A stretch of 64,000 nucleotides of DNA from the NCBI GenBank assembly GCA_949948985.1, contig CATLIG010000007.1, forward strand, positions 1 through 64,000. The letters are read 5' to 3'. Of this stretch, positions 1-64,000 are shown in pieces. Under the pieces are notes generated by a model. It was not told the origin of the DNA. It ran no database searches and was given only the letters and a program-made list of their open reading frames with translations. The position numbers were made by a program, and so were the translations under genes. Every line of letters begins with the position of its first letter. Position 1 is the first letter of the stretch. This DNA comes from an uncultured Clostridia bacterium. Lineage in GTDB: Bacteria; Bacillota; Clostridia; Lachnospirales; CAG-274.

Positions 1-1
1 T

Positions 2-115
2 TTTGGATGGCTTGAAAAATATCGTCGGCTTTGGAAAAATTGTGAAAGAAAACTCCATACTTCTTTACAAATGACTGTTTTGGCTTTTATTTCTGTGCTT
101 ATTAGAAGATTTTAG
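2..115 (+). pseudogene. IS5-family transposase, C-terminal fragment (cut by window edge)
   Basis: Frame 2 from the window edge is open for 37 codons to TAG at 113-115. It begins FGWLEKYRRLWKNCE and ends MTVLAFISVLIRRF. This matches the conserved C-terminus of IS5/IS427-type DDE transposases, where an aromatic-x-W-L-x(3)-RRL block follows the catalytic glutamate and the protein ends in a hydrophobic helix plus RR. The rest lies left of the window, so whether the gene is intact cannot be judged. The stretch just after the stop, AGACAGGCTCTTATAG (about 114-130), is a plausible right end of the insertion sequence. Confidence 0.65.
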
Positions 116-208
116 ACAGGCTCTTATAGTATATACTTAAACAATAAGATATGTTGTAACAATTCAAAAAATCTTTAGTACAAACCAATAAATTTTTTAT
201 TGTTTTAC

Positions 209-214
209 TATAAT
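209..214 (+). promoter_or_regulatory. Putative -10 hexamer before the GNAT gene, at an F-type repeat end
   Basis: TATAAT at 209-214 follows TTATTGTTTTAC, the characteristic end of the F-family repeat. It lies about 30 bp before the start codon, with AGGAG at 232-236. No good -35 hexamer is visible, so this is a weak call. Confidence 0.4.
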
Positions 215-242
215 TAAAAAATTATAATTTTAGGAGAAAATG

Positions 243-734
243 ATGAATATTGAAATAAGATTATATAAGGAAAAAGATTTATCTGAAATGATTAAAATAT
301 GGAATGATATTGTCGAAGAGGGAACTGCTTTTCCACAAGAAGACTTTTTAAAATACGATACAGGAAAACAATTTTTCTCTTCACAAACATACAGCGCTGT
401 TGCTATAAATACTGATACAGAAAAAATATGTGGATTATACATACTGCACCCTAATAATCTTGGACACTGCGGGCATATATGCAACGCAAGTTATGGAGTA
501 AACTCAGAAAGCAGAGGAATGGGTATTGGTGAAAAACTGGTTTTAGATAGTTTAATTCAAGGAAAAATTCATGGCTTTAAAATACTTCAGTTTAACGCTG
601 TAGTAGCAACTAATATTTATGCGCGCCATCTTTATGAGCGTCTTGGATTTATTCAATTAGGAACAATTCCCAAAGGATTTCGTATGAATGACGGCAGATA
701 TGAGGATATATGTCCCTATTATCATGAATTATAA
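243..734 (+). CDS. GNAT family N-acetyltransferase
   Basis: The 163-residue product has the GNAT fold: N-terminal IEIRLYKEKDLSEMI, and an acetyl-CoA loop of the type R-G-M-G-I-G-E-K-L around residues 95-105. NIYARHLYERLGF near residue 125 is the usual helix and strand after the cofactor site. The ATG at 243 is preferred over the adjacent ATG at 240 because AGGAG at 232-236 is then 6 nt away. It stands alone on the plus strand between the IS fragment and a convergent operon. Family members acetylate small amines or antibiotics; the substrate here cannot be inferred. Confidence 0.85.
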   Translation: MNIEIRLYKEKDLSEMIKIWNDIVEEGTAFPQEDFLKYDTGKQFFSSQTYSAVAINTDTEKICGLYILHPNNLGHCGHICNASYGVNSESRGMGIGEKLVLDSLIQGKIHGFKILQFNAVVATNIYARHLYERLGFIQLGTIPKGFRMNDGRYEDICPYYHEL

Positions 735-749
735 ATATCCTGAAACATA

Positions 750-779
750 CCCTATTCAATATCCTTTAATTGAATAGGG
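750..779 (+). terminator. Hairpin downstream of the GNAT gene
   Basis: CCCTATTCAAT (750-760) and ATTGAATAGGG (769-779) are perfect 11-bp inverted arms around an 8-nt loop, 16 nt after the GNAT stop. The T-run follows only after a short interval, so termination is likely but not textbook. Confidence 0.55.
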
Positions 780-810
780 CTGTTACTTTTTGTAAAATTA
801 TCAAGTGCTT

Positions 811-853
811 AAAAAGTGAAATTCTTTAATATATTTAAACAATTTCACTTTTT
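811..853. terminator. Bidirectional intrinsic terminator
   Basis: AAAAAGTGAAATT (811-823) pairs perfectly with AATTTCACTTTTT (841-853). The arms carry A and T runs on both sides, so the hairpin can end transcription from the GNAT gene on plus and from rlmD on minus. It sits 10 nt beyond the rlmD stop. Confidence 0.65.
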
Positions 854-863
854 ATAAAACCTT

Positions 864-2231
864 TTATTTTTTTATTCTTGACAAACAAACAACCGTTTCA
901 ATATGAGACGACATACAAAACATATCAACAGGCTGTACCTTAGTCACTTTATATTTATCGGAAAGAAATTTTAAATCTCTTGCTAAAGTAGAAGGATTAC
1001 ATGATATATAAATAATTTTAGGAGGGAGAACCTCTAAAATCATATTAATAAGCTTTATATCACATCCTTTTCTTGGAGGGTCAAGAAATAAAACATCCGC
1101 TTGTATACCTTTTTTCTCATATAATTCAGGAATAACCTCCTCTGATTTTCCAACAATAAACTCCGTATTATTAATATTATTTAATTCAGCGTTTTTTTTT
1201 GCGTCATAAATAGCCTCCGGCAAAATTTCAACTCCAATAACCTTTTTAGCTTTTTTTGATATAAATAAAGAAATTGTTCCAATACCGCAATAAGCGTCAA
1301 TAACTATCTCATTTCCCGAAAGTTCGGCAAAATCAAGAGCGGTTCTGTAAAGAACCTTTGTCTGAATAGGATTAATCTGAAAAAAAGAATGAGGAGAAAT
1401 TGTAAATTTAAACTCTCCAATATAATCCTCTATATAACCTTTTCCATATAAAACAGAATTTTTATTCCCCAATATAACATTTGTTTTTTTATTATTATGA
1501 TTCAAAATAACAGTCGAAATTCCATCAATTTTCAAAAGCATATTAACAATCTGATTTGCTTTAGGAAGCCTTTCTCCATTTATAATGATACAAACCATAA
1601 TTTCTTTTGTAATAAAACCCACTCTTGTCATAATATGCCGTATAATACCTTTATGTGATTCCTCATTATAAACCGAAATATTATATTTATTTATAAATTG
1701 TCTGATTACACTAATAATTTCTTCATTGACTTTATTTTGTATACAGCAGCTTGAAATGTTAATTATATCGTGACTTCTTGGAGCATAAAATCCAAAAGAA
1801 ATATCGCCATTTAAAATTCCAACAGGAAACTGTGCTTTGTTTCTATAATTAAAAGGATTTTTCATACCAACTGTATCTAAAACCTCAATATCTGAAAATC
1901 CTCCAATTCTTTGAAGATTATCTTTAACCATTTTTGTTTTGAAATCAAGCTGAGCCAAATACACCAGATGCTGTAAATTACATCCTCCGCATCTTTTAAA
2001 TACATTACATACAGGCTCTGTACGAACATCTGATTTTCTGATAATTTCCAAAAGCTTGCCATATCCATAAGATTTTTTTATTTTTATAAGTTTTATAAGA
2101 ACTTTCTCGCCTGGCAAAGCTCCATCGACAAATACAACAAACTCATCAATTTTTCCTATTCCTTCTCCATTTTCACCAATATCATTAATTTCAACAATAT
2201 AATCTTTATTTTTTATTAATTCCATAATCAT
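864..2231 (-). CDS. rlmD: 23S rRNA (uracil-C5)-methyltransferase, RlmD/RumA family
   Basis: The 455-residue product would use SAM to methylate a uridine of 23S rRNA. It has an N-terminal TRAM-like RNA-binding domain (about 1-65), and an iron-sulfur ligand pattern CNVFKRCGGCNLQH near residue 75 with a later Cys near 165. The SAM motif is VIDAYCGIGTISLF near 305, DPPRKG sits near 375, and the nucleophile motif is ISCNPSTLARDL near 410. Its ATG overlaps the stop of the preceding 52-residue gene in an ATGA, which points to translational coupling. An ATG at 2225 is the alternative start. Paralogs with other specificities (RlmCD, TrmFO-independent TrmA types) exist, so the exact uridine is inferred. 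Confidence 0.9.
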   Translation of the reverse strand: MIMELIKNKDYIVEINDIGENGEGIGKIDEFVVFVDGALPGEKVLIKLIKIKKSYGYGKLLEIIRKSDVRTEPVCNVFKRCGGCNLQHLVYLAQLDFKTKMVKDNLQRIGGFSDIEVLDTVGMKNPFNYRNKAQFPVGILNGDISFGFYAPRSHDIINISSCCIQNKVNEEIISVIRQFINKYNISVYNEESHKGIIRHIMTRVGFITKEIMVCIIINGERLPKANQIVNMLLKIDGISTVILNHNNKKTNVILGNKNSVLYGKGYIEDYIGEFKFTISPHSFFQINPIQTKVLYRTALDFAELSGNEIVIDAYCGIGTISLFISKKAKKVIGVEILPEAIYDAKKNAELNNINNTEFIVGKSEEVIPELYEKKGIQADVLFLDPPRKGCDIKLINMILEVLPPKIIYISCNPSTLARDLKFLSDKYKVTKVQPVDMFCMSSHIETVVCLSRIKK

Positions 2232-2386
2232 TCTTTGTCCCTTATTAATAAATCTCTGACTGCTTTGGCAATAATTTCAGAGTCACTCGCTTTAAATATC
2301 TTTTCAAGTTTTGATAAACTATCATATTTAATAGGCTTTACTTTAACTTCAGATTTATTTTCAGCCTTATTTTTATTGTTTTTCAT
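2228..2386 (-). CDS. Small ribbon-helix-helix-like protein, 52 aa
   Basis: A 52-codon frame starts at ATG 2386 with AGGAAGTGA 5 nt upstream, and ends in TGA overlapping the rlmD ATG. The N-terminus is lysine/asparagine rich. Residues 21-50 read YDSLSKLEKIFKASDSEIIA then KAVRDLLIRD. The strand, helix, S-x-SE-x-I-x(3)-A-x(2)-LL pattern resembles the Arc/CopG ribbon-helix-helix fold, so it may bind DNA as a dimer. That is inference from one motif. The strong ribosome site and tight coupling on both sides are the main support for it being real. Confidence 0.7.
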   Translation of the reverse strand: MKNNKNKAENKSEVKVKPIKYDSLSKLEKIFKASDSEIIAKAVRDLLIRDKE

Positions 2387-2391
2387 AAAAA

Positions 2392-2940
2392 TCACTTCCT
2401 GTTATAAAATTCACATACACATTTACAAAGACAATGCCTGCATTTAATAAAATCATAGTTTCCGTTTCCAACACCTGTCTCAAGCATATCTTTCATTTCT
2501 GATACAAGCTTAATAACTTCTTTTCTAATACTTTTAGTATTTTTTATTTTAAACATATAATCATTATAAATAAGATTTCCATACTTAGGTCTTTTTCCAT
2601 AAACTTCCTCAACAATAATAAAATATACCGCCAACTGCATCATATCTCCTGTGTGAGGAAAATAAGAATCACCAATTTTTCCGCTTTTAAGCTCAACAGG
2701 TATTATTTTTCCGAAAAACCCTCTATAAAGAAAGTCTGGTTTCCCCTGAAGTCCAAATTTCTCAGATTTCAGAAGTTTTGATACAACAACATTGTTGCTG
2801 TGTTTAATCTTTTGGTCAGTATAAATAAGTCTGTAGCCAAATGGATGTACCTTAGGCTTTACTTTTTTTATATCTTTTCTAAAAGAATTATTAATTAAAA
2901 TAAATAAAAACAAAAATATACATATAAAACAAAAAGTCAT
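2392..2940 (-). CDS. C-terminal part of the split Cas4-like nuclease
   Basis: The 182-residue frame has a hydrophobic N-terminus (residues 2-17), GKPDFLY near 68, PVELKSGK near 82 with the E-x-K catalytic pair, QLAVYF, and four cysteines in the last 20 residues. It lacks the first iron-sulfur cysteine supplied by the upstream frame. The only purine-rich site, AAGG, is about 13 nt from its ATG, so independent translation would be weak unless ribosomes restart after the upstream stop. Confidence 0.6.
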   Translation of the reverse strand: MTFCFICIFLFLFILINNSFRKDIKKVKPKVHPFGYRLIYTDQKIKHSNNVVVSKLLKSEKFGLQGKPDFLYRGFFGKIIPVELKSGKIGDSYFPHTGDMMQLAVYFIIVEEVYGKRPKYGNLIYNDYMFKIKNTKSIRKEVIKLVSEMKDMLETGVGNGNYDFIKCRHCLCKCVCEFYNRK

Positions 2941-2955
2941 AATAAATTCAATACC

Positions 2956-3195
2956 TTATAATAATCTAAGAAATTTAAATAACCTTTTAAATTTATATTT
3001 AAAAAGATAATTATTATGAAAATTTCTTCCTCTTTTAAAATTTTTATTTGTATTTCCTGTAAATCCATTTTTTTCACAGTATTCTGAATTCAATCTTCTT
3101 ATTTCCGAATTTCCGTAAAGTCGTTCATAATACCATTGGTAATTACAATAGCAAAACTTATTAACTTCATTAGCTGATATTTTTTTTCTGTTCAT
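2956..3195 (-). CDS. N-terminal part of the split Cas4-like nuclease
   Basis: The 79-residue frame opens 2 nt after the yhaM stop. It carries the first iron-sulfur cysteines (FCYCNYQWYYERLYG) and a G-R-N-F-H motif near residue 57, then ends abruptly at TAA in a basic stretch just before a membrane-like segment. Alone it lacks all catalytic acidic residues. Confidence 0.6.
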   Translation of the reverse strand: MNRKKISANEVNKFCYCNYQWYYERLYGNSEIRRLNSEYCEKNGFTGNTNKNFKRGRNFHNNYLFKYKFKRLFKFLRLL

Positions 3196-3197
3196 TT

Positions 3198-4139
3198 TTA
3201 AAATTCCGAATCACGTATATTTCTCAAAAGAGATTTTTGATATCCTGCCCAATGTCCTTGATTATTATTTTTTTGAATAGCGTCCTCAAACATTTTTATT
3301 TTAGCGTCTGTATTATCAGCACAATGTAAAATAAATGCCTCTATAGTTTTAGGAAGCTGAGGAGAACCAAACTCATATTCTCCATGATGCCCTACAATAC
3401 AATGTTTCAAAAGCATAGCAAGTGCCGGCGGAAAATCAGGGATTTTAGCTGTTTGTTCTGAAATAAGCTCTGTTCCAATAACAATATGTCCCAATAGCTG
3501 ACCGTTATCTGTATATTCGTTTTCCGGAAAAGATGATAATTCCCAAAGTTTACCTATATCGTGGAGCATAGCCGCGGCGATAAGAATATCCCTGTTTACA
3601 AATTTATACCTCGGAGCCATAAAATCACATATTTGAGTAACCGAAAGCGAATGTTCCAAAAGCCCCCCCATATAATTATGATGCATAGCTCTTGCCGCTG
3701 AATGCTGTTTAAATCTTTCAGAAATCTCATTGTTTTTAATAAAAATATTTTCAAGCAAAGCTTTTATAAAAACATTTGATATACCTTGTATGTATCCTGT
3801 AAATTGTTCATACAGTGAAGAAATATCCTTTTCTGTACATGGAATATAGTCCTGAGGATTATATTCACCTTCCAGACTCTTTCGTATTCTTTTAATATTA
3901 AGCTGCATTTCATTTTGATACATTAAAACAACAGAGTCAATTTTTATAAAATCCCCCTCGTCAAAATTTTGAATTTGATGGTTAAGGTCCCATACTTTTC
4001 CGTTTATATTTCCGGTTTTATCCTGTAGTGTCAAAGATAAATAGTTTTTGCCTGCTCTTGATTTCAGCATTTGTTTCTGTTTACACAGATAATGCCCAAC
4101 AAGAGCCTCACCCTCTCTTATATCTTCCAAATATCTCAT
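3198..4139 (-). CDS. yhaM: 3'-5' exoribonuclease YhaM family (OB fold + HD domain)
   Basis: The 313-residue product combines an N-terminal OB-fold nucleic-acid-binding domain (about 1-90) with an HD phosphohydrolase domain. MHHNYMGGLLEHS (near 153) and MLHDIGKLWE (near 191) give the metal-binding His and Asp residues, and HHGEYEFGSP follows. YhaM proteins trim RNA, and sometimes single-stranded DNA, from the 3' end. ATG 4139 is preferred over an upstream TTG at 4151 because GGAGG at 4145-4149 is 5 nt away from it. It is the first gene of the yhaM, Cas4-like, small protein, rlmD operon. Confidence 0.9.
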   Translation of the reverse strand: MRYLEDIREGEALVGHYLCKQKQMLKSRAGKNYLSLTLQDKTGNINGKVWDLNHQIQNFDEGDFIKIDSVVLMYQNEMQLNIKRIRKSLEGEYNPQDYIPCTEKDISSLYEQFTGYIQGISNVFIKALLENIFIKNNEISERFKQHSAARAMHHNYMGGLLEHSLSVTQICDFMAPRYKFVNRDILIAAAMLHDIGKLWELSSFPENEYTDNGQLLGHIVIGTELISEQTAKIPDFPPALAMLLKHCIVGHHGEYEFGSPQLPKTIEAFILHCADNTDAKIKMFEDAIQKNNNQGHWAGYQKSLLRNIRDSEF

Positions 4140-4192
4140 ATAATCCTCCAATTTTTAAAAACGCTGATTATAGCCATGAATGCCTTATTTAT

Positions 4193-4218
4193 AAAAGCAC
4201 CTTTTTCAAGATGCTTTT
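4193..4218 (-). terminator. Intrinsic terminator after the UDP-sugar dehydrogenase gene
   Basis: The minus strand reads AAAAGCATCTT, a GAAA loop, then AAGGTGCTTTT. The 11-bp stem has one G-U pair and is followed by an AT-rich run. It starts 14 nt beyond the dehydrogenase stop. Confidence 0.65.
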
Positions 4219-4231
4219 GTAAAATAATTTC

Positions 4232-5461
4232 TTATAGTTTATAAACCTTTTCTCCCACTTCAATAATATTTCTTGTATCAAGTATAATCTTATCTTTTAA
4301 TACATTCATATTATCTTTCAAATGCTGATGCCCCACAAGCACAACAATAAATTTTGATTTTTCAATAAACTCGTCAAAATTCTGAATCTGTCCGCAAACC
4401 TTGTTTTCCTTAACCATAGGGTCATAAACATTAATACCCTTGACAAAATATTTTTTAAATCTTTCAAGCATTTGTAATGTTGGACTTTCTCTAAGGTCAT
4501 CAACATTTTCTTTATATGTGAGTCCGTATAAACCTACCTCACTTATATCAGTTATGTTATTTTCTTTCATAATACTGCCCATTCTGCCAATAACATAATC
4601 AGGCATACCGTCATTGACATTTCTGGCAGCAAGAATAATATTAACAATATCAGGATAATCCCCAACTAAAAACCATGGGTCAACAGATATGCAATGACCT
4701 CCCACACCCGGTCCCGGCTGAAGTATATTAACTCTTGGATGCTTATTGGCAATATTAATAAGCTCATATACATTCATACCTTCCCTGTCACATATTTTAG
4801 CAAGCTCATTGGCAAAAGCAATATTAATGTCCCTGAATGTGTTTTCTACTACCTTACTCATTTCAGCGGTTTTTATATTTGTAGTAACAATATCACCCTT
4901 ACAGAAACTTTTGTACCAGCCTTTGATTTTTTCAGCGATTTCAGGAGAATCTGCTCCAATAGTACGAGAATTGTTTTCAAGTTCAAAAACCATATTACCC
5001 GGAATTATTCTTTCAGGGGCATGAGCCAGATGAATGTCCTTTCCAATAATAAAACCCCTTTCCTCAACAACAGGCCTTATAAACTTGTCAATAGTTCCAG
5101 GAGAAATGGTTGATTCAATAACAACAACCGCACCTTTCTCACATACATCAAGCACCTGAGAAACCGCTGAAACAACATATTTTGCTTCAATTTTCTTACT
5201 TTCCTTTATATAAGGTGTAGGAACAGTAATAATATATCTGTCTGTTTTAATAAGCTTTTTTGAAAATTCAATACCGCACTCAAGAGCTTTATCAAAAAGT
5301 TTTTGCAGACCTTTTTCTTCAAAAGTAAGCTTTTTATTCTGAAGTGTTTCAACAAGACTTTCATTAAGGTCAGTTCCAACAACATCAATACCATTTGACG
5401 CAAACATAAGACCTGTAGGAAGTCCAATATATCCAAGCCCGACAATGTTTAATTTTCCCAT
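4232..5461 (-). CDS. wecC: UDP-N-acetyl-D-mannosamine dehydrogenase-like nucleotide-sugar dehydrogenase
   Basis: The 409-residue product belongs to the UDP-glucose/GDP-mannose dehydrogenase family. It has an N-terminal NAD-binding motif VGLGYIGLPTG, a central domain with the catalytic cysteine in GPGVGGHCISVDPWFL near 253-268, and a C-terminal UDP-binding domain with GLTYKENVDDLRESP near 328. The VGGHCISVDPWF wording is typical of WecC-type enzymes that oxidise UDP-ManNAc to UDP-ManNAcA for surface polysaccharides. AAGGAG precedes the ATG. No other polysaccharide gene is adjacent, so the sugar is inferred from the active-site motif only. Confidence 0.85.
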   Translation of the reverse strand: MGKLNIVGLGYIGLPTGLMFASNGIDVVGTDLNESLVETLQNKKLTFEEKGLQKLFDKALECGIEFSKKLIKTDRYIITVPTPYIKESKKIEAKYVVSAVSQVLDVCEKGAVVVIESTISPGTIDKFIRPVVEERGFIIGKDIHLAHAPERIIPGNMVFELENNSRTIGADSPEIAEKIKGWYKSFCKGDIVTTNIKTAEMSKVVENTFRDINIAFANELAKICDREGMNVYELINIANKHPRVNILQPGPGVGGHCISVDPWFLVGDYPDIVNIILAARNVNDGMPDYVIGRMGSIMKENNITDISEVGLYGLTYKENVDDLRESPTLQMLERFKKYFVKGINVYDPMVKENKVCGQIQNFDEFIEKSKFIVVLVGHQHLKDNMNVLKDKIILDTRNIIEVGEKVYKL

Positions 5462-5521
5462 TATAAAAACTCCTTATTAATTAATATTACAATAACTATA
5501 GCGGTTAATAAAATTAATCTA

Positions 5522-7729
5522 CTATTTTATCCAGTCTGTCTCATCTGAAATAGGTTTTGAAAGCACCCACGCAAAATACAAACTTTTTGCCGCCTTAGCC
5601 CTTGATACAACTTGTTTTGGTGAAATTTTATTTCCATTTTTCATTGTACCTCTTTGTATATCCCATTCTGAGCGGATAAGTCCAAGATTATATGCCTCTT
5701 TTACTTTCTCAGCATACTCAGGCGATATTCTATCAGTATCAATTAAGGTACCAAAACCTGCTAAAGGATAATACTGCGCTTCTTCTCCCACAAGATTGGA
5801 ATCATAATTCGGGTCATCAGGAGACAAAGCTTTTCCATTATAATCAGTCATATACACAGGCTTTTCCGAAAATTTAATTTTATATGCATCGTATAAAACA
5901 GATGCCATAACCTCTCTTGTAAGAGGAGTGTTCTTATATCCTCTTATTTCATTTTTATCAATATCCCAAAGCTTTGACAAAGCGTCTATAAATTCTTCCG
6001 TATACATATTGTCAAGAGGATTAAAATTACCGTTCTTATCTTTTTTCATAACCCCAAGCTGAAGCATTTTCTCAATTTGGTTTCTGTAATACGCTCCCAA
6101 ACCGGAAACAGTATCGTTGCATACCTCAGGATAAACATTGCTCCAATCATCATTTTCAATAGCTTTGACAACTTCATCTTTTAAATAAATCTTTACAAAA
6201 CTATCAACACTAGAATCACCGTTTTTATTAGCCTTATAGATTTCTTCCACAATCATTCTTGCGTATTGTTTCGCCAAAGCTTCTTTAAAATGAGTACCGT
6301 CAATTTTAAGATTAGGATTTCCGTTAGCGTAACTTCCGCTGTTTGTTTTTCCAGGAGTTTCCCCTGCCTCAATAGACAACACAATAGCCGTAGTCCCTGA
6401 CGTTCCTATTTCATTCATATATTCAACACTTCTTGTATTAAGGTCTACAAGTGTAACTCCTGTTTCTTCCGCAGCTTGTTTCATAACATCAGGGAACTTT
6501 CTTGTTGTAAAAGAATTTTCATATATATGATTTTTAGTCGGCTTTCCTTCCGCCCTTGTCATAGGAGTAACAAGTATTGGAATCATACCTCTTGATAAAA
6601 TAGCCGGAATATAATAATCAGTTATATATTTTTTATACATTTCCTCTGTAGACCCTCCGCCAAACCTTGCGTTCTCACCGTCAGCCGTACCTGTAGCCGT
6701 ACCTTTTCTCTCATCATTATGACCTGATTGAATAAGTATATAATCGCCCTTTTTACCATTAAGAAGAACATCATTAAATCTGCCTTCCTGATACATACTC
6801 TTCATAGAACGTCCGCCCATGGAATAATTCACCACGTTTACCTTGTCAAGGTCAAAAAGCCTGTCAAATACCTGACCCCATCCACACATAGGAGCTTCTT
6901 CAAAAATATAACTTTTAACGGTAGAATCCCCTAAAGTAAATATAGTAGGTTTTTCACCGTCTTTTATTTCCGCTGCCTCAATAGGAGTGAGCTTTATAGT
7001 TTTTATTCCAACATATGTATTTGCTTTTTTAGGCTCAATCTCAATATCAATAAAGGGAATACCTGTCACAAAATTAAAAGACCAAGTGTTCCCGTTCCAT
7101 TCAGCGACATTTTTAACAGGAACAAGCTTAGCGACATCCCAAAATTTATTTGACTCAATTCTTGTCGTCTGCATACCGGAAACAGACATAGACGTCACAT
7201 CAGCCCCACCTGTTGTTTCAACTTCAATTTTATAAGCTCCCGCAGGTACATCCACGCGAAAAACCATTCCGCCAAAATTATAAGTTGTACATTTGCTTTG
7301 ATCAATGTCATTTCCTTTATCGTCAACCATAATAAACCGGCTTTCATCCGTTTGATTCACGTAATAACCATCATCTTTTATTGTAATATCGGAATAATCA
7401 ACAATTCTGGGAGGCTGAGCACAAGTCTGTGAAACAAATCCATAACCCTTTTTCTGAGAATAAACAGGTACAGAATAAAAACCTTCTTTCGATGATAAAA
7501 CAGAATGTGTGCCTTTTTCATCAGGCAAAACATTAACAGCACCATCGACTCTTTCTTTTGTAAAATTAAATAACTTAACTTGGACATTATCACTTTTTCC
7601 TGTCTGAACATTTTGATATACTTCGTAAATATTTTCCTCAGCAAAAACAGAAACATTCGCCCCGACAGACATAATAATAGCCAAGGTAAGAGCAACACCT
7701 TTTTTGAGTTTATACAAATTTTTTTTCAT
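5522..7729 (-). CDS. Secreted SGNH/GDSL esterase (rhamnogalacturonan acetylesterase-like) with SLH-like C-terminus
   Basis: The 735-residue product has a signal peptide (1-30, ending VFA). A beta-sandwich-like segment follows (about 110-250). The SGNH hydrolase has block I LGDST (266-270), block II MGGRS (304-308), block III SGHND (335-339) and block V DGTH (477-480), so Ser269, Asp477 and His480 are the likely triad. This matches family CE12 enzymes that remove acetyl groups from pectin. Residues 500-735 hold divergent S-layer-homology-like repeats, suggesting wall anchoring. GGAGGG precedes the ATG; the ribosome site directly abuts an F-type repeat. Substrate is inferred from family. Confidence 0.85.
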   Translation of the reverse strand: MKKNLYKLKKGVALTLAIIMSVGANVSVFAEENIYEVYQNVQTGKSDNVQVKLFNFTKERVDGAVNVLPDEKGTHSVLSSKEGFYSVPVYSQKKGYGFVSQTCAQPPRIVDYSDITIKDDGYYVNQTDESRFIMVDDKGNDIDQSKCTTYNFGGMVFRVDVPAGAYKIEVETTGGADVTSMSVSGMQTTRIESNKFWDVAKLVPVKNVAEWNGNTWSFNFVTGIPFIDIEIEPKKANTYVGIKTIKLTPIEAAEIKDGEKPTIFTLGDSTVKSYIFEEAPMCGWGQVFDRLFDLDKVNVVNYSMGGRSMKSMYQEGRFNDVLLNGKKGDYILIQSGHNDERKGTATGTADGENARFGGGSTEEMYKKYITDYYIPAILSRGMIPILVTPMTRAEGKPTKNHIYENSFTTRKFPDVMKQAAEETGVTLVDLNTRSVEYMNEIGTSGTTAIVLSIEAGETPGKTNSGSYANGNPNLKIDGTHFKEALAKQYARMIVEEIYKANKNGDSSVDSFVKIYLKDEVVKAIENDDWSNVYPEVCNDTVSGLGAYYRNQIEKMLQLGVMKKDKNGNFNPLDNMYTEEFIDALSKLWDIDKNEIRGYKNTPLTREVMASVLYDAYKIKFSEKPVYMTDYNGKALSPDDPNYDSNLVGEEAQYYPLAGFGTLIDTDRISPEYAEKVKEAYNLGLIRSEWDIQRGTMKNGNKISPKQVVSRAKAAKSLYFAWVLSKPISDETDWIK

Positions 7730-7743
7730 AAGTAAATCCCTCC

Positions 7744-7838
7744 TATAGCAATCCGCAAATTTTTTTAAGCGAAATAATAAAATAATCCATCATATTTTAT
7801 AAAAATTTGTTGCAACATTATTTTATTGTTTCGCTGTA
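7744..7838. repeat. F-family palindromic element between psd and the esterase gene
   Basis: A 95-bp element begins TATAGCAATCCGCAAATTTT and ends TTATTTTATTGTTTCGCTGTA. The termini are inverted copies (TATAGC / GCTGTA). It includes the last six sense codons and stop of psd (7818-7838), and its other end touches the ribosome site of the esterase gene. Confidence 0.65.
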
Positions 7839-8720
7839 ATCTGCCTTTACTCCTATCTTTTCACCCATTTTAACAACTGTTTCCATTCTTTTTTTTGTAT
7901 TTTCAACAATATCAGAATCAATATCAGCAACATCTTTTTTTAAAAGTAAAACTATGGTAGAACCTCCAAATTCAAACATTCCCTTTTCTTCTCCCCGTTT
8001 AAATTTATGTTCACCATGAAAATTTTTTATTTTACCCACCATCATAGCTCCAACTTCAATCTGAATAGCTTCTCCAAAATTTTCGGTCTGCATAACCGTA
8101 TATTCTCTGCAATTTCTTTTATATACATTATATTTATTAAGAGCTATAGGTTTAACCGTATGAAGCTCGCCTTTTATAGTAATATTTTCGCCTTTCACTC
8201 CGGTATCAAAATAACAGTATCTGTGATAATCGTCAACCGCAAGTCTGAAAATAAGGCAATACCCCTCTGAAAACTCAAAAGCCTTGTCATTTCCGCCTAA
8301 AATATCATATATGGAATAAAGAGAATTTTTTATCTCAAAAATACTGTCATCATCAATTTTATATACAGATAATTTCGCGTCACATGGACTTATAAGAGCA
8401 TTTTCATCAAAATCAATAGGTCTTTTACCGTCTTTCATTTTTCTTGTAAAAAAATCATTGTAAGAATTAAACTCTCTTTCCTCAAACTGACTCATATCTA
8501 TGCTTTGTTTTTCAATAAATCCTTTAATCATTTTTTTTGAGCGTCCGCTGTTCATATATGAACCTACAACTTTTGAAATAAAAGGTCTTGTCAAAAGTTT
8601 GAGAATTATCCTTCCATAAAACGAACCATATAAAAAATTAAGAGCTGTATCCTGTTTTTGAGAAGACTTGATAACTTCGCCTTTTCTGTTTACTACGTCA
8701 AAATCAAAATCATTTTGCAT
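7818..8720 (-). CDS. psd: Phosphatidylserine decarboxylase
   Basis: The 300-residue product decarboxylates phosphatidylserine to phosphatidylethanolamine at the membrane. Family marks are the PIDFDENALISPCDAKLSVY block, the HRYCYFDTG region, and near the C-terminus EFGGSTIVLL, where self-cleavage before Ser generates the pyruvoyl group. ATG 8720 has AAGGAG 7 nt upstream; a longer frame to 8756 lacks a ribosome site. The last residues YSETIK and the stop are encoded within an F-type repeat, so the C-terminus was probably remodelled. PssA is the next gene upstream. Confidence 0.92.
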   Translation of the reverse strand: MQNDFDFDVVNRKGEVIKSSQKQDTALNFLYGSFYGRIILKLLTRPFISKVVGSYMNSGRSKKMIKGFIEKQSIDMSQFEEREFNSYNDFFTRKMKDGKRPIDFDENALISPCDAKLSVYKIDDDSIFEIKNSLYSIYDILGGNDKAFEFSEGYCLIFRLAVDDYHRYCYFDTGVKGENITIKGELHTVKPIALNKYNVYKRNCREYTVMQTENFGEAIQIEVGAMMVGKIKNFHGEHKFKRGEEKGMFEFGGSTIVLLLKKDVADIDSDIVENTKKRMETVVKMGEKIGVKADYSETIK

Positions 8721-8785
8721 ATAAAAACTCCTTATAGTAAACCTGTTTACAACCATTTCGGTAAAACTTAAATAAATACTTTATT

Positions 8786-8812
8786 AGACCTGTTCGGTAA
8801 CCAAACAGGTCT
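8786..8812. repeat. Solo family A palindrome
   Basis: AGACCTGTT (8786-8794) and AACAGGTCT (8804-8812) flank CGGTAACCA, giving a nearly self-complementary 27-mer. It is bordered by ATT on both sides. It may be a minimal or internally deleted family A element. The rest of the 8757-8993 gap is AT-rich and shows nothing else recognisable. Confidence 0.65.
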
Positions 8813-8993
8813 ATTCAAAATTTCAACAAAACACGTTTTTCTCTTCAAATTCTGAACACGTAAAGAAATATTGAATAAAATAGTTTTTCTTTCTATAGTT
8901 TTCCTCTAATTGCTGTAATAACCGTTAAAAGAATTTCCAACGATTGTTAAACAGGCATATTTAAAAATTATTGTTCATAATAAGTAAAATAAT

Positions 8994-9674
8994 TTATTTG
9001 TTCATCGCCTCAATACAAATAAAAACAAATTCAATAACCCCAATAAGCAGAAACAAAAGCATTGTTTTCATTCCTACCTTTTTTACTCTAAATTTAATAA
9101 TAAAAGCACACCCAACAAGAAATAAAATAATCGAATATACAATATAAAACCAGTCGTCCCCTATTCTGAACTTAAAAATATAAATAAAAGGCATAATAAG
9201 CGCTGTATTTGTAACAGGAAGACCCTCGTATTCTTTTCTGTTTTCGGTTGTTTTGCTTTGTCTTTCTTCTTCCATAACATTAAAATAAGCAAGACGTATC
9301 AAAGCCGCAAGAACAAAAAATACAAATAAAGCAAAAAATAATACAATCCATCCACTATTGGCAATACTTCCTTGTTCAAGCAAAACACTGTATCCAATAA
9401 CAGCAGGAAGAAGTCCAAATCCAATAATGTCAGCTAAAGAATCAATCTGTATGCCAAATTTTTTCTGAGCCTCCGTACGATTTTTCATTGATCTTGCTAC
9501 TTTTCCGTCAAACATATCGCACACACCTGAAATCATAAGACATAATATACCCCATAATGAATTTGGAATATCTCCGTATAAAGGAGCTGAATTCGTACAT
9601 ATAAAAATACCTATTACAGAGGATGCGAGACTTATATACGTAAGGATAACAGTATAATTATAAAAACCAATCAT
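8994..9674 (-). CDS. pssA: CDP-diacylglycerol--serine O-phosphatidyltransferase
   Basis: The 226-residue integral membrane enzyme condenses CDP-diacylglycerol with serine. The CDP-alcohol phosphotransferase signature is present near residues 53-80: CDMFDGKVARS, then G and two further D residues (KKFGIQIDSLADIIGFG). Several hydrophobic helices follow. Its ATG directly follows the stop of the upstream flippase-like gene with no gap, so the two are co-translated. Together with psd downstream it forms a phosphatidylethanolamine pathway. Confidence 0.92.
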   Translation of the reverse strand: MIGFYNYTVILTYISLASSVIGIFICTNSAPLYGDIPNSLWGILCLMISGVCDMFDGKVARSMKNRTEAQKKFGIQIDSLADIIGFGLLPAVIGYSVLLEQGSIANSGWIVLFFALFVFFVLAALIRLAYFNVMEEERQSKTTENRKEYEGLPVTNTALIMPFIYIFKFRIGDDWFYIVYSIILFLVGCAFIIKFRVKKVGMKTMLLFLLIGVIEFVFICIEAMNK

Positions 9675-10751
9675 TTATATTTCCCCTTTCTTGATTTTAT
9701 TTCTGCCAATTTTAATATGCCTTATATGATTAGCTATAAAAAACAGACCACATATTAAAAGACAAAAATAATAACTTATACCTCTTGTCAGTACAGTTGC
9801 CGTAGCGACTAAACCGGAGCCATATACAGTTGTAAAAAGCTGAACAGTAAAAGCCTCGGCAGCGCCAACACCTCCCGGAAGAGGCAACGAGTCAACCGCC
9901 ATAGCGACAGCCACTTGTATAGCCAGGAGGTCAAAAAATGAGGCTCCTCCGTCAAAAATAAAACTTTTATATACAAAGTAAGCAATTGAAAATAAAGCAA
10001 TTCTCTGCACAAAACATATCATAAATAATTTCACGTTTACTATTGGATTATCCTTTATATATTGAGCGCTGTTCTCATAATCTTTAAACTGATTTTCATA
10101 TTTCATAAGAAATTTTCTTCTATTTCTTATAATTTTTATTTTCACAAGAACATTTACTGTTTTATATACAACCCTATTAAGTAATGACTTTGAAAAAATC
10201 GCTGTAAGACAGACAGCAATAGTAAGTATATTGGCAATCACACCAAAAATAAACATAAAAGTAAACCAAAAACTTTTGTTTAAAATATCAAACTTAAAAA
10301 TCATAACAATAAATCCAAGCATAACAAGCACCAATTTATATTGAATTGTATTCAATAACAGCGCTATTGTGGACGTTGCCACAGACACCCCGTCTTTCGA
10401 CATATAATATGCGGCAATAGGCTGTCCTCCCGTAGCCGATGGTGTAACAGCGCAAAAATAAAAATCTATGCAGCCATAAGTAAAACATAAAACCCTGCTT
10501 GCTTTTCCTTTCAAGGATTTAATTATAATATTAAGACACTGCCCCTCTCCCGCAACATATACAAACGCCATAATAATGGATAAAATTAAATATTGATACC
10601 TGGCTCCTTTAACCGAATTAATAATATCGGCAAAATCGCAATCTTTAAGAAGCAAATAAAAAGTAGCTCCCACAAGTGCGACAAAAAAAATCATACTTAA
10701 AATATATTTGTTCTTTTTTTCTTTAATATTATCATTTTGAGGATTTCCCAT
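9675..10751 (-). CDS. Lysylphosphatidylglycerol synthase TM-region/UPF0104 family membrane protein
   Basis: The 358-residue polytopic protein has about eight hydrophobic helices and family-typical stretches: AVTPSATGGQPIAAYYM near 105-122 and DSLPLPGGVGAAEAF near 285. These mark the flippase-like domain found in MprF N-termini and YbhN proteins, which move or scaffold lipids. It has no aminoacyl-transferase domain, so it is not a full MprF. Its adjacency to pssA and psd suggests a role in handling the lipids they make; that is inference from context. Confidence 0.85.
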   Translation of the reverse strand: MGNPQNDNIKEKKNKYILSMIFFVALVGATFYLLLKDCDFADIINSVKGARYQYLILSIIMAFVYVAGEGQCLNIIIKSLKGKASRVLCFTYGCIDFYFCAVTPSATGGQPIAAYYMSKDGVSVATSTIALLLNTIQYKLVLVMLGFIVMIFKFDILNKSFWFTFMFIFGVIANILTIAVCLTAIFSKSLLNRVVYKTVNVLVKIKIIRNRRKFLMKYENQFKDYENSAQYIKDNPIVNVKLFMICFVQRIALFSIAYFVYKSFIFDGGASFFDLLAIQVAVAMAVDSLPLPGGVGAAEAFTVQLFTTVYGSGLVATATVLTRGISYYFCLLICGLFFIANHIRHIKIGRNKIKKGEI

Positions 10752-10926
10752 AATATTCTCCTGTCAAAAATTAAAAATCAATAAATTTTTAACGTTTCTA
10801 AAGATGATTTTACCATAACTAAAGAAAATAAACAATAGATATTATTAACAAATGTACTTTAAATTAAAAAAATCATTATGTTATAAATTTAAAAGATACA
10901 AAAAGATTATTGAAAAAAATCAGAAA

Positions 10927-10990
10927 AAAATCAGAAAAAATAAAATTGTCACAGTGTAAAAAACATTCTGATTTTATTTTTTCTGATTTT
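10927..10990. terminator. Long perfect inverted repeat, bioY/flippase gap
   Basis: The 20-bp arms 10927-10946 and 10971-10990 (AAAATCAGAAAAAATAAAAT and its exact complement) flank a 24-nt loop. It lies 40 nt past the bioY stop on minus and is followed there by an A/T-rich run. It probably ends the bioB-bioY transcript. The remainder of the 279-bp gap shows nothing. Confidence 0.6.
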
Positions 10991-11030
10991 TCTAAATTTT
11001 TGTCAAAAATCTTCAGGCAGTGAAAAAATT

Positions 11031-11588
11031 TTAAATAATTCTTTCAAGTCTTTTTTTTATAGGTATAATCAGTATAACCGCAATAATAATTTTAACTATA
11101 TCTCCTGGAATAAACGGAATAACACCCGCCGCCAGAGCTTTGTCAAAATCCAGCTTATTTAAATAAGAAAGCCAGACTGTTCCTATAAAATAACAAATAA
11201 TCGTGCCTAAGACCATACCCGTAACAAGAATAATAATTCTTAAAATCTGACTATTAAAAAATTTTTTCCCGATTTCAGAACCTAAAGAAGTGCCAAGAGA
11301 ACAAAATAAAAATCCAATCAGGTACCCTCCCGTAGGTCCTATAATATATCCTATTCCGGCGCTTCCTTTTGAAAACACAGGAAGTCCGGCCATTCCCAAA
11401 AGCAAATAAATAAGCACACCGAAAATTGATTTTTTTATTCCAAGCAAACCTGCGAATATGTAAATAACAAAATTAGCAAAAGAAATAGGTACAGGGCTTA
11501 CAGGTATATTAACAGTCAAAGGACTCAAAACACATAATACAGCTGTAAGTATAGCAATTTGTGTAATATTTCTTATATTTGAATTCAA
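11031..11588 (-). CDS. bioY: Biotin transporter substrate-binding S component BioY
   Basis: The 185-residue membrane protein has six hydrophobic helices. It carries the BioY core PVSPVPISFANFVIYIFAGLL, GLPVFSKGSAGIGYIIGPTGGYL around residues 70-92, and a C-terminal FIPGDIVKIIIAVIL. As an ECF-type S component it captures biotin. No ECF ATPase or EcfT is nearby, so it either works alone or uses a shared module. TTG 11588 is chosen because GGAGGG lies 6 nt upstream, whereas the upstream ATG at 11618 lacks a site. bioB is 65 nt upstream. Confidence 0.9.
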   Translation of the reverse strand: MNSNIRNITQIAILTAVLCVLSPLTVNIPVSPVPISFANFVIYIFAGLLGIKKSIFGVLIYLLLGMAGLPVFSKGSAGIGYIIGPTGGYLIGFLFCSLGTSLGSEIGKKFFNSQILRIIILVTGMVLGTIICYFIGTVWLSYLNKLDFDKALAAGVIPFIPGDIVKIIIAVILIIPIKKRLERII

Positions 11589-11653
11589 AATAATCCCTCC
11601 ATAAACAGACTTTTTCAAAATTGCTGTAATATTTCAAAAAGAGTCTAGTATTT

Positions 11654-12613
11654 TTATAATAAAATTTTCTCAATCTTTTTTTTCATTTCAATATCGCTTT
11701 TTAAAGACGTACCCAAAGTTGTAAGCATATCGCCCGTTATAGCAGCGTCAGCGCCCGACAAAAATGCCCTTTTCCCGCTGTCTTCAATTAATGACCGTCC
11801 GGCGGCAATACGTATTTCTTTTTCAGGATTAATAAATCTAAAAACACAAATTGTTCTTATTATTTCATCTTCCGTAAGCTTTTCCACATCTTCAAGTACT
11901 GTTCCTTTTATGGGAATCAAAATATTTAAAGGAATTGAATCAACGTCAAGTTCTTTAAGTTCAAGGGCCATATCTATTCTGTCATTAAAAGTCTCACCCA
12001 TACCTATAATACCGCCTGAACATACTTCAAGACCTGCCTTTTGCGCAGCTTTTATACATTTAACTTTATCATCAAAGGTATGAGAAGTGCATATTTTAGG
12101 AAAATAATTTCTAGATGTCTCAATATTAGCGTGACATCTCCTTACTCCGCTTTTTTTAAGCTTAATAAAATCATCATATTCCAATAGTCCAAAAGAAGCA
12201 CATAACTTTATTTTGCAATTTTCCGAAAGCTTTTTATAAGTTATCAAAGCTTTTTCAAAGTTTCTTCCTGAAAGCTTTTTTCCTGCTGTAACAATTGAAT
12301 ACCAGTCAATATTATAAGCATCCTTTTTTTTACAGTCTTCTAAAATTTTCTCAGTTTCAATAAAATCAAAATGTGAATAATCTGTAGCATTACTTGCCGA
12401 CTGTGCGCAGAATTTACAATTTTCACTACACCCTCCGCCTTTACCGTTAATAATAGTACAAAAACTAATTTTATTTTTCCTAAAATATTTTCTTATTTCA
12501 TTGGAGTAAAAACTAAGTTCGTCAAGATTGCAATTAATAAAAAAAGATAAATCATCATTTACTGATAATCTCTTTTTATTTTTAATTATATCATAAGCTA
12601 ATTCCTTAATCAC
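11654..12613 (-). CDS. bioB: Biotin synthase
   Basis: The 319-residue radical-SAM enzyme inserts sulfur into dethiobiotin. The CSENCKFCAQSA motif near residue 56 supplies the three 4Fe-4S cysteines. RCHANIETSRNYF, CSGGIIGMGE, PLNILIPIKGT and RIAAGR are further BioB blocks. GTG 12613 is preferred over TTG 12622 because AAAGGTGG ends 9 nt before it. With BioY downstream, the cell appears able both to make biotin from dethiobiotin and to import biotin. The other bio genes are not in the window. Confidence 0.92.
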   Translation of the reverse strand: MIKELAYDIIKNKKRLSVNDDLSFFINCNLDELSFYSNEIRKYFRKNKISFCTIINGKGGGCSENCKFCAQSASNATDYSHFDFIETEKILEDCKKKDAYNIDWYSIVTAGKKLSGRNFEKALITYKKLSENCKIKLCASFGLLEYDDFIKLKKSGVRRCHANIETSRNYFPKICTSHTFDDKVKCIKAAQKAGLEVCSGGIIGMGETFNDRIDMALELKELDVDSIPLNILIPIKGTVLEDVEKLTEDEIIRTICVFRFINPEKEIRIAAGRSLIEDSGKRAFLSGADAAITGDMLTTLGTSLKSDIEMKKKIEKILL

Positions 12614-12650
12614 AATTGTCAACCACCTTTTATATTTTTAGTATACAATC

Positions 12651-12680
12651 ATTTTAAACTATAAATAACTTATTTGTCAA
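12651..12680 (-). promoter_or_regulatory. Promoter of bioB-bioY
   Basis: On minus, TTGACA (12680-12675) and TAAAAT (12656-12651) are separated by 18 nt, about 40 nt before the bioB start. The -35 is a perfect consensus. No convincing BirA operator (TTGTTAAC, spacer, GTTAACAA) overlaps it. Confidence 0.6.
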
Positions 12681-12708
12681 CTGTAAAATTTGTTTTCTCT
12701 CATAATAA

Positions 12709-12853
12709 ACCTGTTCAATAACCTCTGTAATACCTTCTGATATCTATTTTTCCGCCATACTTTATTTGATTTTTTTGAAATCTTTGGAAATTAAGTTTTG
12801 TCTAACAAAAAACTTTTTGTCAGACGTTATCACTCAGGTTACCAAATAGGTCT
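12709..12853. repeat. Family A palindromic element in the bioB-ychF gap
   Basis: The left end ACCTGTTCAATAACCTCTG and the right end CACTCAGGTTACCAAATAGG are imperfect inverted copies, about 145 bp long. The interior includes CTAACAAAAAACTTTTTGTC, the A-family inner motif. Apart from the bioB promoter, the 12614-13038 gap holds no gene; its remainder is plain AT-rich DNA with a short repeated ACTCTTTGTATACTCTTT stretch near 12880. Confidence 0.6.
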
Positions 12854-13038
12854 AATATAAAAAAAGAGTATACATCATCTACTCTTTGTATACTCTTTAA
12901 ATCTCAATAATTAATAAAATCTATTCTGTAGTCTAAACAACAACGATTAACAACATATCTTTTGTCAGTCAAAATCTGCTTTTGCGGAAATACATAGTAC
13001 TTATAGGTATTTATAAAAATTATATACCAAAATAAAAA

Positions 13039-14136
13039 TTACACATTAAACCTGAATAAAATGACATCTCCGTCTTTAACAATATATTCCTTGCCTTCGC
13101 TTCTTACAAGACCCTGTTCTTTAGCAGCGTTATAACTTCCATAATGAGTAAGGTCATCATATGTAACAACCTCCGCTCGGATAAATCCTCTTTCAAAATC
13201 ACTATGGATTTTACCGGCCGCCCCTGGAGCCTTTGTACCATCTTTAATAGTCCATGCCCTCACTTCTTTAGCACCCGCCGTAAGATAACTTATAAGTCCT
13301 AGAAGTCTGTATCCGGCGGTAATAAGCCTGTCCAAACCACTTTTATCTATACCTAAATCATTTAAAAACATTTTCTTTTCTTCTGTATCAAGTTCCGCAA
13401 TTTCCTCTTCAATTTTAGCACATACAACAAATATTTCAGAACCTTCTTCCTCTGCGAATTCTCTTACCCTCTTTACATATTGATTTTCCTCATTATCATC
13501 GGCAATATCCTCCTCAGAAACATTTGCGGCATAAATAACCGGCTTATAAGTCAAAAGGGTAAGACTTTCAGCGAAAGTTACCTCATCAGGGTCTTTAAAC
13601 TCAATAGTTCTGGCATTTTTTCCATTTTCAAGAACTTCCTTAATTTTAATAAGAATATCAAGTTCTTTTTTTAAGGTCTTATCAGCTTTCGCCGCCTTTT
13701 CGGTTTTTGAGATTCTCCTTTCAATAACATCAAGGTCAGAAAAAATAAGTTCCATATTGATTGTTTCTATATCCCTTAAAGGATCTACATTAGAATCAAC
13801 GTGAACAATATTTGTATCATCAAAACAACGTACAACATGAACAATAGCATCAACCTCTCGTATATGAGAAAGAAATTTATTTCCAAGACCCTCGCCCTTG
13901 CTTGCACCTTTTACAAGTCCCGCAATATCAACAAATTCAATAACTGCCGGAGTAACCTTTTGAGTTTTATACATATCGGCAAGCACATCAAGTCTTTCGT
14001 CCGGAACAGGAACAACCCCCACATTAGGGTCAATGGTACAAAAAGGGTAATTCGCGGATTCCGCTCCGCCCTTTGTTAAAGAATTAAAAAGAGTGCTTTT
14101 GCCAACATTGGGCAATCCAACAATACCTAATTTCAT
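13039..14136 (-). CDS. ychF: Redox-regulated ATPase YchF (Obg family)
   Basis: The 365-residue P-loop protein has G1 GLPNVGKST at residues 7-15, the switch block DIAGLVKGASKGEGLGNKFL, and the C-terminal TGS domain ending VKDGDVILFRFNV. YchF/OLA1 proteins bind ribosomes and prefer ATP over GTP because the G4 specificity motif is altered. GAAAGGAAA lies before the ATG. Length and motifs are standard. Confidence 0.95.
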   Translation of the reverse strand: MKLGIVGLPNVGKSTLFNSLTKGGAESANYPFCTIDPNVGVVPVPDERLDVLADMYKTQKVTPAVIEFVDIAGLVKGASKGEGLGNKFLSHIREVDAIVHVVRCFDDTNIVHVDSNVDPLRDIETINMELIFSDLDVIERRISKTEKAAKADKTLKKELDILIKIKEVLENGKNARTIEFKDPDEVTFAESLTLLTYKPVIYAANVSEEDIADDNEENQYVKRVREFAEEEGSEIFVVCAKIEEEIAELDTEEKKMFLNDLGIDKSGLDRLITAGYRLLGLISYLTAGAKEVRAWTIKDGTKAPGAAGKIHSDFERGFIRAEVVTYDDLTHYGSYNAAKEQGLVRSEGKEYIVKDGDVILFRFNV

Positions 14137-14182
14137 AACAAAAATTTCCTTTCACTGTTAAATTTTAAATCAAAAATTACCG

Positions 14183-14209
14183 AAAAAAGGCGTTGCGAAA
14201 TACAACGCC
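14183..14209 (-). terminator. Intrinsic terminator of the 61-aa membrane protein gene
   Basis: On minus, GGCGTTG, loop TATTTCG, CAACGCC, then TTTTTT. The stem is GC-rich and perfect, 111 nt after the stop of the small membrane protein gene and before ychF, so the two are separate transcripts. Confidence 0.8.
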
Positions 14210-14319
14210 CTAATTACACTAATCCATAAAATCATTGTAGTAAAACAATAGAATAATATATATGACACAAATATAAACTCATAAAATTTAATATAATTAC
14301 TTTATTGTTTTGCTATAAT

Positions 14320-14505
14320 TTAATCGTTTCTTCCCAAAATATAACCGCATAAAAGACCTTTTATAAAAGCAATAAGTATGATAGCTGCGCTTATACAAAT
14401 AAGCATGGTTTTCTTTTTCTTTGGAATAAAAATACCTTTCTTAGGTGACATTTCAATTTGTTTTTGAACAGCACGGTAATGTTTTTTAGCTCTCGCGTAT
14501 GCCAT
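14320..14505 (-). CDS. Small single-span membrane protein, 61 aa
   Basis: A perfect AAGGAGG lies 8 nt before ATG 14505. The first 38 residues are basic (MAYARAKKHYRAVQKQIEMS, then KKGIFIPKKKK). One hydrophobic helix follows (about 40-57) and a short GRND tail. The positive-inside pattern places the N-terminus in the cytoplasm. I do not recognise the family. The strong ribosome site and its own terminator support a real, independently expressed gene. Confidence 0.75.
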   Translation of the reverse strand: MAYARAKKHYRAVQKQIEMSPKKGIFIPKKKKTMLICISAAIILIAFIKGLLCGYILGRND

Positions 14506-15029
14506 ATTAAAAACCTCCTTAAAATTTTTCAAAATTAAAATAAAATTTTATCATAATCCGAGAAAATATTGTATATTCATAAATAAATGTATTTATTTAC
14601 ACAATATTTTCAAAGATTGTTTTTCATAATAATATATTACCATATTTTTTATTATATTTAAAGAAAAACTTTTAATAATCAAAAAAATATCACATAAAAT
14701 CAGCTCAGCAAAAATTAAGTTTATCTTATTTACAGAAAATCCAGTGTATATGGAATTATTTTACTTTTTTACGATAAAAGTTTCGCAAATCTCTATATTT
14801 TTTATAAGTAACTTTTATTAATTTTTTATAACAATTTAATTAAAATATACAATATACAATTTTTTTATGATATAATAACTATAAGCTTTTGTAATAATAT
14901 GAGGAAAAGCTGATTTTAATGTATAAAAAATTTGCGCTGAAATTATTTTGTATAAAAGTCCGCAAATTTTTTAGTACAATAAAATAATTTGCATATTCCA
15001 TAATTAAAACGACAGAAAGGAAGTTTATT
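14506..15029. other. Intergenic 524 bp with hairpin and possible promoter
   Basis: No gene is seen. TGATATAAT at 14868-14876 on plus is an extended -10 motif, 154 nt before the BspA-like gene. AAAAAATTTGCG (14925-14936) and CGCAAATTTTTT (14961-14972) form a perfect 12-bp hairpin in the leader, related to F-type repeat ends. TGCTATAAT also occurs near 14310. The rest is AT-rich. Confidence 0.5.
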
Positions 15030-17126
15030 ATGAATACAAAAAAAATAAAAAAAATAACATCCATAGCGTTATGCTCATGTATAATTACAGCGTCAGTTCC
15101 TATTAATATTTTTGCCGAAAGTCCTGTTTTCGATTTTTCAGTGCCTTCATTCTCATTAAACGCGCCGTATATAATATCAAACGGAATTGTATACAATTTT
15201 ATAAAAGAACCTGGTAATGTGTCTTTAGGTGAGGTTTCTGTTGGAAATAACCAAAATATAAACACTGAGGATATTATCATCCCAAATACAATAACCGTAA
15301 AAGGAAAGGCTTATGCTGTTACAAAAATAGAGGACGGCGCATTTTTTACAAATAACAATATAAAAACCATCTCTTTCGGAAAAAGTATAAACAGTGTATC
15401 ATCATCAGCTTTTACAAAATGTTCTTCTTTGGAAAAAATAAACGTATCCGCTGATAATCCTTATTTTAAATCAATAGACGGAATTTTATACAATTCATCA
15501 TTAAAAAATTTAATTAAATATCCCGAAGGCAATAAAAATACATCATATACTATAAAACAAGAAACAAATGAAGTAAATGATTACGCTTTTTATGGAAACG
15601 ACTATATTAAAGAAATAGAACTTCCTGTAAATCTGTTTAAAATAGGAAGCTATACTTTTGCCGACTGTCCAATGCTTAATACAGTAAAAATGGGAGTAAA
15701 TGTACTGGAAATTTCAGATTACGCTTTTTATAAATCAGGAGTACAAACAATAAATCTTTCTCCTGCAATAACAAAAATAGGAAAAGGAGCTTTTGCGTTT
15801 ACAGATATAACAAAAATAGTACTTCCTTCACCTCTTGATGAAATAAAAGAAGGTACTTTTTATAACTGTGAATCTTTAAATGAAATAACTTTGGGAAGTG
15901 GATTAAGCGTAATAGGCGATTATGCCTTTTCAAATGTAAAAACGTCATCAATTAAATTTCCTGAAAAAGTATCGTCCGTTGGCATATACGCTTTTTCTGA
16001 ATGCAGCAATTTAAAAACAGTGGAATTAAACTCAGCACTTTCCTCAATAGGGAATAATGCATTTTATAACTGCTCATCAATAAAAACAATTAATCTTCCG
16101 AAATCATTAAAAACCCTTGGAGAAGATGTTTTTACCGGCTGTACCTCTCTTGAAACATTTACTTCATCAAACGGTGACCCTGTTGGATATTCAATAGAAA
16201 ACGGCATTTTATATAACAAAAATGTAACCACTCTTATTCATTATCCATCCGCAAATATAGCATCAATATATACAATTCCATCAAGCCTTACAAAAATAGC
16301 TGACAACGCTTTGGCAGATTGTATATATATAAACGAGTTTAATATCAACTCATCAGAAAAACATTTTGATGTAGAAGACGGAGTTTTGTATGATTATCAT
16401 AGAACAACTTTAATAAGATATCCTCTTGGAAAAGGCGGAAGTGACTTTACAATTCCCGATACAGTAACAAAAATATCAAATAAAGCTTTTAAAAACGCTG
16501 ATATTTCAGGAGTACTAAATTTACCGTCATCATTAAAAGAAATAGGAGAATACGCTTTTGAGGGCTGTTCAAATATAAATTCATTTAATGTGAAAAGTAA
16601 TGATTATTTTTGCTCTGAGGACGGTGTACTTTATAATAAAGATAAAACAGAGCTTATCCAATTCATCGGAAACTCAAATTTAATTGACTTTACCGTCCCT
16701 TCTTCCGTAAAAAAAATACGTGACGGAGCTTTCAGTGATTTAAAGCTCAATTCAATTAAGTTAAATGATGGTCTTGAATATATAGGCGACTACGCTTTTT
16801 CAAATACTAATATTACTGAAATCAATTTACCTGAAAGTTTAGAAGAAATCGGAGATTATTCTTTTTCGAATACAAATATAAAAAATATTACTTTTCCTGG
16901 CTCTATTAAAAAAATAGGAAATTATTCTTTTAAAAACTGCGCTGATTTAGTTAAAATATCCTTTACATCGGAAAATACTCCTGAAATTGAAAGCAACGCT
17001 TTTTGGGGATGTGGTTTATCATCAATAAATCTCTTGTCTTCCGCTATAAACTCAAAAGATGAATATATTAAAGAAATACTGGCCTTAAACATAGATAACG
17101 CTGATAATTTTATAACTGAAGAATAA
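15030..17126 (+). CDS. Secreted BspA-like leucine-rich repeat (LRR_5) protein
   Basis: The 698-residue product starts with a signal peptide (1-30, ending IFAES). It then carries about 20 LRR_5-type repeats of 22-24 residues with the cue x-I-G-x-Y-A-F-x-x-C-x-x-L-x-x-I-x-L-P. Four modules of the kind DGILYN-x(5)-LI-x-YP interrupt the array. Such proteins are surface or secreted adhesins of gut and oral anaerobes. There is no sortase motif or SLH domain, so anchoring is unclear. GAAAGGAAG precedes the ATG, and a terminator follows at 17175. Confidence 0.88.
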   Translation: MNTKKIKKITSIALCSCIITASVPINIFAESPVFDFSVPSFSLNAPYIISNGIVYNFIKEPGNVSLGEVSVGNNQNINTEDIIIPNTITVKGKAYAVTKIEDGAFFTNNNIKTISFGKSINSVSSSAFTKCSSLEKINVSADNPYFKSIDGILYNSSLKNLIKYPEGNKNTSYTIKQETNEVNDYAFYGNDYIKEIELPVNLFKIGSYTFADCPMLNTVKMGVNVLEISDYAFYKSGVQTINLSPAITKIGKGAFAFTDITKIVLPSPLDEIKEGTFYNCESLNEITLGSGLSVIGDYAFSNVKTSSIKFPEKVSSVGIYAFSECSNLKTVELNSALSSIGNNAFYNCSSIKTINLPKSLKTLGEDVFTGCTSLETFTSSNGDPVGYSIENGILYNKNVTTLIHYPSANIASIYTIPSSLTKIADNALADCIYINEFNINSSEKHFDVEDGVLYDYHRTTLIRYPLGKGGSDFTIPDTVTKISNKAFKNADISGVLNLPSSLKEIGEYAFEGCSNINSFNVKSNDYFCSEDGVLYNKDKTELIQFIGNSNLIDFTVPSSVKKIRDGAFSDLKLNSIKLNDGLEYIGDYAFSNTNITEINLPESLEEIGDYSFSNTNIKNITFPGSIKKIGNYSFKNCADLVKISFTSENTPEIESNAFWGCGLSSINLLSSAINSKDEYIKEILALNIDNADNFITEE

Positions 17127-17174
17127 CAGACCTGTTCAATAATCTGTATAAACTATCGCAAACTTAATACACAC

Positions 17175-17215
17175 AAAAAATCGTCTCAGCTATTATATTG
17201 GCGAGGCGATTTTTT
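17175..17215 (+). terminator. Intrinsic terminator after the BspA-like gene
   Basis: AAAAAATCGTCTC (17175-17187) pairs with GAGGCGATTTTTT (17203-17215) with one wobble, and ends in a T run. A partial A-family end (AGACCTGTTCAATAATC) lies between the stop codon and this hairpin. Confidence 0.75.
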
Positions 17216-17411
17216 ATGTTGGAAATTGCGTAATTTATTTTTTCTGATGTAATTTCATGAAAATACTGATTTAATAATATTTCAATAAGTCATTAATAAC
17301 AATAAAATACTCCTTATTATAAATTACCACATATTTTCTTGTCTTTTATTATAATTAATCAGTTTTTTCATATATTTCCGATTATATAAATATAAGTAAA
17401 TAAATAATAAT

Positions 17412-18197
17412 TTATGAGGCTTTAAGCTCAAGACGCAGTCTATCAGCGATAAGAGCGATAAACTCAGAATTAGTCGGCTTTCCCTTATGATTATTTATAG
17501 TATATCCAAAAAGAGAATCTATAACATCAACTTTTCCCCTGCTCCACGCAACCTCAATAGCGTGCCTTATAGCTCTTTCAACTCTGCTTGGAGTTGTACC
17601 GCATTTTTTAGCAATAGATGGATAAAGCTCTTTTGTAATATAATTGAGAACATCTATATCATTAATAGCCATAATAATAGCTTCTCTCATATAATGATAT
17701 CCTCTTATGTGTGCTGGAACTCCTATTTCATGTAATATATTAGTAACTCTTGTTTCAAGATCAACTTCCGCCTTTTTAGCGAAACTGTCAAAAAGAGCAG
17801 ATTGTTTCGCATTAGCGGCAGGCTTTTCCTTAAGCTGGCGAATTCTTGCTATAAGAAGTTCCATATCAAACGGCTTGGCTATATAATATTGCGCTCCAAG
17901 ACTAAATGCTTTCTGTGTAATTTGTTCTTGAGTAATAGCAGTAAGCATAATACAAATAGTTTGAGTCTGAACTGTACTGAGTTTTTCAAGAACCCCTATT
18001 CCATCAAGCCTCGGCATAATTCCATCTAAAATCGCAACATCCGGTTTTTCATTTATGATCTTTTCATATGCCTCAATTCCATCATAAGCAACCCCAATTA
18101 CTTCCATATCTTCTTGCTTATCAAGAAAATTACTCACAAGATCACAAAAATCCTTATTATCATCTGCTATTAGTATTTTTAACTTAGTTTCTTCCAA
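17412..18197 (-). CDS. spo0A: Sporulation master regulator Spo0A
   Basis: The 261-residue response regulator has an N-terminal receiver domain, with DD near residues 12-13, the phospho-acceptor Asp in VAILDGIMP near 56, and Lys in IAKPF. Its C-terminal Spo0A DNA-binding domain contains [20 protein letters not shown] and [17 protein letters not shown], the diagnostic recognition region. Start is TTG 18197 with GGGAGG 7 nt upstream. The gene stands alone; spoIVB, its usual upstream neighbour in Bacillus and many clostridia, is absent. Phosphorylated Spo0A would activate the spoIIA operon found at 43 kb. Confidence 0.96.
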
Positions 18198-18241
18198 ATT
18201 AATACCTCCCTTAGTTTAATTTTGTAATATATTACATTATA

Positions 18242-18256
18242 TGGTATATTATACCA
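18242..18256. promoter_or_regulatory. Palindrome at the spo0A transcription start
   Basis: TGGTATA-T-TATACCA is a perfect 7+1+7 palindrome, 9 nt downstream of the spo0A -10 box. Its placement suits an operator, but it matches neither the 0A box nor any site I can name. Confidence 0.4.
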
Positions 18257-18264
18257 GTACATTA

Positions 18265-18293
18265 ATTATAATATATTTAATCAAAAAATGCAA
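18265..18293 (-). promoter_or_regulatory. Vegetative-type promoter of spo0A
   Basis: On minus, TTGCAT (18293-18288) and TATAAT (18270-18265) are separated by exactly 17 nt, about 68 nt before the TTG start. This fits a housekeeping sigma factor rather than sigma-H. The gap to 18712 otherwise holds a short D-type palindrome at 18635-18693 and AT-rich DNA. Confidence 0.65.
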
Positions 18294-18634
18294 TAGTTTT
18301 TGAAAGTGTTTTTTATTTTTTGTCATTTAATAAAAAAAACAAAATATAAAAAAATAATAAAATACTACTAATAATATTCATAAAATCGTACTAAAATCTA
18401 TATAAATTCACAAAATTCTTATAAAAAAAACAATAGATAATTCGCTTAATATATCAATTTTTATCAAAACCTGTTGTATAGTCATTTTATTGTTTAGTTT
18501 CATTAATTTTATAAATTGACATAATAATATTGTAACAATCCTGAAAATTATTACAGTAAAATAATTTTTAAACATTTGACTTATTTCTTATACAATTATA
18601 AAAATTTCATAAGAAATAAGTCTGTTTAATTATA

Positions 18635-18693
18635 TAGTCATACAACTTGAAAATAAGCAAAATGAAACTAAATAAAATTTTATTTTCAAATTG
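18635..18693. repeat. Short D-family palindrome
   Basis: TATAGTCATACAACTTGAAA opens the element and TTATTTTCAAATTG closes it as an imperfect inverted copy. It is about 59 bp, much shorter than other D copies, and lies 20 bp from the CYTH gene stop. Confidence 0.45.
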
Positions 18694-18712
18694 TAAAAAA
18701 TGCTGTAAATCC

Positions 18713-19177
18713 CTATAATCCAAAAAAAGCCATATTAGCGTTTGTATATTTGGGATTATGGCTAATATCCTCACCAAACCATTTCGGAGGAAGAAAAATA
18801 TCAGCTTCTTTTTCACAAGAAAATTCAACTTCAACATTTTTAAAACCTTTTAAATTTCCTTCATAAATATCAAGTTCCGCGGTATAAATGTCATTTAATG
18901 GTATAAAATATCTTCTTTTTACAATTTCATTACCCTCTACCTTATTCCATAATTCACAAAATTGTTTTTCTGAAAGAGGAAACTCAAATTCAGTTCTTTT
19001 AATCTGACCCTTTCCCTTAAATGTAAAAACATACTCTTTATCCGTCTGTCTTAATCTTAAAACAGGGTCGATAGAAATATACCCCTGTTTTATAAAAGAA
19101 TTTTTAAAAGAATTTAATTCAAAAGGAATTTCTTTTATCAAAAACTTCCGCTCAATTTCAACATTATTTTTACTCAT
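18713..19177 (-). CDS. CYTH domain protein (class IV adenylate cyclase/triphosphatase fold)
   Basis: The 154-residue product begins with VEIERKFLI, the EXEXK motif of the triphosphate tunnel fold. It continues with RLRQTDKEYVFTFKGKG and a later ELDIYEGNLKGFKNVEVEF, giving the alternating acidic and basic residues that line the tunnel. Members hydrolyse tripolyphosphate or thiamine triphosphate, or make cAMP; the short bacterial form is most often a triphosphatase. ATG 19177 follows GGGAGG at 11 nt; an upstream TTG lies inside that site and was discarded. Confidence 0.88.
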   Translation of the reverse strand: MSKNNVEIERKFLIKEIPFELNSFKNSFIKQGYISIDPVLRLRQTDKEYVFTFKGKGQIKRTEFEFPLSEKQFCELWNKVEGNEIVKRRYFIPLNDIYTAELDIYEGNLKGFKNVEVEFSCEKEADIFLPPKWFGEDISHNPKYTNANMAFFGL

Positions 19178-19267
19178 ATTTATTATATCCTCCCTCAATA
19201 TAACTCATAAAATTTATTTTTATACAAATTAATAAAATTTTCAGTGCGAAACAATAAAGAATCCTTT

Positions 19268-19443
19268 TATAGTCAATCAACTTGAAAATGAGCAAAAGGC
19301 ATTTTGCTTTTTAAATGCCAAAAGTGTTAAAAAGCATTAAATTAAATATTTTTTTGCGATATCTATATAAGTATGAAATTTCAAAAGAAGTCTAAAATCA
19401 TCTGTTTATTTTTTATTGTTTCTCTATAAGTTGATTGACTATA
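19268..19443. repeat. Chimeric D/C palindromic element
   Basis: It starts with D-end TATAGTCAATCAACTTGAAA and finishes with D-end TTGATTGACTATA. The middle (about 19300-19395) instead matches the right half of family C: a TGCTTTTTAAATGCC block, AAATTAAATATTTTTTTGC, and end TTTCAAAAGAAGTCT. An F-type TTATTGTTTCTCTATAAG piece follows. Confidence 0.6.
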
Positions 19444-19616
19444 ATATAAAAATAAGGAAACACTGATTTAATGGCATAAAATTATTTTCTTAGCCGCCAA
19501 ATCAATGTTTCCTTCGCAACAAAGCAATAAAATTTAAAAAATATTTCAAAAAAATTAAGTAAAGTACAGCTGAAAAAAATTGTAATACAGTATTGCGAAA
19601 ATTATCAAACAAGTTT

Positions 19617-19778
19617 TATAGTCAATCAACTTAAAAATAAACAAGTTCGGCGGCTAAAACTTACTTTCGCTGCATTAGTGTCAGTCAGTATAGACTACGA
19701 CTATGCTCTTCTTCTACTCCTTGCGAAAATAAATTTTATTTCGCCTCTTTTTGCTCATTTTCAAATTACTTAACTATA
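19617..19778. repeat. Family D palindromic element
   Basis: A 162-bp element with ends TATAGTCAATCAACTTAAAA and TTTTCAAATTACTTAACTATA (inverted, imperfect). The interior contains CGGCGGCTAAAA near the left and GCTCATTTTC near the right. TATA at both borders would fit insertion at TA. The 19178-19877 gap holds this element, the 19268 chimera and no gene. Confidence 0.6.
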
Positions 19779-19877
19779 ATAATATAAATAAAAATATGAT
19801 GACAAAATTTAATAATTTAAGAATAGACCTGTATGTTAAATTTCAGTAAAATTTTTTATGTTTTGCTTACCATAAAA

Positions 19878-20120
19878 TTATTGTAAAATTTTTTTCAGTT
19901 CTCCCACTACACTCATTTCATCGTCACCATCAGCCATAATAACAATATCCTGACCCTCAAGTATGCCAAGAGAAATCATTCCCATAATACTTTTAGCGTT
20001 AACAATTTTAGTATCAACCCTTACCTTGATACTGCTTCTGAATTTACTAGCAGCCTGAACAAACAACGCGGCGGATCTCGCCTCTAAATCCGTCGCGATT
20101 TTAATTTTTTGTTCTATCAT
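19878..20120 (-). CDS. crh: Crh-like HPr-family regulatory protein (His15 replaced by Glu)
   Basis: The 80-residue HPr-fold protein keeps the regulatory serine site NAKSIMGM (about 42-49) and the AALFVQAASKF helix. At the active loop the usual LHARPA reads LEARSA, so the phospho-accepting His15 is Glu and Pro is Ser. It cannot pass phosphate in the PTS by the known mechanism. The neighbouring gene order (rapZ, whiA, this gene) matches B. subtilis, where Crh with Gln15 follows whiA, so Crh is the better name. Its ATG overlaps the whiA stop by 4 nt. HprK at 24.3 kb is the likely kinase. Confidence 0.85.
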   Translation of the reverse strand: MIEQKIKIATDLEARSAALFVQAASKFRSSIKVRVDTKIVNAKSIMGMISLGILEGQDIVIMADGDDEMSVVGELKKILQ

Positions 20121-21058
20121 AACATAATTTCCTCCCTTAAATTCTCCGCTATAGTAATAATTTTTTTTAGTCTATGATTAACTCCTGATTTTCCGACAGG
20201 AGGAACCAACATTTCACCAAGTTCTTTTAAGCTTAAATCAGGATACTGAAGCCTTATCAGTGCGACTTCCTCAAGCTGTTCAGGTAAATAGGAAAGACCT
20301 ACCGTTTTTTGAATATATTCAATTTCTTCCCGCTGTTTAACCGAAGCAAGAACAATTTTATTAAGATTTGCGGTTTCACAGTTGACAATACGATTTACAT
20401 TATTTCTTACATCTTTAATAATTCTTACATTTTCTAAATTCAAAAGAGCTTTGTGAGCCGACATAATATTTAAAAGCTCCACAATTTGCTCTCCTTCTTT
20501 AATATAAACAATAAAATGTTTCTTTCGTTTAACAACCTTTGATTCAACAGAAAAACTATTTATAATCTTTTTAATTACTTCCGCTGTTTCCAAAGAGGAC
20601 TCAACAAATTCAAGATGATAGTTTTTTTCCGGATTACATAAAGAACCCTCGGAAATAAATGCTCCTCTGATAAAAGCTCTTTTGCAACATGTACTTCCGA
20701 CAATAACAGAATTTACTTTTTTTAAGACAATCCCGTCCTCAATAATTCCTGTAGCGTTTAAAATATTAAAAACAGACTCTTTCTTGCTGACAGCGACAAA
20801 ATACAGCCTGTTTTTCCTGTTTTCTCCGCTACTTCGTACAAACACCTCACATTTACAGCCAAAAAGCATTTTAATAAGATTATGGCATTTTAGCACAGCG
20901 TATTTGTTTTCAGACTGTATTTTTATATAAGCGTTTTCCATATCATAGGCAAATTCACCACAAGTAAGTAAAATAGCTGAAAGCTCAGCAATATTGCAAT
21001 GCCTGTTACCATCGTATAAATTAAAAAGCTCTTCTTTAACATCTGAAGAAAAAGACAT
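20117..21058 (-). CDS. whiA: DNA-binding protein WhiA
   Basis: The 313-residue product has the WhiA layout: an N-terminal degenerate LAGLIDADG-type domain (about 1-190, with CCKRAFIRGAFISEGSL) and a C-terminal helix-turn-helix with LSLKELGEMLVPPVGKSGVNHRLKKI near 275-300. In Firmicutes WhiA affects cell division and chromosome segregation. It starts 21 nt downstream of rapZ, and yvcK, usually between these two genes, is missing. Confidence 0.95.
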   Translation of the reverse strand: MSFSSDVKEELFNLYDGNRHCNIAELSAILLTCGEFAYDMENAYIKIQSENKYAVLKCHNLIKMLFGCKCEVFVRSSGENRKNRLYFVAVSKKESVFNILNATGIIEDGIVLKKVNSVIVGSTCCKRAFIRGAFISEGSLCNPEKNYHLEFVESSLETAEVIKKIINSFSVESKVVKRKKHFIVYIKEGEQIVELLNIMSAHKALLNLENVRIIKDVRNNVNRIVNCETANLNKIVLASVKQREEIEYIQKTVGLSYLPEQLEEVALIRLQYPDLSLKELGEMLVPPVGKSGVNHRLKKIITIAENLREEIML

Positions 21059-21079
21059 AAAACCACCACTTTAAATATA

Positions 21080-21946
21080 CTATCTTTTTGCGTCTTTGTC
21101 AATATCCCTGTGATTAATAATAACACTATGACCATTTTTCTGCAAAGAACGATACAGCTCATTAGCAAGTGTTACAGACCTGTGTTTTCCCCCTGTACAA
21201 CCGATAGAAATAACAAGCTGATTTTTTCCCTCTTTAATATAATTGGGAATAAGGAAAGAAATCATATCCTCAAGTTTTTCAACAAATTCTCTGCTTTCCT
21301 CCCACTCCATAACATAGTCCCGTACTTTAATATCGTTTCCCGTTAGTGTTTTAAGGTCAGAAATATAAAATGGATTAGGTATAAATCTCACGTCAAACAC
21401 AAGATCTGAGTCACTTGGAATACCATATTTAAAACCAAAAGAAAGTACAGTAATCATAAGACTTTCAAAAATCTTATTTTCAAGAAAAATATCATTTATT
21501 TTTTCTTTAAGCTGTCTTGTAAGTATATGACTTGTGTCAATAATATAATCAGCGCGTCTTTTGACGTCCCTCAAAAGTTCTCTCTCACGCATAATGCCAT
21601 TAATAAGCCTTTCCCCTCTGGCGAGCGGGTGATTTCTTCTTGACTCCTTAAAACGTTTTAAAAGAGTTTCATCAGAAGCGTCTAAAAATAAAATGCTTAT
21701 TTTGTGATTTTCATTTTGAACCTCTGAAACACATGATAATAAATCATTAAACAGCTTTCCTCCCCTTATATCAATACCCAAAGCGACTTTTTCAATGCCT
21801 ACTTCGGGCATTTTACACAACTCAATAAACTTAGGTATTAAAGATGGAGGTAAATTATCCACACAAAAAAAATCAATATCCTCTAAAAATTTAAGAACAA
21901 GACTTTTTCCTGCGCCTGACATACCTGTTAAAATAACAAACTGCAT
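21080..21946 (-). CDS. rapZ: RNase adapter / nucleotide-binding protein RapZ (YvcJ)
   Basis: The 288-residue P-loop protein has Walker A GMSGAGKS at residues 7-14, [13 protein letters not shown], the D-x-R-G region, and the C-terminal [18 protein letters not shown] with HR-D-x(2)-K. ATG 21946 with AAAGGGTGA upstream is the likely start; a longer frame adds 16 residues without a ribosome site. In B. subtilis YvcJ hydrolyses GTP and influences competence; in E. coli RapZ guides decay of glmZ sRNA. Which role applies here is unknown. Confidence 0.95.
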
Positions 21947-22139
21947 AAAAATCACCCTTTTTATAAAATTTATAATCCCATAGCTGACAAACACATCTGT
22001 AGTAAAAAACTCTTACAAAAACTGAATATATAGACAGCAATTCCAAAACCAAATTTGATTAAATTCTAAAGTTTGTGAATAAATATTTTTGTACTTATGA
22101 CAAAACAATAAGTAAATAAATTTTAATATAATGCACAAT

Positions 22140-23027
22140 TTAAAATTCTCCAATAATTCTTATTTCCGGTTCAAGAACTACATTAAATTTATCATATACA
22201 ATATTTTTGACATTTTCAATAAGTCTTAAAACATCCTCGGCTGTCGCACCACCTTTGTTTATTACAAAACCACAGTGTTTTTCAGAAACCGCGGCTCCGC
22301 CTACCGCATACCCTCTAAGCCCTGAATCCATAATAAGCTTTCCTGCAAAATACCCCTCCGGTCTTTTAAAAGTGCTTCCCGCGCTTGGAAAATCAAGAGG
22401 CTGCTTTTCACTTCTGAGTTTGTTAAATTCCATCATCTTAGCATTTATTTCATTAAAATCTCCTTCTTTAAGAACTAATTCAGCACCAAGTACAATCATA
22501 CCTTCTTTAAGTATACGACTGTTTCTATATTGAAAATCAGCCTGATATCCTGAAATTTCAAAAATTTTACCGTCTTTAAGAACAGTAACCTTAGAAATAA
22601 CATCTTTCATCTCCCCGCCGTAAGCACCAGCATTCATACAAATGCCGCCGCCAAGAGTTCCTGGTATACCTGCCGCAAATTCAAGACCGCAAAGACCGTT
22701 TTCAAGGGCTTTTTTTGAAATCGCTGATAAAAGTGCTCCGCTTTCAGCTTTTATAATATTTCCGCACACTTCAATTTTGCTTAAATTTTTAAAAATCTGA
22801 ATTATAGCACCTCTAAAACCTTTATCACCAACAAGAAGATTTGAACCATTTCCCAAAATATAATATGGTATATTGTTTTTTTCACATAAATCAATACTTT
22901 TCACTACTTCGTCAATATTTTCAGGAACAATGAAAATATCAGCGTTACCGCCTATTTTAAAAGTAGTATGTTTTTTCATAGTTTCATTAAAAACAACATT
23001 TTTTAAATTATTTTTAAATTCATTCAA
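22140..23027 (-). CDS. murB: UDP-N-acetylenolpyruvoylglucosamine reductase MurB
   Basis: The 295-residue flavoenzyme reduces UDP-GlcNAc-enolpyruvate to UDP-MurNAc. FAD-site motifs are TTFKIGGNADIF, GNGSNLLVGDKGFRG and GIPGTLGGGICMNAGAYGGE. Catalytic blocks are AGSTFKRPEGYFAGKLI, with the Ser proton donor, and the late Glu in EPEIRI. TTG 23027 is preferred because AGGGAG lies 9 nt upstream; the longer frame overlaps the ROK gene. It sits in a run of hprK, ROK, murB, rapZ, whiA, crh. Confidence 0.95.
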   Translation of the reverse strand: MNEFKNNLKNVVFNETMKKHTTFKIGGNADIFIVPENIDEVVKSIDLCEKNNIPYYILGNGSNLLVGDKGFRGAIIQIFKNLSKIEVCGNIIKAESGALLSAISKKALENGLCGLEFAAGIPGTLGGGICMNAGAYGGEMKDVISKVTVLKDGKIFEISGYQADFQYRNSRILKEGMIVLGAELVLKEGDFNEINAKMMEFNKLRSEKQPLDFPSAGSTFKRPEGYFAGKLIMDSGLRGYAVGGAAVSEKHCGFVINKGGATAEDVLRLIENVKNIVYDKFNVVLEPEIRIIGEF

Positions 23028-23046
23028 AAAAATCAGCTCCCTATAA

Positions 23047-23988
23047 TCAATTACCAAGCATAGCCGCCCCAACAATACCGGCATCATTTCCAAGTGCAGC
23101 CGTTGTAATTTTTGTTTTCAAAATGCCCCCGTAGACATCTCTTTCAACAAGCTTTATAACAGGATTTAAAATAGTATCTCCCTGAGCCGAAATTCCTCCT
23201 CCGACAGCTATTATCTCAGGCTGAAAAATATTAATGATATTAGTAATTCCGTCCGCAAGATATCCAATATATTCATCAACAATTTCTTTTGCCAAAAAAT
23301 CACCGTCTTTATAAAACTTAAAAAGCATTTTCGTATCAGCATTTTCAATATTGCCTTCAATATCTTTATACATTTGTGAATCTTCATTTTTCACTAAAAT
23401 ATCTTTCATACGTCTTGTAAGAGCGGATGTTGAACAATAACTCTCAAAACAACCTTTTCTTCCACAGGTGCATTGTCTACCTTTATGCTCAATAACCATA
23501 TGCCCTATTTCCCCGCCGCAAAAAAAGCTTCCGCTGTAAATTTTACCATCAATAATTATTCCTCCGCCAATACCTGTTCCAAGGGTAATTGTGACAGAAT
23601 TTTTCAGTCCCTTGCAAGCTCCTGAAATACTCTCACCAAAAGCAGCGCAGTTAGCGTCATTATCAATAAAAACAGGAATATCAAAAAACTTTGAAAACTC
23701 TTTTTTCATATTGACATTATCAAATTTAAGATTATTTACATAAATAATAATTCCATTTTCCGCATCAATTTTTCCCGGGCTGCCTATACCTATACTTTTT
23801 ATATCTTTATAATCGGCGTTAATTCCTGAAATAAGCTCTTTACACACAAATGCCATATCATATATAATTTCCGTATAATGTCTTTGAGCCAAAGTCGGAG
23901 TACTTTTTTTCAATAAAATATTACCTTTTTCATCAACAATTCCGGCTGAAATATATGTACCGCCAAAATCAATACCAATATAAAACAT
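23047..23988 (-). CDS. ROK family sugar kinase (glucokinase-like)
   Basis: The 313-residue product has the ATP-binding DFGGTYISAGIVD motif at its start, VFIDNDANCAAFGE with the catalytic Asp, the TLGTGIGGGIIIDGKIYSG loop, and zinc-binding CTCGRKGCFESYCST near residues 165-180. It lacks a DNA-binding N-terminus, so it is a kinase and not a ROK repressor. Glucose is the likely substrate, from family and its link to the HPr-kinase cluster. ATG 23988 with AAGGAGGA is chosen over a longer frame. Confidence 0.9.
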   Translation of the reverse strand: MFYIGIDFGGTYISAGIVDEKGNILLKKSTPTLAQRHYTEIIYDMAFVCKELISGINADYKDIKSIGIGSPGKIDAENGIIIYVNNLKFDNVNMKKEFSKFFDIPVFIDNDANCAAFGESISGACKGLKNSVTITLGTGIGGGIIIDGKIYSGSFFCGGEIGHMVIEHKGRQCTCGRKGCFESYCSTSALTRRMKDILVKNEDSQMYKDIEGNIENADTKMLFKFYKDGDFLAKEIVDEYIGYLADGITNIINIFQPEIIAVGGGISAQGDTILNPVIKLVERDVYGGILKTKITTAALGNDAGIVGAAMLGN

Positions 23989-24058
23989 ATTCTCCTCCTT
24001 ATTATACCAAAACAATAAAACAACGAAATAGCAAAATTTTTATAAAACCTATTTACCA

Positions 24059-24260
24059 AACCTGTTCTAAGCCACCATAACACCACTTGACAAACTTTTC
24101 TTGAAATACTTGGAAAGTTCCCTCAAAAATCAGACTTCGTCCAACAAAAAATCTTTTATCAATCGTTATCACAGTGGTTATTAAACAGGTCTGTTGGTTG
24201 GCTATAAATTGACGAAAAAACCTTTTATCAATCGTTATGACAGTAGTTTTAAACAAATCT
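24059..24260. repeat. Family A element followed by a second partial copy
   Basis: 24059-24192 runs from ACCTGTTCTAAGCCACC to CAGTGGTTATTAAACAGGTC. A second right-end copy at 24210-24260 repeats AACCTTTTATCAATCGTTAT and ends AAACAAATCT. The tandem right ends are about 70 bp apart. A 67-codon frame across this stretch is made only of repeat sequence and was not called a gene. Confidence 0.6.
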
Positions 24261-24301
24261 ATTAATTTTTTTATTAGTTCACTATAGATAAAATTTTTAT
24301 A

Positions 24302-25228
24302 TCAATCCACGTTTCCGGCATTACTCATAATACGTTCGCTTAAATCCTGAGCCGCATTATATCCCATTTTTTTCTGACGTCTGTTAATAGCAGCAGACTC
24401 ACATATCATAGCAAGATTACGTCCGGGTCTTACGGGAATTGTCTGACATACAACTTGATTTCCCAAAACCTCCATATATTCCGCCTCAAGACCAAGCCTG
24501 TCATATTGCTTGCCTTTTTCCCAATTTTCAAATTTAATAATAAGGTCAATTCCCTGAGCCTCTTTTACCGACTGAACACCAAACATTTGCTTTACATTTA
24601 TAACGCCCACACCTCTTACCTCAATAAAATCTCTTATAAGCTCCGGACAGCTTCCAACAAGAGTTTCGTGTGAAACACGCTTTATCTCGACAGCATCATC
24701 GGCAACAAGACGATGTCCTCTTTTAACAAGTTCCAAAGCAACCTCACTTTTACCAATACCGCTTTCGCCTATAATTAAAATACCCTCTCCGTAAACATCG
24801 ACCAATACACCGTGCATAGTTACTCTTTGCGCCAACTGTACATTGAGCCACCTTATAATCTCACCCATAAAATCGGAGGTTGTCGTATCTGTCTGTAAAA
24901 TAGGCACTTTACTTTCCGTAGCGTAAGTAATCATTTCCGGAAAAGCGTCAAGACCTCTGCACATAACAACAGCGGGTATTTTATGACTGAATATCTTTTT
25001 AAGTGTTTCGCCTCTGCTTTCCGGAGTCATCTTACTTAAATAAGTATATTCAACAATACCAATAATCTGAAGTCTTTCACTGTCAAAATATTCAAAAAAA
25101 CCCGCAAGCTGAAGAGCAGGTCGGTTAATTTCCGGAGTTTCAACAAGTTTGCCGTCAATATCCACTTCTTCTGTCAAAATTTTTAAATCAAATTCTTTAA
25201 TAACCTTTTTAAGTGAAACAGAATACAT
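24302..25228 (-). CDS. hprK: HPr kinase/phosphorylase
   Basis: The 308-residue bifunctional enzyme phosphorylates Ser46 of HPr or Crh with ATP and reverses the reaction with phosphate. The P-loop is GESGIGKSE near residue 154. The HprK signature follows (VEIKRV to LVGSCPELIRDFIEVRGVGVINV), and the QTIPVRPGRNLA motif lies near the C-terminus. ATG 25228 has GGAGGA 8 nt upstream. Its partner in the window is the Crh-like protein at 19.9 kb. Both repeat-filled gaps flanking it suggest it is its own transcript. Confidence 0.95.
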   Translation of the reverse strand: MYSVSLKKVIKEFDLKILTEEVDIDGKLVETPEINRPALQLAGFFEYFDSERLQIIGIVEYTYLSKMTPESRGETLKKIFSHKIPAVVMCRGLDAFPEMITYATESKVPILQTDTTTSDFMGEIIRWLNVQLAQRVTMHGVLVDVYGEGILIIGESGIGKSEVALELVKRGHRLVADDAVEIKRVSHETLVGSCPELIRDFIEVRGVGVINVKQMFGVQSVKEAQGIDLIIKFENWEKGKQYDRLGLEAEYMEVLGNQVVCQTIPVRPGRNLAMICESAAINRRQKKMGYNAAQDLSERIMSNAGNVD

Positions 25229-25330
25229 AACAAAATCCTCCAAAGTAAAATCTAAAAATAACAAGCTGTGACAAAACAACTAAATAATAAACAATTAAAC
25301 TCTAATAAGCCTAAAATAAAGGAATTCATT

Positions 25331-25495
25331 AGACCTCCTCGGAAACTAGCAAATTGACAGATAGGTGCTGATTTTGCTGATAGGCGAAATTAAATTTTCG
25401 CCGTAATACTCGCAGTGGTATTTCAAGAAAATTTAATAAAGCATATCGGAAAAAGATGTACTTAGATTGCATTTTCTATGTTTCCGAGGAGGTCT
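25331..25495. repeat. Family B palindromic element, copy 1 (165 bp)
   Basis: Perfect 16-bp terminal inverted repeats AGACCTCCTCGGAAAC / GTTTCCGAGGAGGTCT bound exactly 165 bp, with ATT directly repeated at both borders. The interior has its own hairpin GGCGAAATTAAATTTTCGCC. No reading frame is evident. Confidence 0.8.
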
Positions 25496-25882
25496 ATTTA
25501 TTATTTTTCGCTAAAGATTTTGCAAACTGCTATATTTACAAATCATTATTATAAAACCGTAAAACTTAATCATAATGCCTTGTAATAAATAAAAATTCCT
25601 TTATCTTTAACACAGAATCTTTATCTTTCTGAAAAAAATTTCATCTCAAATATAATAATACCTCAAAAATAAAAATATTTCAATATTTAATGTCATAGAA
25701 ATCAATTTTTAAAAACCACAGAACTCTGTAATATACCCTGTAAAGAACAAAAGTTCTTTGACCCTAAACGTAAGGCATATACTTTGCTATTGTTGAGCTG
25801 AATTATTAGAAAATTTGATTATTGCCGTATTTTTTCAAATCTAAATTTTTAAATTATTAAACTTCTTTCGAAACTTTACAAT
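25496..25882. other. Intergenic stretch between the two family B copies
   Basis: No gene is seen. 25700-25800 contains ATCAATTTTTAAAAACCA and CCCTAAACGTAAGGC followed by ATACTTTGCTA, which recur in altered form inside the family A element at 48414. At 25858-25882 a family C left end (AAACTTCTTTCGAAACTTTA) directly abuts copy 2 of family B. Confidence 0.5.
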
Positions 25883-26047
25883 AGACCTCCTCAGAAACCG
25901 GAAAATTGACAGATAAGTGCAGATTTTGCTGATAGGCGAAATTAAATTTTCGCCGTAATACTCGCAGTGGTATTTCAAGAAAATTTAATAAAGCATATCG
26001 GAAAAAGATGTGCTTAGATTGCATTTTCTATGTTTCCGAGAAGGTCT
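25883..26047. repeat. Family B palindromic element, copy 2 (165 bp)
   Basis: Same length as copy 1 and differing at roughly ten positions. Termini are AGACCTCCTCAGAAAC and GTTTCCGAGAAGGTCT. It has the same orientation as copy 1, 552 bp apart, and appears to sit within a family C remnant. Confidence 0.8.
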
Positions 26048-26119
26048 ATTAAAATAGTTTTTCTTTTCTCCATTTATTTTGGAATTGTTGTAAAAACTTT
26101 ACAAATTGCCATAAATATT

Positions 26120-26578
26120 TCATAAAACCTTCTCCATGACAAAATTTGTAAGAAATATACCATTACGTTCAACTTGCTGCTTTCTAACTACTTGATATCC
26201 CCTTTTTTCAAAAAATGGTTTTGCTGTAATAGAGGCATGTGTGTTAATTGTTTTTTCTGAACATTTAAACACGTAATCTTCAAGTTTATAAAGAATTGAT
26301 GATGCTATTTTAATATTCTGATAATTTTTATGAGTGTATAAACGGTCAATATAATTTCCATATACATCACCAAAACCAACAATAATATTTTCTTTTTCCG
26401 CAATCAGACAATAATGATTTTCAAAAGATTTGTGCCATTTATCAATATCTAAATTTCCACTAACCCAAGCGTCAATTTCACTTTTTGAATAATCCTTTGA
26501 ATTGACAAAACAAACAGTATTATAAAATAATTTAACAATCTGTTCACAATCATTTTTTTTATATTTTCTTATTTTCAT
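26120..26578 (-). CDS. GNAT family N-acetyltransferase
   Basis: The 152-residue product has MKIRKYKKNDCEQIVKLF at its start, a central ENIIVGFGDVYGNYIDRLYTHKNYQ strand and acetyl-CoA region, and a late KPFFEKRGYQVV motif. This is the short GNAT form resembling YiaC/ElaA-like acetyltransferases. It overlaps the uvrC 3' end by 20 nt, with AAAGGAT inside uvrC as ribosome site, so it is the last gene of the permease-to-uvrC operon. Substrate unknown. Confidence 0.85.
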   Translation of the reverse strand: MKIRKYKKNDCEQIVKLFYNTVCFVNSKDYSKSEIDAWVSGNLDIDKWHKSFENHYCLIAEKENIIVGFGDVYGNYIDRLYTHKNYQNIKIASSILYKLEDYVFKCSEKTINTHASITAKPFFEKRGYQVVRKQQVERNGIFLTNFVMEKVL

Positions 26579-28427
26579 TTCTTATCCTTTCAAAAAAATC
26601 AAAAACAGACTTAGCCGCCGCCTCATTCATACTTTCAACATTTTTAAGCTCTTCAACCGTTGCCTTTCTTATATTTTCAACCGAGCCGAAATGTTTCATA
26701 AGAGCTTTCCTTCTATTCTCACCAATTCCCTTTATATCGTCAAGTATTGATTTAATCTGGGTTTTCTGATGTAATTTTCTGTGATATTCAATAGCAAATC
26801 TATGAACCTCATCCTGAATTCTTGTAATAAGCTTAAATCCCTCAGAGCTTGGGTTAAAAATAACTTCCTCGTTGTTATAAATAAGACCTCTTGTTCTGTG
26901 TTTATCATCCTTTACCATACCACATACAGGCACGTCAATATTAAGTTTTAAAAGTACATCCTTTACAATATTTATCTGACCTTTTCCGCCATCAAGGAAA
27001 ATCATACTTGGAAGTTTGTTGAATTTTCCATTAACATTGTTTTCCTCTTTTTCTTTTTTATATCTAAGAAACCTTCTTGTAATAACTTCTTCCATACTGG
27101 CATAATCATCCGCTCCGAAAACCGTCTTTATTTTAAACTTACGATAATCGCTTCTTTTGGGTTTGCCATACTCAAAAACAACCATAGACCCTACAGAATC
27201 AACTCCTTGCGTGTTTGAAATATCATAAGACTCAATTCTTTCCAGTTCAAAATCAACTCCAAGAGCTTTTTTTATTTCTCCAAGAGCGCCGAAAGTTCTT
27301 CTTTTTTCTCTTTGGAGTTCTTCACCAAACTGCTCAAGAGTAATAATAGCGTTTTTCGAAGCAAGATCAATAAGTCTTAATTTTTCACCCTTTTGAGGAT
27401 AAGTAACTATAACTTTCTGCTCTTTTATAAAAGAAAGCCATTTGAGAATATCATCCTCATCGCATAGTCTTTCCTGCAAAATAAGCTCTTTAGGAATAAA
27501 AGGAGTTCCTCCGTAAAATCTTTTGACAAAATCCGTAATAAGTTCGCTCCTTGAAATCCCCTCAACATTATTAAGCAAAAAATGCTCTCGTCCTGTCATT
27601 TTTCCTCCTCTTATAAAAAACACCTGTACAATGGCTTCATCACCGGCTCTTGCAAAAGCTATTACGTCTCTGTCATCCATTGACATATTCTCAATAACCT
27701 GACGTTCCTGAAGCTTCTTTATCGAAAGAATTTTATCTCTGAATTCTGCTGCTTTTTCAAACTCAAGATTTTCAGACGCTTCTTCCATCTGTTTTTGAAG
27801 ATTTTTAATAATCTCCTTATGTTTACCGTTAAGAAAATCAACGACCTCACTAATCATCTTGTCATAAGCTTCTTTTGATATATTGTTTCCACATGGTGCC
27901 AGACACTGACCTATATGATAATTAAGACAAGGTCTTTCTTTTCCAAAATCTCTTGGAAACTTTTTAAGACATCTCCTTAAAGGCCATATTTTAAGTATAA
28001 CCTCTATCGTTTCCTTTATTGCCGCCGAACTTGTATACGGACCAAAATATTTTGCCTTGTCCTTATCATGGCGGCGTGTCATATACAGCCTTGGAAACAT
28101 TTCATTAAGCGTAAGTTTAATATAAGGATATGTTTTATCATCTTTAAGCATAATATTGTATTTCGGAGAATATTTTTTTATAAGATTATTTTCAAGTATA
28201 AGAGCTTCAACTTCTGTCCCTGTAACAATATACTCGAAACTTTTTATATGTTTAACCATACTTACAACTTTTGGAGAATGATTTGACGATTCTTGAAAAT
28301 ACTGTCTTACACGATTTTTAAGGACTTTTGCTTTACCCACATAAATAATATGCTCGTTTGTATCTTTCATTATATAAACACCCGGTTTATCAGGTAATTT
28401 TTTTAGTTCCTCCTTAATATCAAACAA
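26559..28427 (-). CDS. uvrC: Excinuclease ABC subunit C
   Basis: The 622-residue endonuclease makes both incisions in nucleotide excision repair. It has a GIY-YIG domain (KPGVYIMKDTNEHIIYVGKA at 13-33), a Cys cluster region (RPCLNYHIGQCLAPC), a UVR domain (ENLEFEKAAEFRDKI near 208), the RNase H-like C domain (ESYDISNTQGVDSVGSMVVF near 380; FLDGGKGQ near 465) and terminal helix-hairpin-helix motifs (DDIKGIGENRRKALM). Start is TTG 28427 with GAGGGG 7-8 nt upstream, overlapping the previous gene's stop. Being last but one in a transporter operon is unusual. Confidence 0.95.
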   Translation of the reverse strand: MFDIKEELKKLPDKPGVYIMKDTNEHIIYVGKAKVLKNRVRQYFQESSNHSPKVVSMVKHIKSFEYIVTGTEVEALILENNLIKKYSPKYNIMLKDDKTYPYIKLTLNEMFPRLYMTRRHDKDKAKYFGPYTSSAAIKETIEVILKIWPLRRCLKKFPRDFGKERPCLNYHIGQCLAPCGNNISKEAYDKMISEVVDFLNGKHKEIIKNLQKQMEEASENLEFEKAAEFRDKILSIKKLQERQVIENMSMDDRDVIAFARAGDEAIVQVFFIRGGKMTGREHFLLNNVEGISRSELITDFVKRFYGGTPFIPKELILQERLCDEDDILKWLSFIKEQKVIVTYPQKGEKLRLIDLASKNAIITLEQFGEELQREKRRTFGALGEIKKALGVDFELERIESYDISNTQGVDSVGSMVVFEYGKPKRSDYRKFKIKTVFGADDYASMEEVITRRFLRYKKEKEENNVNGKFNKLPSMIFLDGGKGQINIVKDVLLKLNIDVPVCGMVKDDKHRTRGLIYNNEEVIFNPSSEGFKLITRIQDEVHRFAIEYHRKLHQKTQIKSILDDIKGIGENRRKALMKHFGSVENIRKATVEELKNVESMNEAAAKSVFDFFERIRNENKKI

Positions 28428-28432
28428 TTTTA

Positions 28433-29413
28433 TTACCCCTCAATAACAATTTTCTCGTCACTTCCGTCTGTATTAATGTTGTACAAATTTCCATCGGCGC
28501 TTTTTAAAAAGAAAACTTTTCCATCAGCAATAAAAATAAAACTTCCCTCGCTGTCAGAAACTTTAGTTCTGCCCTCGCCGTTAAAGCCGATTTTATATAT
28601 TTTATTTCCGTCACTTTCATTTGAATAATAAACATATCCGTCAAAACAGTTAAGATACACAGCGGAATCTTCACATAACAAAGAATTTTCACTTCCGTCT
28701 GTTTTCATTTTGTAAATTTTATAATTATCATCATCATTAATATAATAAACCCAGTCATCATATACAGTTAAAAAACTGCTGTAACTTCCATTTAAAGCTG
28801 TTTTTTCACTTCCGTCTGTTTTCATTTTATAAATTTTACCGCCATCGCTCCAATTTGAGTAATACAGATATCCGTTATCATAAATAAGCCCTTCCATATC
28901 GTCGTCATTTAGTTTTGTCACATTTTCAAAGTTATAATCCGCTCTGTAAGGACTATATATATTTCCATTCTCACCATATTCAAAAAAAGCGCTTTCATCC
29001 GCAATAGTAAAATACTCACAGTCTTTATAATCAATTACCTTTTTCTTATCATTTCCATCATCGTCAATTTTATAAATCGTTCCGTTATCATTAAGATTTA
29101 CATAATAAAGCTCATTTTCATAAAAATTAAGATATATAGCCATATCATCACATATTTTAATAACTTCCCCATTTTCCTTTGATTTTCTGAAAATACCATT
29201 ACTTTTTCCGGAAACTGATGAAATAAAAATATATTCATTATTTTCAGCTACAATACCGCTGTTTACAATATTACCATTATAATTTCTCGTTTCAGTAACA
29301 TTTATATTATTGTTTTCTGTTTTTTTATCCAAGAAAATAAAAAAATAACATAACATCAGCATAGCTGCCATAAAAACCGCCACTGTCACTCCAATAAGAA
29401 TTCTTTTTTTCAA
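28433..29413 (-). CDS. Membrane-anchored DUF5050-like beta-propeller protein
   Basis: The 326-residue product has an N-terminal membrane anchor (about 5-28), then repeats of roughly 40 residues with the cue YYSN-x(4)-KIYKMKTDGSE-x(3)-L. About six to seven copies can be counted, fitting the six-bladed propeller annotated as DUF5050. It is predicted to face outside. TTG 29413 overlaps the permease stop in TTGA, with AGGAGG 7 nt upstream, so it is translated with the ABC permeases. It could be a sensor or partner of that transporter; no catalytic residues are seen. Confidence 0.8.
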   Translation of the reverse strand: MKKRILIGVTVAVFMAAMLMLCYFFIFLDKKTENNNINVTETRNYNGNIVNSGIVAENNEYIFISSVSGKSNGIFRKSKENGEVIKICDDMAIYLNFYENELYYVNLNDNGTIYKIDDDGNDKKKVIDYKDCEYFTIADESAFFEYGENGNIYSPYRADYNFENVTKLNDDDMEGLIYDNGYLYYSNWSDGGKIYKMKTDGSEKTALNGSYSSFLTVYDDWVYYINDDDNYKIYKMKTDGSENSLLCEDSAVYLNCFDGYVYYSNESDGNKIYKIGFNGEGRTKVSDSEGSFIFIADGKVFFLKSADGNLYNINTDGSDEKIVIEG

Positions 29414-30432
29414 AACAATTCCTCCTTTTTAATTATACATAAAATCATTACAGCACAGAAATAACCAACCATACCAATAATATTTCCATCACAATATAAT
29501 CCTACAGGAAATATCCATTTAAAAATATCATAAAAAACTCTCATAGTTCCAATCCATAAATCATTAACCGACACTAAGAAAGAAAAAATCATTAAAACCG
29601 GTATAACTCCATATAATAAAAAAATATTTCTCACAAAAGTAAATAAATACGCAAAAGATGCTGATGTAAAAACGAATATCGCGAACTTAAAAAATACAAA
29701 TAAACTTACTTCACCACATATTGCTGTCGAAATAAACGCTGAAAACACAAGCAGTGATGAAAAAGCAAGAACATTAAAAAAACTGCCTTTTTTGATATTT
29801 CTCTTTTTATCTCCTATGCACACGGCTCCTCCGAAAATACTTCCTATGAGAGCAAAACAAGCAAAAATATTTTCAAACCGGAAATCCCTTTCTATATCTT
29901 TTTTATCACCTGATTCAATAAAATTAAACGAGAAAACATTCAGTCTGCCTAATATATCACCATAGTATTCATCAACCGTTTTATCAATTCCTATATCATT
30001 TAAAAATTTATTTGAAACAAAAGGACTTGCAACATTTAAAACTTTTGAGAAAACAATTTCATTAGCAAAATTATATCCACTTGACGAATCCTTACGCAGT
30101 ATATTTATTGACTCCTTAAAATCTAACTTTTTTACAGCCTTTTCAAAATCTTTATCAAAAATATATCCGCTGTCAATTTCACATACAACCATATCCCTCA
30201 TCATTTTTTCAATACTGTCATATACAATAAACTTAAAAGTATTTTCTTTTTCAAGTTCTTTTGCAATATGTTTTCCAAAATCACCTTCTGAATAAACTCC
30301 AAATTTAATATCGCCAATAATGTCTTTGCCAGAAACGGCAAAAATAATAGCAATAAGAGGCATAAAAATCAAAACCGCCAAAAACATTTTAATTCTCAAA
30401 CATCGTTTAATATAAATTAAAAAAGCCGTCAT
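29410..30432 (-). CDS. ABC-2 type transporter permease
   Basis: The 340-residue product has an N-terminal helix (about 17-35), a large extracytoplasmic segment (36-180), and five more hydrophobic helices in the second half. This is the layout of ABC-2 exporters of the YhgE/NatB style. ATG 30432 overlaps the preceding permease stop in ATGA, with GGGAGG upstream. It is shorter and more diverged than its partner. The substrate is unknown. Confidence 0.8.
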   Translation of the reverse strand: MTAFLIYIKRCLRIKMFLAVLIFMPLIAIIFAVSGKDIIGDIKFGVYSEGDFGKHIAKELEKENTFKFIVYDSIEKMMRDMVVCEIDSGYIFDKDFEKAVKKLDFKESINILRKDSSSGYNFANEIVFSKVLNVASPFVSNKFLNDIGIDKTVDEYYGDILGRLNVFSFNFIESGDKKDIERDFRFENIFACFALIGSIFGGAVCIGDKKRNIKKGSFFNVLAFSSLLVFSAFISTAICGEVSLFVFFKFAIFVFTSASFAYLFTFVRNIFLLYGVIPVLMIFSFLVSVNDLWIGTMRVFYDIFKWIFPVGLYCDGNIIGMVGYFCAVMILCIIKKEELF

Positions 30433-31595
30433 TTTCTCCTCCCAAAAATAAAAACAGACAAATATCCCGCAATCCATATAAAAATATCATAAAAAATATT
30501 ATCAAAAGTGTAAAAAGAGTTAAATATAGCTGAAAATCTACTACCAGCCACATATACAGGAGAATATGTATATATATCCTTAATCCATTCCGGCAAAAAT
30601 GATGGAGGAACAATAGCTCCGCCAAAAAAAGAGCATATAAGTACAATAAAAAATAAAATCAATCCTCCGCTTATATTTCCCTCTGATAGAAAAAATACAG
30701 TATTAACAACAACCGAAATTGTAAAAAGCTCAAATATAACAGGCAACATATTTCCGTTTATATCAGCGTTAAAAAGAAATGCGGCTGTCATACATAAAAG
30801 CGAAATAATAAACATAATTATAAATATAACCATATTTTGTACAAACGCGGTTATAACAAAACCACATTTTGCGCACTTATAGAAACACCTTTTAAAAGAA
30901 TACAATACCGCTCCCACAGGCATCGTAAATAATATCAAAAATAAAGGAAAAAGCATAGAAATATAATATTCTATAAGACTCATACTGTGTCCATATTCCT
31001 CAAAATCAAAATAATTATACTTTGAAAAAACAAAATCAACGTATTCCATATTAATATTTTTATTTATTTCATCAGAAACTTTCTCTCCTGTTGTGTTCTC
31101 ATATATTTTATGAACAGAATATATCCCTGCTTGTACATTTTCAAGAATATTTTTATAACAATCGGCAAATTTCATAATTATACTTTTCAATATTTCATTT
31201 TCATTTGAAATAAACACATTTATTGAAATATTTTCTTTTCCGTGAATAATACTGTTTACAAAATTATCCTCAAAAACAATACCAGCCGTTGCCTTTCCAT
31301 CAAAAACAGATTTTTCAACACTTTCTTTTTCATTAACTTTTATAATCTTATATAATTCTCTTATCTGTTCTGAACTTTCGAAAGCATTTACAGCAAAATT
31401 TAAAAATTTATCATTTTCCGGAATATATACAACTATGGAACTTTTAAAATCATTTGAGTTTGTGTTAATATAGTAAAGGGTTCCAAAACCAATAATTCCT
31501 ACACAAATAACCGACACAAAAAAGCCTAAAGCTATTTTAGGCAGAGAATAAAATATTTTTTTTAACTCAATAATAAAAAATCTAAAAACAAACAT
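30429..31595 (-). CDS. ABC-2 type transporter permease
   Basis: The 388-residue product has an N-terminal helix (about 20-45), an extracytoplasmic domain of about 170 residues, and five to six C-terminal helices, one with GGAIVPPSFLPEWI typical of ABC-2 membrane domains. ATG 31595 follows AGAGGG. It forms a translationally coupled pair with the next permease. The only ABC ATPase nearby, at 35.7 kb on the same strand, is the probable energy source. Confidence 0.82.
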   Translation of the reverse strand: MFVFRFFIIELKKIFYSLPKIALGFFVSVICVGIIGFGTLYYINTNSNDFKSSIVVYIPENDKFLNFAVNAFESSEQIRELYKIIKVNEKESVEKSVFDGKATAGIVFEDNFVNSIIHGKENISINVFISNENEILKSIIMKFADCYKNILENVQAGIYSVHKIYENTTGEKVSDEINKNINMEYVDFVFSKYNYFDFEEYGHSMSLIEYYISMLFPLFLILFTMPVGAVLYSFKRCFYKCAKCGFVITAFVQNMVIFIIMFIISLLCMTAAFLFNADINGNMLPVIFELFTISVVVNTVFFLSEGNISGGLILFFIVLICSFFGGAIVPPSFLPEWIKDIYTYSPVYVAGSRFSAIFNSFYTFDNIFYDIFIWIAGYLSVFIFGRRK

Positions 31596-31634
31596 ATATA
31601 CCCTCTTTAAACCTGTAGCAACCTGTAAATTTTT

Positions 31635-31971
31635 TATAGTCAATAGACTTCTTTCGAAACTACTAAATTATATCAATCCAATAAAAAAATATTTTATTCA
31701 ATGTTTTAGCGAAAGGCGTTTTGCTTTTTAAACGCCGAAAGCGTCAAGAAATATTAAATTAAATATTTTTTATGCCGATACTTGTACAAGCGTGGAGTTT
31801 CTAAAGAAGTTTAATCAACTTGAAAATGGATAAAAATAAACGAGATAAAAATTATTTTTACAATGCGGAGGAAGGAAAGTATAGCCGCCGTCCTATGCCG
31901 ACTGACAATAACGTAGAAAAAATAATTTTCAGCCGCTGAACTTATTCATTTTTCAAGTTTATTGACTATAA
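31635..31971. repeat. Family D element interrupted by a family C element
   Basis: The D left end TATAGTCAAT (31635-31644) is separated from the rest of D (CAACTTGAAAATGG, from 31816) by a complete C element. The right end is TTCAAGTTTATTGACTATA at 31953-31971. AAT occurs on both sides of the C copy, and removing C plus one AAT restores a continuous D end. Confidence 0.75.
31645..31812. mobile_element. Family C element nested in family D
   Basis: Termini AGACTTCTTTCGAAAC and GTTTCTAAAGAAGTTT are inverted repeats over 168 bp. The interior has GGCGTTTTGC, then TTTTTAAACGCC, forming a hairpin. It is flanked by AAT/AAT. There is no coding capacity, so it must move in trans if it is mobile. Confidence 0.75.
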
Positions 31972-32133
31972 TGCAAAAAACAACAAAATATAAGTATATG
32001 GACAATTTTCAAAAATATAAAAACTAATTTTTGAAAATTGTCCTATATATTTTTTACAGCAACTGATAAAATCAATATAGCGAAATAATAAAATAAATCA
32101 TAAAATTTATCAAAATTACTGTAAAAATAATTA

Positions 32134-33774
32134 TTAAATCAAATCATCAATATCAAACGGTAAATTTTTAGTAACTTCCTCAAGTGCTTTTAACGCTTCT
32201 TTTCTTTCATTTATAACATCAATAGCACCATCTTTATCAATAACATCAATACTTTCTATTTCAGATATTTTCACTCCAAAAGAAGTATCGTCTTTTCCCA
32301 TTATTGAAAATTCATCAACTTTAAGGTCAATCATATCGCTGTTGCTTTCAAGCGTTCCGCTGAACTCTATCATAGATATATTATTATTTGTATCTTCAAT
32401 ATATCCATCAAATTCATAACTTGATGAGTCATAATTGGTCACAAAAGCGTATTCTCCTATTACTTCCTCATCTTTATTTTTTTTGACCGCTAAAGTTTTT
32501 GTATTTTTAACCTCAGAACCATTTTTTTCAGTAAAATCTGTAAATGATAAACCATCTTTGTACTTATCGTTTCTATAATAATAAATCTCAACATCAACAT
32601 TATCCGTCAGCTTATTTTCACCTGTAAATGAAGCTTCTACAGCATACCCCCTGCCATCTGTTATCTGTAAGTCAAATTCCGCTCTGACAAGCTCACCTCC
32701 ATTAATATAGAAAGTCATATCAATACCGTTAATATCTATATTCTCAAGTTCTTTGGCAACTTGTCTTGATATTACAGCAGAATCTATGCCTATTTCGTTC
32801 ACATCTATATCAGGGTTAATATCCTGCATAACTTCCTTAATAGTATCCTGATAGTTTCCATTTTCCAGCATCTCATCAGTAATATTTTGGAACAGGTTTA
32901 TTATATCCTCATTGTTAAGACTAATTTTATATACATCACAGTCTATATTTTCAATCGTTTCGCCTTCAAGCTTTTCTGCCTCAACATTTTTGTTAATAAC
33001 AAAAATGATGTCATCCCACATATCACTTGCCATATCCGCGATTTTTTCAGATGACTCGTTAAGTATATCCTGTCTATTTTTAAATTCCTCAATATCACCG
33101 ATTATACCATTACTAACCAAGTCTTCCATATTTACATAAAATTTATCATCTATATAAGGACTTTCAAGTATAGCGTATTCATCATTAGCATACACCATAA
33201 ACCCGTCAAGCTCAATACCTTTATAAACGCCTTTGCCTGAAAGATTTACTTCTTTATCACTTTTATCTATATCAAGTGTCGCCTCAAGCCCAACCCCGTT
33301 AAGCCTACTTGATGAACCGTTAAACGTTCCGCTTATTGTAATTGACGGGTCGTATTCCGAATCTGTAAAAGTTTTTTGCAGAGCGTCCGAATTAAAAATT
33401 TTTGATAAAAAGGCATCTTCATCTCCATAAAAATAATTATAAACGGTATTTTTTGTAGCGTCTATAATTCTTTCCATATTTGATTTGAATAAACCTGACT
33501 TTGCGAAAACAATACCAACTGCCGCCACAGCAACAAAAACCGCTAATATTCCTATTATCATTTTTTTGTTGTTTTTATTATTTTCATTAAAATCTATAAT
33601 AGCGGCAGGCTCTGTTTTAGAGTTTATCATTGGTTCATCCGCAGGTTCTGTCTTTGTTTCTTCCATAGACTCCATTTCAGAATTAGTTATTGTTTCCTTC
33701 GCAGATTCTGTTATTATTTCCGTCATAGGAACATTATTGGTTATATTTACGTCTTCATCCATATTTTCACTCAT
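32134..33774 (-). CDS. Membrane-anchored protein of unknown family, paralog 2
   Basis: The 546-residue product has an acidic, Glu/Thr-rich cytoplasmic head (1-70, with repeats of the form SEMESMEETKTEPA), one membrane helix (about 72-93), and a long extracytoplasmic domain of beta-rich repeats. It ends in an acidic tail (LPFDIDDLI). It aligns over its whole length with the upstream gene product, for example NATKNT and YDPSITISG blocks. I do not recognise a named family with confidence. It sits in an ABC transporter locus. Start ATG follows AGGAGAT. Confidence 0.75.
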   Translation of the reverse strand: MSENMDEDVNITNNVPMTEIITESAKETITNSEMESMEETKTEPADEPMINSKTEPAAIIDFNENNKNNKKMIIGILAVFVAVAAVGIVFAKSGLFKSNMERIIDATKNTVYNYFYGDEDAFLSKIFNSDALQKTFTDSEYDPSITISGTFNGSSSRLNGVGLEATLDIDKSDKEVNLSGKGVYKGIELDGFMVYANDEYAILESPYIDDKFYVNMEDLVSNGIIGDIEEFKNRQDILNESSEKIADMASDMWDDIIFVINKNVEAEKLEGETIENIDCDVYKISLNNEDIINLFQNITDEMLENGNYQDTIKEVMQDINPDIDVNEIGIDSAVISRQVAKELENIDINGIDMTFYINGGELVRAEFDLQITDGRGYAVEASFTGENKLTDNVDVEIYYYRNDKYKDGLSFTDFTEKNGSEVKNTKTLAVKKNKDEEVIGEYAFVTNYDSSSYEFDGYIEDTNNNISMIEFSGTLESNSDMIDLKVDEFSIMGKDDTSFGVKISEIESIDVIDKDGAIDVINERKEALKALEEVTKNLPFDIDDLI

Positions 33775-33812
33775 AATTCACATCTCCTATCCAAAAATAC
33801 TAACACTATGAT

Positions 33813-33835
33813 AGTCAAATTATATGAATTTGACT
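33813..33835 (-). other. Hairpin between the two paralogous genes
   Basis: AGTCAAATT (33813-33821) and AATTTGACT (33827-33835) form a 9-bp stem with a 5-nt loop overlapping the stop codon of the upstream gene. No T run follows, so it may adjust mRNA stability or partial readthrough rather than end transcription. Confidence 0.45.
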
Positions 33836-35444
33836 AAGAATTTAAACCATATAAATTTCCAATTATACTTTCTAAAGCCTTATTTGCTCCCATAGGATTA
33901 TTTATAACATCAATAGCGCCTTCTTTATTGATGACATTTATATTCTGAGCTTCTGAAATTTTTAATCCAAATGAAACATCTGCGTCCTCAATTAAAAACT
34001 TATCAAAATTAATATCAAACACCTGATCATTACTTTCAAGAGTTCCATTAAACTCTACTGTATTTTTTGATGTTCCATTATCTGTGATATTTACATATCC
34101 ATCAAAATTTGAATTAGAAGAATTATAATTTGTCACAAGAATAATTCCACTGTTTATTTTCTCATCCACTCCTGATTTAACAGAAACAGTCATCTCTTTT
34201 TTTATCTCAGAACCATTCTGCTCTTTAATATCGGTAAAAGAAATGCCTTCATCATACTTATTATTTTTATAAATATATGCTTTAAATTCAACATTATCAG
34301 TAAATTCATTTTCACCTGTAAATGAAACATCAAAAATAAATCTTTCTTTATCTGTAATTTTAATATCGGTTTCAAATTTAACAAGCTCATCTTTACTAAT
34401 ATAAAAACTTATCTCAACACCTTTAATATCTATTTTATCAATAAGCTTTGAAATTTCCCCTGAAACTTCTGCAAAATCTATTGTTTCAAGAGTACTTTTC
34501 ATCTCAGGATACATTTTTATTGTCATTTCTTTGACAATATTCATATATTCCTTATTTGCGAAAAGTTTATCAGAAATCTTTTTAATGATTTCTATGAGTT
34601 GCTGATTATTAATATCAACTTTATATACATCGCATTGTATATTTCCGACACTTTCCCCACCGGCATTTTTTATTTCAATATTTTCATCAAGAATAGAAAT
34701 TATATCTTCTCCTATAGTTTCTGACATATCTTTATATTCCTGACTTGCCGCAATATTGTTTTTTTCAATACCTTTAGAAAACTCTTGTATCATAGTTGAA
34801 AATTCAGGAGGCATATCATCCCAGTTAAAAAAGAGCTTTTCACTTGCGGTAGGTACGTTAAATACAGCATATTCATCATTAAAATAAGCGCTGAAAGCAT
34901 CAATATCAATATTATTATAAGAGCCTTTAAGATAGACATTTCCATCATTATTCTGCTTATCTATATCTATTGTTGCATTAAAACCCATATTTTTAAGGGT
35001 ACTTGGAATTTCTGGATAATCTTTTATTGCTCCGCTTATTGTAATTGAAGGATTATAGCTTTCATCATAAAAAGCTTTTTCTATAACTTTTGAATTTATA
35101 ATTTTTGAAAAGAAAGTTTCCTCATTAACATCAAAATATTTATTGATAGTATTTTTTGTGGCATTTAAAATAATTTCTTTATTATTTAAGGAAATTTCTT
35201 CATCGCTTTTAAATATATTCAACAGTTCAGGCTTAGCTAATGACGCATAAACAGCGGCTGCGGCAATTACAACAATAACAGCCGCAATTACTCCTACTAT
35301 AATCTTTTTATTGCTACCTCTTTTTTTTACAGTATCATTAATTTCAGAAACAATAGGCATATCAGCCTGTTCATAATTGTTGTTTTGGGTATTTGTGTTC
35401 TCATCTGTAGCTTTATTTACAGACCTATTTTCATTTTCGTTCAT
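33834..35444 (-). CDS. Membrane-anchored protein of unknown family, paralog 1
   Basis: The 536-residue product has the same plan as its downstream neighbour: a short polar cytoplasmic head (1-50), one helix (about 53-75), and a beta-rich outer domain with NATKNTINKYF, YNPSITISGAI, CDVYKVDINNQQ and a VTNYNSSNSNFDGYV block shared by both. A tandem duplication is evident. ATG 35444 with AGGAGAAG upstream is preferred over a longer frame that runs into a family A repeat. The pair may be receptor or chaperone subunits of the nearby transporter; this is inference from position. Confidence 0.75.
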   Translation of the reverse strand: MNENENRSVNKATDENTNTQNNNYEQADMPIVSEINDTVKKRGSNKKIIVGVIAAVIVVIAAAAVYASLAKPELLNIFKSDEEISLNNKEIILNATKNTINKYFDVNEETFFSKIINSKVIEKAFYDESYNPSITISGAIKDYPEIPSTLKNMGFNATIDIDKQNNDGNVYLKGSYNNIDIDAFSAYFNDEYAVFNVPTASEKLFFNWDDMPPEFSTMIQEFSKGIEKNNIAASQEYKDMSETIGEDIISILDENIEIKNAGGESVGNIQCDVYKVDINNQQLIEIIKKISDKLFANKEYMNIVKEMTIKMYPEMKSTLETIDFAEVSGEISKLIDKIDIKGVEISFYISKDELVKFETDIKITDKERFIFDVSFTGENEFTDNVEFKAYIYKNNKYDEGISFTDIKEQNGSEIKKEMTVSVKSGVDEKINSGIILVTNYNSSNSNFDGYVNITDNGTSKNTVEFNGTLESNDQVFDINFDKFLIEDADVSFGLKISEAQNINVINKEGAIDVINNPMGANKALESIIGNLYGLNS

Positions 35445-35477
35445 ATATAATCTTCTCCTATCAAAAATATTCATAAT

Positions 35478-35593
35478 CCTACCAATCGAAGTCCGATTTT
35501 CGCAGAAACTTTCCAAGGCTTTCAAGAAAGTTAAACACAGACAGGCAGAAAAAAGTTTGTTAATTGGTGTCACGATGGTTTAGAACAGACCTA
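35478..35593. repeat. Degenerate family A element
   Basis: The right end GGTGTCACGATGGTTTAGAA followed by CAGACCT matches the A-family right end; the left end ACCAATCGAAGTCC is diverged. It lies between the ABC ATPase and paralog 1 and extends into the unneeded N-terminal part of the longer reading frame of paralog 1. Confidence 0.45.
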
Positions 35594-35672
35594 TTATAAA
35601 AAACGGCTTAATATCCAACAAATAGTACCTAAGCGTTTTTTTCAGTTCTTGTATTTAAAACTGAAATCAATA

Positions 35673-36284
35673 CTAAAAATTGTTCTTTTTTAGCGTTCCT
35701 TCCTCCATAACATATAATTCATCACAAATATCAATCTCATCTCTGTCATGAGTACTTATTATAATAGTTTTTCCAAGATCAGCAAATCTTTTTATACATG
35801 AAATAACTTCTTTCTTTCCATATATATCAAGAGCCGCACCGGGTTCGTCAAGAATAAGTATCTGAGGATTTCCCATAAGAGCTACGGCTATACTAACACG
35901 TCTTTTCATTCCTCCCGAAAGCTCATAAATTTTTTTATCAATAAATTTGTCAATACCAAGACTTTTAATAATGCTTTCATCATATTTAAATCCATACCAA
36001 AGCCTTATATTATCTCTTGCGGAAACTTCTTCAATAAGTGGATTTTCCTGCGGAACATATCCCACATATTTTAAAAACATTTTTTTATTTTCCATAAGCT
36101 GCCCATCATAAAAAATTTTACCACTGTCATATTTAAGAGTTCCTGACATAATTCCAAGTAAGGTTGTTTTTCCACAGCCGTTACTTCCAAGTATACCCAC
36201 ACACTTTCCTTTATCAACTTTCAAATTTACTCCATTTAAAATATTTTTTTTATATCTTTTCTTAATGTTTTCAATTAGAATCAA
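35673..36284 (-). CDS. ABC transporter ATP-binding protein
   Basis: The 203-residue ATPase has Walker A GSNGCGKTT (33-41), Q-loop YVPQENPL, signature LSGGMKRR near 121, Walker B ILILDEPG near 141, and the switch His in IIISTHD. It is short because the C-terminal extension is absent. TTG 36284 follows GGGAGG. No permease is adjacent; the two ABC-2 permeases downstream on the same strand lack an ATPase, so they probably form one exporter. Between them lie the two paralogs. Confidence 0.88.
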   Translation of the reverse strand: MILIENIKKRYKKNILNGVNLKVDKGKCVGILGSNGCGKTTLLGIMSGTLKYDSGKIFYDGQLMENKKMFLKYVGYVPQENPLIEEVSARDNIRLWYGFKYDESIIKSLGIDKFIDKKIYELSGGMKRRVSIAVALMGNPQILILDEPGAALDIYGKKEVISCIKRFADLGKTIIISTHDRDEIDICDELYVMEEGTLKKNNF

Positions 36285-36323
36285 CTATATAATCACCTCC
36301 CAAAGATAGCTGTACTCAATATG

Positions 36324-36332
36324 ATTATAACA
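36324..36332 (-). promoter_or_regulatory. Extended -10 promoter of the ABC locus
   Basis: TGTTATAAT on minus is an extended -10 motif 40 nt before the TTG start of the ATPase gene. No -35 at good spacing was found. Confidence 0.45.
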
Positions 36333-36448
36333 TAACTTATTAATAAAATCTACAATTTTATTAATAAAATCACAATTTAACACAAATCCATGTTTATAGC
36401 AATCCATAAAATTTTTGTTATAAAACAAAAAATAATTTATTCATAATT

Positions 36449-36560
36449 ATATTCAATCAACTTAAAAAACAAATAAGTTCGACGGCTAAAAATTATGCTT
36501 CGTCTGTCAAAAAAATCTGTTGTCAACCCTTATCACAGTGGTCTTAAACAAGTCTATTAA
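36449..36560. repeat. Chimeric D-left/A-right element
   Basis: It opens with TATTCAATCAACTTAAAAAA, a D-family end, followed by AAGTTCGACGGCTAAAA as in the 19617 D copy. It then switches to the A-family right half (CTGTTGTCAACCCTTATCAC, AGTGGTCTTAAACAAGTCT). The 36285-36864 gap also holds the F element at 36703 and no gene. Confidence 0.55.
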
Positions 36561-36702
36561 AAAAATTTAATTATTACCATTCTGTATTATTGACTATCCT
36601 TTAATTCTGTATTATAATTTAAGAACATATAACAACTACGACAAAACAGCACAATTTATAATTGAAAAATAAATAAATCAAAAAAATGTTATTATCTTAA
36701 CT

Positions 36703-36804
36703 TATAGCAAACCAATAAAAAAATAAACAGGTAAACTTCAAAAAACTTGATATATCAAAGAATTTTTTTGTTGGTTTGCACTAAAAATTTTGCGAATTGC
36801 TATA
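36703..36804. repeat. F-family palindromic element upstream of the cohesin/dockerin gene
   Basis: The 102-bp element runs from TATAGCAAACCAATAAAAAA to TTTTGCGAATTGCTATA. Its right end forms TGCTATAAT with the next two bases, 60 nt before the start codon of the downstream gene. Confidence 0.6.
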
Positions 36805-36806
36805 AT
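36798..36806 (+). promoter_or_regulatory. Extended -10 motif formed by the F element end
   Basis: TGCTATAAT spans the right end of the F element. A start near 36813 would give a leader of about 50 nt to the ATG at 36865, which has AAAGGAG. A TTGCAC hexamer 19 nt upstream is a poor -35. Confidence 0.45.
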
Positions 36807-36864
36807 AACTTTTAAAAATTCTACTATAAATATTGCTGTAAAATAAAAAAAGGAGCTTGCTTTT

Positions 36865-38907
36865 ATGAAAAAAACACTAAATTTAATTATAGGTGCTTTT
36901 ATAACAAGCACTTTATTTTTTCTAATTAATATTACATCTTATGCCGCTGATATGAGCGGATTGGGAACTGAAACATCTCCGTACATAATAAAAACAGAAG
37001 AGCATCTCATCTCTATTGTAAATGGAGAGTATCCCCCATCTGCGTATTACCAACTTGGAAATAATATAAATCTCATAACAAGAAGCTGGACTCCCATATG
37101 CGCATCTGAAGAAGATGGCTTTACCGGAAATTTTGACGGAAATAATTACACGATTTCAGGACTTACAATAGGCAGTACAACAAATTCATATGAATATATA
37201 GGTCTATTCTCACAAAATAACGGAACTATTACAAATCTAAAAGTAGAAGCAACGTCAATAACAGGGAATAAATATACAGGCATTATAGCCGGAGCTAATA
37301 ACGGAGAAATCAAAAACTGTTTTGTCAAAGGCCTTGTTTCCGCAGAAAATTACTACACGGATGATACAGCTTTAGGCGGAATTACAGGTAGCAATTACGG
37401 AAAAATCATAAATTGTAAATCATATGCAGAAATAAAAAACGGAAACACAAACACCGGTGGAATCGCCGGCTATTCTGAAAATAATATTTCTAACTGCTCT
37501 TTTATGGGTATAGCATCAGACCTTGACACAAAATATTTTGGCGGTATTGTTGGTTATTCAAAAGGAGATATAAAAAACTGCTCAAATACCGGAATTATAA
37601 ACTCATACTTAAATTATATGGGAGGCATAGCAGGGTATGCTGACAGTGGCGTAATAAGCCTTTCATCCAACATATCCTCACTTACAAGTAAAACGACCTA
37701 TGACAGCTATAACGGTGGACTTATAGGATATAACAATAATGCGAGTGTTATAAACTGTTATTCTATAGGTGATATAACTTGTGAAAATACGTCAAACTAT
37801 AATACTTATGTAGGTGGATTCGTAGGATATAACAACTCAAGCAAATATACAGAAAACAGTTATTGTATCGGCAAAGTTCTTGGAAAAACGTCAAGCGCTT
37901 TTTCAAACGGACCATCTATGCTCTATACAAACTGCTTTTATAATAAAACTGTTCAGCCTACATCTGAAACAGGAGCGTTTGGACTTAATGACAATGAAAT
38001 GAAAGATTCAGAAAAATATAATGAGAAATTCACTTTTTGGGATTTCAATTCTGTATGGGGAATTAATGAAAATATTAATAATGGATATCCTTATTTACTT
38101 TCAATGGTAATTCCTGCTACCGGAATTACCATATCTGAAAATGAAGTAACAATAGCGCTGGGGGAATCAATTCAGCTTACAGCTTCCGTACTTCCTGAAG
38201 ACGCAACAAATAAATCACATATATGGACTTCATCAAACAATAACATAGTATCAATAGACCCTAATGGAATTATAACAGCTAACAAAATAGGCACCGCCGT
38301 AATAACTGTAAAATCAACAGATGGTAATTTTATGGAAAAATGTGATGTAACCGTTGTCGCTAATACAAGTCTTAATGAAACACTTATATTTAAAATAGAT
38401 GATTTTTCAACAATCAGAGGACAAAAAATAAGAGTTCCTGTAAGACTTCTCACAGGAAACTCAATGGGAATATCATCACTTGCTATTGACGTGCAATATG
38501 ATGATACATATTTAAAGCCCATTTCATCGTCAATAGAAAACGGTAACTTATTTTCAGATATAAATTTTAATATTGATACTGCAAACAAGATAATACATAT
38601 AACAGCTTCTTCAAAATCAAATACAATAGGCAACGGAATAATTTGTTATCTTGATTTCAAAACATCCGCTAATTATAACCACACTGTTTATTCTCGTTTA
38701 TCCCCATCAATAAAAGAGCTAAAAGCGCTGATAGGAACAACAGATAAAAACCTTAAATCCGCAATGTATGAAAGTATTGTAACAATATCAGATACTTTAT
38801 ATGGAGATGTAAACGGAGATAATACAGTAACCGCTGAAGATGCATCTTTAGTTTTACAAAAAGCACTGGACTCAGGTTTTATTTTTCCTATAGAAATTGA
38901 AAAATAA
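36865..38907 (+). CDS. Secreted GLUG-repeat/BIG2/cohesin-like protein with half a dockerin
   Basis: The 680-residue product has a signal peptide (1-27, ending YAA) and GLUG-type repeats (about 95-340, cue GGIVGYSKGDIKNCSNTG). A BIG2 immunoglobulin-like domain follows (about 415-500, TGITISENEVTIALGESIQL). A cohesin-like domain (about 510-645) has RVPVRLLTGNSMGISSLAID and YLDFKTSA. The C-terminal YGDVNGDNTVTAEDASLVLQ is one dockerin calcium-binding repeat. Type I dockerins normally have two such repeats; here the stop and a strong terminator follow directly. It probably takes part in extracellular or surface complexes. Confidence 0.85.
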   Translation: MKKTLNLIIGAFITSTLFFLINITSYAADMSGLGTETSPYIIKTEEHLISIVNGEYPPSAYYQLGNNINLITRSWTPICASEEDGFTGNFDGNNYTISGLTIGSTTNSYEYIGLFSQNNGTITNLKVEATSITGNKYTGIIAGANNGEIKNCFVKGLVSAENYYTDDTALGGITGSNYGKIINCKSYAEIKNGNTNTGGIAGYSENNISNCSFMGIASDLDTKYFGGIVGYSKGDIKNCSNTGIINSYLNYMGGIAGYADSGVISLSSNISSLTSKTTYDSYNGGLIGYNNNASVINCYSIGDITCENTSNYNTYVGGFVGYNNSSKYTENSYCIGKVLGKTSSAFSNGPSMLYTNCFYNKTVQPTSETGAFGLNDNEMKDSEKYNEKFTFWDFNSVWGINENINNGYPYLLSMVIPATGITISENEVTIALGESIQLTASVLPEDATNKSHIWTSSNNNIVSIDPNGIITANKIGTAVITVKSTDGNFMEKCDVTVVANTSLNETLIFKIDDFSTIRGQKIRVPVRLLTGNSMGISSLAIDVQYDDTYLKPISSSIENGNLFSDINFNIDTANKIIHITASSKSNTIGNGIICYLDFKTSANYNHTVYSRLSPSIKELKALIGTTDKNLKSAMYESIVTISDTLYGDVNGDNTVTAEDASLVLQKALDSGFIFPIEIEK

Positions 38908-38913
38908 ATTATA

Positions 38914-38968
38914 AAAAATGGACTTTGGCATTAAAACTTAATAATTGTTAATGCCAAAGTCCATTTTT
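38914..38968 (+). terminator. Strong intrinsic terminator after the cohesin/dockerin gene
   Basis: Perfect 20-bp arms at 38914-38933 and 38949-38968 (AAAAATGGACTTTGGCATTA and complement), ending in TTTTT, 7 nt past the stop codon. Confidence 0.85.
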
Positions 38969-38993
38969 AAAACAAACTTTTCAAATTATAAAT

Positions 38994-39088
38994 AGACTTC
39001 TTCCAAAACTATTCAATTACAGCAATTCCATAAGAATAAAATATTTTTTTAACTCTACTGAAATTGCTGCAAATTTCCGAAAAAGTCT
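38994..39088. repeat. Short family C element
   Basis: A 95-bp version with ends AGACTTCTTCCAAAAC and AAATTTCCGAAAAAGTCT. Inside, ACAGCAATTCC and GAAATTGCTGC form a second, inner inverted pair also seen in the C copy at 57806. Confidence 0.55.
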
Positions 39089-39115
39089 ATTATATCTTTA
39101 TTAACTTTAAATTTA

Positions 39116-39838
39116 TCATTTATACGCTATATCCTTTAATACCTCACCGGCAATAATAAGACCTACTGTTGACGGAACAAAAGCAACACTTCCCGGAACT
39201 TGACGACGTGTATTTTCCAACCCGTTTAATTCCTCACTTATAGACGGAGTTAAAGGCATTTCTTTTGAGTAAACTACTTTTAACTTCTTTACACCTCTTT
39301 TTTTTAATTCCTTTCGCATTACTTTAGCTAGTGGACACACAGATGTTTTATATATATCAGAAACCTCAAAATCCGTAGGATTAAGTTTATTTCCTGCACC
39401 CATAGAACTTATCACAGGTACTTTCGCCTTTTCTGAGTTAATAATAATTTCAATTTTACCTGTAACAGTATCAATAGCGTCAATGATGTAATCATATTGA
39501 GAAAAATCAAACTCTGATGCTGTATCAGGTGTATAAAAAACCTTGTATACATTAACATCAGCACTAGGGTTAATTTCAAGTATTCTTTCCTTTGCCGCAT
39601 CTACTTTATATTTTCCAACAGTTTTTAATGTAGCAATAATCTGGCGGTTAATATTTGTAACGCTTACTTTGTCATTATCTATTAAATCAAGCGTTCCTAT
39701 ACCGCTTCTCGCAAGTGCCTCTACAGCATATCCGCCTACGCCTCCCACTCCAAAAACAGCAATTCTCGATTTTTGAAACTTTTTCATATTTTCACTTCCA
39801 AAAAGAAGTTCTGTTCTTGAAAATTGATTTAAGCTCAT
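39116..39838 (-). CDS. tcdA: tRNA threonylcarbamoyladenosine dehydratase TcdA
   Basis: The 240-residue ThiF/MoeB-fold protein begins NQFSRTELLFG and has the nucleotide motif VFGVGGVGGYAVEALARSG. It continues with D-x-D-x(2)-NINRQ, the VIDAIDTVTGK segment, and MGAGNKLNPTDFEVSDIYKT, all diagnostic of TcdA/CsdL. It would dehydrate t6A37 in tRNA to its cyclic form using ATP. No conserved Cys pair for zinc is seen, as expected for this subfamily. It is 8 nt downstream of the nitroreductase gene. Confidence 0.92.
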   Translation of the reverse strand: MSLNQFSRTELLFGSENMKKFQKSRIAVFGVGGVGGYAVEALARSGIGTLDLIDNDKVSVTNINRQIIATLKTVGKYKVDAAKERILEINPSADVNVYKVFYTPDTASEFDFSQYDYIIDAIDTVTGKIEIIINSEKAKVPVISSMGAGNKLNPTDFEVSDIYKTSVCPLAKVMRKELKKRGVKKLKVVYSKEMPLTPSISEELNGLENTRRQVPGSVAFVPSTVGLIIAGEVLKDIAYK

Positions 39839-39846
39839 ATTACCAC

Positions 39847-40374
39847 CTATTCAATATAGTAAATATAAGATTCCTTACGTGGTTTAGCGTTTGGGACTTC
39901 TCCATCAGCATATCCCAAAACACATTGACCTATCCCCTCAAAATCTCCATTTACTCCAAATTCCTCAAGAAGTTTTTTACCCTCTTCTGTTTCAAAAACT
40001 TCCTTTGCCTGATGAATCCAACAGCTTCCTATACCAAGTTCATGTGCTGCAAGCATAAGATTTCCCATAACAAGACTGCCGTCATATACATGAGTATTAA
40101 TATTTTTATCCGCAAGTACACTAATAACAACCGGAGCACCGTAAAAAGGGTCAACGCCAACTTCTTTTCCTTTTGCCTTTCTTACCATTTCAGATAACTT
40201 ATCTCTTACTTCTTTATTAGTAATAGCAATCATTATCGGCGATTGTTTTCCCATTCCTGTAGCTGCGAAAGTACCTGCTTCAAGTATTTTATCAAGAATA
40301 TCTTTAGGAATTATATCAGACTTATATTCTCTGATACTTCTTCTTGATAACATTTTTTCAATTACATCACTCAT
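39847..40374 (-). CDS. Nitroreductase family FMN-dependent protein
   Basis: The 175-residue product opens with MLSRRSIREYKSDIIPKDIL, the RRSxR FMN-phosphate motif. It has AATGMGKQSP, VDPFYGAPVVI, and LGIGSCWIHQA, ending YADGEVPNAKPRK. The short length fits single-domain nitroreductases that reduce nitro compounds or quinones with NAD(P)H. GGAGGA precedes the ATG. It forms a two-gene operon with tcdA. Confidence 0.9.
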   Translation of the reverse strand: MSDVIEKMLSRRSIREYKSDIIPKDILDKILEAGTFAATGMGKQSPIMIAITNKEVRDKLSEMVRKAKGKEVGVDPFYGAPVVISVLADKNINTHVYDGSLVMGNLMLAAHELGIGSCWIHQAKEVFETEEGKKLLEEFGVNGDFEGIGQCVLGYADGEVPNAKPRKESYIYYIE

Positions 40375-40523
40375 ATCTAGTCCTCCAAAATACTAAAAAT
40401 TCAGTTATATTTTTAAACCTTATCAAAAACAGAAAAATATATAAATATATACTGTTATTTTGCTAAAATTAATACTATAAATTGACATAAACATATATTT
40501 GATATTATTTCCAATTTGTATTT

Positions 40524-40552
40524 ATTATATAATATTAAATCAAAAAAGGCAA
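40524..40552 (-). promoter_or_regulatory. Promoter of nitroreductase-tcdA
   Basis: On minus, TTGCCT (40552-40547) and TATAAT (40529-40524) have a 17-nt spacer. The leader to the ATG at 40374 would be about 140 nt. Confidence 0.6.
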
Positions 40553-40587
40553 GTATTTTGTTTATATTATAAAAATTTATGAAATTT

Positions 40588-40620
40588 ATAAAGTTTTTAT
40601 TTACTTTTTAAAAACTTTAT
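40588..40620. other. Hairpin in the nitroreductase/exonuclease gap
   Basis: ATAAAGTTTTTA (40588-40599) and TAAAAACTTTAT (40609-40620) are perfect 12-bp arms. Apart from this, the promoter and the terminator at 40821, the 600-bp gap 40375-40974 holds nothing recognisable. Confidence 0.4.
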
Positions 40621-40820
40621 GATACAATGAAACAAATGTTATATTTTTATAGAATTTTAATACAATACAAATTTATTCTTTACAAATTTGATTTTATTTA
40701 TTATACTAGTTATAGTGTTTTAAAATTTTATAAAATTTAAATATTGTTGTACATAAAAAAGATATAACAATATACTTAAAAATGCTTATTAGTTATTATT
40801 CGAATATACTCTCTCCCCTT

Positions 40821-40854
40821 GAAAAAAGTATACAAACCCCTGTATACTTTTTTC
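40821..40854. terminator. Terminator of the lexA-exonuclease operon
   Basis: GAAAAAAGTATACA (40821-40834) and TGTATACTTTTTTC (40841-40854) are perfect 14-bp arms around AACCCC. The T run on minus fits termination about 120 nt after the exonuclease stop. Confidence 0.75.
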
Positions 40855-40974
40855 TCTTTTCAAATTATTTTTAATTTTACAGAATTTTAAAAAACAAAAT
40901 TTTAAAGATAAAATTGGTAAAATCCTCAAAAATTCCAAAAACAGAATATATCATTAAAATTTTTCAAAATTTAT

Positions 40975-41616
40975 TTACACACCTTTATTTCTTTTCCAGC
41001 AATCTATAATTATTTTATATATTTCAAAAAGTGCTGTAACATCTGCAAAAGCTCTGTGAGCGTTATTTAACTCAATTCCAAAGCTTTCGGCAATATATCC
41101 AAGACTGTTTCTTACAAGATTAAGATATTTTCTGCTTAAATAAAGCGTATCTACAGCCGGATTTTTACATTCCATATCCATTCTGCTTAAACTGCATATA
41201 AGAAATCCCATATCAAACTTAGCATTATGTGCCACAAGAGTAAAATCCTCAATAAAATTCATAAATTCCGGTAAAACCTCGTCAATCGTTCTTTTTGAGC
41301 ATACCATTTCATCCGTTATATGAACTTTATCTGAAATAAAAGGCGGAATAGGTATTTGTGGATTAACAAGCTCATTAAACTCTCCAACAATTTCACCATT
41401 TACTACTTTAATAGCCCCCATCTCAATAATTCTGTCATTATAAGGACTTAATCCTGTTGTTTCCAAATCAAAAATAACATATTTATCAACAACCGGTTCC
41501 CATATTTTTTTATATTCTATTTCCTGATTCTCCTTTGTTTTTTTGGGATTGTAATTATAAAACTCATTTTTATTAACATCTGATTTTTTAACAAGAAAAT
41601 TTATATAATTATGCAT
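40975..41616 (-). CDS. DnaQ-like 3'-5' exonuclease (DEDDh)
   Basis: The 213-residue product has ExoI YVIFDLETTGLSPYNDRIIE (near 48), ExoII HNAKFDMGFL (near 133), and ExoIII AHRAFADVTALFEI (near 187), giving the D-E-D-D-H catalytic set of the DNA polymerase III epsilon family. It lacks a polymerase domain, so it is a stand-alone exonuclease. Its ribosome site AGGAG lies inside the last codons of lexA and the ATG is 2 nt past the lexA stop, so it should rise with lexA in a DNA-damage response. Confidence 0.9.
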   Translation of the reverse strand: MHNYINFLVKKSDVNKNEFYNYNPKKTKENQEIEYKKIWEPVVDKYVIFDLETTGLSPYNDRIIEMGAIKVVNGEIVGEFNELVNPQIPIPPFISDKVHITDEMVCSKRTIDEVLPEFMNFIEDFTLVAHNAKFDMGFLICSLSRMDMECKNPAVDTLYLSRKYLNLVRNSLGYIAESFGIELNNAHRAFADVTALFEIYKIIIDCWKRNKGV

Positions 41617-41618
41617 AA

Positions 41619-42227
41619 TTAAAAACTCCTAAAAAGACCAATAACTTTTCCTAAAATAGAAACATCATTTAATATAATTGGTTCAAACGCCTCATTTTCA
41701 GGTTGAAGACGCACATGTCCGTCCTCAACAAAAAAACGTTTGCAAGTAGCGGTATCTTCTATAAGCGCAATGACAATATCACCGTTTGCCGCGAAAGATT
41801 GTTTGTTTATAATAACAAGGTCTTTATTAAAAATTCCCGCACCAATCATACTGTCACCTTTTATTCTTAACATAAAGGTTTCATTATTTTTAAGATATTC
41901 AACAGGAACGGGAAAGTGTCCCTCTATATTGCTTTCAGCGAGAATAGGTTCTCCTGCCGTAACTTCTCCTATAATCGGTACCTGAGCGATTTCTTTTTCA
42001 GGCGTATAAAAATTAGTTTCCAAAACCTCAATATACCTTGTTTTCGCTTTTGACCGTGAAATATATCCTTTTTTCTCAAGATTTTTAAGATTAAGATGCA
42101 CTGATGAAGTTGAAGAAAGACCTGCCACTTCGCCTATTTCTCTTATAGATGGAGGAATACCTTTTGTCTTAATTTCCTGCTTTATAAAATCAAAAATAAT
42201 TTGCTGTCTTTTTGTAAGCTTCTCCAT
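41619..42227 (-). CDS. lexA: LexA repressor
   Basis: The 202-residue repressor has a winged-helix N-terminus (KLTKRQQIIFDFI; PPSIREIGEVAGLSSTSSVH). Its cleavage site AG lies in VTAGEPI near residue 89, the nucleophile Ser in GDSMIGAG near 125, and the catalytic Lys in CKRFFVEDG near 162. RecA-stimulated self-cleavage would release the SOS genes. No standard Firmicutes SOS box (GAAC-N4-GTTC) is visible before it. Confidence 0.95.
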   Translation of the reverse strand: MEKLTKRQQIIFDFIKQEIKTKGIPPSIREIGEVAGLSSTSSVHLNLKNLEKKGYISRSKAKTRYIEVLETNFYTPEKEIAQVPIIGEVTAGEPILAESNIEGHFPVPVEYLKNNETFMLRIKGDSMIGAGIFNKDLVIINKQSFAANGDIVIALIEDTATCKRFFVEDGHVRLQPENEAFEPIILNDVSILGKVIGLFRSF

Positions 42228-42253
42228 AAAATCACTCCTAAACCAGTTTTAGA

Positions 42254-42287
42254 AAATAAATATATAGAAATTTTTATATATTTATTT
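42254..42287. promoter_or_regulatory. Perfect AT palindrome before lexA
   Basis: AAATAAATATATA (42254-42266) and TATATATTTATTT (42275-42287) are exact 13-bp inverted arms 27 nt upstream of the lexA ATG. It could be an operator or a leader hairpin. In DNA this AT-rich, chance must be considered. Confidence 0.35.
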
Positions 42288-42347
42288 AAAAAGCTTATAA
42301 AATAATAATTTAACAAATTCATCAAACATATCCGATAAATTAATAAT

Positions 42348-42514
42348 AGACTTCTTTTGAAACTTTACACTTACACAGATATCGACAAAAAAAATATTTA
42401 ATTCAATGCTTCTTAACGCTTTAGGCGTTTAAAAAGCAAAACGTCTTTCGCTGAAACATTGAATGAAATATTTTTTGTTGGATTAATATAATTTCATAGT
42501 TTCAAAACAAGTCT
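42348..42514. repeat. Family C element, inverse orientation
   Basis: A 167-bp element with AGACTTCTTTTGAAAC and GTTTCAAAACAAGTCT ends (one mismatch), flanked by AAT on both sides. Its interior is the reverse complement of the C copy at 31645. Confidence 0.7.
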
Positions 42515-42516
42515 AA

Positions 42517-42656
42517 TAACGATTGATAAAATATTTTTTATCAGAGAAAACCTGATTTTTACCTGACCTTTTCGAGTATTTAAAAAATCAGTTAAAGACA
42601 GGCATAAAAAGATTTATCAATCAGTGTTATGAAAGTTATTAAACATACCTGTTATT
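42517..42656. repeat. Family A remnant beside the C element
   Basis: ATAACGATTGATAAAATATT at the left and TTTATCAATCAGTGTTATGA at the right are inverted A-type inner arms. The right end AAACATACCTGTT is diverged. The outer left end is missing where the C element adjoins. Confidence 0.5.
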
Positions 42657-42657
42657 A

Positions 42658-42758
42658 CATCAATCCGCAAATTTTCAGAACAAAACAATAAAATAACTAA
42701 TTAAATATATCAAATCTTATTAAAACTCATTTGTTCATTATTTTATTGTTTTGCTATA
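42658..42758. repeat. F-family element in the lexA/spoIIA gap
   Basis: Starts CATCAATCCGCAAATTTT and ends TTATTTTATTGTTTTGCTATA. The right part TTGTTC-N18-TATAAG, preceded by TGC, looks promoter-like and points to spoIIAA. The 42228-42985 gap holds elements of families C, A and F, the lexA palindrome, and a minus-strand TGATATAAT at 42795-42803. No clear sigma-H or 0A box was found. Confidence 0.55.
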
Positions 42759-42985
42759 AGTTGTAAAATATAATATTCTGTAGTTTATGGTTATATTATA
42801 TCATAAATTCCGAAAATGTAAAGCATTATGCAAATATTTGTTCTATTTTTTTATACAATTTTTGTTGATTTTATTTTTTACTTAGTGTTATTATGTAATT
42901 ATAAAAATATAACCAACCTCAAAATTGTTTTATTATTTCGCACTAAAAATTTTAGGAGTTGCCATAAGAAGGGAGATGTTAGGAA

Positions 42986-43333
42986 ATGGGTATTTCATGT
43001 ACATCAGAAAACAGAACATTAATAGTAAAAATAACCGGTGAAATAGACCATTATTCAGCAAATGATATAAAAAACAAAACCGATAAAGAATATAAACGTT
43101 TAAACAGTAAAAATATTTTATTTGATTTAAGCAATGTAACATTTATGGATAGTTCCGGAATAGGTGTAATAATGGGAAGATATAAAAACGCTGCAGCTAA
43201 CGGCGGAAAAGTTGCCGCCGTATCAATAAACGAAAACATAAAAAAAATATTTGAATTATCGGGACTTTTTAAAATAATAAAGTACTATGAAAATCCTGAA
43301 AAAGCGTTAAAAGAGTTTTCTTTCGGGAGGTAA
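42986..43333 (+). CDS. spoIIAA: Anti-sigma F factor antagonist SpoIIAA
   Basis: The 115-residue STAS-domain protein has LIVKITGEIDHYSA near residues 11-24 and the phosphorylation site FMDSSGIGVIMGRYK near 56, with the regulatory serine in DSSG. Dephosphorylated by SpoIIE, it displaces SigF from SpoIIAB in the forespore. It is followed 5 nt later by spoIIAB. GGGAG lies 10 nt upstream of the ATG. Confidence 0.96.
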   Translation: MGISCTSENRTLIVKITGEIDHYSANDIKNKTDKEYKRLNSKNILFDLSNVTFMDSSGIGVIMGRYKNAAANGGKVAAVSINENIKKIFELSGLFKIIKYYENPEKALKEFSFGR

Positions 43334-43338
43334 AAACA

Positions 43339-43773
43339 ATGAATTATAATAATGAAATGATGATGAAATTCAAAGGAATCCCCGAAAATGAAAGATTTGC
43401 GAGAGCAAGCACAGCCATTTTTATTTCACCTCTAAATCCAACACTAAGCGAGCTTAATGATATAAAAACAGCTGTATCAGAAGCCGTAACAAACGCTATA
43501 ATCCACGGCTATGAAAATAATCCCGGTGAAGTTTTTATGGGATGTACTATAAAATCAAATACAGTTTACATAAAAATAGAGGATAAAGGCAAAGGAATAG
43601 AAAATATAGAAAAAGCAATGTCTCCATTATATACAACAAAACCCGATTTAGGGCGTTCGGGACTTGGGTTTACAGTTATGGAATCATTTATGGACAAGAT
43701 AAACGTATCTTCAGAAATAGGCAAAGGGACAATAGTAGAAATGACAAAAACAATACAAAATGAATCTACATAG
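43339..43773 (+). CDS. spoIIAB: Anti-sigma F factor / serine kinase SpoIIAB
   Basis: The 144-residue GHKL kinase has the N box EAVTNAIIHGYEN near residues 45-57, G1 IEDKGKGIENI near 78, and G2 GRSGLGFTVM near 107. It binds SigF and phosphorylates SpoIIAA. GGGAGG lies before the ATG. Length and motifs are typical. Confidence 0.96.
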   Translation: MNYNNEMMMKFKGIPENERFARASTAIFISPLNPTLSELNDIKTAVSEAVTNAIIHGYENNPGEVFMGCTIKSNTVYIKIEDKGKGIENIEKAMSPLYTTKPDLGRSGLGFTVMESFMDKINVSSEIGKGTIVEMTKTIQNEST

Positions 43774-43791
43774 TGACATACGGTATTAAAT

Positions 43792-44505
43792 ATGAATACT
43801 ACTATCGAACTCATAAAGCTTGCCCAACAAGGAAATGAAGATGCGAAAAAACAGCTTATAGAAGAAAATTCAGGTCTTGTATGGAGTATAGTAAAACGAT
43901 TTTCAAACAGAGGTTATGAATCAGAAGATCTTTTTCAAATTGGTTCAATAGGGCTTATAAAATGTATAAACAAATTTGATTTTTCTTTTAACGTAAAATT
44001 TTCAACCTATGCTGTTCCAATGATACTCGGTGAAATAAAACGTTTCCTGCGAGACGATGGTCCAATAAAAGTATCCCGTTCTCTAAAAGACCTTGCCTCA
44101 AAAGCAAAACAGCTTGAAGAAACAATTACAAAAAAAACAGGCAAAAGCCCAACAATAAATTTCATTGCGGAAAATCTTAATACTACTGTAGATGAACTTG
44201 TTATTGCCCTTGACTCAAATAAAGAAATAGAGTCTATATACAGCACAGTATACCAAAACGATGGAAACCCCATTTATTTAATTGATAAGCTCAATACAGA
44301 AAAAAACTCCGATGAAAAAATAATTAACAATATACTGCTTAAACAGCTTATAGAAAACCTTCCTGAAAGAGACAAAGAAATAATAAAACTTCGTTATTTT
44401 GAGGATAAGACTCAATCTGAGGTAGCAAAAAAAGTAGGACTTTCACAAGTACAAATTTCAAGAATAGAAAAAAAACTTTTGTCATATTTCAGAAACGAAT
44501 TATAG
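43792..44505 (+). CDS. sigF: RNA polymerase sporulation sigma factor SigF
   Basis: The 237-residue sigma-70 protein has region 2 YESEDLFQIGSIGLIKCINKFDFSFNVKFSTYAVPMILGEIKRFLRD (about 42-88), region 3 (KKTGKSPTINFIAENL) and region 4 ending QSEVAKKVGLSQVQISRIEKKL. It is the third gene of spoIIA and directs early forespore transcription. The ribosome site is weak (GGTATT), so translation may depend on upstream coupling across an 18-nt gap. Confidence 0.95.
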   Translation: MNTTIELIKLAQQGNEDAKKQLIEENSGLVWSIVKRFSNRGYESEDLFQIGSIGLIKCINKFDFSFNVKFSTYAVPMILGEIKRFLRDDGPIKVSRSLKDLASKAKQLEETITKKTGKSPTINFIAENLNTTVDELVIALDSNKEIESIYSTVYQNDGNPIYLIDKLNTEKNSDEKIINNILLKQLIENLPERDKEIIKLRYFEDKTQSEVAKKVGLSQVQISRIEKKLLSYFRNEL

Positions 44506-44591
44506 TTTTTAATAAATTTTCAAAAAATATCCGTCAAATTTCAAAAAATATGTTATAGTGAAATAATATAAACATGTTCAATAATCTGCCT

Positions 44592-44630
44592 GATACCGAT
44601 TAACAAAAAAATCTTTTGTCAATCGGTATC
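44592..44630. terminator. A-family hairpin between convergent sigF and the sugar kinase gene
   Basis: GATACCGATTAACAAAA (44592-44608) pairs with TTTTGTCAATCGGTATC (44614-44630) with one mismatch and a 5-nt loop. It is the inner hairpin of a family A element bounded by GTTCAATAAT and ATTATTGAGC. It may serve as terminator for both genes. Confidence 0.5.
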
Positions 44631-44702
44631 ACTTTATATTATTGAGCAATTCTAATCTTTAATATACCAAAGAAGTATTTTGCTGCTCTTTTCCCTAAAA
44701 AT

Positions 44703-45731
44703 CTATCTATTCATTTCACTTTCATTTCCGGTACTTTTATGAGACTTAATAATACTTTCAATTTCCTCAAGACTGCTTGCCGGCATATCTCCATAAATTG
44801 TGTTTTTAACGGCACTCATAGCATTTCCAAACTCAAGAGCTTTCTGAACATCGCTGTATTTCAAAATTCCAAAAAGCGCGCCAGCAACATAAGCATCGCC
44901 GCTTCCTATTCTGTCAACAACCTCAATATTTTCATAAGGAGGCTCTTCATAAAATTTTCCGTCAAAATATATAATTGAGCCAAAATTGTGACGTGTAGGA
45001 CTTACTACTCCTCTTTTGGTTGTAAGAACAATTTTACAGTTGTATTCTTCAGTATAGCTTTTCATAATCTCCTGCAAAGTTCCTTTTTTCTGCATCATTT
45101 TTCTTGATGTTTCTTCAGAAACAAATAAAATGTCAACATAAGGCAAAATACTCTTTATAGTGTTTCTCGCTTCTTCCTCACTCCATAGACTTGCCCGATA
45201 ATTTACATCAAAAGAAACAGCGGCTCCCGACGCTTTAAATTTTTTAACAAGCTCAATAGCTGTTTTTCTCAAGTTTTCATTTAAAGCAAGAGTAATTCCA
45301 CTTACATGAAAAATTCTTGTCTTATTATAAATTTCAGGATTAATTTCGTCTAATGATAATGTTGTCATTGAAGAACGAGCTCTGTCATAAACCACAGATG
45401 ATTTTCTCGGATAAGCTCCACTTTCATAATAGTATATTCCAAGCCTTTTTTCTTCCGTATCATCATAAACAATATAATCATCGCTTACATTTCCGTATCT
45501 TATTTTATATTTAATAAAACGACCTATTTTATTATCAGGAAGCTTAGTGATAATTGCTGAACGCACTCCCAAAAAAGCCGCTCCCGATGCCACATTAAGC
45601 TCCGAACCTCCAGCGTTTTTCTCAAATACCTGCCCCTGAGAGATTTTTTCTTTATCAGGAGGAGACAGCCTAAGCATAACTTCGCCAAAACTTATTAAAT
45701 CAAATTTTTTCTTATCCTGAATAAAATCCAT
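44703..45731 (-). CDS. kdgK: PfkB family sugar kinase, 2-keto-3-deoxygluconate kinase-like
   Basis: The 342-residue kinase has ISFGEVMLRLSPPD near the start, NAGGSELNVASGAAFLG (substrate lid region, about 39-55) and VSGITLALNENL. The C-terminal ATP/catalytic motif VVDRIGSGDAYVAGALFG (near 270) has the catalytic Asp. GEVMLRLSPP together with YYESGAYPRKSSVVYDRA is typical of KDG kinases. No other uronate or Entner-Doudoroff gene is adjacent, so the substrate is tentative. AAAGGAAGG precedes the ATG. Confidence 0.82.
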   Translation of the reverse strand: MDFIQDKKKFDLISFGEVMLRLSPPDKEKISQGQVFEKNAGGSELNVASGAAFLGVRSAIITKLPDNKIGRFIKYKIRYGNVSDDYIVYDDTEEKRLGIYYYESGAYPRKSSVVYDRARSSMTTLSLDEINPEIYNKTRIFHVSGITLALNENLRKTAIELVKKFKASGAAVSFDVNYRASLWSEEEARNTIKSILPYVDILFVSEETSRKMMQKKGTLQEIMKSYTEEYNCKIVLTTKRGVVSPTRHNFGSIIYFDGKFYEEPPYENIEVVDRIGSGDAYVAGALFGILKYSDVQKALEFGNAMSAVKNTIYGDMPASSLEEIESIIKSHKSTGNESEMNR

Positions 45732-45766
45732 AATTAAAACCTTCCTTTCTTTATAATATAAATTAT

Positions 45767-45775
45767 ATTATATCA
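45767..45775 (-). promoter_or_regulatory. Extended -10 motif before the sugar kinase gene, at an F-type end
   Basis: TGATATAAT on minus, 35 nt before the ATG. It coincides with the end of an F-type repeat (45769-45892) whose other end is TATTATTTTGCTATA. Confidence 0.4.
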
Positions 45776-45904
45776 AAACAATAAAATAATTAGACTGCAT
45801 TACTTCAATTCAAAAAAACACAGGAAAAAACATTTTATTCAACACCTTTTTCTTAAATTACCGGAATTACTATATTTTATTATTTTGCTATAAAATTTTT
45901 AAAA

Positions 45905-46030
45905 ATTGCTGTAAACAAATTTATTATTTGTATAGACGTTGATTAATTACCACTATCTCTGCATCGAGTACAGTCACTGTAAGTGGCATATACCATTTGT
46001 GCGAGTGTGCATCCACCGAATATATAATTA
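45905..46030. other. GC-richer island downstream of trpS
   Basis: About 85 bp (45937-46020) is clearly less AT-rich than the other gaps and matches none of the repeat families. On minus a frame of about 30 codons (YSVDAHSHKWYMPLTVTVLD, then AEIVVINQRLYK) ends in TAA, without start or ribosome site. It may be a gene remnant or a foreign scrap. The rest of the 45732-46036 gap is the F-type repeat. Confidence 0.35.
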
Positions 46031-46036
46031 TAATTT

Positions 46037-47038
46037 CTACTGCGGAAAGCCTACTTTCTTTTTAACCTTTCTCAAAGTTTTATTAGCGATATAATTTGCT
46101 TTTCCCGCACCGTCTTTTATTACAGAATCAATATACTCCTTGTCCATTGACAGTTCTTTATATTTTTCCTGAATAGGTTTAATCTCCTTTATAATCGCTT
46201 CCGCAACCGCCTCTTTAAATTCCCCATATCCGAAGCCTTTAAATTCCTTTTCCGAATCCCCTGCGCTTTTTCCAGTAACAGCGGCATAAATATTTAAAAG
46301 ATTACTTATTCCAGGCTTATCCTCACCATATCTTATTTCATTGTCCGAATCTGTCACACTTCTCTTTATTTTATTTCTTATTAAATTTATATCATCTAAA
46401 AGATAAATAACATTATTATCATTATCACTTTCTGACTTAGACATCTTCTTTTCAGGGTTCTGAAGACCCATAATTCTGGCCCCTGTTTTAGGAATAAAGC
46501 CTTCCGGAATTTTAAACACATCTCCGTAAATATTATTAAATCTCTCAGCTATATCCCTGCATATCTCAAGATGCTGACGCTGGTCTTCCCCCACAGGAAC
46601 AACATCTGTCTGATAAAGCAGAATATCTGCCGCCATAAGTACAGGATATGTGAAAAGACCAGCATTTATGTTTTCAGAATGTTTTAAGGATTTTTCTTTA
46701 AACTGAGTCATTCTGTTAAGTTCACCCATATAAGTAAAACAATTAAGAATCCACGCAAGTTCAGCGTGAGCTGGTACGTCTGACTGATAATAAATAATAT
46801 TTTTTTCAGGGTCAAGACCTATTGCTATAAAAAGCGTTAGTAAATCTCTTGTTTTTTTTCTTAAATTAGCGGACTCTTGCCTTACGGTAATAGCGTGCAT
46901 ATTGGCGATACTAAAAATACAGTCAAAATCGTTTTTAAGATTTTTCCAGTTTTTAAGAGCTCCCAAATAATTTCCAAGAGAAGGATACCCTGAAGGCTGC
47001 ATTGCGCTGTAAATAATTTTCTTTTTTTCCTCTGACAT
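46037..47038 (-). CDS. trpS: Tryptophanyl-tRNA synthetase
   Basis: The 333-residue class I synthetase has the HIGH-equivalent MQPSGYPSLGNYLGAL near residues 13-28, the tryptophan-pocket region PVLMAADILLYQTDVVPVGEDQRQHLE, and the KMSKS loop KKMSKSESDN near 196. It charges tRNA-Trp. GGAG precedes the ATG by 12 nt. No T-box leader is visible upstream; the gap holds family A repeats instead. Confidence 0.96.
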   Translation of the reverse strand: MSEEKKKIIYSAMQPSGYPSLGNYLGALKNWKNLKNDFDCIFSIANMHAITVRQESANLRKKTRDLLTLFIAIGLDPEKNIIYYQSDVPAHAELAWILNCFTYMGELNRMTQFKEKSLKHSENINAGLFTYPVLMAADILLYQTDVVPVGEDQRQHLEICRDIAERFNNIYGDVFKIPEGFIPKTGARIMGLQNPEKKMSKSESDNDNNVIYLLDDINLIRNKIKRSVTDSDNEIRYGEDKPGISNLLNIYAAVTGKSAGDSEKEFKGFGYGEFKEAVAEAIIKEIKPIQEKYKELSMDKEYIDSVIKDGAGKANYIANKTLRKVKKKVGFPQ

Positions 47039-47110
47039 AAAAATACTTCACTCCTAAATAAAAATTAAAAAAACATTATTGTACTCAAAAATAAACTATA
47101 AACGTTTATA

Positions 47111-47261
47111 AGACCTGTTATAAACCATCATAACACCGTTTAACAAATCTTTTTTTCTCCTGTATTGTCTTATTAGACCTGTTCGATAACCTACCCAATA
47201 CCGCTTGGCACACATTTAAATTTCTTGCCCAGCGCCATTGCTCAGCTTCCCGAACAGGTCT
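47111..47261. repeat. Two adjoining family A elements
   Basis: 47111-47170 is a left-half copy (AGACCTGTTATAAACCATC). 47175-47261 is a compact 87-bp copy with perfect 11-bp ends AGACCTGTTCG / CGAACAGGTCT flanked by ATT/ATT. The final bases of the second copy overlap the TAG stop of the neighbouring minus-strand gene at 47260-47262. Confidence 0.7.
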
Positions 47262-48324
47262 ATTTTATACTTTGCGTTATTTTCATAATAATATCATTGT
47301 CTTTTTCCTTATCAAAAGTATTGTCTTTACCGCTTATAATAATACAGTCTCCGTCAATAAATATATTTTTTCCAAAGACATCGGCAAAAGAATCAAGTGA
47401 CAAATATGAATACTCGTTTAAAATTTTAAAAGCGTCAGGCATTATAAAATGGTCTTTTTTATTGTTAGTATCTACATATACATTATCGCTTTTACTTGAA
47501 AATACTGCCTCTCTTTGGTTGTATTTAATCGTAATCTCCTTACGTTCACTATTCCATACCGTTTCACCGCCAAAAACAGACGAAATCATTTTTACAGGAA
47601 TATAATTAATGCCATTTTCAGAAACAGGTACAATTTCATTGTTATTTTCGTCTATAGAAATTAACTTTGAATTAAAATAAACTGTTTCATTATTATTTTT
47701 AAATGCATATACATTTCTCAGCTTTAATCTTTCAAGCAACTCGCCTATAAGACCTTTATCGTTCTTACTGTCAAAAACAGTTTCGCCATCGCTTAAAATA
47801 ACAATATCACCATCAAAGAAAACATTTTTTCCAAACTCTTCTGCGACATCTCGCAACGGCACATATACATTATCATCAACAATCATAATACTATTTTGAA
47901 TAATTTTTTCATTTTCGTCAATGTTATCAATAACTTTCATTTCTCTATCTTTTTCTTTAAGTATAACAGCTTTATTATTATACCGCAAAACAAGCTCTTT
48001 TAATTCCTCATTCCATGAAACCTCTCCTTTAAAAACATTTGAAAATACATCAGCCGGAACAAAAACCTCATTATTGATAACTTTTGTAATAATTGTTTCA
48101 TCTTTAGGGTCAATAGAAAATAGTTTATCATTTAAAAGTACTGATGAGCTTCCGACCTTTAACGCGACAGAATCTCTCATTTTGTCAGGCTTTGAAACAC
48201 TTACCTCAACAGTTTGGTTATATGACTCCTCATTATTTTCAGTATCATTAAGCTGAACAAAAAACACAATACATAAAACAACAAAATAAGCGATTATAAT
48301 ATTTATTACAAGCTTATTCCTCAT
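47260..48324 (-). CDS. Secreted copper amine oxidase-like stalk-domain protein
   Basis: The 354-residue product has an N-terminal membrane anchor (about 5-24), then two copies of the copper amine oxidase N-terminal-like fold (about 50-175 and 215-340). Each carries a FVPADVFSNVF or YIPVKMISSVFGGETVWNSE strand-helix unit and a G-K-N-(I/V)-F-x-DGD motif. The domain is a wall-associated protein module in clostridia, not an oxidase. GGGAGG precedes the ATG. Its stop codon TAG lies at the end of a family A repeat, so the C-terminus may be truncated. Confidence 0.8.
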   Translation of the reverse strand: MRNKLVINIIIAYFVVLCIVFFVQLNDTENNEESYNQTVEVSVSKPDKMRDSVALKVGSSSVLLNDKLFSIDPKDETIITKVINNEVFVPADVFSNVFKGEVSWNEELKELVLRYNNKAVILKEKDREMKVIDNIDENEKIIQNSIMIVDDNVYVPLRDVAEEFGKNVFFDGDIVILSDGETVFDSKNDKGLIGELLERLKLRNVYAFKNNNETVYFNSKLISIDENNNEIVPVSENGINYIPVKMISSVFGGETVWNSERKEITIKYNQREAVFSSKSDNVYVDTNNKKDHFIMPDAFKILNEYSYLSLDSFADVFGKNIFIDGDCIIISGKDNTFDKEKDNDIIMKITQSIK

Positions 48325-48413
48325 AAAGCAAGCCTCCCGGTTAAATTCAATTATAGCAATTCACAAAAATTGGTGGCAGCAAGACGGCAAAATATTTTTT
48401 AATTAATCTTATT

Positions 48414-48605
48414 AGACCTGTTCTATCACGAAAATCAATTTTTAAAAACCGTGGATACTGCCCACACCCTAAACTTTATAACGCAAAGCGTACACTTTGC
48501 TAAGTTTTTTTAAATTTAATCTAAAAAATTTATACAATTTATCAAATGAGAAAAAATCTTTCTTTAAAATTACAAAAACTAATTTCCGTGTTTTTAAACA
48601 AGTCT
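48414..48605. repeat. Long family A element (192 bp)
   Basis: Left end AGACCTGTTCTATCACGAAA, right end TTTTAAACAAGTCT. The interior shares ATCAATTTTTAAAAACC and an ACACTTTGCTAAG block with the stretch at 25700-25800. Confidence 0.55.
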
Positions 48606-48672
48606 AGTATAAAGCTACCGTTATTTTGTTAATTTTCCATAAACCTGTTCAAATATAAAATCAGGTAAAAAC

Positions 48673-48749
48673 GGAAATCTCTGAAACTATACAATTTCAT
48701 AAATCCAAACTATAAATACATATTTTTTAATGTTTTTTCAGAGATTTCC
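48673..48749. repeat. Palindrome downstream of the M23 gene
   Basis: GGAAATCTCTGAAA (48673-48686) and TTTCAGAGATTTCC (48736-48749) are perfect 14-bp arms 77 bp apart end to end, 31 bp from the M23 stop. It may act as a weak terminator. Together with the A element at 48414 it fills the 48325-48779 gap. Confidence 0.55.
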
Positions 48750-48779
48750 ATAATTCTGAAAATTACTGTTATAAAACCA

Positions 48780-50123
48780 TTACTCAAGATAAGGTGTAGG
48801 GTCTACAGCTATTCCGTTTTTCCTTACCTCAAAATGAACATGAACGCCTGTCGAATACCCTGTAGTTCCGGCTTTTGCGATAACCTGACCTCGGCTTACC
48901 TCATCGCCGGCATTAACGGTAAGACTTGAATTATGAGCGTACAACGTACTCGTTCCATCACCATGGTCAACAATAACTGTATTTCCATACCCACTTTTAA
49001 CTCCCGCGAAAATAACCGTGCCACCCGCGGCGGAAACCACGTCTGTATTTAAAGTCGCTTTTAAATCAACACCTTTATGTACTTCTTCTTTTCCGCTTAT
49101 TGGATTTGTTCTTTTTCCATAGGCCTCATTAGGAGCTGTCCCGCTATATGCCGGAACAGGATGCGCCATTTTACTTCCGCTTGATGAAAAATCAGAACTT
49201 GACGGAGCCGGAACAGTAACAGTATTATTATTGCTTGTCTGACTTTGAGCGTTATTTGAACCTCCGCTTTCCGTCTTTGAAGAATTATCATTTGAAATAT
49301 TCGTTCTGGCTCTGGCAGCGGCGGCTGCTGCTTCTCTTTTTCTTCTTTCGGCGGCGGCTCTTTCGGCGGCGGCTTTTTTCTGAGCGTTAAGCCTTGCTTG
49401 TTCTTTTTTTATAAGCTCCGCAATTTCCTTGTCAGCGTCCTCCAAATCCTGAAGCTGCTGAATATATTTCTTTTCATCTTCTGAAAGTTTTTTAAATAAT
49501 TCTTGTTTTTCCTCAAGTCTTTTGTCAAGAATCTTCCTTTTTTCCTCTTCTTCCTTTGAAAGTTTTTCAATTTCCTCTTTTTTAATCTTTATATTTTCAA
49601 TAGCCTCTGAGATTTTTCTTTCTGTTTCCTCATACTGAGCAATAATATTTTGGTCAAACTCAATAATCTTATCAGCATACTCTACACGCCTTAAAAAATC
49701 TGAAAAATCCTCTGATTCCAAAATAATTTCCAAATATCCTTCCGTGCCGTTTTCATACATAATACGTATACGCTCACGAAAAAGGTCAATCTGACTTTCT
49801 TTGTCAGCATTCGCTTTCTTCAAATCATCTTCGTTTTTTGCTAAACTTTCTTTGGTCTCATCAAGCTTTTCATTAAGCGAGTTAATTTCTCTCATAACTT
49901 CCATAAGCTGATTGTCAATACGTTCAACTTCTTTAAGAACATCACTTTTTTCTTTCTTTGTGCTGTCAAGAGATATTTGGGTTTTTTCACTCTGAGATTT
50001 AATGCTGTCACGCTCATTCTGAAGCTGTGAAACGCTTTTTTCACCGTATACCGGCATATTAAGCGAAAAACACATTGACATAAAAAAAGCAAAAATAACT
50101 TTTTTACCAACAAAATTTTTCAA
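48780..50123 (-). CDS. Murein hydrolase (M23/EnvC-PcsB type) with coiled coil
   Basis: The 447-residue product has a signal peptide (about 1-28), a long coiled coil (about 30-260) and an Ala/Arg-rich linker. A Ser/Asn-rich spacer follows, then a C-terminal M23 peptidase-type domain with HKGVD (H and D zinc ligands near 352), HGDGTSTLYAH, and HVHFE near 430. Start is TTG 50123 with AAAGGA. It follows ftsX by 24 nt; in other bacteria the FtsEX complex activates such coiled-coil hydrolases (EnvC, PcsB, CwlO) at division sites. Confidence 0.92.
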   Translation of the reverse strand: MKNFVGKKVIFAFFMSMCFSLNMPVYGEKSVSQLQNERDSIKSQSEKTQISLDSTKKEKSDVLKEVERIDNQLMEVMREINSLNEKLDETKESLAKNEDDLKKANADKESQIDLFRERIRIMYENGTEGYLEIILESEDFSDFLRRVEYADKIIEFDQNIIAQYEETERKISEAIENIKIKKEEIEKLSKEEEEKRKILDKRLEEKQELFKKLSEDEKKYIQQLQDLEDADKEIAELIKKEQARLNAQKKAAAERAAAERRKREAAAAAARARTNISNDNSSKTESGGSNNAQSQTSNNNTVTVPAPSSSDFSSSGSKMAHPVPAYSGTAPNEAYGKRTNPISGKEEVHKGVDLKATLNTDVVSAAGGTVIFAGVKSGYGNTVIVDHGDGTSTLYAHNSSLTVNAGDEVSRGQVIAKAGTTGYSTGVHVHFEVRKNGIAVDPTPYLE

Positions 50124-50147
50124 TTTTTACAGTCCTTTCAATAAAAA

Positions 50148-51278
50148 TTAAACATCAAGATGCTTTCTGACAGAAGTAATACTTCCAATTACGCCAAGAC
50201 CTCCGCCAAGAATTACAGCTATTGGAACAATAAATGAAAATACCTCCACACTAGGACTAAACTCAAAAAGCCTTTTCAGGAGAGAAAACTCGTTATACAT
50301 AGCTCCTATAATCTCATCATAAGAAATCCAGCTTATAATACATGGAATAACAGAGCCTATTATTCCAATAAGGAGTCCCTCAACAATAAAAGGCCCTCTT
50401 ATAAATCTATCTGTAGCGCCGACATATTTCATTATACTTATCTCGTTTTTTCTTAAAAGCACAGTAAGCTTTATAGTATTTATAATAATTCCGGTAGCTA
50501 TAATTCCCATAACAAGTATAAGTATAATACTAATAATTCTTATTGTATTTTTTATCGTTGAAAGTGAATCGGCAAGAGACTGAGAAGCCTGAATTTTATA
50601 TATGCCTTTATATTTATAATCTTCAGCTCCGATAACACTCATTTCCGCCTTTTTATATTCCTCAAGAGAAATACCGCTGGCGTCTTTTGAGGAATCAGAA
50701 ATACTTGAGTTTTCCGTTTCCTCTGATGTGTTTTCAGACGTTTCTGTTCTATCAGCGTTTTCTGATTTACCAACGTTTTCTGTCTTAAAATTTTCCTCTA
50801 CAGATTTTGAAACAATTTCTTCCTCATAGCTTTTTTGAATCACCTCTGCCGCGGCAATAACATCTCTTTGATTTTCCGAGCTGTCAATCATAAGTACAAA
50901 TGAGCGTGGAAGAGGATTATCTTTTTCAAGCCCCTCCCAAAGCTTTGAGTCGCTGCTTGCCAAAGAACCTTTGCCTTCTTCCAAAGCCATTTCTTTTGAT
51001 ATGTATCTAACCTCAGAAACATGAGAAATTTCCTTGAATTTCTGCTCAAGCATAGAAACGTCCCTATCAGGCACACTGTCCTTAATATATACATTAACTC
51101 CTATCTTTGACTCAAACTGATTAATAACATAACTTATATTTTCAACGATACATAGAGAAATAATAAGTATAAAAATACATGCCATAACTGTAATAATTGC
51201 CGCGAGAGACATAAGCCTGTTTTTAAGAATGCCTGAAACTCCTTGTCTTATATGATATTTTAAAGTTCTAAATTTCAT
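50148..51278 (-). CDS. ftsX: Cell division protein FtsX with enlarged extracellular loop
   Basis: The 376-residue product has four membrane helices, the first at about 25-45 and three in the last 160 residues (NTIRIISIILILVMGIIAT, FIVEGLLIGIIGSVIPCIIS, IVPIAVILGGGLGVIGS). The outer loop has the usual VNVYIKDSVPDRDV start but holds an extra Ser/Glu/Thr-rich insert of about 60 residues (about 160-215). Typical FtsX is near 300 residues. It overlaps ftsE by 11 nt and precedes the M23 hydrolase it likely controls. Confidence 0.93.
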   Translation of the reverse strand: MKFRTLKYHIRQGVSGILKNRLMSLAAIITVMACIFILIISLCIVENISYVINQFESKIGVNVYIKDSVPDRDVSMLEQKFKEISHVSEVRYISKEMALEEGKGSLASSDSKLWEGLEKDNPLPRSFVLMIDSSENQRDVIAAAEVIQKSYEEEIVSKSVEENFKTENVGKSENADRTETSENTSEETENSSISDSSKDASGISLEEYKKAEMSVIGAEDYKYKGIYKIQASQSLADSLSTIKNTIRIISIILILVMGIIATGIIINTIKLTVLLRKNEISIMKYVGATDRFIRGPFIVEGLLIGIIGSVIPCIISWISYDEIIGAMYNEFSLLKRLFEFSPSVEVFSFIVPIAVILGGGLGVIGSITSVRKHLDV

Positions 51279-51954
51279 CGCTGTACCCGCCCTCTTTTAC
51301 ATCTCTTAATACAACACCTTTTTTAAGAGAAATTACCCTTTTCTGCATAGCGTCGACTATTTCTTTAGCGTGGGTAGCCACAATAACGGTAGTTCCTCTC
51401 GTATTAATATCTTTAAGAAGATTTATAATTTCCCACGCCGTATCCGGGTCAAGATTACCCGTAGGCTCATCCGCGAGTAAAATAGGCGGCTTATTAATAA
51501 TAGCCCTGGCGAGGGCGACTCTCTGCTGCTCTCCTCCTGAGAGCTGATTTGGATAAGCTCTCGCCTTTCTGCTTAACCCTACCATTGAAATAACCGCCGG
51601 AACATTTCTGCGTATTTCTCTCGGTGTAGCCTCAACAACTTGCATAGCAAAAGCTATATTTTCATAAACCGTTTTACTGGGAAGCAGTCTGAAGTCCTGA
51701 AACACAACTCCCATTTTTCTTCTGAGAAAAGGTATTTCCTTTCTTGTAATATCGGCAATATCCTCTCCGTCAATTAAAATTTTTCCGGAAGTCGGGTCAA
51801 CCTCTTTAAGAAGCATTTTTAAAAAAGTTGATTTTCCTGAACCGCTAGAGCCCACAATAAAAACAAACTCACCCTTTTCAATATCAACAGATACATTTTT
51901 CAATGCCTGAGAGCCGTTTTCATATATTTTAGTAACATTATGTAAATTTATCAA
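51268..51954 (-). CDS. ftsE: Cell division ATP-binding protein FtsE
   Basis: The 228-residue ABC ATPase has Walker A VGSSGSGKST (34-43), Q-loop GVVFQDFRLLPSKTVYENIAF, signature LSGGEQQRVALARAI near 138, Walker B LLADEPTGNLDP near 160, and the switch His in VIVATHAKEIV. The DFRLL and TVYEN wording is FtsE-specific. TTG 51954 has AAAGGA 8 nt upstream. It pairs with FtsX to signal across the membrane. Confidence 0.95.
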   Translation of the reverse strand: MINLHNVTKIYENGSQALKNVSVDIEKGEFVFIVGSSGSGKSTFLKMLLKEVDPTSGKILIDGEDIADITRKEIPFLRRKMGVVFQDFRLLPSKTVYENIAFAMQVVEATPREIRRNVPAVISMVGLSRKARAYPNQLSGGEQQRVALARAIINKPPILLADEPTGNLDPDTAWEIINLLKDINTRGTTVIVATHAKEIVDAMQKRVISLKKGVVLRDVKEGGYSDEI

Positions 51955-51969
51955 TATAATTATCCTTTC

Positions 51970-52069
51970 TATAGCGAAGCAATAAAAAAATACACAATCA
52001 AACCTTGATAAATAAAATATATATAAATTCTTTTATTACCCCACGCTGAAAATTTTGCGAATTGCTATA
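51970..52069. repeat. F-family element between the PucR-type gene and ftsE
   Basis: A 100-bp element with ends TATAGCGAAGCAATAAAAAA and TTTTGCGAATTGCTATA. It fills almost the whole 122-bp gap and lies directly before the ftsE ribosome site. Confidence 0.65.
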
Positions 52070-52076
52070 ATTGTTT

Positions 52077-53177
52077 TTAATACATATAATTATCTTTATA
52101 ATTCATATACTTGCTTACCATAAGCATAATTTTAAAAATAATAGCGTCATCAAAATTACGAAGGTCAAGACCTGTCATTTTTTGCAGCTTGTCAAGTCTA
52201 TATACAAGAGTATTTCTGTGTATATAAAGCTGCCTTGATGTTTCAGAAACATTAAGATTGTTTTCAAAAAATTTATTTACAGTAACAAGCGTTTCTTCAT
52301 CAAACTGTTCCATTGAAAGACCATGAAGTACCTCGTTAATAAACATTCTGCAAAGAGGAGTCGGAAGCTGATAAATAAGTCTGCCGATTCCAAGCTGTTC
52401 ATAATTAACAATACTTTTGCTTTCCTCAAAAATTTTGCCAACTTCAAGAGCCATTTTAGCCTCTTTGTAGGAAGATGAAATATTTTTAAGGTCAAAAACA
52501 ACCGTTCCTATTGCTATATAAACATTGCTCATAGCCTCTGACGTAAGGGTATCATAAATAGTTTTCGAAATATTCTGAATTTCTTCTTTTTCTTCATCTT
52601 CCTCTTTTTCTTTAAGTTCTTTAACAAGTATAATACTTTTCTCATCAACCGCCGTAACAAAATCCTTGCCTTTAGCCGGGAAAATATTTCTCACAATTTC
52701 GACAACATTTAAATCCTTATCAATCTCAGTTTCAATAAGAAAAACAATTCTTCTCACATTATTCTCAATATGTAATTTTTTAGCTCTGCTGTATATATCC
52801 ACAAGCAACAAATTGTCAAGCAGTAAATTTTTTATAAAATTATCTCTGTCATATCTTTCTTTATACGCCACAAGAAGACTTTGAATTTGAAAAGCTGTTA
52901 TTTTACCTATTCTGTATGTTTCATCATCTTCTCCTTTTGTAAGAACGACATACTCCGTATTTCCGCTGTCAAAAACCTTAAAATAATGATATCCCTGAAC
53001 AAGCTGAGTTTCAGCGGGACTAGCTATAAAAAGTTCTATTCTGTCAATAGTTGAGTTCAATAAATCTTCTTCTGTTGTAGCGATAATCTTTCCTTCTCTT
53101 TCAGCGATACTAAACTCTCTGCGTGTAATATTTTTTAAACCATCAATGGTATTTTGTAAAATCTGATTAGAAATCAT
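52077..53177 (-). CDS. PucR/CdaR family transcriptional regulator
   Basis: The 366-residue product ends in the PucR C-terminal helix-turn-helix (NLNVSETSRQLYIHRNTLVYRLDKLQKMTGLDLRNFDDAI, about 310-350) preceded by a GGDEF-derived-like middle domain (about 160-290). The N-terminal 130 residues are a sensor region without a recognisable ligand motif. ATG 53177 with AAAGGAG is preferred over a longer frame. These regulators usually control carbon or nitrogen use genes; the target here is unknown, and ftsE lies next downstream past a repeat. Confidence 0.88.
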   Translation of the reverse strand: MISNQILQNTIDGLKNITRREFSIAEREGKIIATTEEDLLNSTIDRIELFIASPAETQLVQGYHYFKVFDSGNTEYVVLTKGEDDETYRIGKITAFQIQSLLVAYKERYDRDNFIKNLLLDNLLLVDIYSRAKKLHIENNVRRIVFLIETEIDKDLNVVEIVRNIFPAKGKDFVTAVDEKSIILVKELKEKEEDEEKEEIQNISKTIYDTLTSEAMSNVYIAIGTVVFDLKNISSSYKEAKMALEVGKIFEESKSIVNYEQLGIGRLIYQLPTPLCRMFINEVLHGLSMEQFDEETLVTVNKFFENNLNVSETSRQLYIHRNTLVYRLDKLQKMTGLDLRNFDDAIIFKIMLMVSKYMNYKDNYMY

Positions 53178-53960
53178 AATGTCACTCCTTTTAATCTTCT
53201 GGAAAAACAATTTTCATAACGCTTTTATAAATACATTCAATAAACGTCAATTTGTAGCAACTTATAAAATCAACAAGTTTAAACAATAAAATAATTTATC
53301 GAGTTTAAACATAATTTTATTATTTTGCTATAACTCAAAACAATAAATAATTTCACCAAGTCAGAAATCAGACATAAATTTAATTTCAACTAAAAATACG
53401 GCCATTAAAAATTTAATAAAATTAAAATTATTTTTTAAATTGAAATTTAGTGTAAAATCCGTTTTTAACAAACTAAAAACATATTTTTTGTAATAGACCT
53501 GCCATAATTGATTTTTACTCTGTTAAAACAGCATTTCTCTCACCCTGTCATTACTTTATTGTTTTGATATAAATTACACTTATTTATATTGTACAACAAA
53601 TTTAAAAAAAATAAAAGCCTATTCTGTAAAATACACTAAAATTTTTTTGTGTTTTACAGTAATTCCGGCATGTACCAATTAGCAGAATTTTTATTACAAA
53701 CCAACAACAGGATTTCTTAATATATCAGTTCTATTAAAATTTATTTGTTCATCATTTTATTTGTTCGCTATATTGTAGAAAAAATATTTTATTCAAAATT
53801 TTAGCATAAGACGTTTTTTCTTTTCTCAGTCTGTTCCGGAATTGCCGTAAAATTAAAAACCTTGTGCTTTTTTATAATAAAATGACTTTATTATAAACTA
53901 CTTTTATGATATAATGAATATAAATTTGTTATATCCACTTTTTACAAGGAGGCATAAACT
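53178..53960. other. Intergenic 783 bp with F-type repeats and zapA promoter motif
   Basis: No gene is seen. An F element spans 53253-53332 (TGTAGCAACTT to ATTTTGCTATA), and a second F-like piece lies near 53690-53775. A family A scrap (AGACCTGCCATAATTG) lies near 53510. TGATATAAT at 53907-53915 is an extended -10 motif 45 nt before the ZapA-like gene. Confidence 0.5.
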
Positions 53961-55352
53961 ATGGAAGACAAAAAAAACTATGTTAAAGTAATAATAGATA
54001 GTACTGTATATACGCTTGTCGGTGTGGAAAGTGAAAAGTATATTCAATCAGTTGCGGAATACATAAACGAAAAAATAAATGAGTTAAATAAAGGCACATT
54101 AAATCAGGTAGGATTAAATAAAGCATCTTTAATTGTAACTCTTAATATAGCAGACGACTATTTCAAAGAAAAAGAAAAAAATAAAATCCTTGAGGAAAAA
54201 ACACTAAAAGCGGATAATAAATCTCAAATAAATAATGATTTTTTAATAAAAAAAGATAAAGAAATAGACCAAATGAAAGAAGAACGTCAATCTTTGGAAA
54301 TAAAGATAAATTCATTGACCTCAAAACTTAATGAATTTAAAAATAAATTTGAAAAATCACAAAAAGAGTTATCTCAGACTAAAGAAAACTTTAAAACTTT
54401 AGAAGAAGAAACAGAAAAATCAAAAATAAATTTCGACCTTATAAATGTAGAACTCTCTCAAACTAAATCTAAGCTGCAAGATTCCGAAAATGAGCTCTCT
54501 CAGACTAAGTCCAAGCTGCAAGATTCTGAAAACGAGCTCTCTCAGACTAAGTCCAAGCTGCAAGATTCTGAAAACGAGCTCTCTCAGACTAAGTCTAAGC
54601 TGCAAGATTCCGAAAACGAGCTCTCTCAGACTAAGTCTAAGCTGCAAGATTTTGAAAATGAGCTCTCTCAGACTAAGTCCAAGCTACAAGATTCCGAAAA
54701 CGAACTCTCTCAGACTAAATCCAAGCTGCAAGACTTCGAAAATGAGTTTCCTCAAACTAAATCCAGTATTGAAGCCTTTAAAAATGAGCTCTCTCAGACT
54801 AAATCCAAGCTGCAAGATTCCGAAAATGAACTCTCTCAGACTAAATCCAAGCTGCAAGGTTCCGAAAACGAGCTCTCTCAGACTAAATCCAAGCTGCAAG
54901 ATTCCGAAAATGAGCTCTCTCAGACTAAGTCTAAGTTGCAAGATTCCGAAAACGAGCTCTCTCAGACTAAGTCTAAGCTGCAAGATTCCGAAAACGAGCT
55001 CTCTCAGACTAAATCCAAGCTGCAAGATTTCGAAAATGAGTTTCCTCAAACTAAATCCAGTATTGAAGCCTTTAAAAATGAGCTCTCTCAGACTAAATCC
55101 AAGCTGCAAGATTCCGAAAACGAGCTCTCTCAGACTAAGTCCAAGCTGCAAGATTCTGAAAATGAGCTCTCTCAAACCAAATCCAAGCTGCAAAATTCCG
55201 AAAACGAGCTCTCCCAGACTAAATCCAAGCTGCAAGATTCTGAAAATGAGCTCTCTCAGATTAAATCAGAATTAAAAACTACCAAAAACGAATTAATAAC
55301 CGCTAAAAATGAATTAGCCGATTTTATAGACAACTTTGACAATAATAAATAA
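53961..55352 (+). CDS. ZapA-like cell division protein with 20-unit coiled-coil repeat array
   Basis: Residues 1-75 match ZapA: KNYVKVIIDSTVYTLVGVES, then EYINEKINELN and LNIADDYFKEKEK. ZapA normally ends near 90-150 residues and bundles FtsZ. Here 463 residues are encoded: a charged coiled coil (about 75-160), then a perfect-register array of 14-residue units ELSQTKSKLQDSEN (about 164-443) and a polar tail. Fourteen residues equal two heptads, so a long rigid rod is expected. GGAGG precedes the ATG. The next gene encodes a U32 protein, the usual neighbour of zapA in clostridia. Confidence 0.85.
   Translation: MEDKKNYVKVIIDSTVYTLVGVESEKYIQSVAEYINEKINELNKGTLNQVGLNKASLIVTLNIADDYFKEKEKNKILEEKTLKADNKSQINNDFLIKKDKEIDQMKEERQSLEIKINSLTSKLNEFKNKFEKSQKELSQTKENFKTLEEETEKSKINFDLINVELSQTKSKLQDSENELSQTKSKLQDSENELSQTKSKLQDSENELSQTKSKLQDSENELSQTKSKLQDFENELSQTKSKLQDSENELSQTKSKLQDFENEFPQTKSSIEAFKNELSQTKSKLQDSENELSQTKSKLQGSENELSQTKSKLQDSENELSQTKSKLQDSENELSQTKSKLQDSENELSQTKSKLQDFENEFPQTKSSIEAFKNELSQTKSKLQDSENELSQTKSKLQDSENELSQTKSKLQNSENELSQTKSKLQDSENELSQIKSELKTTKNELITAKNELADFIDNFDNNK
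54450..55289 (+). repeat. 42-bp tandem repeat array (20 units) inside the ZapA-like gene
   Basis: Twenty consecutive 42-bp units of the type GAGCTCTCTCAGACTAAGTC run without frame loss. Units 8 (from 54744) and 15 (from 55038) carry the same variant EFPQTKSSIEAFKN, exactly seven units or 294 bp apart, showing a higher-order duplication. Other frames and the opposite strand are open here only because the period is a multiple of three. Confidence 0.92.
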
Positions 55353-55401
55353 TATATCTGTTTAGATTTTAAAACATTTTAAAATGAAATAAGGTGATAT
55401 T

Positions 55402-57798
55402 TTGAAAATAAACACTCCGCCTGAACTGCTTTCCCCCGCCGGTACAAAGGAAAGTGTATACTCCGCTGTAAATAATGGATGTAATGCGGTTTATCTTGGA
55501 GGTAAAAAATTCAGTGCCAGAAAATATGCTGCAAACTTTTCCGATGACGAGCTTATTGAGATAATAGATTTTTGTCATATAAGAAATGTAAAAGTTTTTA
55601 TAACCATTAATACTCTTTATAAGAATTCAGAAATAAACGAGCTTCTTGAATTTGTTTCAAAAATGTTCTATGCTGGAGCTGATGCCTTTATAATACAGGA
55701 TTTAGGAATATTTAGTATTTTAAAATCAAGTTTCCCTTCAATAAAACTTCACGCCAGTACACAAATGACAGCGCATAATATCGATACTGTAAATTTTTTG
55801 GACAAGCTCGGTTTTTCAAGAATTGTGTTAAGCCGTGAACTTTCACTTGATGAAATATCTGACATATGTGAAAAAACTTCTTCAGAAATAGAGGTTTTTA
55901 TTCATGGAGCACTATGTGTAAGCTATTCAGGAAGATGCCTTATGAGCAGCTTTATAGGCGACAGAAGCGGAAACAGAGGTCAATGCGCTCAGCCATGCCG
56001 TTTAAAGTATTCTCTTTATAAGGATAATATGAAAATTAAAGAAGATTACCTTTTAAGTCCAAAAGACATAATGACATTAAATTTAATTGATAGCCTCGTT
56101 AAATGTGGTATAAGCTCTTTTAAAATTGAAGGGCGGATGAAAAGTCCCGAATACGTTGCGCAAGTTACAAAAATATACAGAAAATACATTGACTTTTCTA
56201 TAGAAAATAATTTCAGCAATTATTCAGATGAAGATATAAAAAATTTAACTCAGATATTCAACCGAGGAGGAAGCTTTTCAACCGGATATATGAAAAACTG
56301 GGCCGGAACGGAAATGATAAGTCCATCTCCCAAAAGCAGCGGAATAAAAATAGGAATTGTAAAAAGCTACAACAGAGAATCAGAAAAAGCCATAATATAT
56401 CTTTACGATAACATAGTTCCAGGCGACGGAATAGAAATATGGACAAATACTGAACCTCACGTTGGTGCGGGAATTTCAAAAACCGCAAAAAAAAATGATA
56501 CAATATCATTAAAAATAAAAGGCAATATAAAAAAAGGAAACTATGTATATAAATCCTTTGATAAAATATTAAATGATGAACTAAAAAAAGAATATAAAAA
56601 AGACGTAAGAAAAACTGAGATTTACGCCTATGTAACAGCAAAAACAAATATGCCGTTAAAATTAAAACTATGTTTTAATAATATAACCGTTGAAACAAGC
56701 GGAGCTATTGTCAGTCCCGCCGAAAAAACTCCCATAACAAAAGAAGAACTTGTAAAACGTCTTTCCAAAACAGGAAACACGCCATATAAATTAAATTTTA
56801 AAAAGATAGTCTGTGATGACAATATTTATATACCCATAAGCAATATAAATTCATTAAAAAGAGAATCTCTTTTATCTCTTGAGAAAGAAATAATCATTCA
56901 GTATAAAAAAGAAAATATAGATGTGGTATACTTTCCCAAAAAGCAAATTCTTCCTGAAAACAAATATATAACTGTTCATCTTAACACAGAAGAACAATTC
57001 TATTGCGCTTTAAATCACAATATAAAAAGAATTTACTTTGAGTTTAACGACATACTAATTAAAAATTATAAAACATATATAGAGCTTTCTCATAAAAATA
57101 ATATAGAGTTTTTTATTTGTTTTCCAAAAATATACAGAAAACCATTTTTTAAATCATTTAAACAAGCACTTAAATCTTTTGAGGAAAGTGATGCCGATGG
57201 TTACCTTTTAAGAAATTTAAGCAATATAAAAACAAAAAAGAAGCTTGCCGCCGACTACACGCTCAATATATTCAACAGCGCAAGCGTCTCTTTCGCTCTG
57301 TCTTGTTTTGATGAGATTACTCTTTCACCTGAACTTACACTGTCAGAACTTAAAGAAACAGCGATGGATAATACTGAAATTTTTGTATACGGCAAGCTTA
57401 CATTAATGACTACACATCAATGTCCTGCCGGTCTTTATGACGCTGAAAAAAAATCGGGTCAATTCTGTTCTTTAAAAGGCAATAAACACAATTATTATTT
57501 AAAAGACCGTTTAGGTGTTTGCTTTCCCATACAAACAGACTGTATTTCCTGTACCTCATATATATTAAGCAGCGCACCTATATGCCTTTTAGACAGATTT
57601 AATGAAATAACACCTATCCCCGCTAAATATTTTAGAATTACCCTTACCAATGAAAATGTTAAAATAAGTGACGATATACTTTATTCTCATATAAAACTTT
57701 TATCAGGAAAAAAAACTGACTCCCGTATAAAAGATACAATAGCAAATATAAAAGAAAACGGATTTACGGAAGGTCACTTTTTTAAAAGAGTTTTATAA
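55402..57798 (+). CDS. U32 family peptidase-like protein (RlhA/YrrO type)
   Basis: The 798-residue product carries the U32 signature EVFIHGALCVSYSGRCLMSS near residues 164-183, with further cysteines in RGQCAQPCRLKYSLY and FKIEGRMKSPEYV. A second half with DUF3656-like and U32-like segments has late cysteines (TTHQCPAG, GQFCSL). The long two-part form is related to RlhA, which hydroxylates 23S rRNA, so a role in RNA modification is as likely as peptidase activity. Start is TTG 55402 with AAGGTGAT upstream, 49 nt after the ZapA-like gene. Confidence 0.88.
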   Translation: MKINTPPELLSPAGTKESVYSAVNNGCNAVYLGGKKFSARKYAANFSDDELIEIIDFCHIRNVKVFITINTLYKNSEINELLEFVSKMFYAGADAFIIQDLGIFSILKSSFPSIKLHASTQMTAHNIDTVNFLDKLGFSRIVLSRELSLDEISDICEKTSSEIEVFIHGALCVSYSGRCLMSSFIGDRSGNRGQCAQPCRLKYSLYKDNMKIKEDYLLSPKDIMTLNLIDSLVKCGISSFKIEGRMKSPEYVAQVTKIYRKYIDFSIENNFSNYSDEDIKNLTQIFNRGGSFSTGYMKNWAGTEMISPSPKSSGIKIGIVKSYNRESEKAIIYLYDNIVPGDGIEIWTNTEPHVGAGISKTAKKNDTISLKIKGNIKKGNYVYKSFDKILNDELKKEYKKDVRKTEIYAYVTAKTNMPLKLKLCFNNITVETSGAIVSPAEKTPITKEELVKRLSKTGNTPYKLNFKKIVCDDNIYIPISNINSLKRESLLSLEKEIIIQYKKENIDVVYFPKKQILPENKYITVHLNTEEQFYCALNHNIKRIYFEFNDILIKNYKTYIELSHKNNIEFFICFPKIYRKPFFKSFKQALKSFEESDADGYLLRNLSNIKTKKKLAADYTLNIFNSASVSFALSCFDEITLSPELTLSELKETAMDNTEIFVYGKLTLMTTHQCPAGLYDAEKKSGQFCSLKGNKHNYYLKDRLGVCFPIQTDCISCTSYILSSAPICLLDRFNEITPIPAKYFRITLTNENVKISDDILYSHIKLLSGKKTDSRIKDTIANIKENGFTEGHFFKRVL

Positions 57799-57805
57799 AA
57801 ATAAT

Positions 57806-57979
57806 AGACTTCTTTTGAAACTGTGTCATCACAGCAATTCCAAAAAAAAGAAAAAATATTTTTTCAACGTTTCATAGAAAGTCATTTTGATTTTTAAATA
57901 CCGAAAGCGTTAAAAATTATTGAATAAAATACCTTTTTCCAACCTCTCCGGAATTGCTGTAAAGTTTCAGAAGAAATCT
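57806..57979. repeat. Family C element downstream of the U32 gene
   Basis: A 174-bp element with AGACTTCTTTTGAAAC and GTTTCAGAAGAAATCT ends. Inner arms ACAGCAATTCC and GGAATTGCTGT form a second inverted pair. The rest of the 57799-58157 gap has no gene; AATCAGCGTTTTTTAGATTT lies just before the next start. Confidence 0.6.
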
Positions 57980-58157
57980 GATAACTGATTTATAGAAAAC
58001 ATAATATAACAGTAGTCGGTTAGAGAAATTATTTTTAAAGCATTTGATTGTTTCTCACCCGTTTTTATAAAATGTTATAATGGTATAAAAAATAATTTTA
58101 CAAAAAAATCCGCGACTCACTGCAATCAGCGTTTTTTAGATTTTCGGAGTGATTTTT

Positions 58158-59510
58158 ATGTATGAACTCATAATACTTTTAAGTAAATATTTATTTTTGT
58201 TTTATATGATATTTTTCATATGGCAAAATATAAAAATGATTTTAACCAAAAAAGAAATATTCCATTTTAATCAAAAAAAATGTGTATTCCATCAATATAT
58301 AATACTTATACTTTTTCATATAAACGCGTTCCTTATATTAGCTTTTGACAGCGAAACCACTTCTTTTGAACCAGAAACAATGCTTGTATGTCTTTTTGGA
58401 ATAATTTTATTTACAATAGCCAATATGGTTTTAAGGCTGACTTATCCAAACTCTGACAGACTAATATGGAACAGTATATTATTTTTATGCGATATGGGAC
58501 TTGTTATGTTACAAAGATTAAAACCCGAACTTGCGCAAAGACAGTTATTGTGGTTATTTTCAGGATTTTTAATAGTATTTTTAATGCCATTTGCTCTTAA
58601 TTTTATAAAAGATTTGTCAAAACTTAAATATTTATGCCTTTTACTTTCAATAACAATGCTATTAATGACATTTTTTTTCGGAGATACAGAAGGAGGAGCT
58701 AAAAACTGGCTTACAATAAAAAATCTGACATTTCAGCCCTCTGAAATCATAAAACTTCTTTTTATAATGTATCTTGTCGCTGAACTCGCAAAACCAAAAC
58801 TGAAACTTATAAGCATAATAGTACCTACCTTTTTAAGCGGTGTTGTAATTCTTTTTCTAGTATTTCAAAAAGACCTTGGCAGTGCATTAATATTTTTTAT
58901 AACATATATGGTTGTAATATATATCACAACTTCCAGCAACCTGATTTTACTTTTAGGTATTTTAACGTCAGCGGTAAGCTCTTTCGCCGCGTATAAAATC
59001 TTTGACCATATAAAAATAAGAGTCGCAACATGGATAAATCCGTGGCAAGACATAAATAACAGCGGCTATCAAATAACGCAGTCCCTTTTTGCTATTGGAA
59101 CCTATGGTTTTTTCGGTTCTGGATTAAAAAAGGGACTTCCTACAGCAATACCTATTGTAGAACGTGATTTTATATTTTCAGCTATATGCGAGGAATTCGG
59201 GATTATTTTTGCAATAGGTATAATTTTAATATTTATCACAATTTTTTATTCCTGTATAAAAATAGCCCTCGTATCAAGAAACAGATATTTAAGCGTACTT
59301 GTATCCGCTCTTACCTGCCTTATGTGTTTCCAGACATTTTTAATTATAGGCGGAGTAATAAAATTAATACCTCTTACAGGCGTTACGCTTCCGTTTATGA
59401 GCTACGGCGGAACATCAATGATTATGTGTTTTATAATTTTTGGAATAATACAATGGATAAGTACTTTAAATGAACGCACGTACCAGTGTCAAAACAAAAA
59501 AAGACGGTGA
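58158..59510 (+). CDS. SEDS family glycosyltransferase FtsW/RodA/SpoVE
   Basis: The 450-residue polytopic protein has about ten membrane helices. SEDS motifs include GGAKNWLTIKNLTFQPSEIIKL near residues 180-200, with the lipid II-site Asp region FQKDLGSALIFF near 240, and VTLPFMSYGGTSMIMCFIIFG near the C-terminus. It polymerises glycan strands from lipid II. ATG 58158 has GGAG 8 nt upstream; a GTG at 58149 lies too close to it. The partner PBP is the next gene, as in RodA-PbpA pairs; FtsW, RodA and SpoVE cannot be told apart here. Confidence 0.93.
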   Translation: MYELIILLSKYLFLFYMIFFIWQNIKMILTKKEIFHFNQKKCVFHQYIILILFHINAFLILAFDSETTSFEPETMLVCLFGIILFTIANMVLRLTYPNSDRLIWNSILFLCDMGLVMLQRLKPELAQRQLLWLFSGFLIVFLMPFALNFIKDLSKLKYLCLLLSITMLLMTFFFGDTEGGAKNWLTIKNLTFQPSEIIKLLFIMYLVAELAKPKLKLISIIVPTFLSGVVILFLVFQKDLGSALIFFITYMVVIYITTSSNLILLLGILTSAVSSFAAYKIFDHIKIRVATWINPWQDINNSGYQITQSLFAIGTYGFFGSGLKKGLPTAIPIVERDFIFSAICEEFGIIFAIGIILIFITIFYSCIKIALVSRNRYLSVLVSALTCLMCFQTFLIIGGVIKLIPLTGVTLPFMSYGGTSMIMCFIIFGIIQWISTLNERTYQCQNKKRR

Positions 59511-59515
59511 TAAAG

Positions 59516-60898
59516 ATGAAAAAAAATATGAAGAGAGTATTCTTTTTTTATTCGCTTTTGTTTATTCTGATAATAGCACATTTGCTGTATCTTATAATAT
59601 TTGAGAAAGAAACCTCAATAAACTCATATAATCCTCGGTTAAATATGATTGACAACAGTATAAAAAGAGGTATAATATTTGACACAAATGGGACAACTCT
59701 TGCTGAAACTGTAACCTCCGGAGGAAGTATAAAACGTGAGTATTATTATCCTGAAGAATTTTGTCATATAATAGGCTATATGCCAAAAGGCAAATCAGGT
59801 TTGGAGGCAAAAAGCAATTTCACATTACAAGAGCTTGATAATGAACTTCTTCAAAGAGCAAACGCCATTTTTTCAGAAGAAAACATACCTAGAGGAAATA
59901 ATATTTTCATTACAATAGACAGTAACCTTCAGCATTATATATATGAAAAACTCGGAAGGTCAAAAGGCGCTGTTGTTGTAATGGAGCCAAAAACAGGCAA
60001 AATATTATCAATGGTATCCTATCCGTCTTTTAATCCAATCGAAATAGAAAGAGATTGGGACAAATTAAAAGACGATGATAAAAACAGTCCTCTCTTAAAC
60101 AGAGCTACTCAAGGACTATATCCGCCCGGTTCAACATTTAAAATATTAACAGCAGGAGCGGAAATAGAAACAAATCCCAATTACAGCGATTTTTCATATA
60201 CCTGCAAAGGAGAAGATTTTTTTGACAGAAAAAAAATCCGGTGTTTTAACTCAACAGTTCACGGAAAAGTTGATATTTATAGTGCTTTAGAACATTCATG
60301 CAATACATTTTTTGCTACAATCGGACAAAAAATCGGAAGTAATATATTATCGCTGTATGCACAAAAAGCAATGTTCAACACTCCTCTTGAATTTACTCTT
60401 GAATATAATAAAAGCTCTTTCACGCTTTCCAATGACTCAAAACCAACAGAAGTAGTAGAAACAGCAATCGGTCAAGGAAAAACCCTTGTTTCTCCTCTTC
60501 ATATGGCAATGATAACATCAGCCGTCGCTAATAAAGGTATAATGATGAAACCATATATAATAGACCGTATTGAATCTTATTCACGAGAACCTTTAAAAAC
60601 AACTGTACCAACAGAAATGTCTGTTCTTTTTTCTGAGCAAACATCAATAAAGCTTACTGAAATGATGAAAAAAGTAGTCGACTCAGGAACCGGAGCGGAA
60701 GCTAAAATAAAAGGAATTACTATTGCCGGTAAAACAGGCACAGCCGAAACACCGTCAGGAGCGGACCACGCTTGGTTTACGGCATTCGCTCCTGCCGAAG
60801 ACCCCAAAATCGCCGTAACCGTACTTCTTGAAAATGCCGGAAATGGTAGTGAAGCAATTCCTATCACACGAGATATCATCGAATATATTTTGAAATAA
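59516..60898 (+). CDS. Class B penicillin-binding protein (PbpA-type transpeptidase)
   Basis: The 460-residue product has an N-terminal membrane anchor (about 8-27), a short dimerisation domain (IKRGIIFDTNGTTLAE), and a transpeptidase domain with active-site PPGSTFKIL (SxxK near 207), EHSCNTFF (SxN near 265) and AGKTGTAET (KTG near 412). It crosslinks the glycan made by the adjacent SEDS protein. ATG 59516 uses GGTGA, which overlaps the stop of the SEDS gene, so they are coupled. At 460 residues it resembles the compact PbpA form. Confidence 0.93.
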   Translation: MKKNMKRVFFFYSLLFILIIAHLLYLIIFEKETSINSYNPRLNMIDNSIKRGIIFDTNGTTLAETVTSGGSIKREYYYPEEFCHIIGYMPKGKSGLEAKSNFTLQELDNELLQRANAIFSEENIPRGNNIFITIDSNLQHYIYEKLGRSKGAVVVMEPKTGKILSMVSYPSFNPIEIERDWDKLKDDDKNSPLLNRATQGLYPPGSTFKILTAGAEIETNPNYSDFSYTCKGEDFFDRKKIRCFNSTVHGKVDIYSALEHSCNTFFATIGQKIGSNILSLYAQKAMFNTPLEFTLEYNKSSFTLSNDSKPTEVVETAIGQGKTLVSPLHMAMITSAVANKGIMMKPYIIDRIESYSREPLKTTVPTEMSVLFSEQTSIKLTEMMKKVVDSGTGAEAKIKGITIAGKTGTAETPSGADHAWFTAFAPAEDPKIAVTVLLENAGNGSEAIPITRDIIEYILK

Positions 60899-60921
60899 AA
60901 GATTTTTATTTGAATTTCCTT

Positions 60922-60969
60922 AAAAAAAGTCCGTATCTGTCTTTTAAAAAACAGATACGGACTTTTTTT
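60922..60969. terminator. Bidirectional terminator between PBP and kinase genes
   Basis: Perfect 19-bp arms at 60922-60940 and 60951-60969 (AAAAAAAGTCCGTATCTGT and complement) with a 10-nt loop. T runs in both directions serve the PBP gene on plus and the histidine kinase gene on minus. Confidence 0.88.
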
Positions 60970-60976
60970 AGTTCCT

Positions 60977-63247
60977 TTAATTTTGATCATCATTAATGTT
61001 TTTTCTTAAAACAACCACAGCTTTAAATAAATCTCCATCAATTTGTACGTTTATCTCCCCACCATGAAGTTCAATAATACTTTTAGCAATTGACAAACCA
61101 AGTCCTGAGCCTTCCGTACTTCTTGCTTTGTCGCCTCTTTTAAATCTTTCAAAAAGTTCATTTGCATTAAAATTCAAGGGAACTTTAGAAACATTTTTCA
61201 TTATAATTTTTACATCGCTTTCATTTTCTTCAAGAGATATATAGGCTCTTGAATTTTGAGGAGAATACTTTATTATATTATTCAAAAGATTATTAAAAAC
61301 TCTCCATATTTGCTGGCCGTCAATATTTAAGTATATGGGTTTATTCGGCAGTTCAATTACAAAATTAATATCTGACTTTTCAATTTTATGATTAATTTCA
61401 CCTAAAGTTTGTTTAAGCAGAGCGATTACGTCTGATTTAGCTATATCAAGCTTAAATTGCTTTGCCGAAAGCTTGGACGCCTCAAACAAATCATCGATAA
61501 GATTTTTAAGTCTCTGCGCTTTATCATCAATAATATGAATATAATCCTTCGCCGAATCATTGTCAATTTTTTCTTCTTTCAGTAAATCAATATAATTTAT
61601 TACTGACGTCAAAGGGGTTTTTAAATCATGAGAAACATTTGTTATAAGCTCTGTTTTAAGCCTTTCGTTTTTCATCATTTCCTCAATTTTTTCCTTTATA
61701 TCATCGTTTATTTTCTGCAAATCCTCAAAAGGCTTTTTAAACGCTTTGCTTTTTTCAGAGATATTTTCTACATTTCCTTTTACCATATTTTCCATACAAT
61801 ATGATAACTTGCAATATGATAAAATAAGCTTCATTATTTTATAAACAATTATAAGCCCTGAAAATTCCAGAATAATAATACCACACAAATCAATCAAGTT
61901 AAAATAACCTAAATATCTAAGAACCATTATAAAAAGAAAAATTGATACTGCCGTTCCCGCAATCAAAAACATATACAACACAAAAAGAGAGTAATTCCTT
62001 GTATTCAATATATATTTTGTATCACGTGATATATCATAAATAATTTTAATCTCATATTCATTTTTTAACTCAGATGGTTTTAAAATCATATTTATAATAT
62101 ATATGATACTGAAAAAAACACTTATAAAAAATGCTGTAAAAACAAGAAAATATATAAGTAAGCGTATTATATCCCCAACTATATTATTCATTTGCATAGC
62201 ATAATAATCATACCATATATCTAAACTGTGATTTTCATTAAAATATTCTATGGCAAAAAATAATAATATTATTTTACAGCAAATAGGTATTTTTTTATAC
62301 TTTCTATAGCACCTTTTCACTATTTCATAAGCTGATGATTTTTGTTTTAATAAAATATACATAATTATAGCAAAAGCAATCATAAACAAACCTGGTATAA
62401 TATAATTAAGATATTGATATATTTTATCTGCCAGTTCGCCTGTTTTAATGTTAATATATATATCATTGCTTATATCGCCCATATTTTTAGGTATAATTAT
62501 ATACCCACTTATACCATTATTTTCAAAAGAGGTGGAAAGAAGCTGACCATTAAATTTTTCCGCAAACATTGAATCGTCAATACCAAATTTTGCGTAAAAC
62601 TCTTCATTATCGATATTTTCATTATTTGTGTAAACTTTGTTTATATATTTATTTTCAATTTTATATTGAAAACTTTTTGTTTTTTTCAGGTATTCTTTTA
62701 TTTCCTCATAATTATCATATACACTCTTTAAATCTTGATACATTTTAATCAATTTTTCTTTCGGCATATTTCGGCAGTCATCTTCTTTAAATCCGTAATA
62801 TTCCTCAGGCTCTTTTTCAAAATAAAACTCCTCAGGCTCTACCTGTACTTCTTCCGCTTCCTCATAAACATTATTTTCGTTATAATTTTGAGACATATCA
62901 TTTTCTATAAGCGTTTCATTTGAAATCGTTTTATTGTCATTCTCATTGGTATTACTCTTGCTGTTTATCATTTCCTTTAAAATCTGCATTTGAGAATACG
63001 CCTTTTTAGAGTCAAAATCTTTAAAATATATATAAAACCTATTTAAGTTTTTTACATATCTTACAGCCTCTGAATTTACAATCCCAGAATTAAATTCATT
63101 GTCATTAGCTAAATTCAGTTTATAATTATATGCATTTCTTTGCTCATAAATGCCTATCATTCCGGAAACAATAAAAATTATCGCTATAACTATTAATACG
63201 CATACCTTTTTGCTTAATTTATTTTCATTTTTGAATTTTGTATCCAA
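60977..63247 (-). CDS. Sensor histidine kinase with multi-pass membrane domain
   Basis: The 756-residue kinase has one N-terminal helix (about 15-33), an acidic extracytoplasmic domain (34-280) and about six further helices (282-480). A HAMP-like linker leads to HisKA with the phospho-His in NVSHDLKTPLTSVINYIDLL (near 540), and an HATPase domain with the N box and GSGLGLSIAKSIIELHGG near 713. TTG 63247 has AAGGTGG 9 nt upstream, inside the regulator gene; the frames overlap by 23 nt. The signal is unknown; the large outer domain suggests an envelope or peptide cue. Confidence 0.93.
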   Translation of the reverse strand: MDTKFKNENKLSKKVCVLIVIAIIFIVSGMIGIYEQRNAYNYKLNLANDNEFNSGIVNSEAVRYVKNLNRFYIYFKDFDSKKAYSQMQILKEMINSKSNTNENDNKTISNETLIENDMSQNYNENNVYEEAEEVQVEPEEFYFEKEPEEYYGFKEDDCRNMPKEKLIKMYQDLKSVYDNYEEIKEYLKKTKSFQYKIENKYINKVYTNNENIDNEEFYAKFGIDDSMFAEKFNGQLLSTSFENNGISGYIIIPKNMGDISNDIYINIKTGELADKIYQYLNYIIPGLFMIAFAIIMYILLKQKSSAYEIVKRCYRKYKKIPICCKIILLFFAIEYFNENHSLDIWYDYYAMQMNNIVGDIIRLLIYFLVFTAFFISVFFSIIYIINMILKPSELKNEYEIKIIYDISRDTKYILNTRNYSLFVLYMFLIAGTAVSIFLFIMVLRYLGYFNLIDLCGIIILEFSGLIIVYKIMKLILSYCKLSYCMENMVKGNVENISEKSKAFKKPFEDLQKINDDIKEKIEEMMKNERLKTELITNVSHDLKTPLTSVINYIDLLKEEKIDNDSAKDYIHIIDDKAQRLKNLIDDLFEASKLSAKQFKLDIAKSDVIALLKQTLGEINHKIEKSDINFVIELPNKPIYLNIDGQQIWRVFNNLLNNIIKYSPQNSRAYISLEENESDVKIIMKNVSKVPLNFNANELFERFKRGDKARSTEGSGLGLSIAKSIIELHGGEINVQIDGDLFKAVVVLRKNINDDQN

Positions 63248-63917
63248 TTCCCCACACCACCTTTAAATATATTGGTTTTTTAGGATTAACCTCAATTTTC
63301 TCACGTATTCGTCTTATATGTACCGCTACGGTATTTTCACTGTTCAAAAAAGGCTCATTCCACACCTTTTGATAAATTTCCTCAATAGAAAAAATAACAT
63401 CGGGATTTTCCATGAGTAAAGCTAAAATTTTAAATTCCGTGGCAGTCAGACGAACAGAAACATCATTTACAGTTATCTCTTTAGTTTTTTTATTGAGATA
63501 AAGACCTCTTATAAAAATTTCACTGTCGTCTTTTTTATAAGAGCTGAATTTCACATACCTCCTTAAATTTGATTTAACTCTCGCGGCAAGCTCAATAAAG
63601 CTGAAAGGCTTTGTTATATAATCATCCGCCCCTACATTAAGTCCAAGAACAATGTCTTGGTCTTCGGATTTGGCTGAAAGAATTATTATCGGAATTTCTT
63701 TTTCCTTTCTTATTTGTAAAATAGCCTGAATACCATCTGTTTTAGGCATCATTAAATCCATAATAATAAGATGAATTTCTTTTTCTCTTTCAATAATTTT
63801 TAAAGCCTCCATACCGTCTGCTGCTTTAAAAATATTCATTCCCTCATTGGATAAATAAATATCTATAGCGTTTAAAATTTCTTTATCATCGTCCGCGACA
63901 AGTATATTATAATTCAT
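63225..63917 (-). CDS. OmpR/PhoB family response regulator
   Basis: The 230-residue regulator has a receiver domain (ILVADDDKEIL at 4-14; phospho-Asp in LIIMDLMMP near 55; Lys in YITKPFSFIEL near 104) and a winged-helix C-terminal domain (LTATEFKILALLMENP; ENTVAVHIRRIREKIE; VWGIGYKIQK). ATG 63917 has AAGGAGG 7 nt upstream; the longer frame lacks a site. It forms a coupled pair with the kinase downstream. The VanR-like wording is common to wall-stress regulators, but targets are not shown here. Confidence 0.94.
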   Translation of the reverse strand: MNYNILVADDDKEILNAIDIYLSNEGMNIFKAADGMEALKIIEREKEIHLIIMDLMMPKTDGIQAILQIRKEKEIPIIILSAKSEDQDIVLGLNVGADDYITKPFSFIELAARVKSNLRRYVKFSSYKKDDSEIFIRGLYLNKKTKEITVNDVSVRLTATEFKILALLMENPDVIFSIEEIYQKVWNEPFLNSENTVAVHIRRIREKIEVNPKKPIYLKVVWGIGYKIQK

Positions 63918-64000
63918 TTTATTTACCTCCTTGGTATAATTATATAAAACATTGTTTAAAAAAAAACTCATAAAAGTATTAAAAAATTATTAAGAACTTG

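Follow-up and report, generated by a model that had tools for sequence, protein, structure and literature searches.

The zapA locus and its neighbors

The window, by which the whole analyzed stretch of 64,000 nucleotides is meant, harbors a zapA gene on its forward strand (53961..55352). The gene encodes 463 amino acids in an open reading frame delimited exactly as in the initial annotation, and a strong Shine-Dalgarno sequence, AAGGAGG, can be read in front of it (53946..53952, forward strand). ZapA is normally a small cell-division protein that bundles the FtsZ ring, and it is pictured as tying FtsZ filaments close together. The protein of the window consists of five parts, all encoded on the forward strand. 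A head with a beta-beta-alpha-alpha fold (aa 1-80; 53961..54200) is followed by a coiled-coil linker of irregular heptads (aa 81-163; 54201..54449), which is modeled as helix from aa 92 onwards. The linker leads into 19 tandem 42-bp units with the consensus ELSQTKSKLQDSEN (aa 164-429; 54450..55247), which were delimited by Tandem Repeats Finder and in-register reading. Degenerate edge units (aa 430-450; 55248..55310) and a non-repetitive C-terminal cap, ELADFIDNFDNNK, recognized by comparison with sister species (aa 451-463; 55311..55349), complete the protein. It is the sole ZapA in the 3.29-Mb draft genome.

Upstream of zapA lies, on the reverse strand, the gene of a PucR-type regulator with a PucR HTH and a GGDEF-like domain (52077..53210), which is found upstream of zapA in the sister species G001 too. 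Downstream, a gene for a U32-family peptidase follows on the forward strand (55402..57798). This neighbor is conserved, as it adjoins zapA downstream in 34 of the 43 loci of the family that have enough downstream sequence. This indicates that the ZapAs of the family are orthologues. A scan for promoters and terminators returned sites that were no more numerous than in shuffled sequences.

Three further features were observed in the surroundings. A palindromic element resembling MITE or REP sequences is located 3' of the U32 gene (57806-57980). Its ends of about 30 nt are nearly complementary (AGACTTCTTTTGAAACT..ACAGCAATTCC / GGAATTGCTGTAAAGTTTCAGAAGAAATCT) and it folds far better than shuffled sequences (z -4.9). 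A further element, whose inverted ends are related to these (TTTACAGTAATTCCGG / CCGGAATTGCCGTAAA), is positioned between the PucR-type regulator and zapA (53645-53859), so that the zapA-U32 pair is flanked by such elements; the sequence TCCGGAATTGCNGTAAA has three matches compared to 0.04 expected. The FtsX encoded at 50148-51278 on the reverse strand carries a low-complexity insert rich in Ser, Glu and Asn (approximately residues 160-205) that separates its extracellular domain from the permease C-terminus.

Identity of the head

The first 160 residues scored 52.4 bits against the Pfam ZapA profile PF05164 (cut-off 23.8), which confirms the assignment of the first 75 residues to a ZapA head in the initial annotation. 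The NCBI model NF010724 gave 39.1 bits and thus remained under its cut-off of 80. As this model is of the equivalog type and stricter than PF05164, the low score does not exclude membership in the broader ZapA family. A profile built from 24 relatives matched the solved ZapAs 3hnw, 2mmv, 1t3u/1w2e, 4p1m and 9isj. The AlphaFold model of the head (pLDDT 87) shows two strands (residues 6-12 and 15-21) and two helices (25-43 and 54-109), and ZapA chains occupied all of ranks 1 to 5 when this model was submitted to Foldseek. Superposition of head models on solved ZapAs with VIA-align yielded modest Z values of 4.2-6.2. The head is therefore that of a ZapA, although a diverged one.

Head fold, profile and the order of an N-terminal head and a C-terminal helix are shared with the ZapAs of E. 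coli (4p1m), K. pneumoniae (9isj/9isk), P. aeruginosa (1w2e) and Geobacillus (2mmv). However, the solved chains comprise only about 86-123 residues and form a short helix bundle, whereas in the protein of the window 19 cassettes and a conserved tip are part of a tail of about 390 residues. The best sequence match to its head and proximal coiled coil is 3hnw (E 5e-25), an uncharacterized PDB protein of 138 residues, which has neither the array nor the long rod.

The tandem array

In the 64-kb window, Tandem Repeats Finder detected one dominant array with a period of 42 bp and 19.4 copies (54453-55267; score 1140), the next-best score being 80. Reading in register gave 19 clear units of 14 residues, of which 12 are exactly ELSQTKSKLQDSEN and two correspond to the variant EFPQTKSSIEAFKN, followed by a degenerate 20th unit, ELSQIKSELKTTKN. 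The two copies of the variant (54744..54785 and 55038..55079) lie 294 bp apart and mark a higher-order repeat. Identity at a lag of 294 bp amounts to 0.89, compared to 0.82-0.87 at other lags. A second copy of the array was sought across the 3.29-Mb genome and none was found. The initial annotation had described 20 units, a 294-bp higher-order duplication and DNA repetitive enough to change its length in frame. The count agrees to within one unit, the duplication is real but modest, and the potential for in-frame length change is supported.

The units were also compared with respect to their codons. Measured against the consensus, 18 units contain 37 synonymous and 11 non-synonymous codon changes, and mean pairwise pS and pN among units are 0.37 and 0.04, respectively, a ratio of 0.10. 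Since the differences are mostly synonymous, the unit peptide is under selection. Its amino acids are kept while the DNA of the units drifts.

Coiled-coil anatomy of the rod

The hydrophobic residues of the rod recur with a period of 3.50 (z 34 against shuffled sequences), and the rod contains about 1% Pro and, to rounding, no Gly. Each 14-residue unit equals exactly two heptads. Every a position is occupied by Leu, Ile or Phe, the d positions mostly harbor Thr or Ser (also Phe), and the g and e positions carry paired Glu and Lys. The regular coiled-coil rod proposed in the initial annotation is thus supported. In a putative in-register parallel dimer, 36 g-e' pairs would attract and none would repel, a count built from just two kinds of pair that recur 18 times. 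A shift by half a unit reverses the pairing (4 attractive, 66 repulsive), and a shift by a whole unit restores it. Antiparallel pairing also fits the charges in some registers, so the parallel orientation, which we infer from the charges, is tentative. The predominance of Thr and Ser in d implies a weak core, and the rod may therefore be flexible or need a partner.

In the full-length AlphaFold model, which was built with 8 sequences only and has a pTM of 0.22, a helix extends from residue 92 to 461 with a low-confidence break near 292-301. Calculated from the helix model, 370 residues at 0.1485 nm each correspond to a rod length of about 55 nm, to which one unit contributes 2.08 nm. The rod is thus predicted to be an almost continuous alpha-helical coiled coil of about 55 nm. 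The protein also exceeds the cut-off of 40 bits for the Pfam family Filament (PF00038) with a score of 50.4, as would be expected of a bacterial protein resembling intermediate filaments. Such a relationship is very improbable, as the unrelated coiled-coil families PUMA_CC, Fez1, Sec8_N and Golgin_A5 also pass their cut-offs, which points to generic scoring of coiled coils, and as the head belongs to ZapA. The matches of the protein to eukaryotic coiled-coil families in Pfam, part of which exceeded their cut-offs, are read in the same way.

Concerted evolution of the array within the genus

An array of 14-residue units sits at the same position of ZapA in each of the four species of the genus; the initial annotation had considered its absence from every relative as a sign of an assembly artefact. 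G002 encodes a complete protein of 427 residues, in which the unit follows the pattern EL(S/V)DTKSKL(E/D)xxN and is present 16 times. The array of G001 is built from a 28-residue double unit, and at least 5 units were counted before the contig ends; in the degenerate array of G003 6 units were counted in the covered part. Both the length of the array and its unit vary from one sister species to another. A profile search gave no match for a head in G003. The apparent lack of ZapA in this species is explained by contig C760, which begins with a tail that has the same cap and is followed by the same U32 gene.

The heads are 86-93% identical among the three species in which they are present, and the linkers 49-55%. 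Identity among units within a species is 0.86, 0.69 and 0.66, and 0.44 in G003 with its degenerate array, compared to 0.42-0.58 between species. Nevertheless, the register of the unit and its key positions are kept across the genus (E1 100%, L2 97%, K8 92%, L9 81%). This is a homologous array under concerted evolution, in which each species has its own homogenized unit.

These observations also bear on the reliability of the assembly. The genome is a draft of 235 contigs, and in G001 and G003 the contig breaks off within the array or at its edge, so that the assembly may not give the copy number exactly. On the same grounds the whole array could be regarded as an artefact, or the gene as a chimera of a short ZapA and a repetitive fragment. 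The concerted evolution of a homologous array in four species rules this out for practical purposes. The four arrays share flanks or cap and differ in sequence, synonymous changes separate the units of the window, and its array occurs once in the genome. An artefact is thus the least probable of the explanations considered here.

The cap is conserved beyond the array. The motif E-L-x-D-F-I-[DN]-N-F-D is kept in both sister species in which the 3' end is covered, and D-F-I-[DN]-N-F-D is common to three species including that of the window. Similar endings, DFIN or DFIE, occur in the genera g3 and g9, whereas elsewhere in the family the C-termini are different.

Long ZapA proteins in the family and in other clades

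ZapA was found in 44 of 48 genomes of the family. The 42 complete proteins collected comprise 217-493 amino acids with a median of 316, and each of them has a long tail. Across the order, most ZapA open reading frames among the matches listed encode 110-230 amino acids, typical relatives mostly having 110-200. In a large sister family, a length of 217 amino acids is reached by only about 9 of 130 ZapAs. The initial annotation had stated that the usual length is more than tripled. This is correct in relation to the order, where most proteins have 110-200 residues, but not in relation to the protein's own family with its median of 316. Its view of an isolated ZapA without precedent does not hold, as long rods occur all over the family and again in other clades. 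Four phylum-wide open reading frames of 666, 354, 267 and 286 amino acids were rejected as stop-to-stop artefacts, the proteins having 92, 187, 176 and 90 residues.

In other clades, units of 14 residues occur in genus g5 and units of 18 residues in g10. Clostridium fessum has a ZapA of 406 amino acids with a 22-residue unit, the ZapAs of family f17 contain units of 28, 31, 39 and 43 residues and reach 832 amino acids, and those of family f49 have 11-residue units and lengths of 694-1218 amino acids. In f6 long ZapAs are scattered, whereas in the family of the window all complete ZapAs collected are long. The proteins of f17, f49 and C. fessum resemble that of the window in combining the head with a long, mostly coiled-coil tail that has its own tandem unit. 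However, their units of 11, 22, 28, 31, 39 or 43 residues are unrelated in sequence to the unit described here. Because the units differ in both length and sequence, the expansions look independent. A tree of the heads (86 columns) left the deep order unresolved and did not recover the family as one clade; the argument for independent origins is therefore based on unit sequences and lengths and not on the tree. Within the family, the 14-residue unit possibly shares its origin with quasi-14 repeats near aa 150-210 of other genera.

Two of the long proteins exceed that of the window in estimated rod length, namely the ZapAs L090 (G256; 832 aa) with about 113 nm and L074 (G610; 1218 aa) with about 170 nm. 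In genus g7, the loci L055, L022, L023 and others lack the U32 neighbor seen elsewhere in the family. Most ZapA tails of this genus contain the motif ITDAGLVPP.PDKNGKIKDKDKDRETLLKELNDIKSENGR, which interrupts the coiled coil and is altered in G029.

Long tails are not always coiled coils. Among five long ZapAs of the large sister family, G480, G447, G454 and G487 show little or no heptad signal and the protein of G412 (665 aa) is a coiled coil; long tails in other Lachnospirales can be acidic and without coiled-coil character. Tails with so little heptad signal indicate that this part of the protein is evolutionarily permissive, and lengths and units vary freely between genera. Both facts would fit a near-neutral expansion, in which slippage adds heptads, selection removes only changes that break the helix and the rod has no dedicated function. 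We regard this as rather unlikely, but as the most plausible of the alternatives. No complete ZapA collected from the family is shorter than 217 amino acids, which argues that the long tail is kept and not just tolerated, and both the cap conserved beyond the array and the pN/pS of 0.10 among units point in the same direction. The presence of long tails in every complete ZapA collected from the family, lengthened repeatedly with different units, suggests a division ring in which the reach of ZapA can evolve. The length of the complete ZapAs across the family, together with the apparently independent lengthening in several clades, implies selection on how far the cross-linker reaches.

A putative long-reach cross-linker of FtsZ

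In known ZapAs, the heads bind FtsZ in pairs, and two such pairs are joined by a bundle of their C-terminal helices, so that a dumbbell-shaped tetramer cross-links filaments (PMC12216130, PMC12754632). We propose, with a probability of about one half, that the ZapA of the window is a long-reach cross-linker and spacer of FtsZ, whose coil has been lengthened by duplication of a cassette. By analogy, the head (aa 1-80) would bind FtsZ filaments as other ZapA heads do. Short ZapAs use the C-terminal helix for the bundle that joins two head pairs; here this helix would have been extended by in-frame duplication of a two-heptad cassette. With the heads on FtsZ, the rods would project away from the filament and pair with other rods, and the conserved tip DFIDNFD may meet a partner. 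The Z-ring would thereby be held at a distance of tens of nanometers and not at the reach of a short ZapA. Unequal recombination or slippage would change the length of the array in whole steps of 14 residues (2.08 nm).

A coiled coil that is attached to the Z-ring through a ZapA head is also provided by ZapB in E. coli and by ZauP in Caulobacter. ZapB is located 37-48 nm inside the FtsZ ring (PMC4388696), which is of the same order as the predicted rod of about 55 nm. In Caulobacter, ZauP, another partner of the coiled-coil type, fills the part of ZapB, and ZapB and MatP are limited to enteric-related bacteria (PMC7858052). ZapB and ZauP are separate proteins, whereas the coil of the window is a covalent part of ZapA, and the comparison concerns their role and not their sequence. 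By this analogy, one protein might do part of what ZapA does together with ZapB or ZauP elsewhere.

The comparison can be carried further. Rod and tip might bind a partner on the chromosome or the membrane and tie the nucleoid to the Z-ring in the manner of MatP-ZapB or ZapT-ZauP. The restriction of ZapB and MatP to enteric-related bacteria, with ZauP filling the role in Caulobacter (PMC7858052), is compatible with such a built-in connector, as are the cap motif, with its conservation in the genus and its similar forms in g3 and g9, and a rod length comparable in order to the distance between FtsZ and ZapB. However, no partner is known in this lineage, the cap is short and could merely end the helix, and the C-termini differ in other genera of the family. 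A connection to the nucleoid is therefore considered unlikely.

The cross-linker and spacer reading also permits a more speculative extension, which we consider doubtful. The ZapA of this family might act as a genetically tunable molecular ruler, in which recombination of 42-bp cassettes would alter the rod in 2-nm steps and thereby reset the spacing of FtsZ filaments or the distance to a partner. Concerted evolution would keep both strands of the coil in register, and the architecture of the Z-ring would be set heritably by rod length, a control that evolved repeatedly in Bacillota.

A whole family whose complete ZapAs exceed the well-studied ones two- to fivefold in length offers natural length variants, which provide a direct way to ask how filament spacing controls Z-ring condensation. 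Long ZapAs may also show how bacteria that lack ZapB, ZauP or EzrA organize the inner side of the ring. The ZapA head, the coiled coil and the duplication of cassettes are known as such. A literature search, whose reach did not extend to most subscription papers, found no description of long or repeat-bearing ZapAs; in the literature covered, neither the combination nor its family-wide presence and recurrence was found described.

The genome encodes FtsZ and SepF, and a profile search of the genome for EzrA (PF06160) gave no match. ZapA grips an N-terminal Phe hook of FtsZ, and a Phe at position 4 is reported to be conserved in Gram-positives (PMC12216130). If the TTG start is assigned correctly, the FtsZ of this genome (L070, G000:C13) begins with MLDISNDDF and thus has Ile at position 4 and Phe at position 9.
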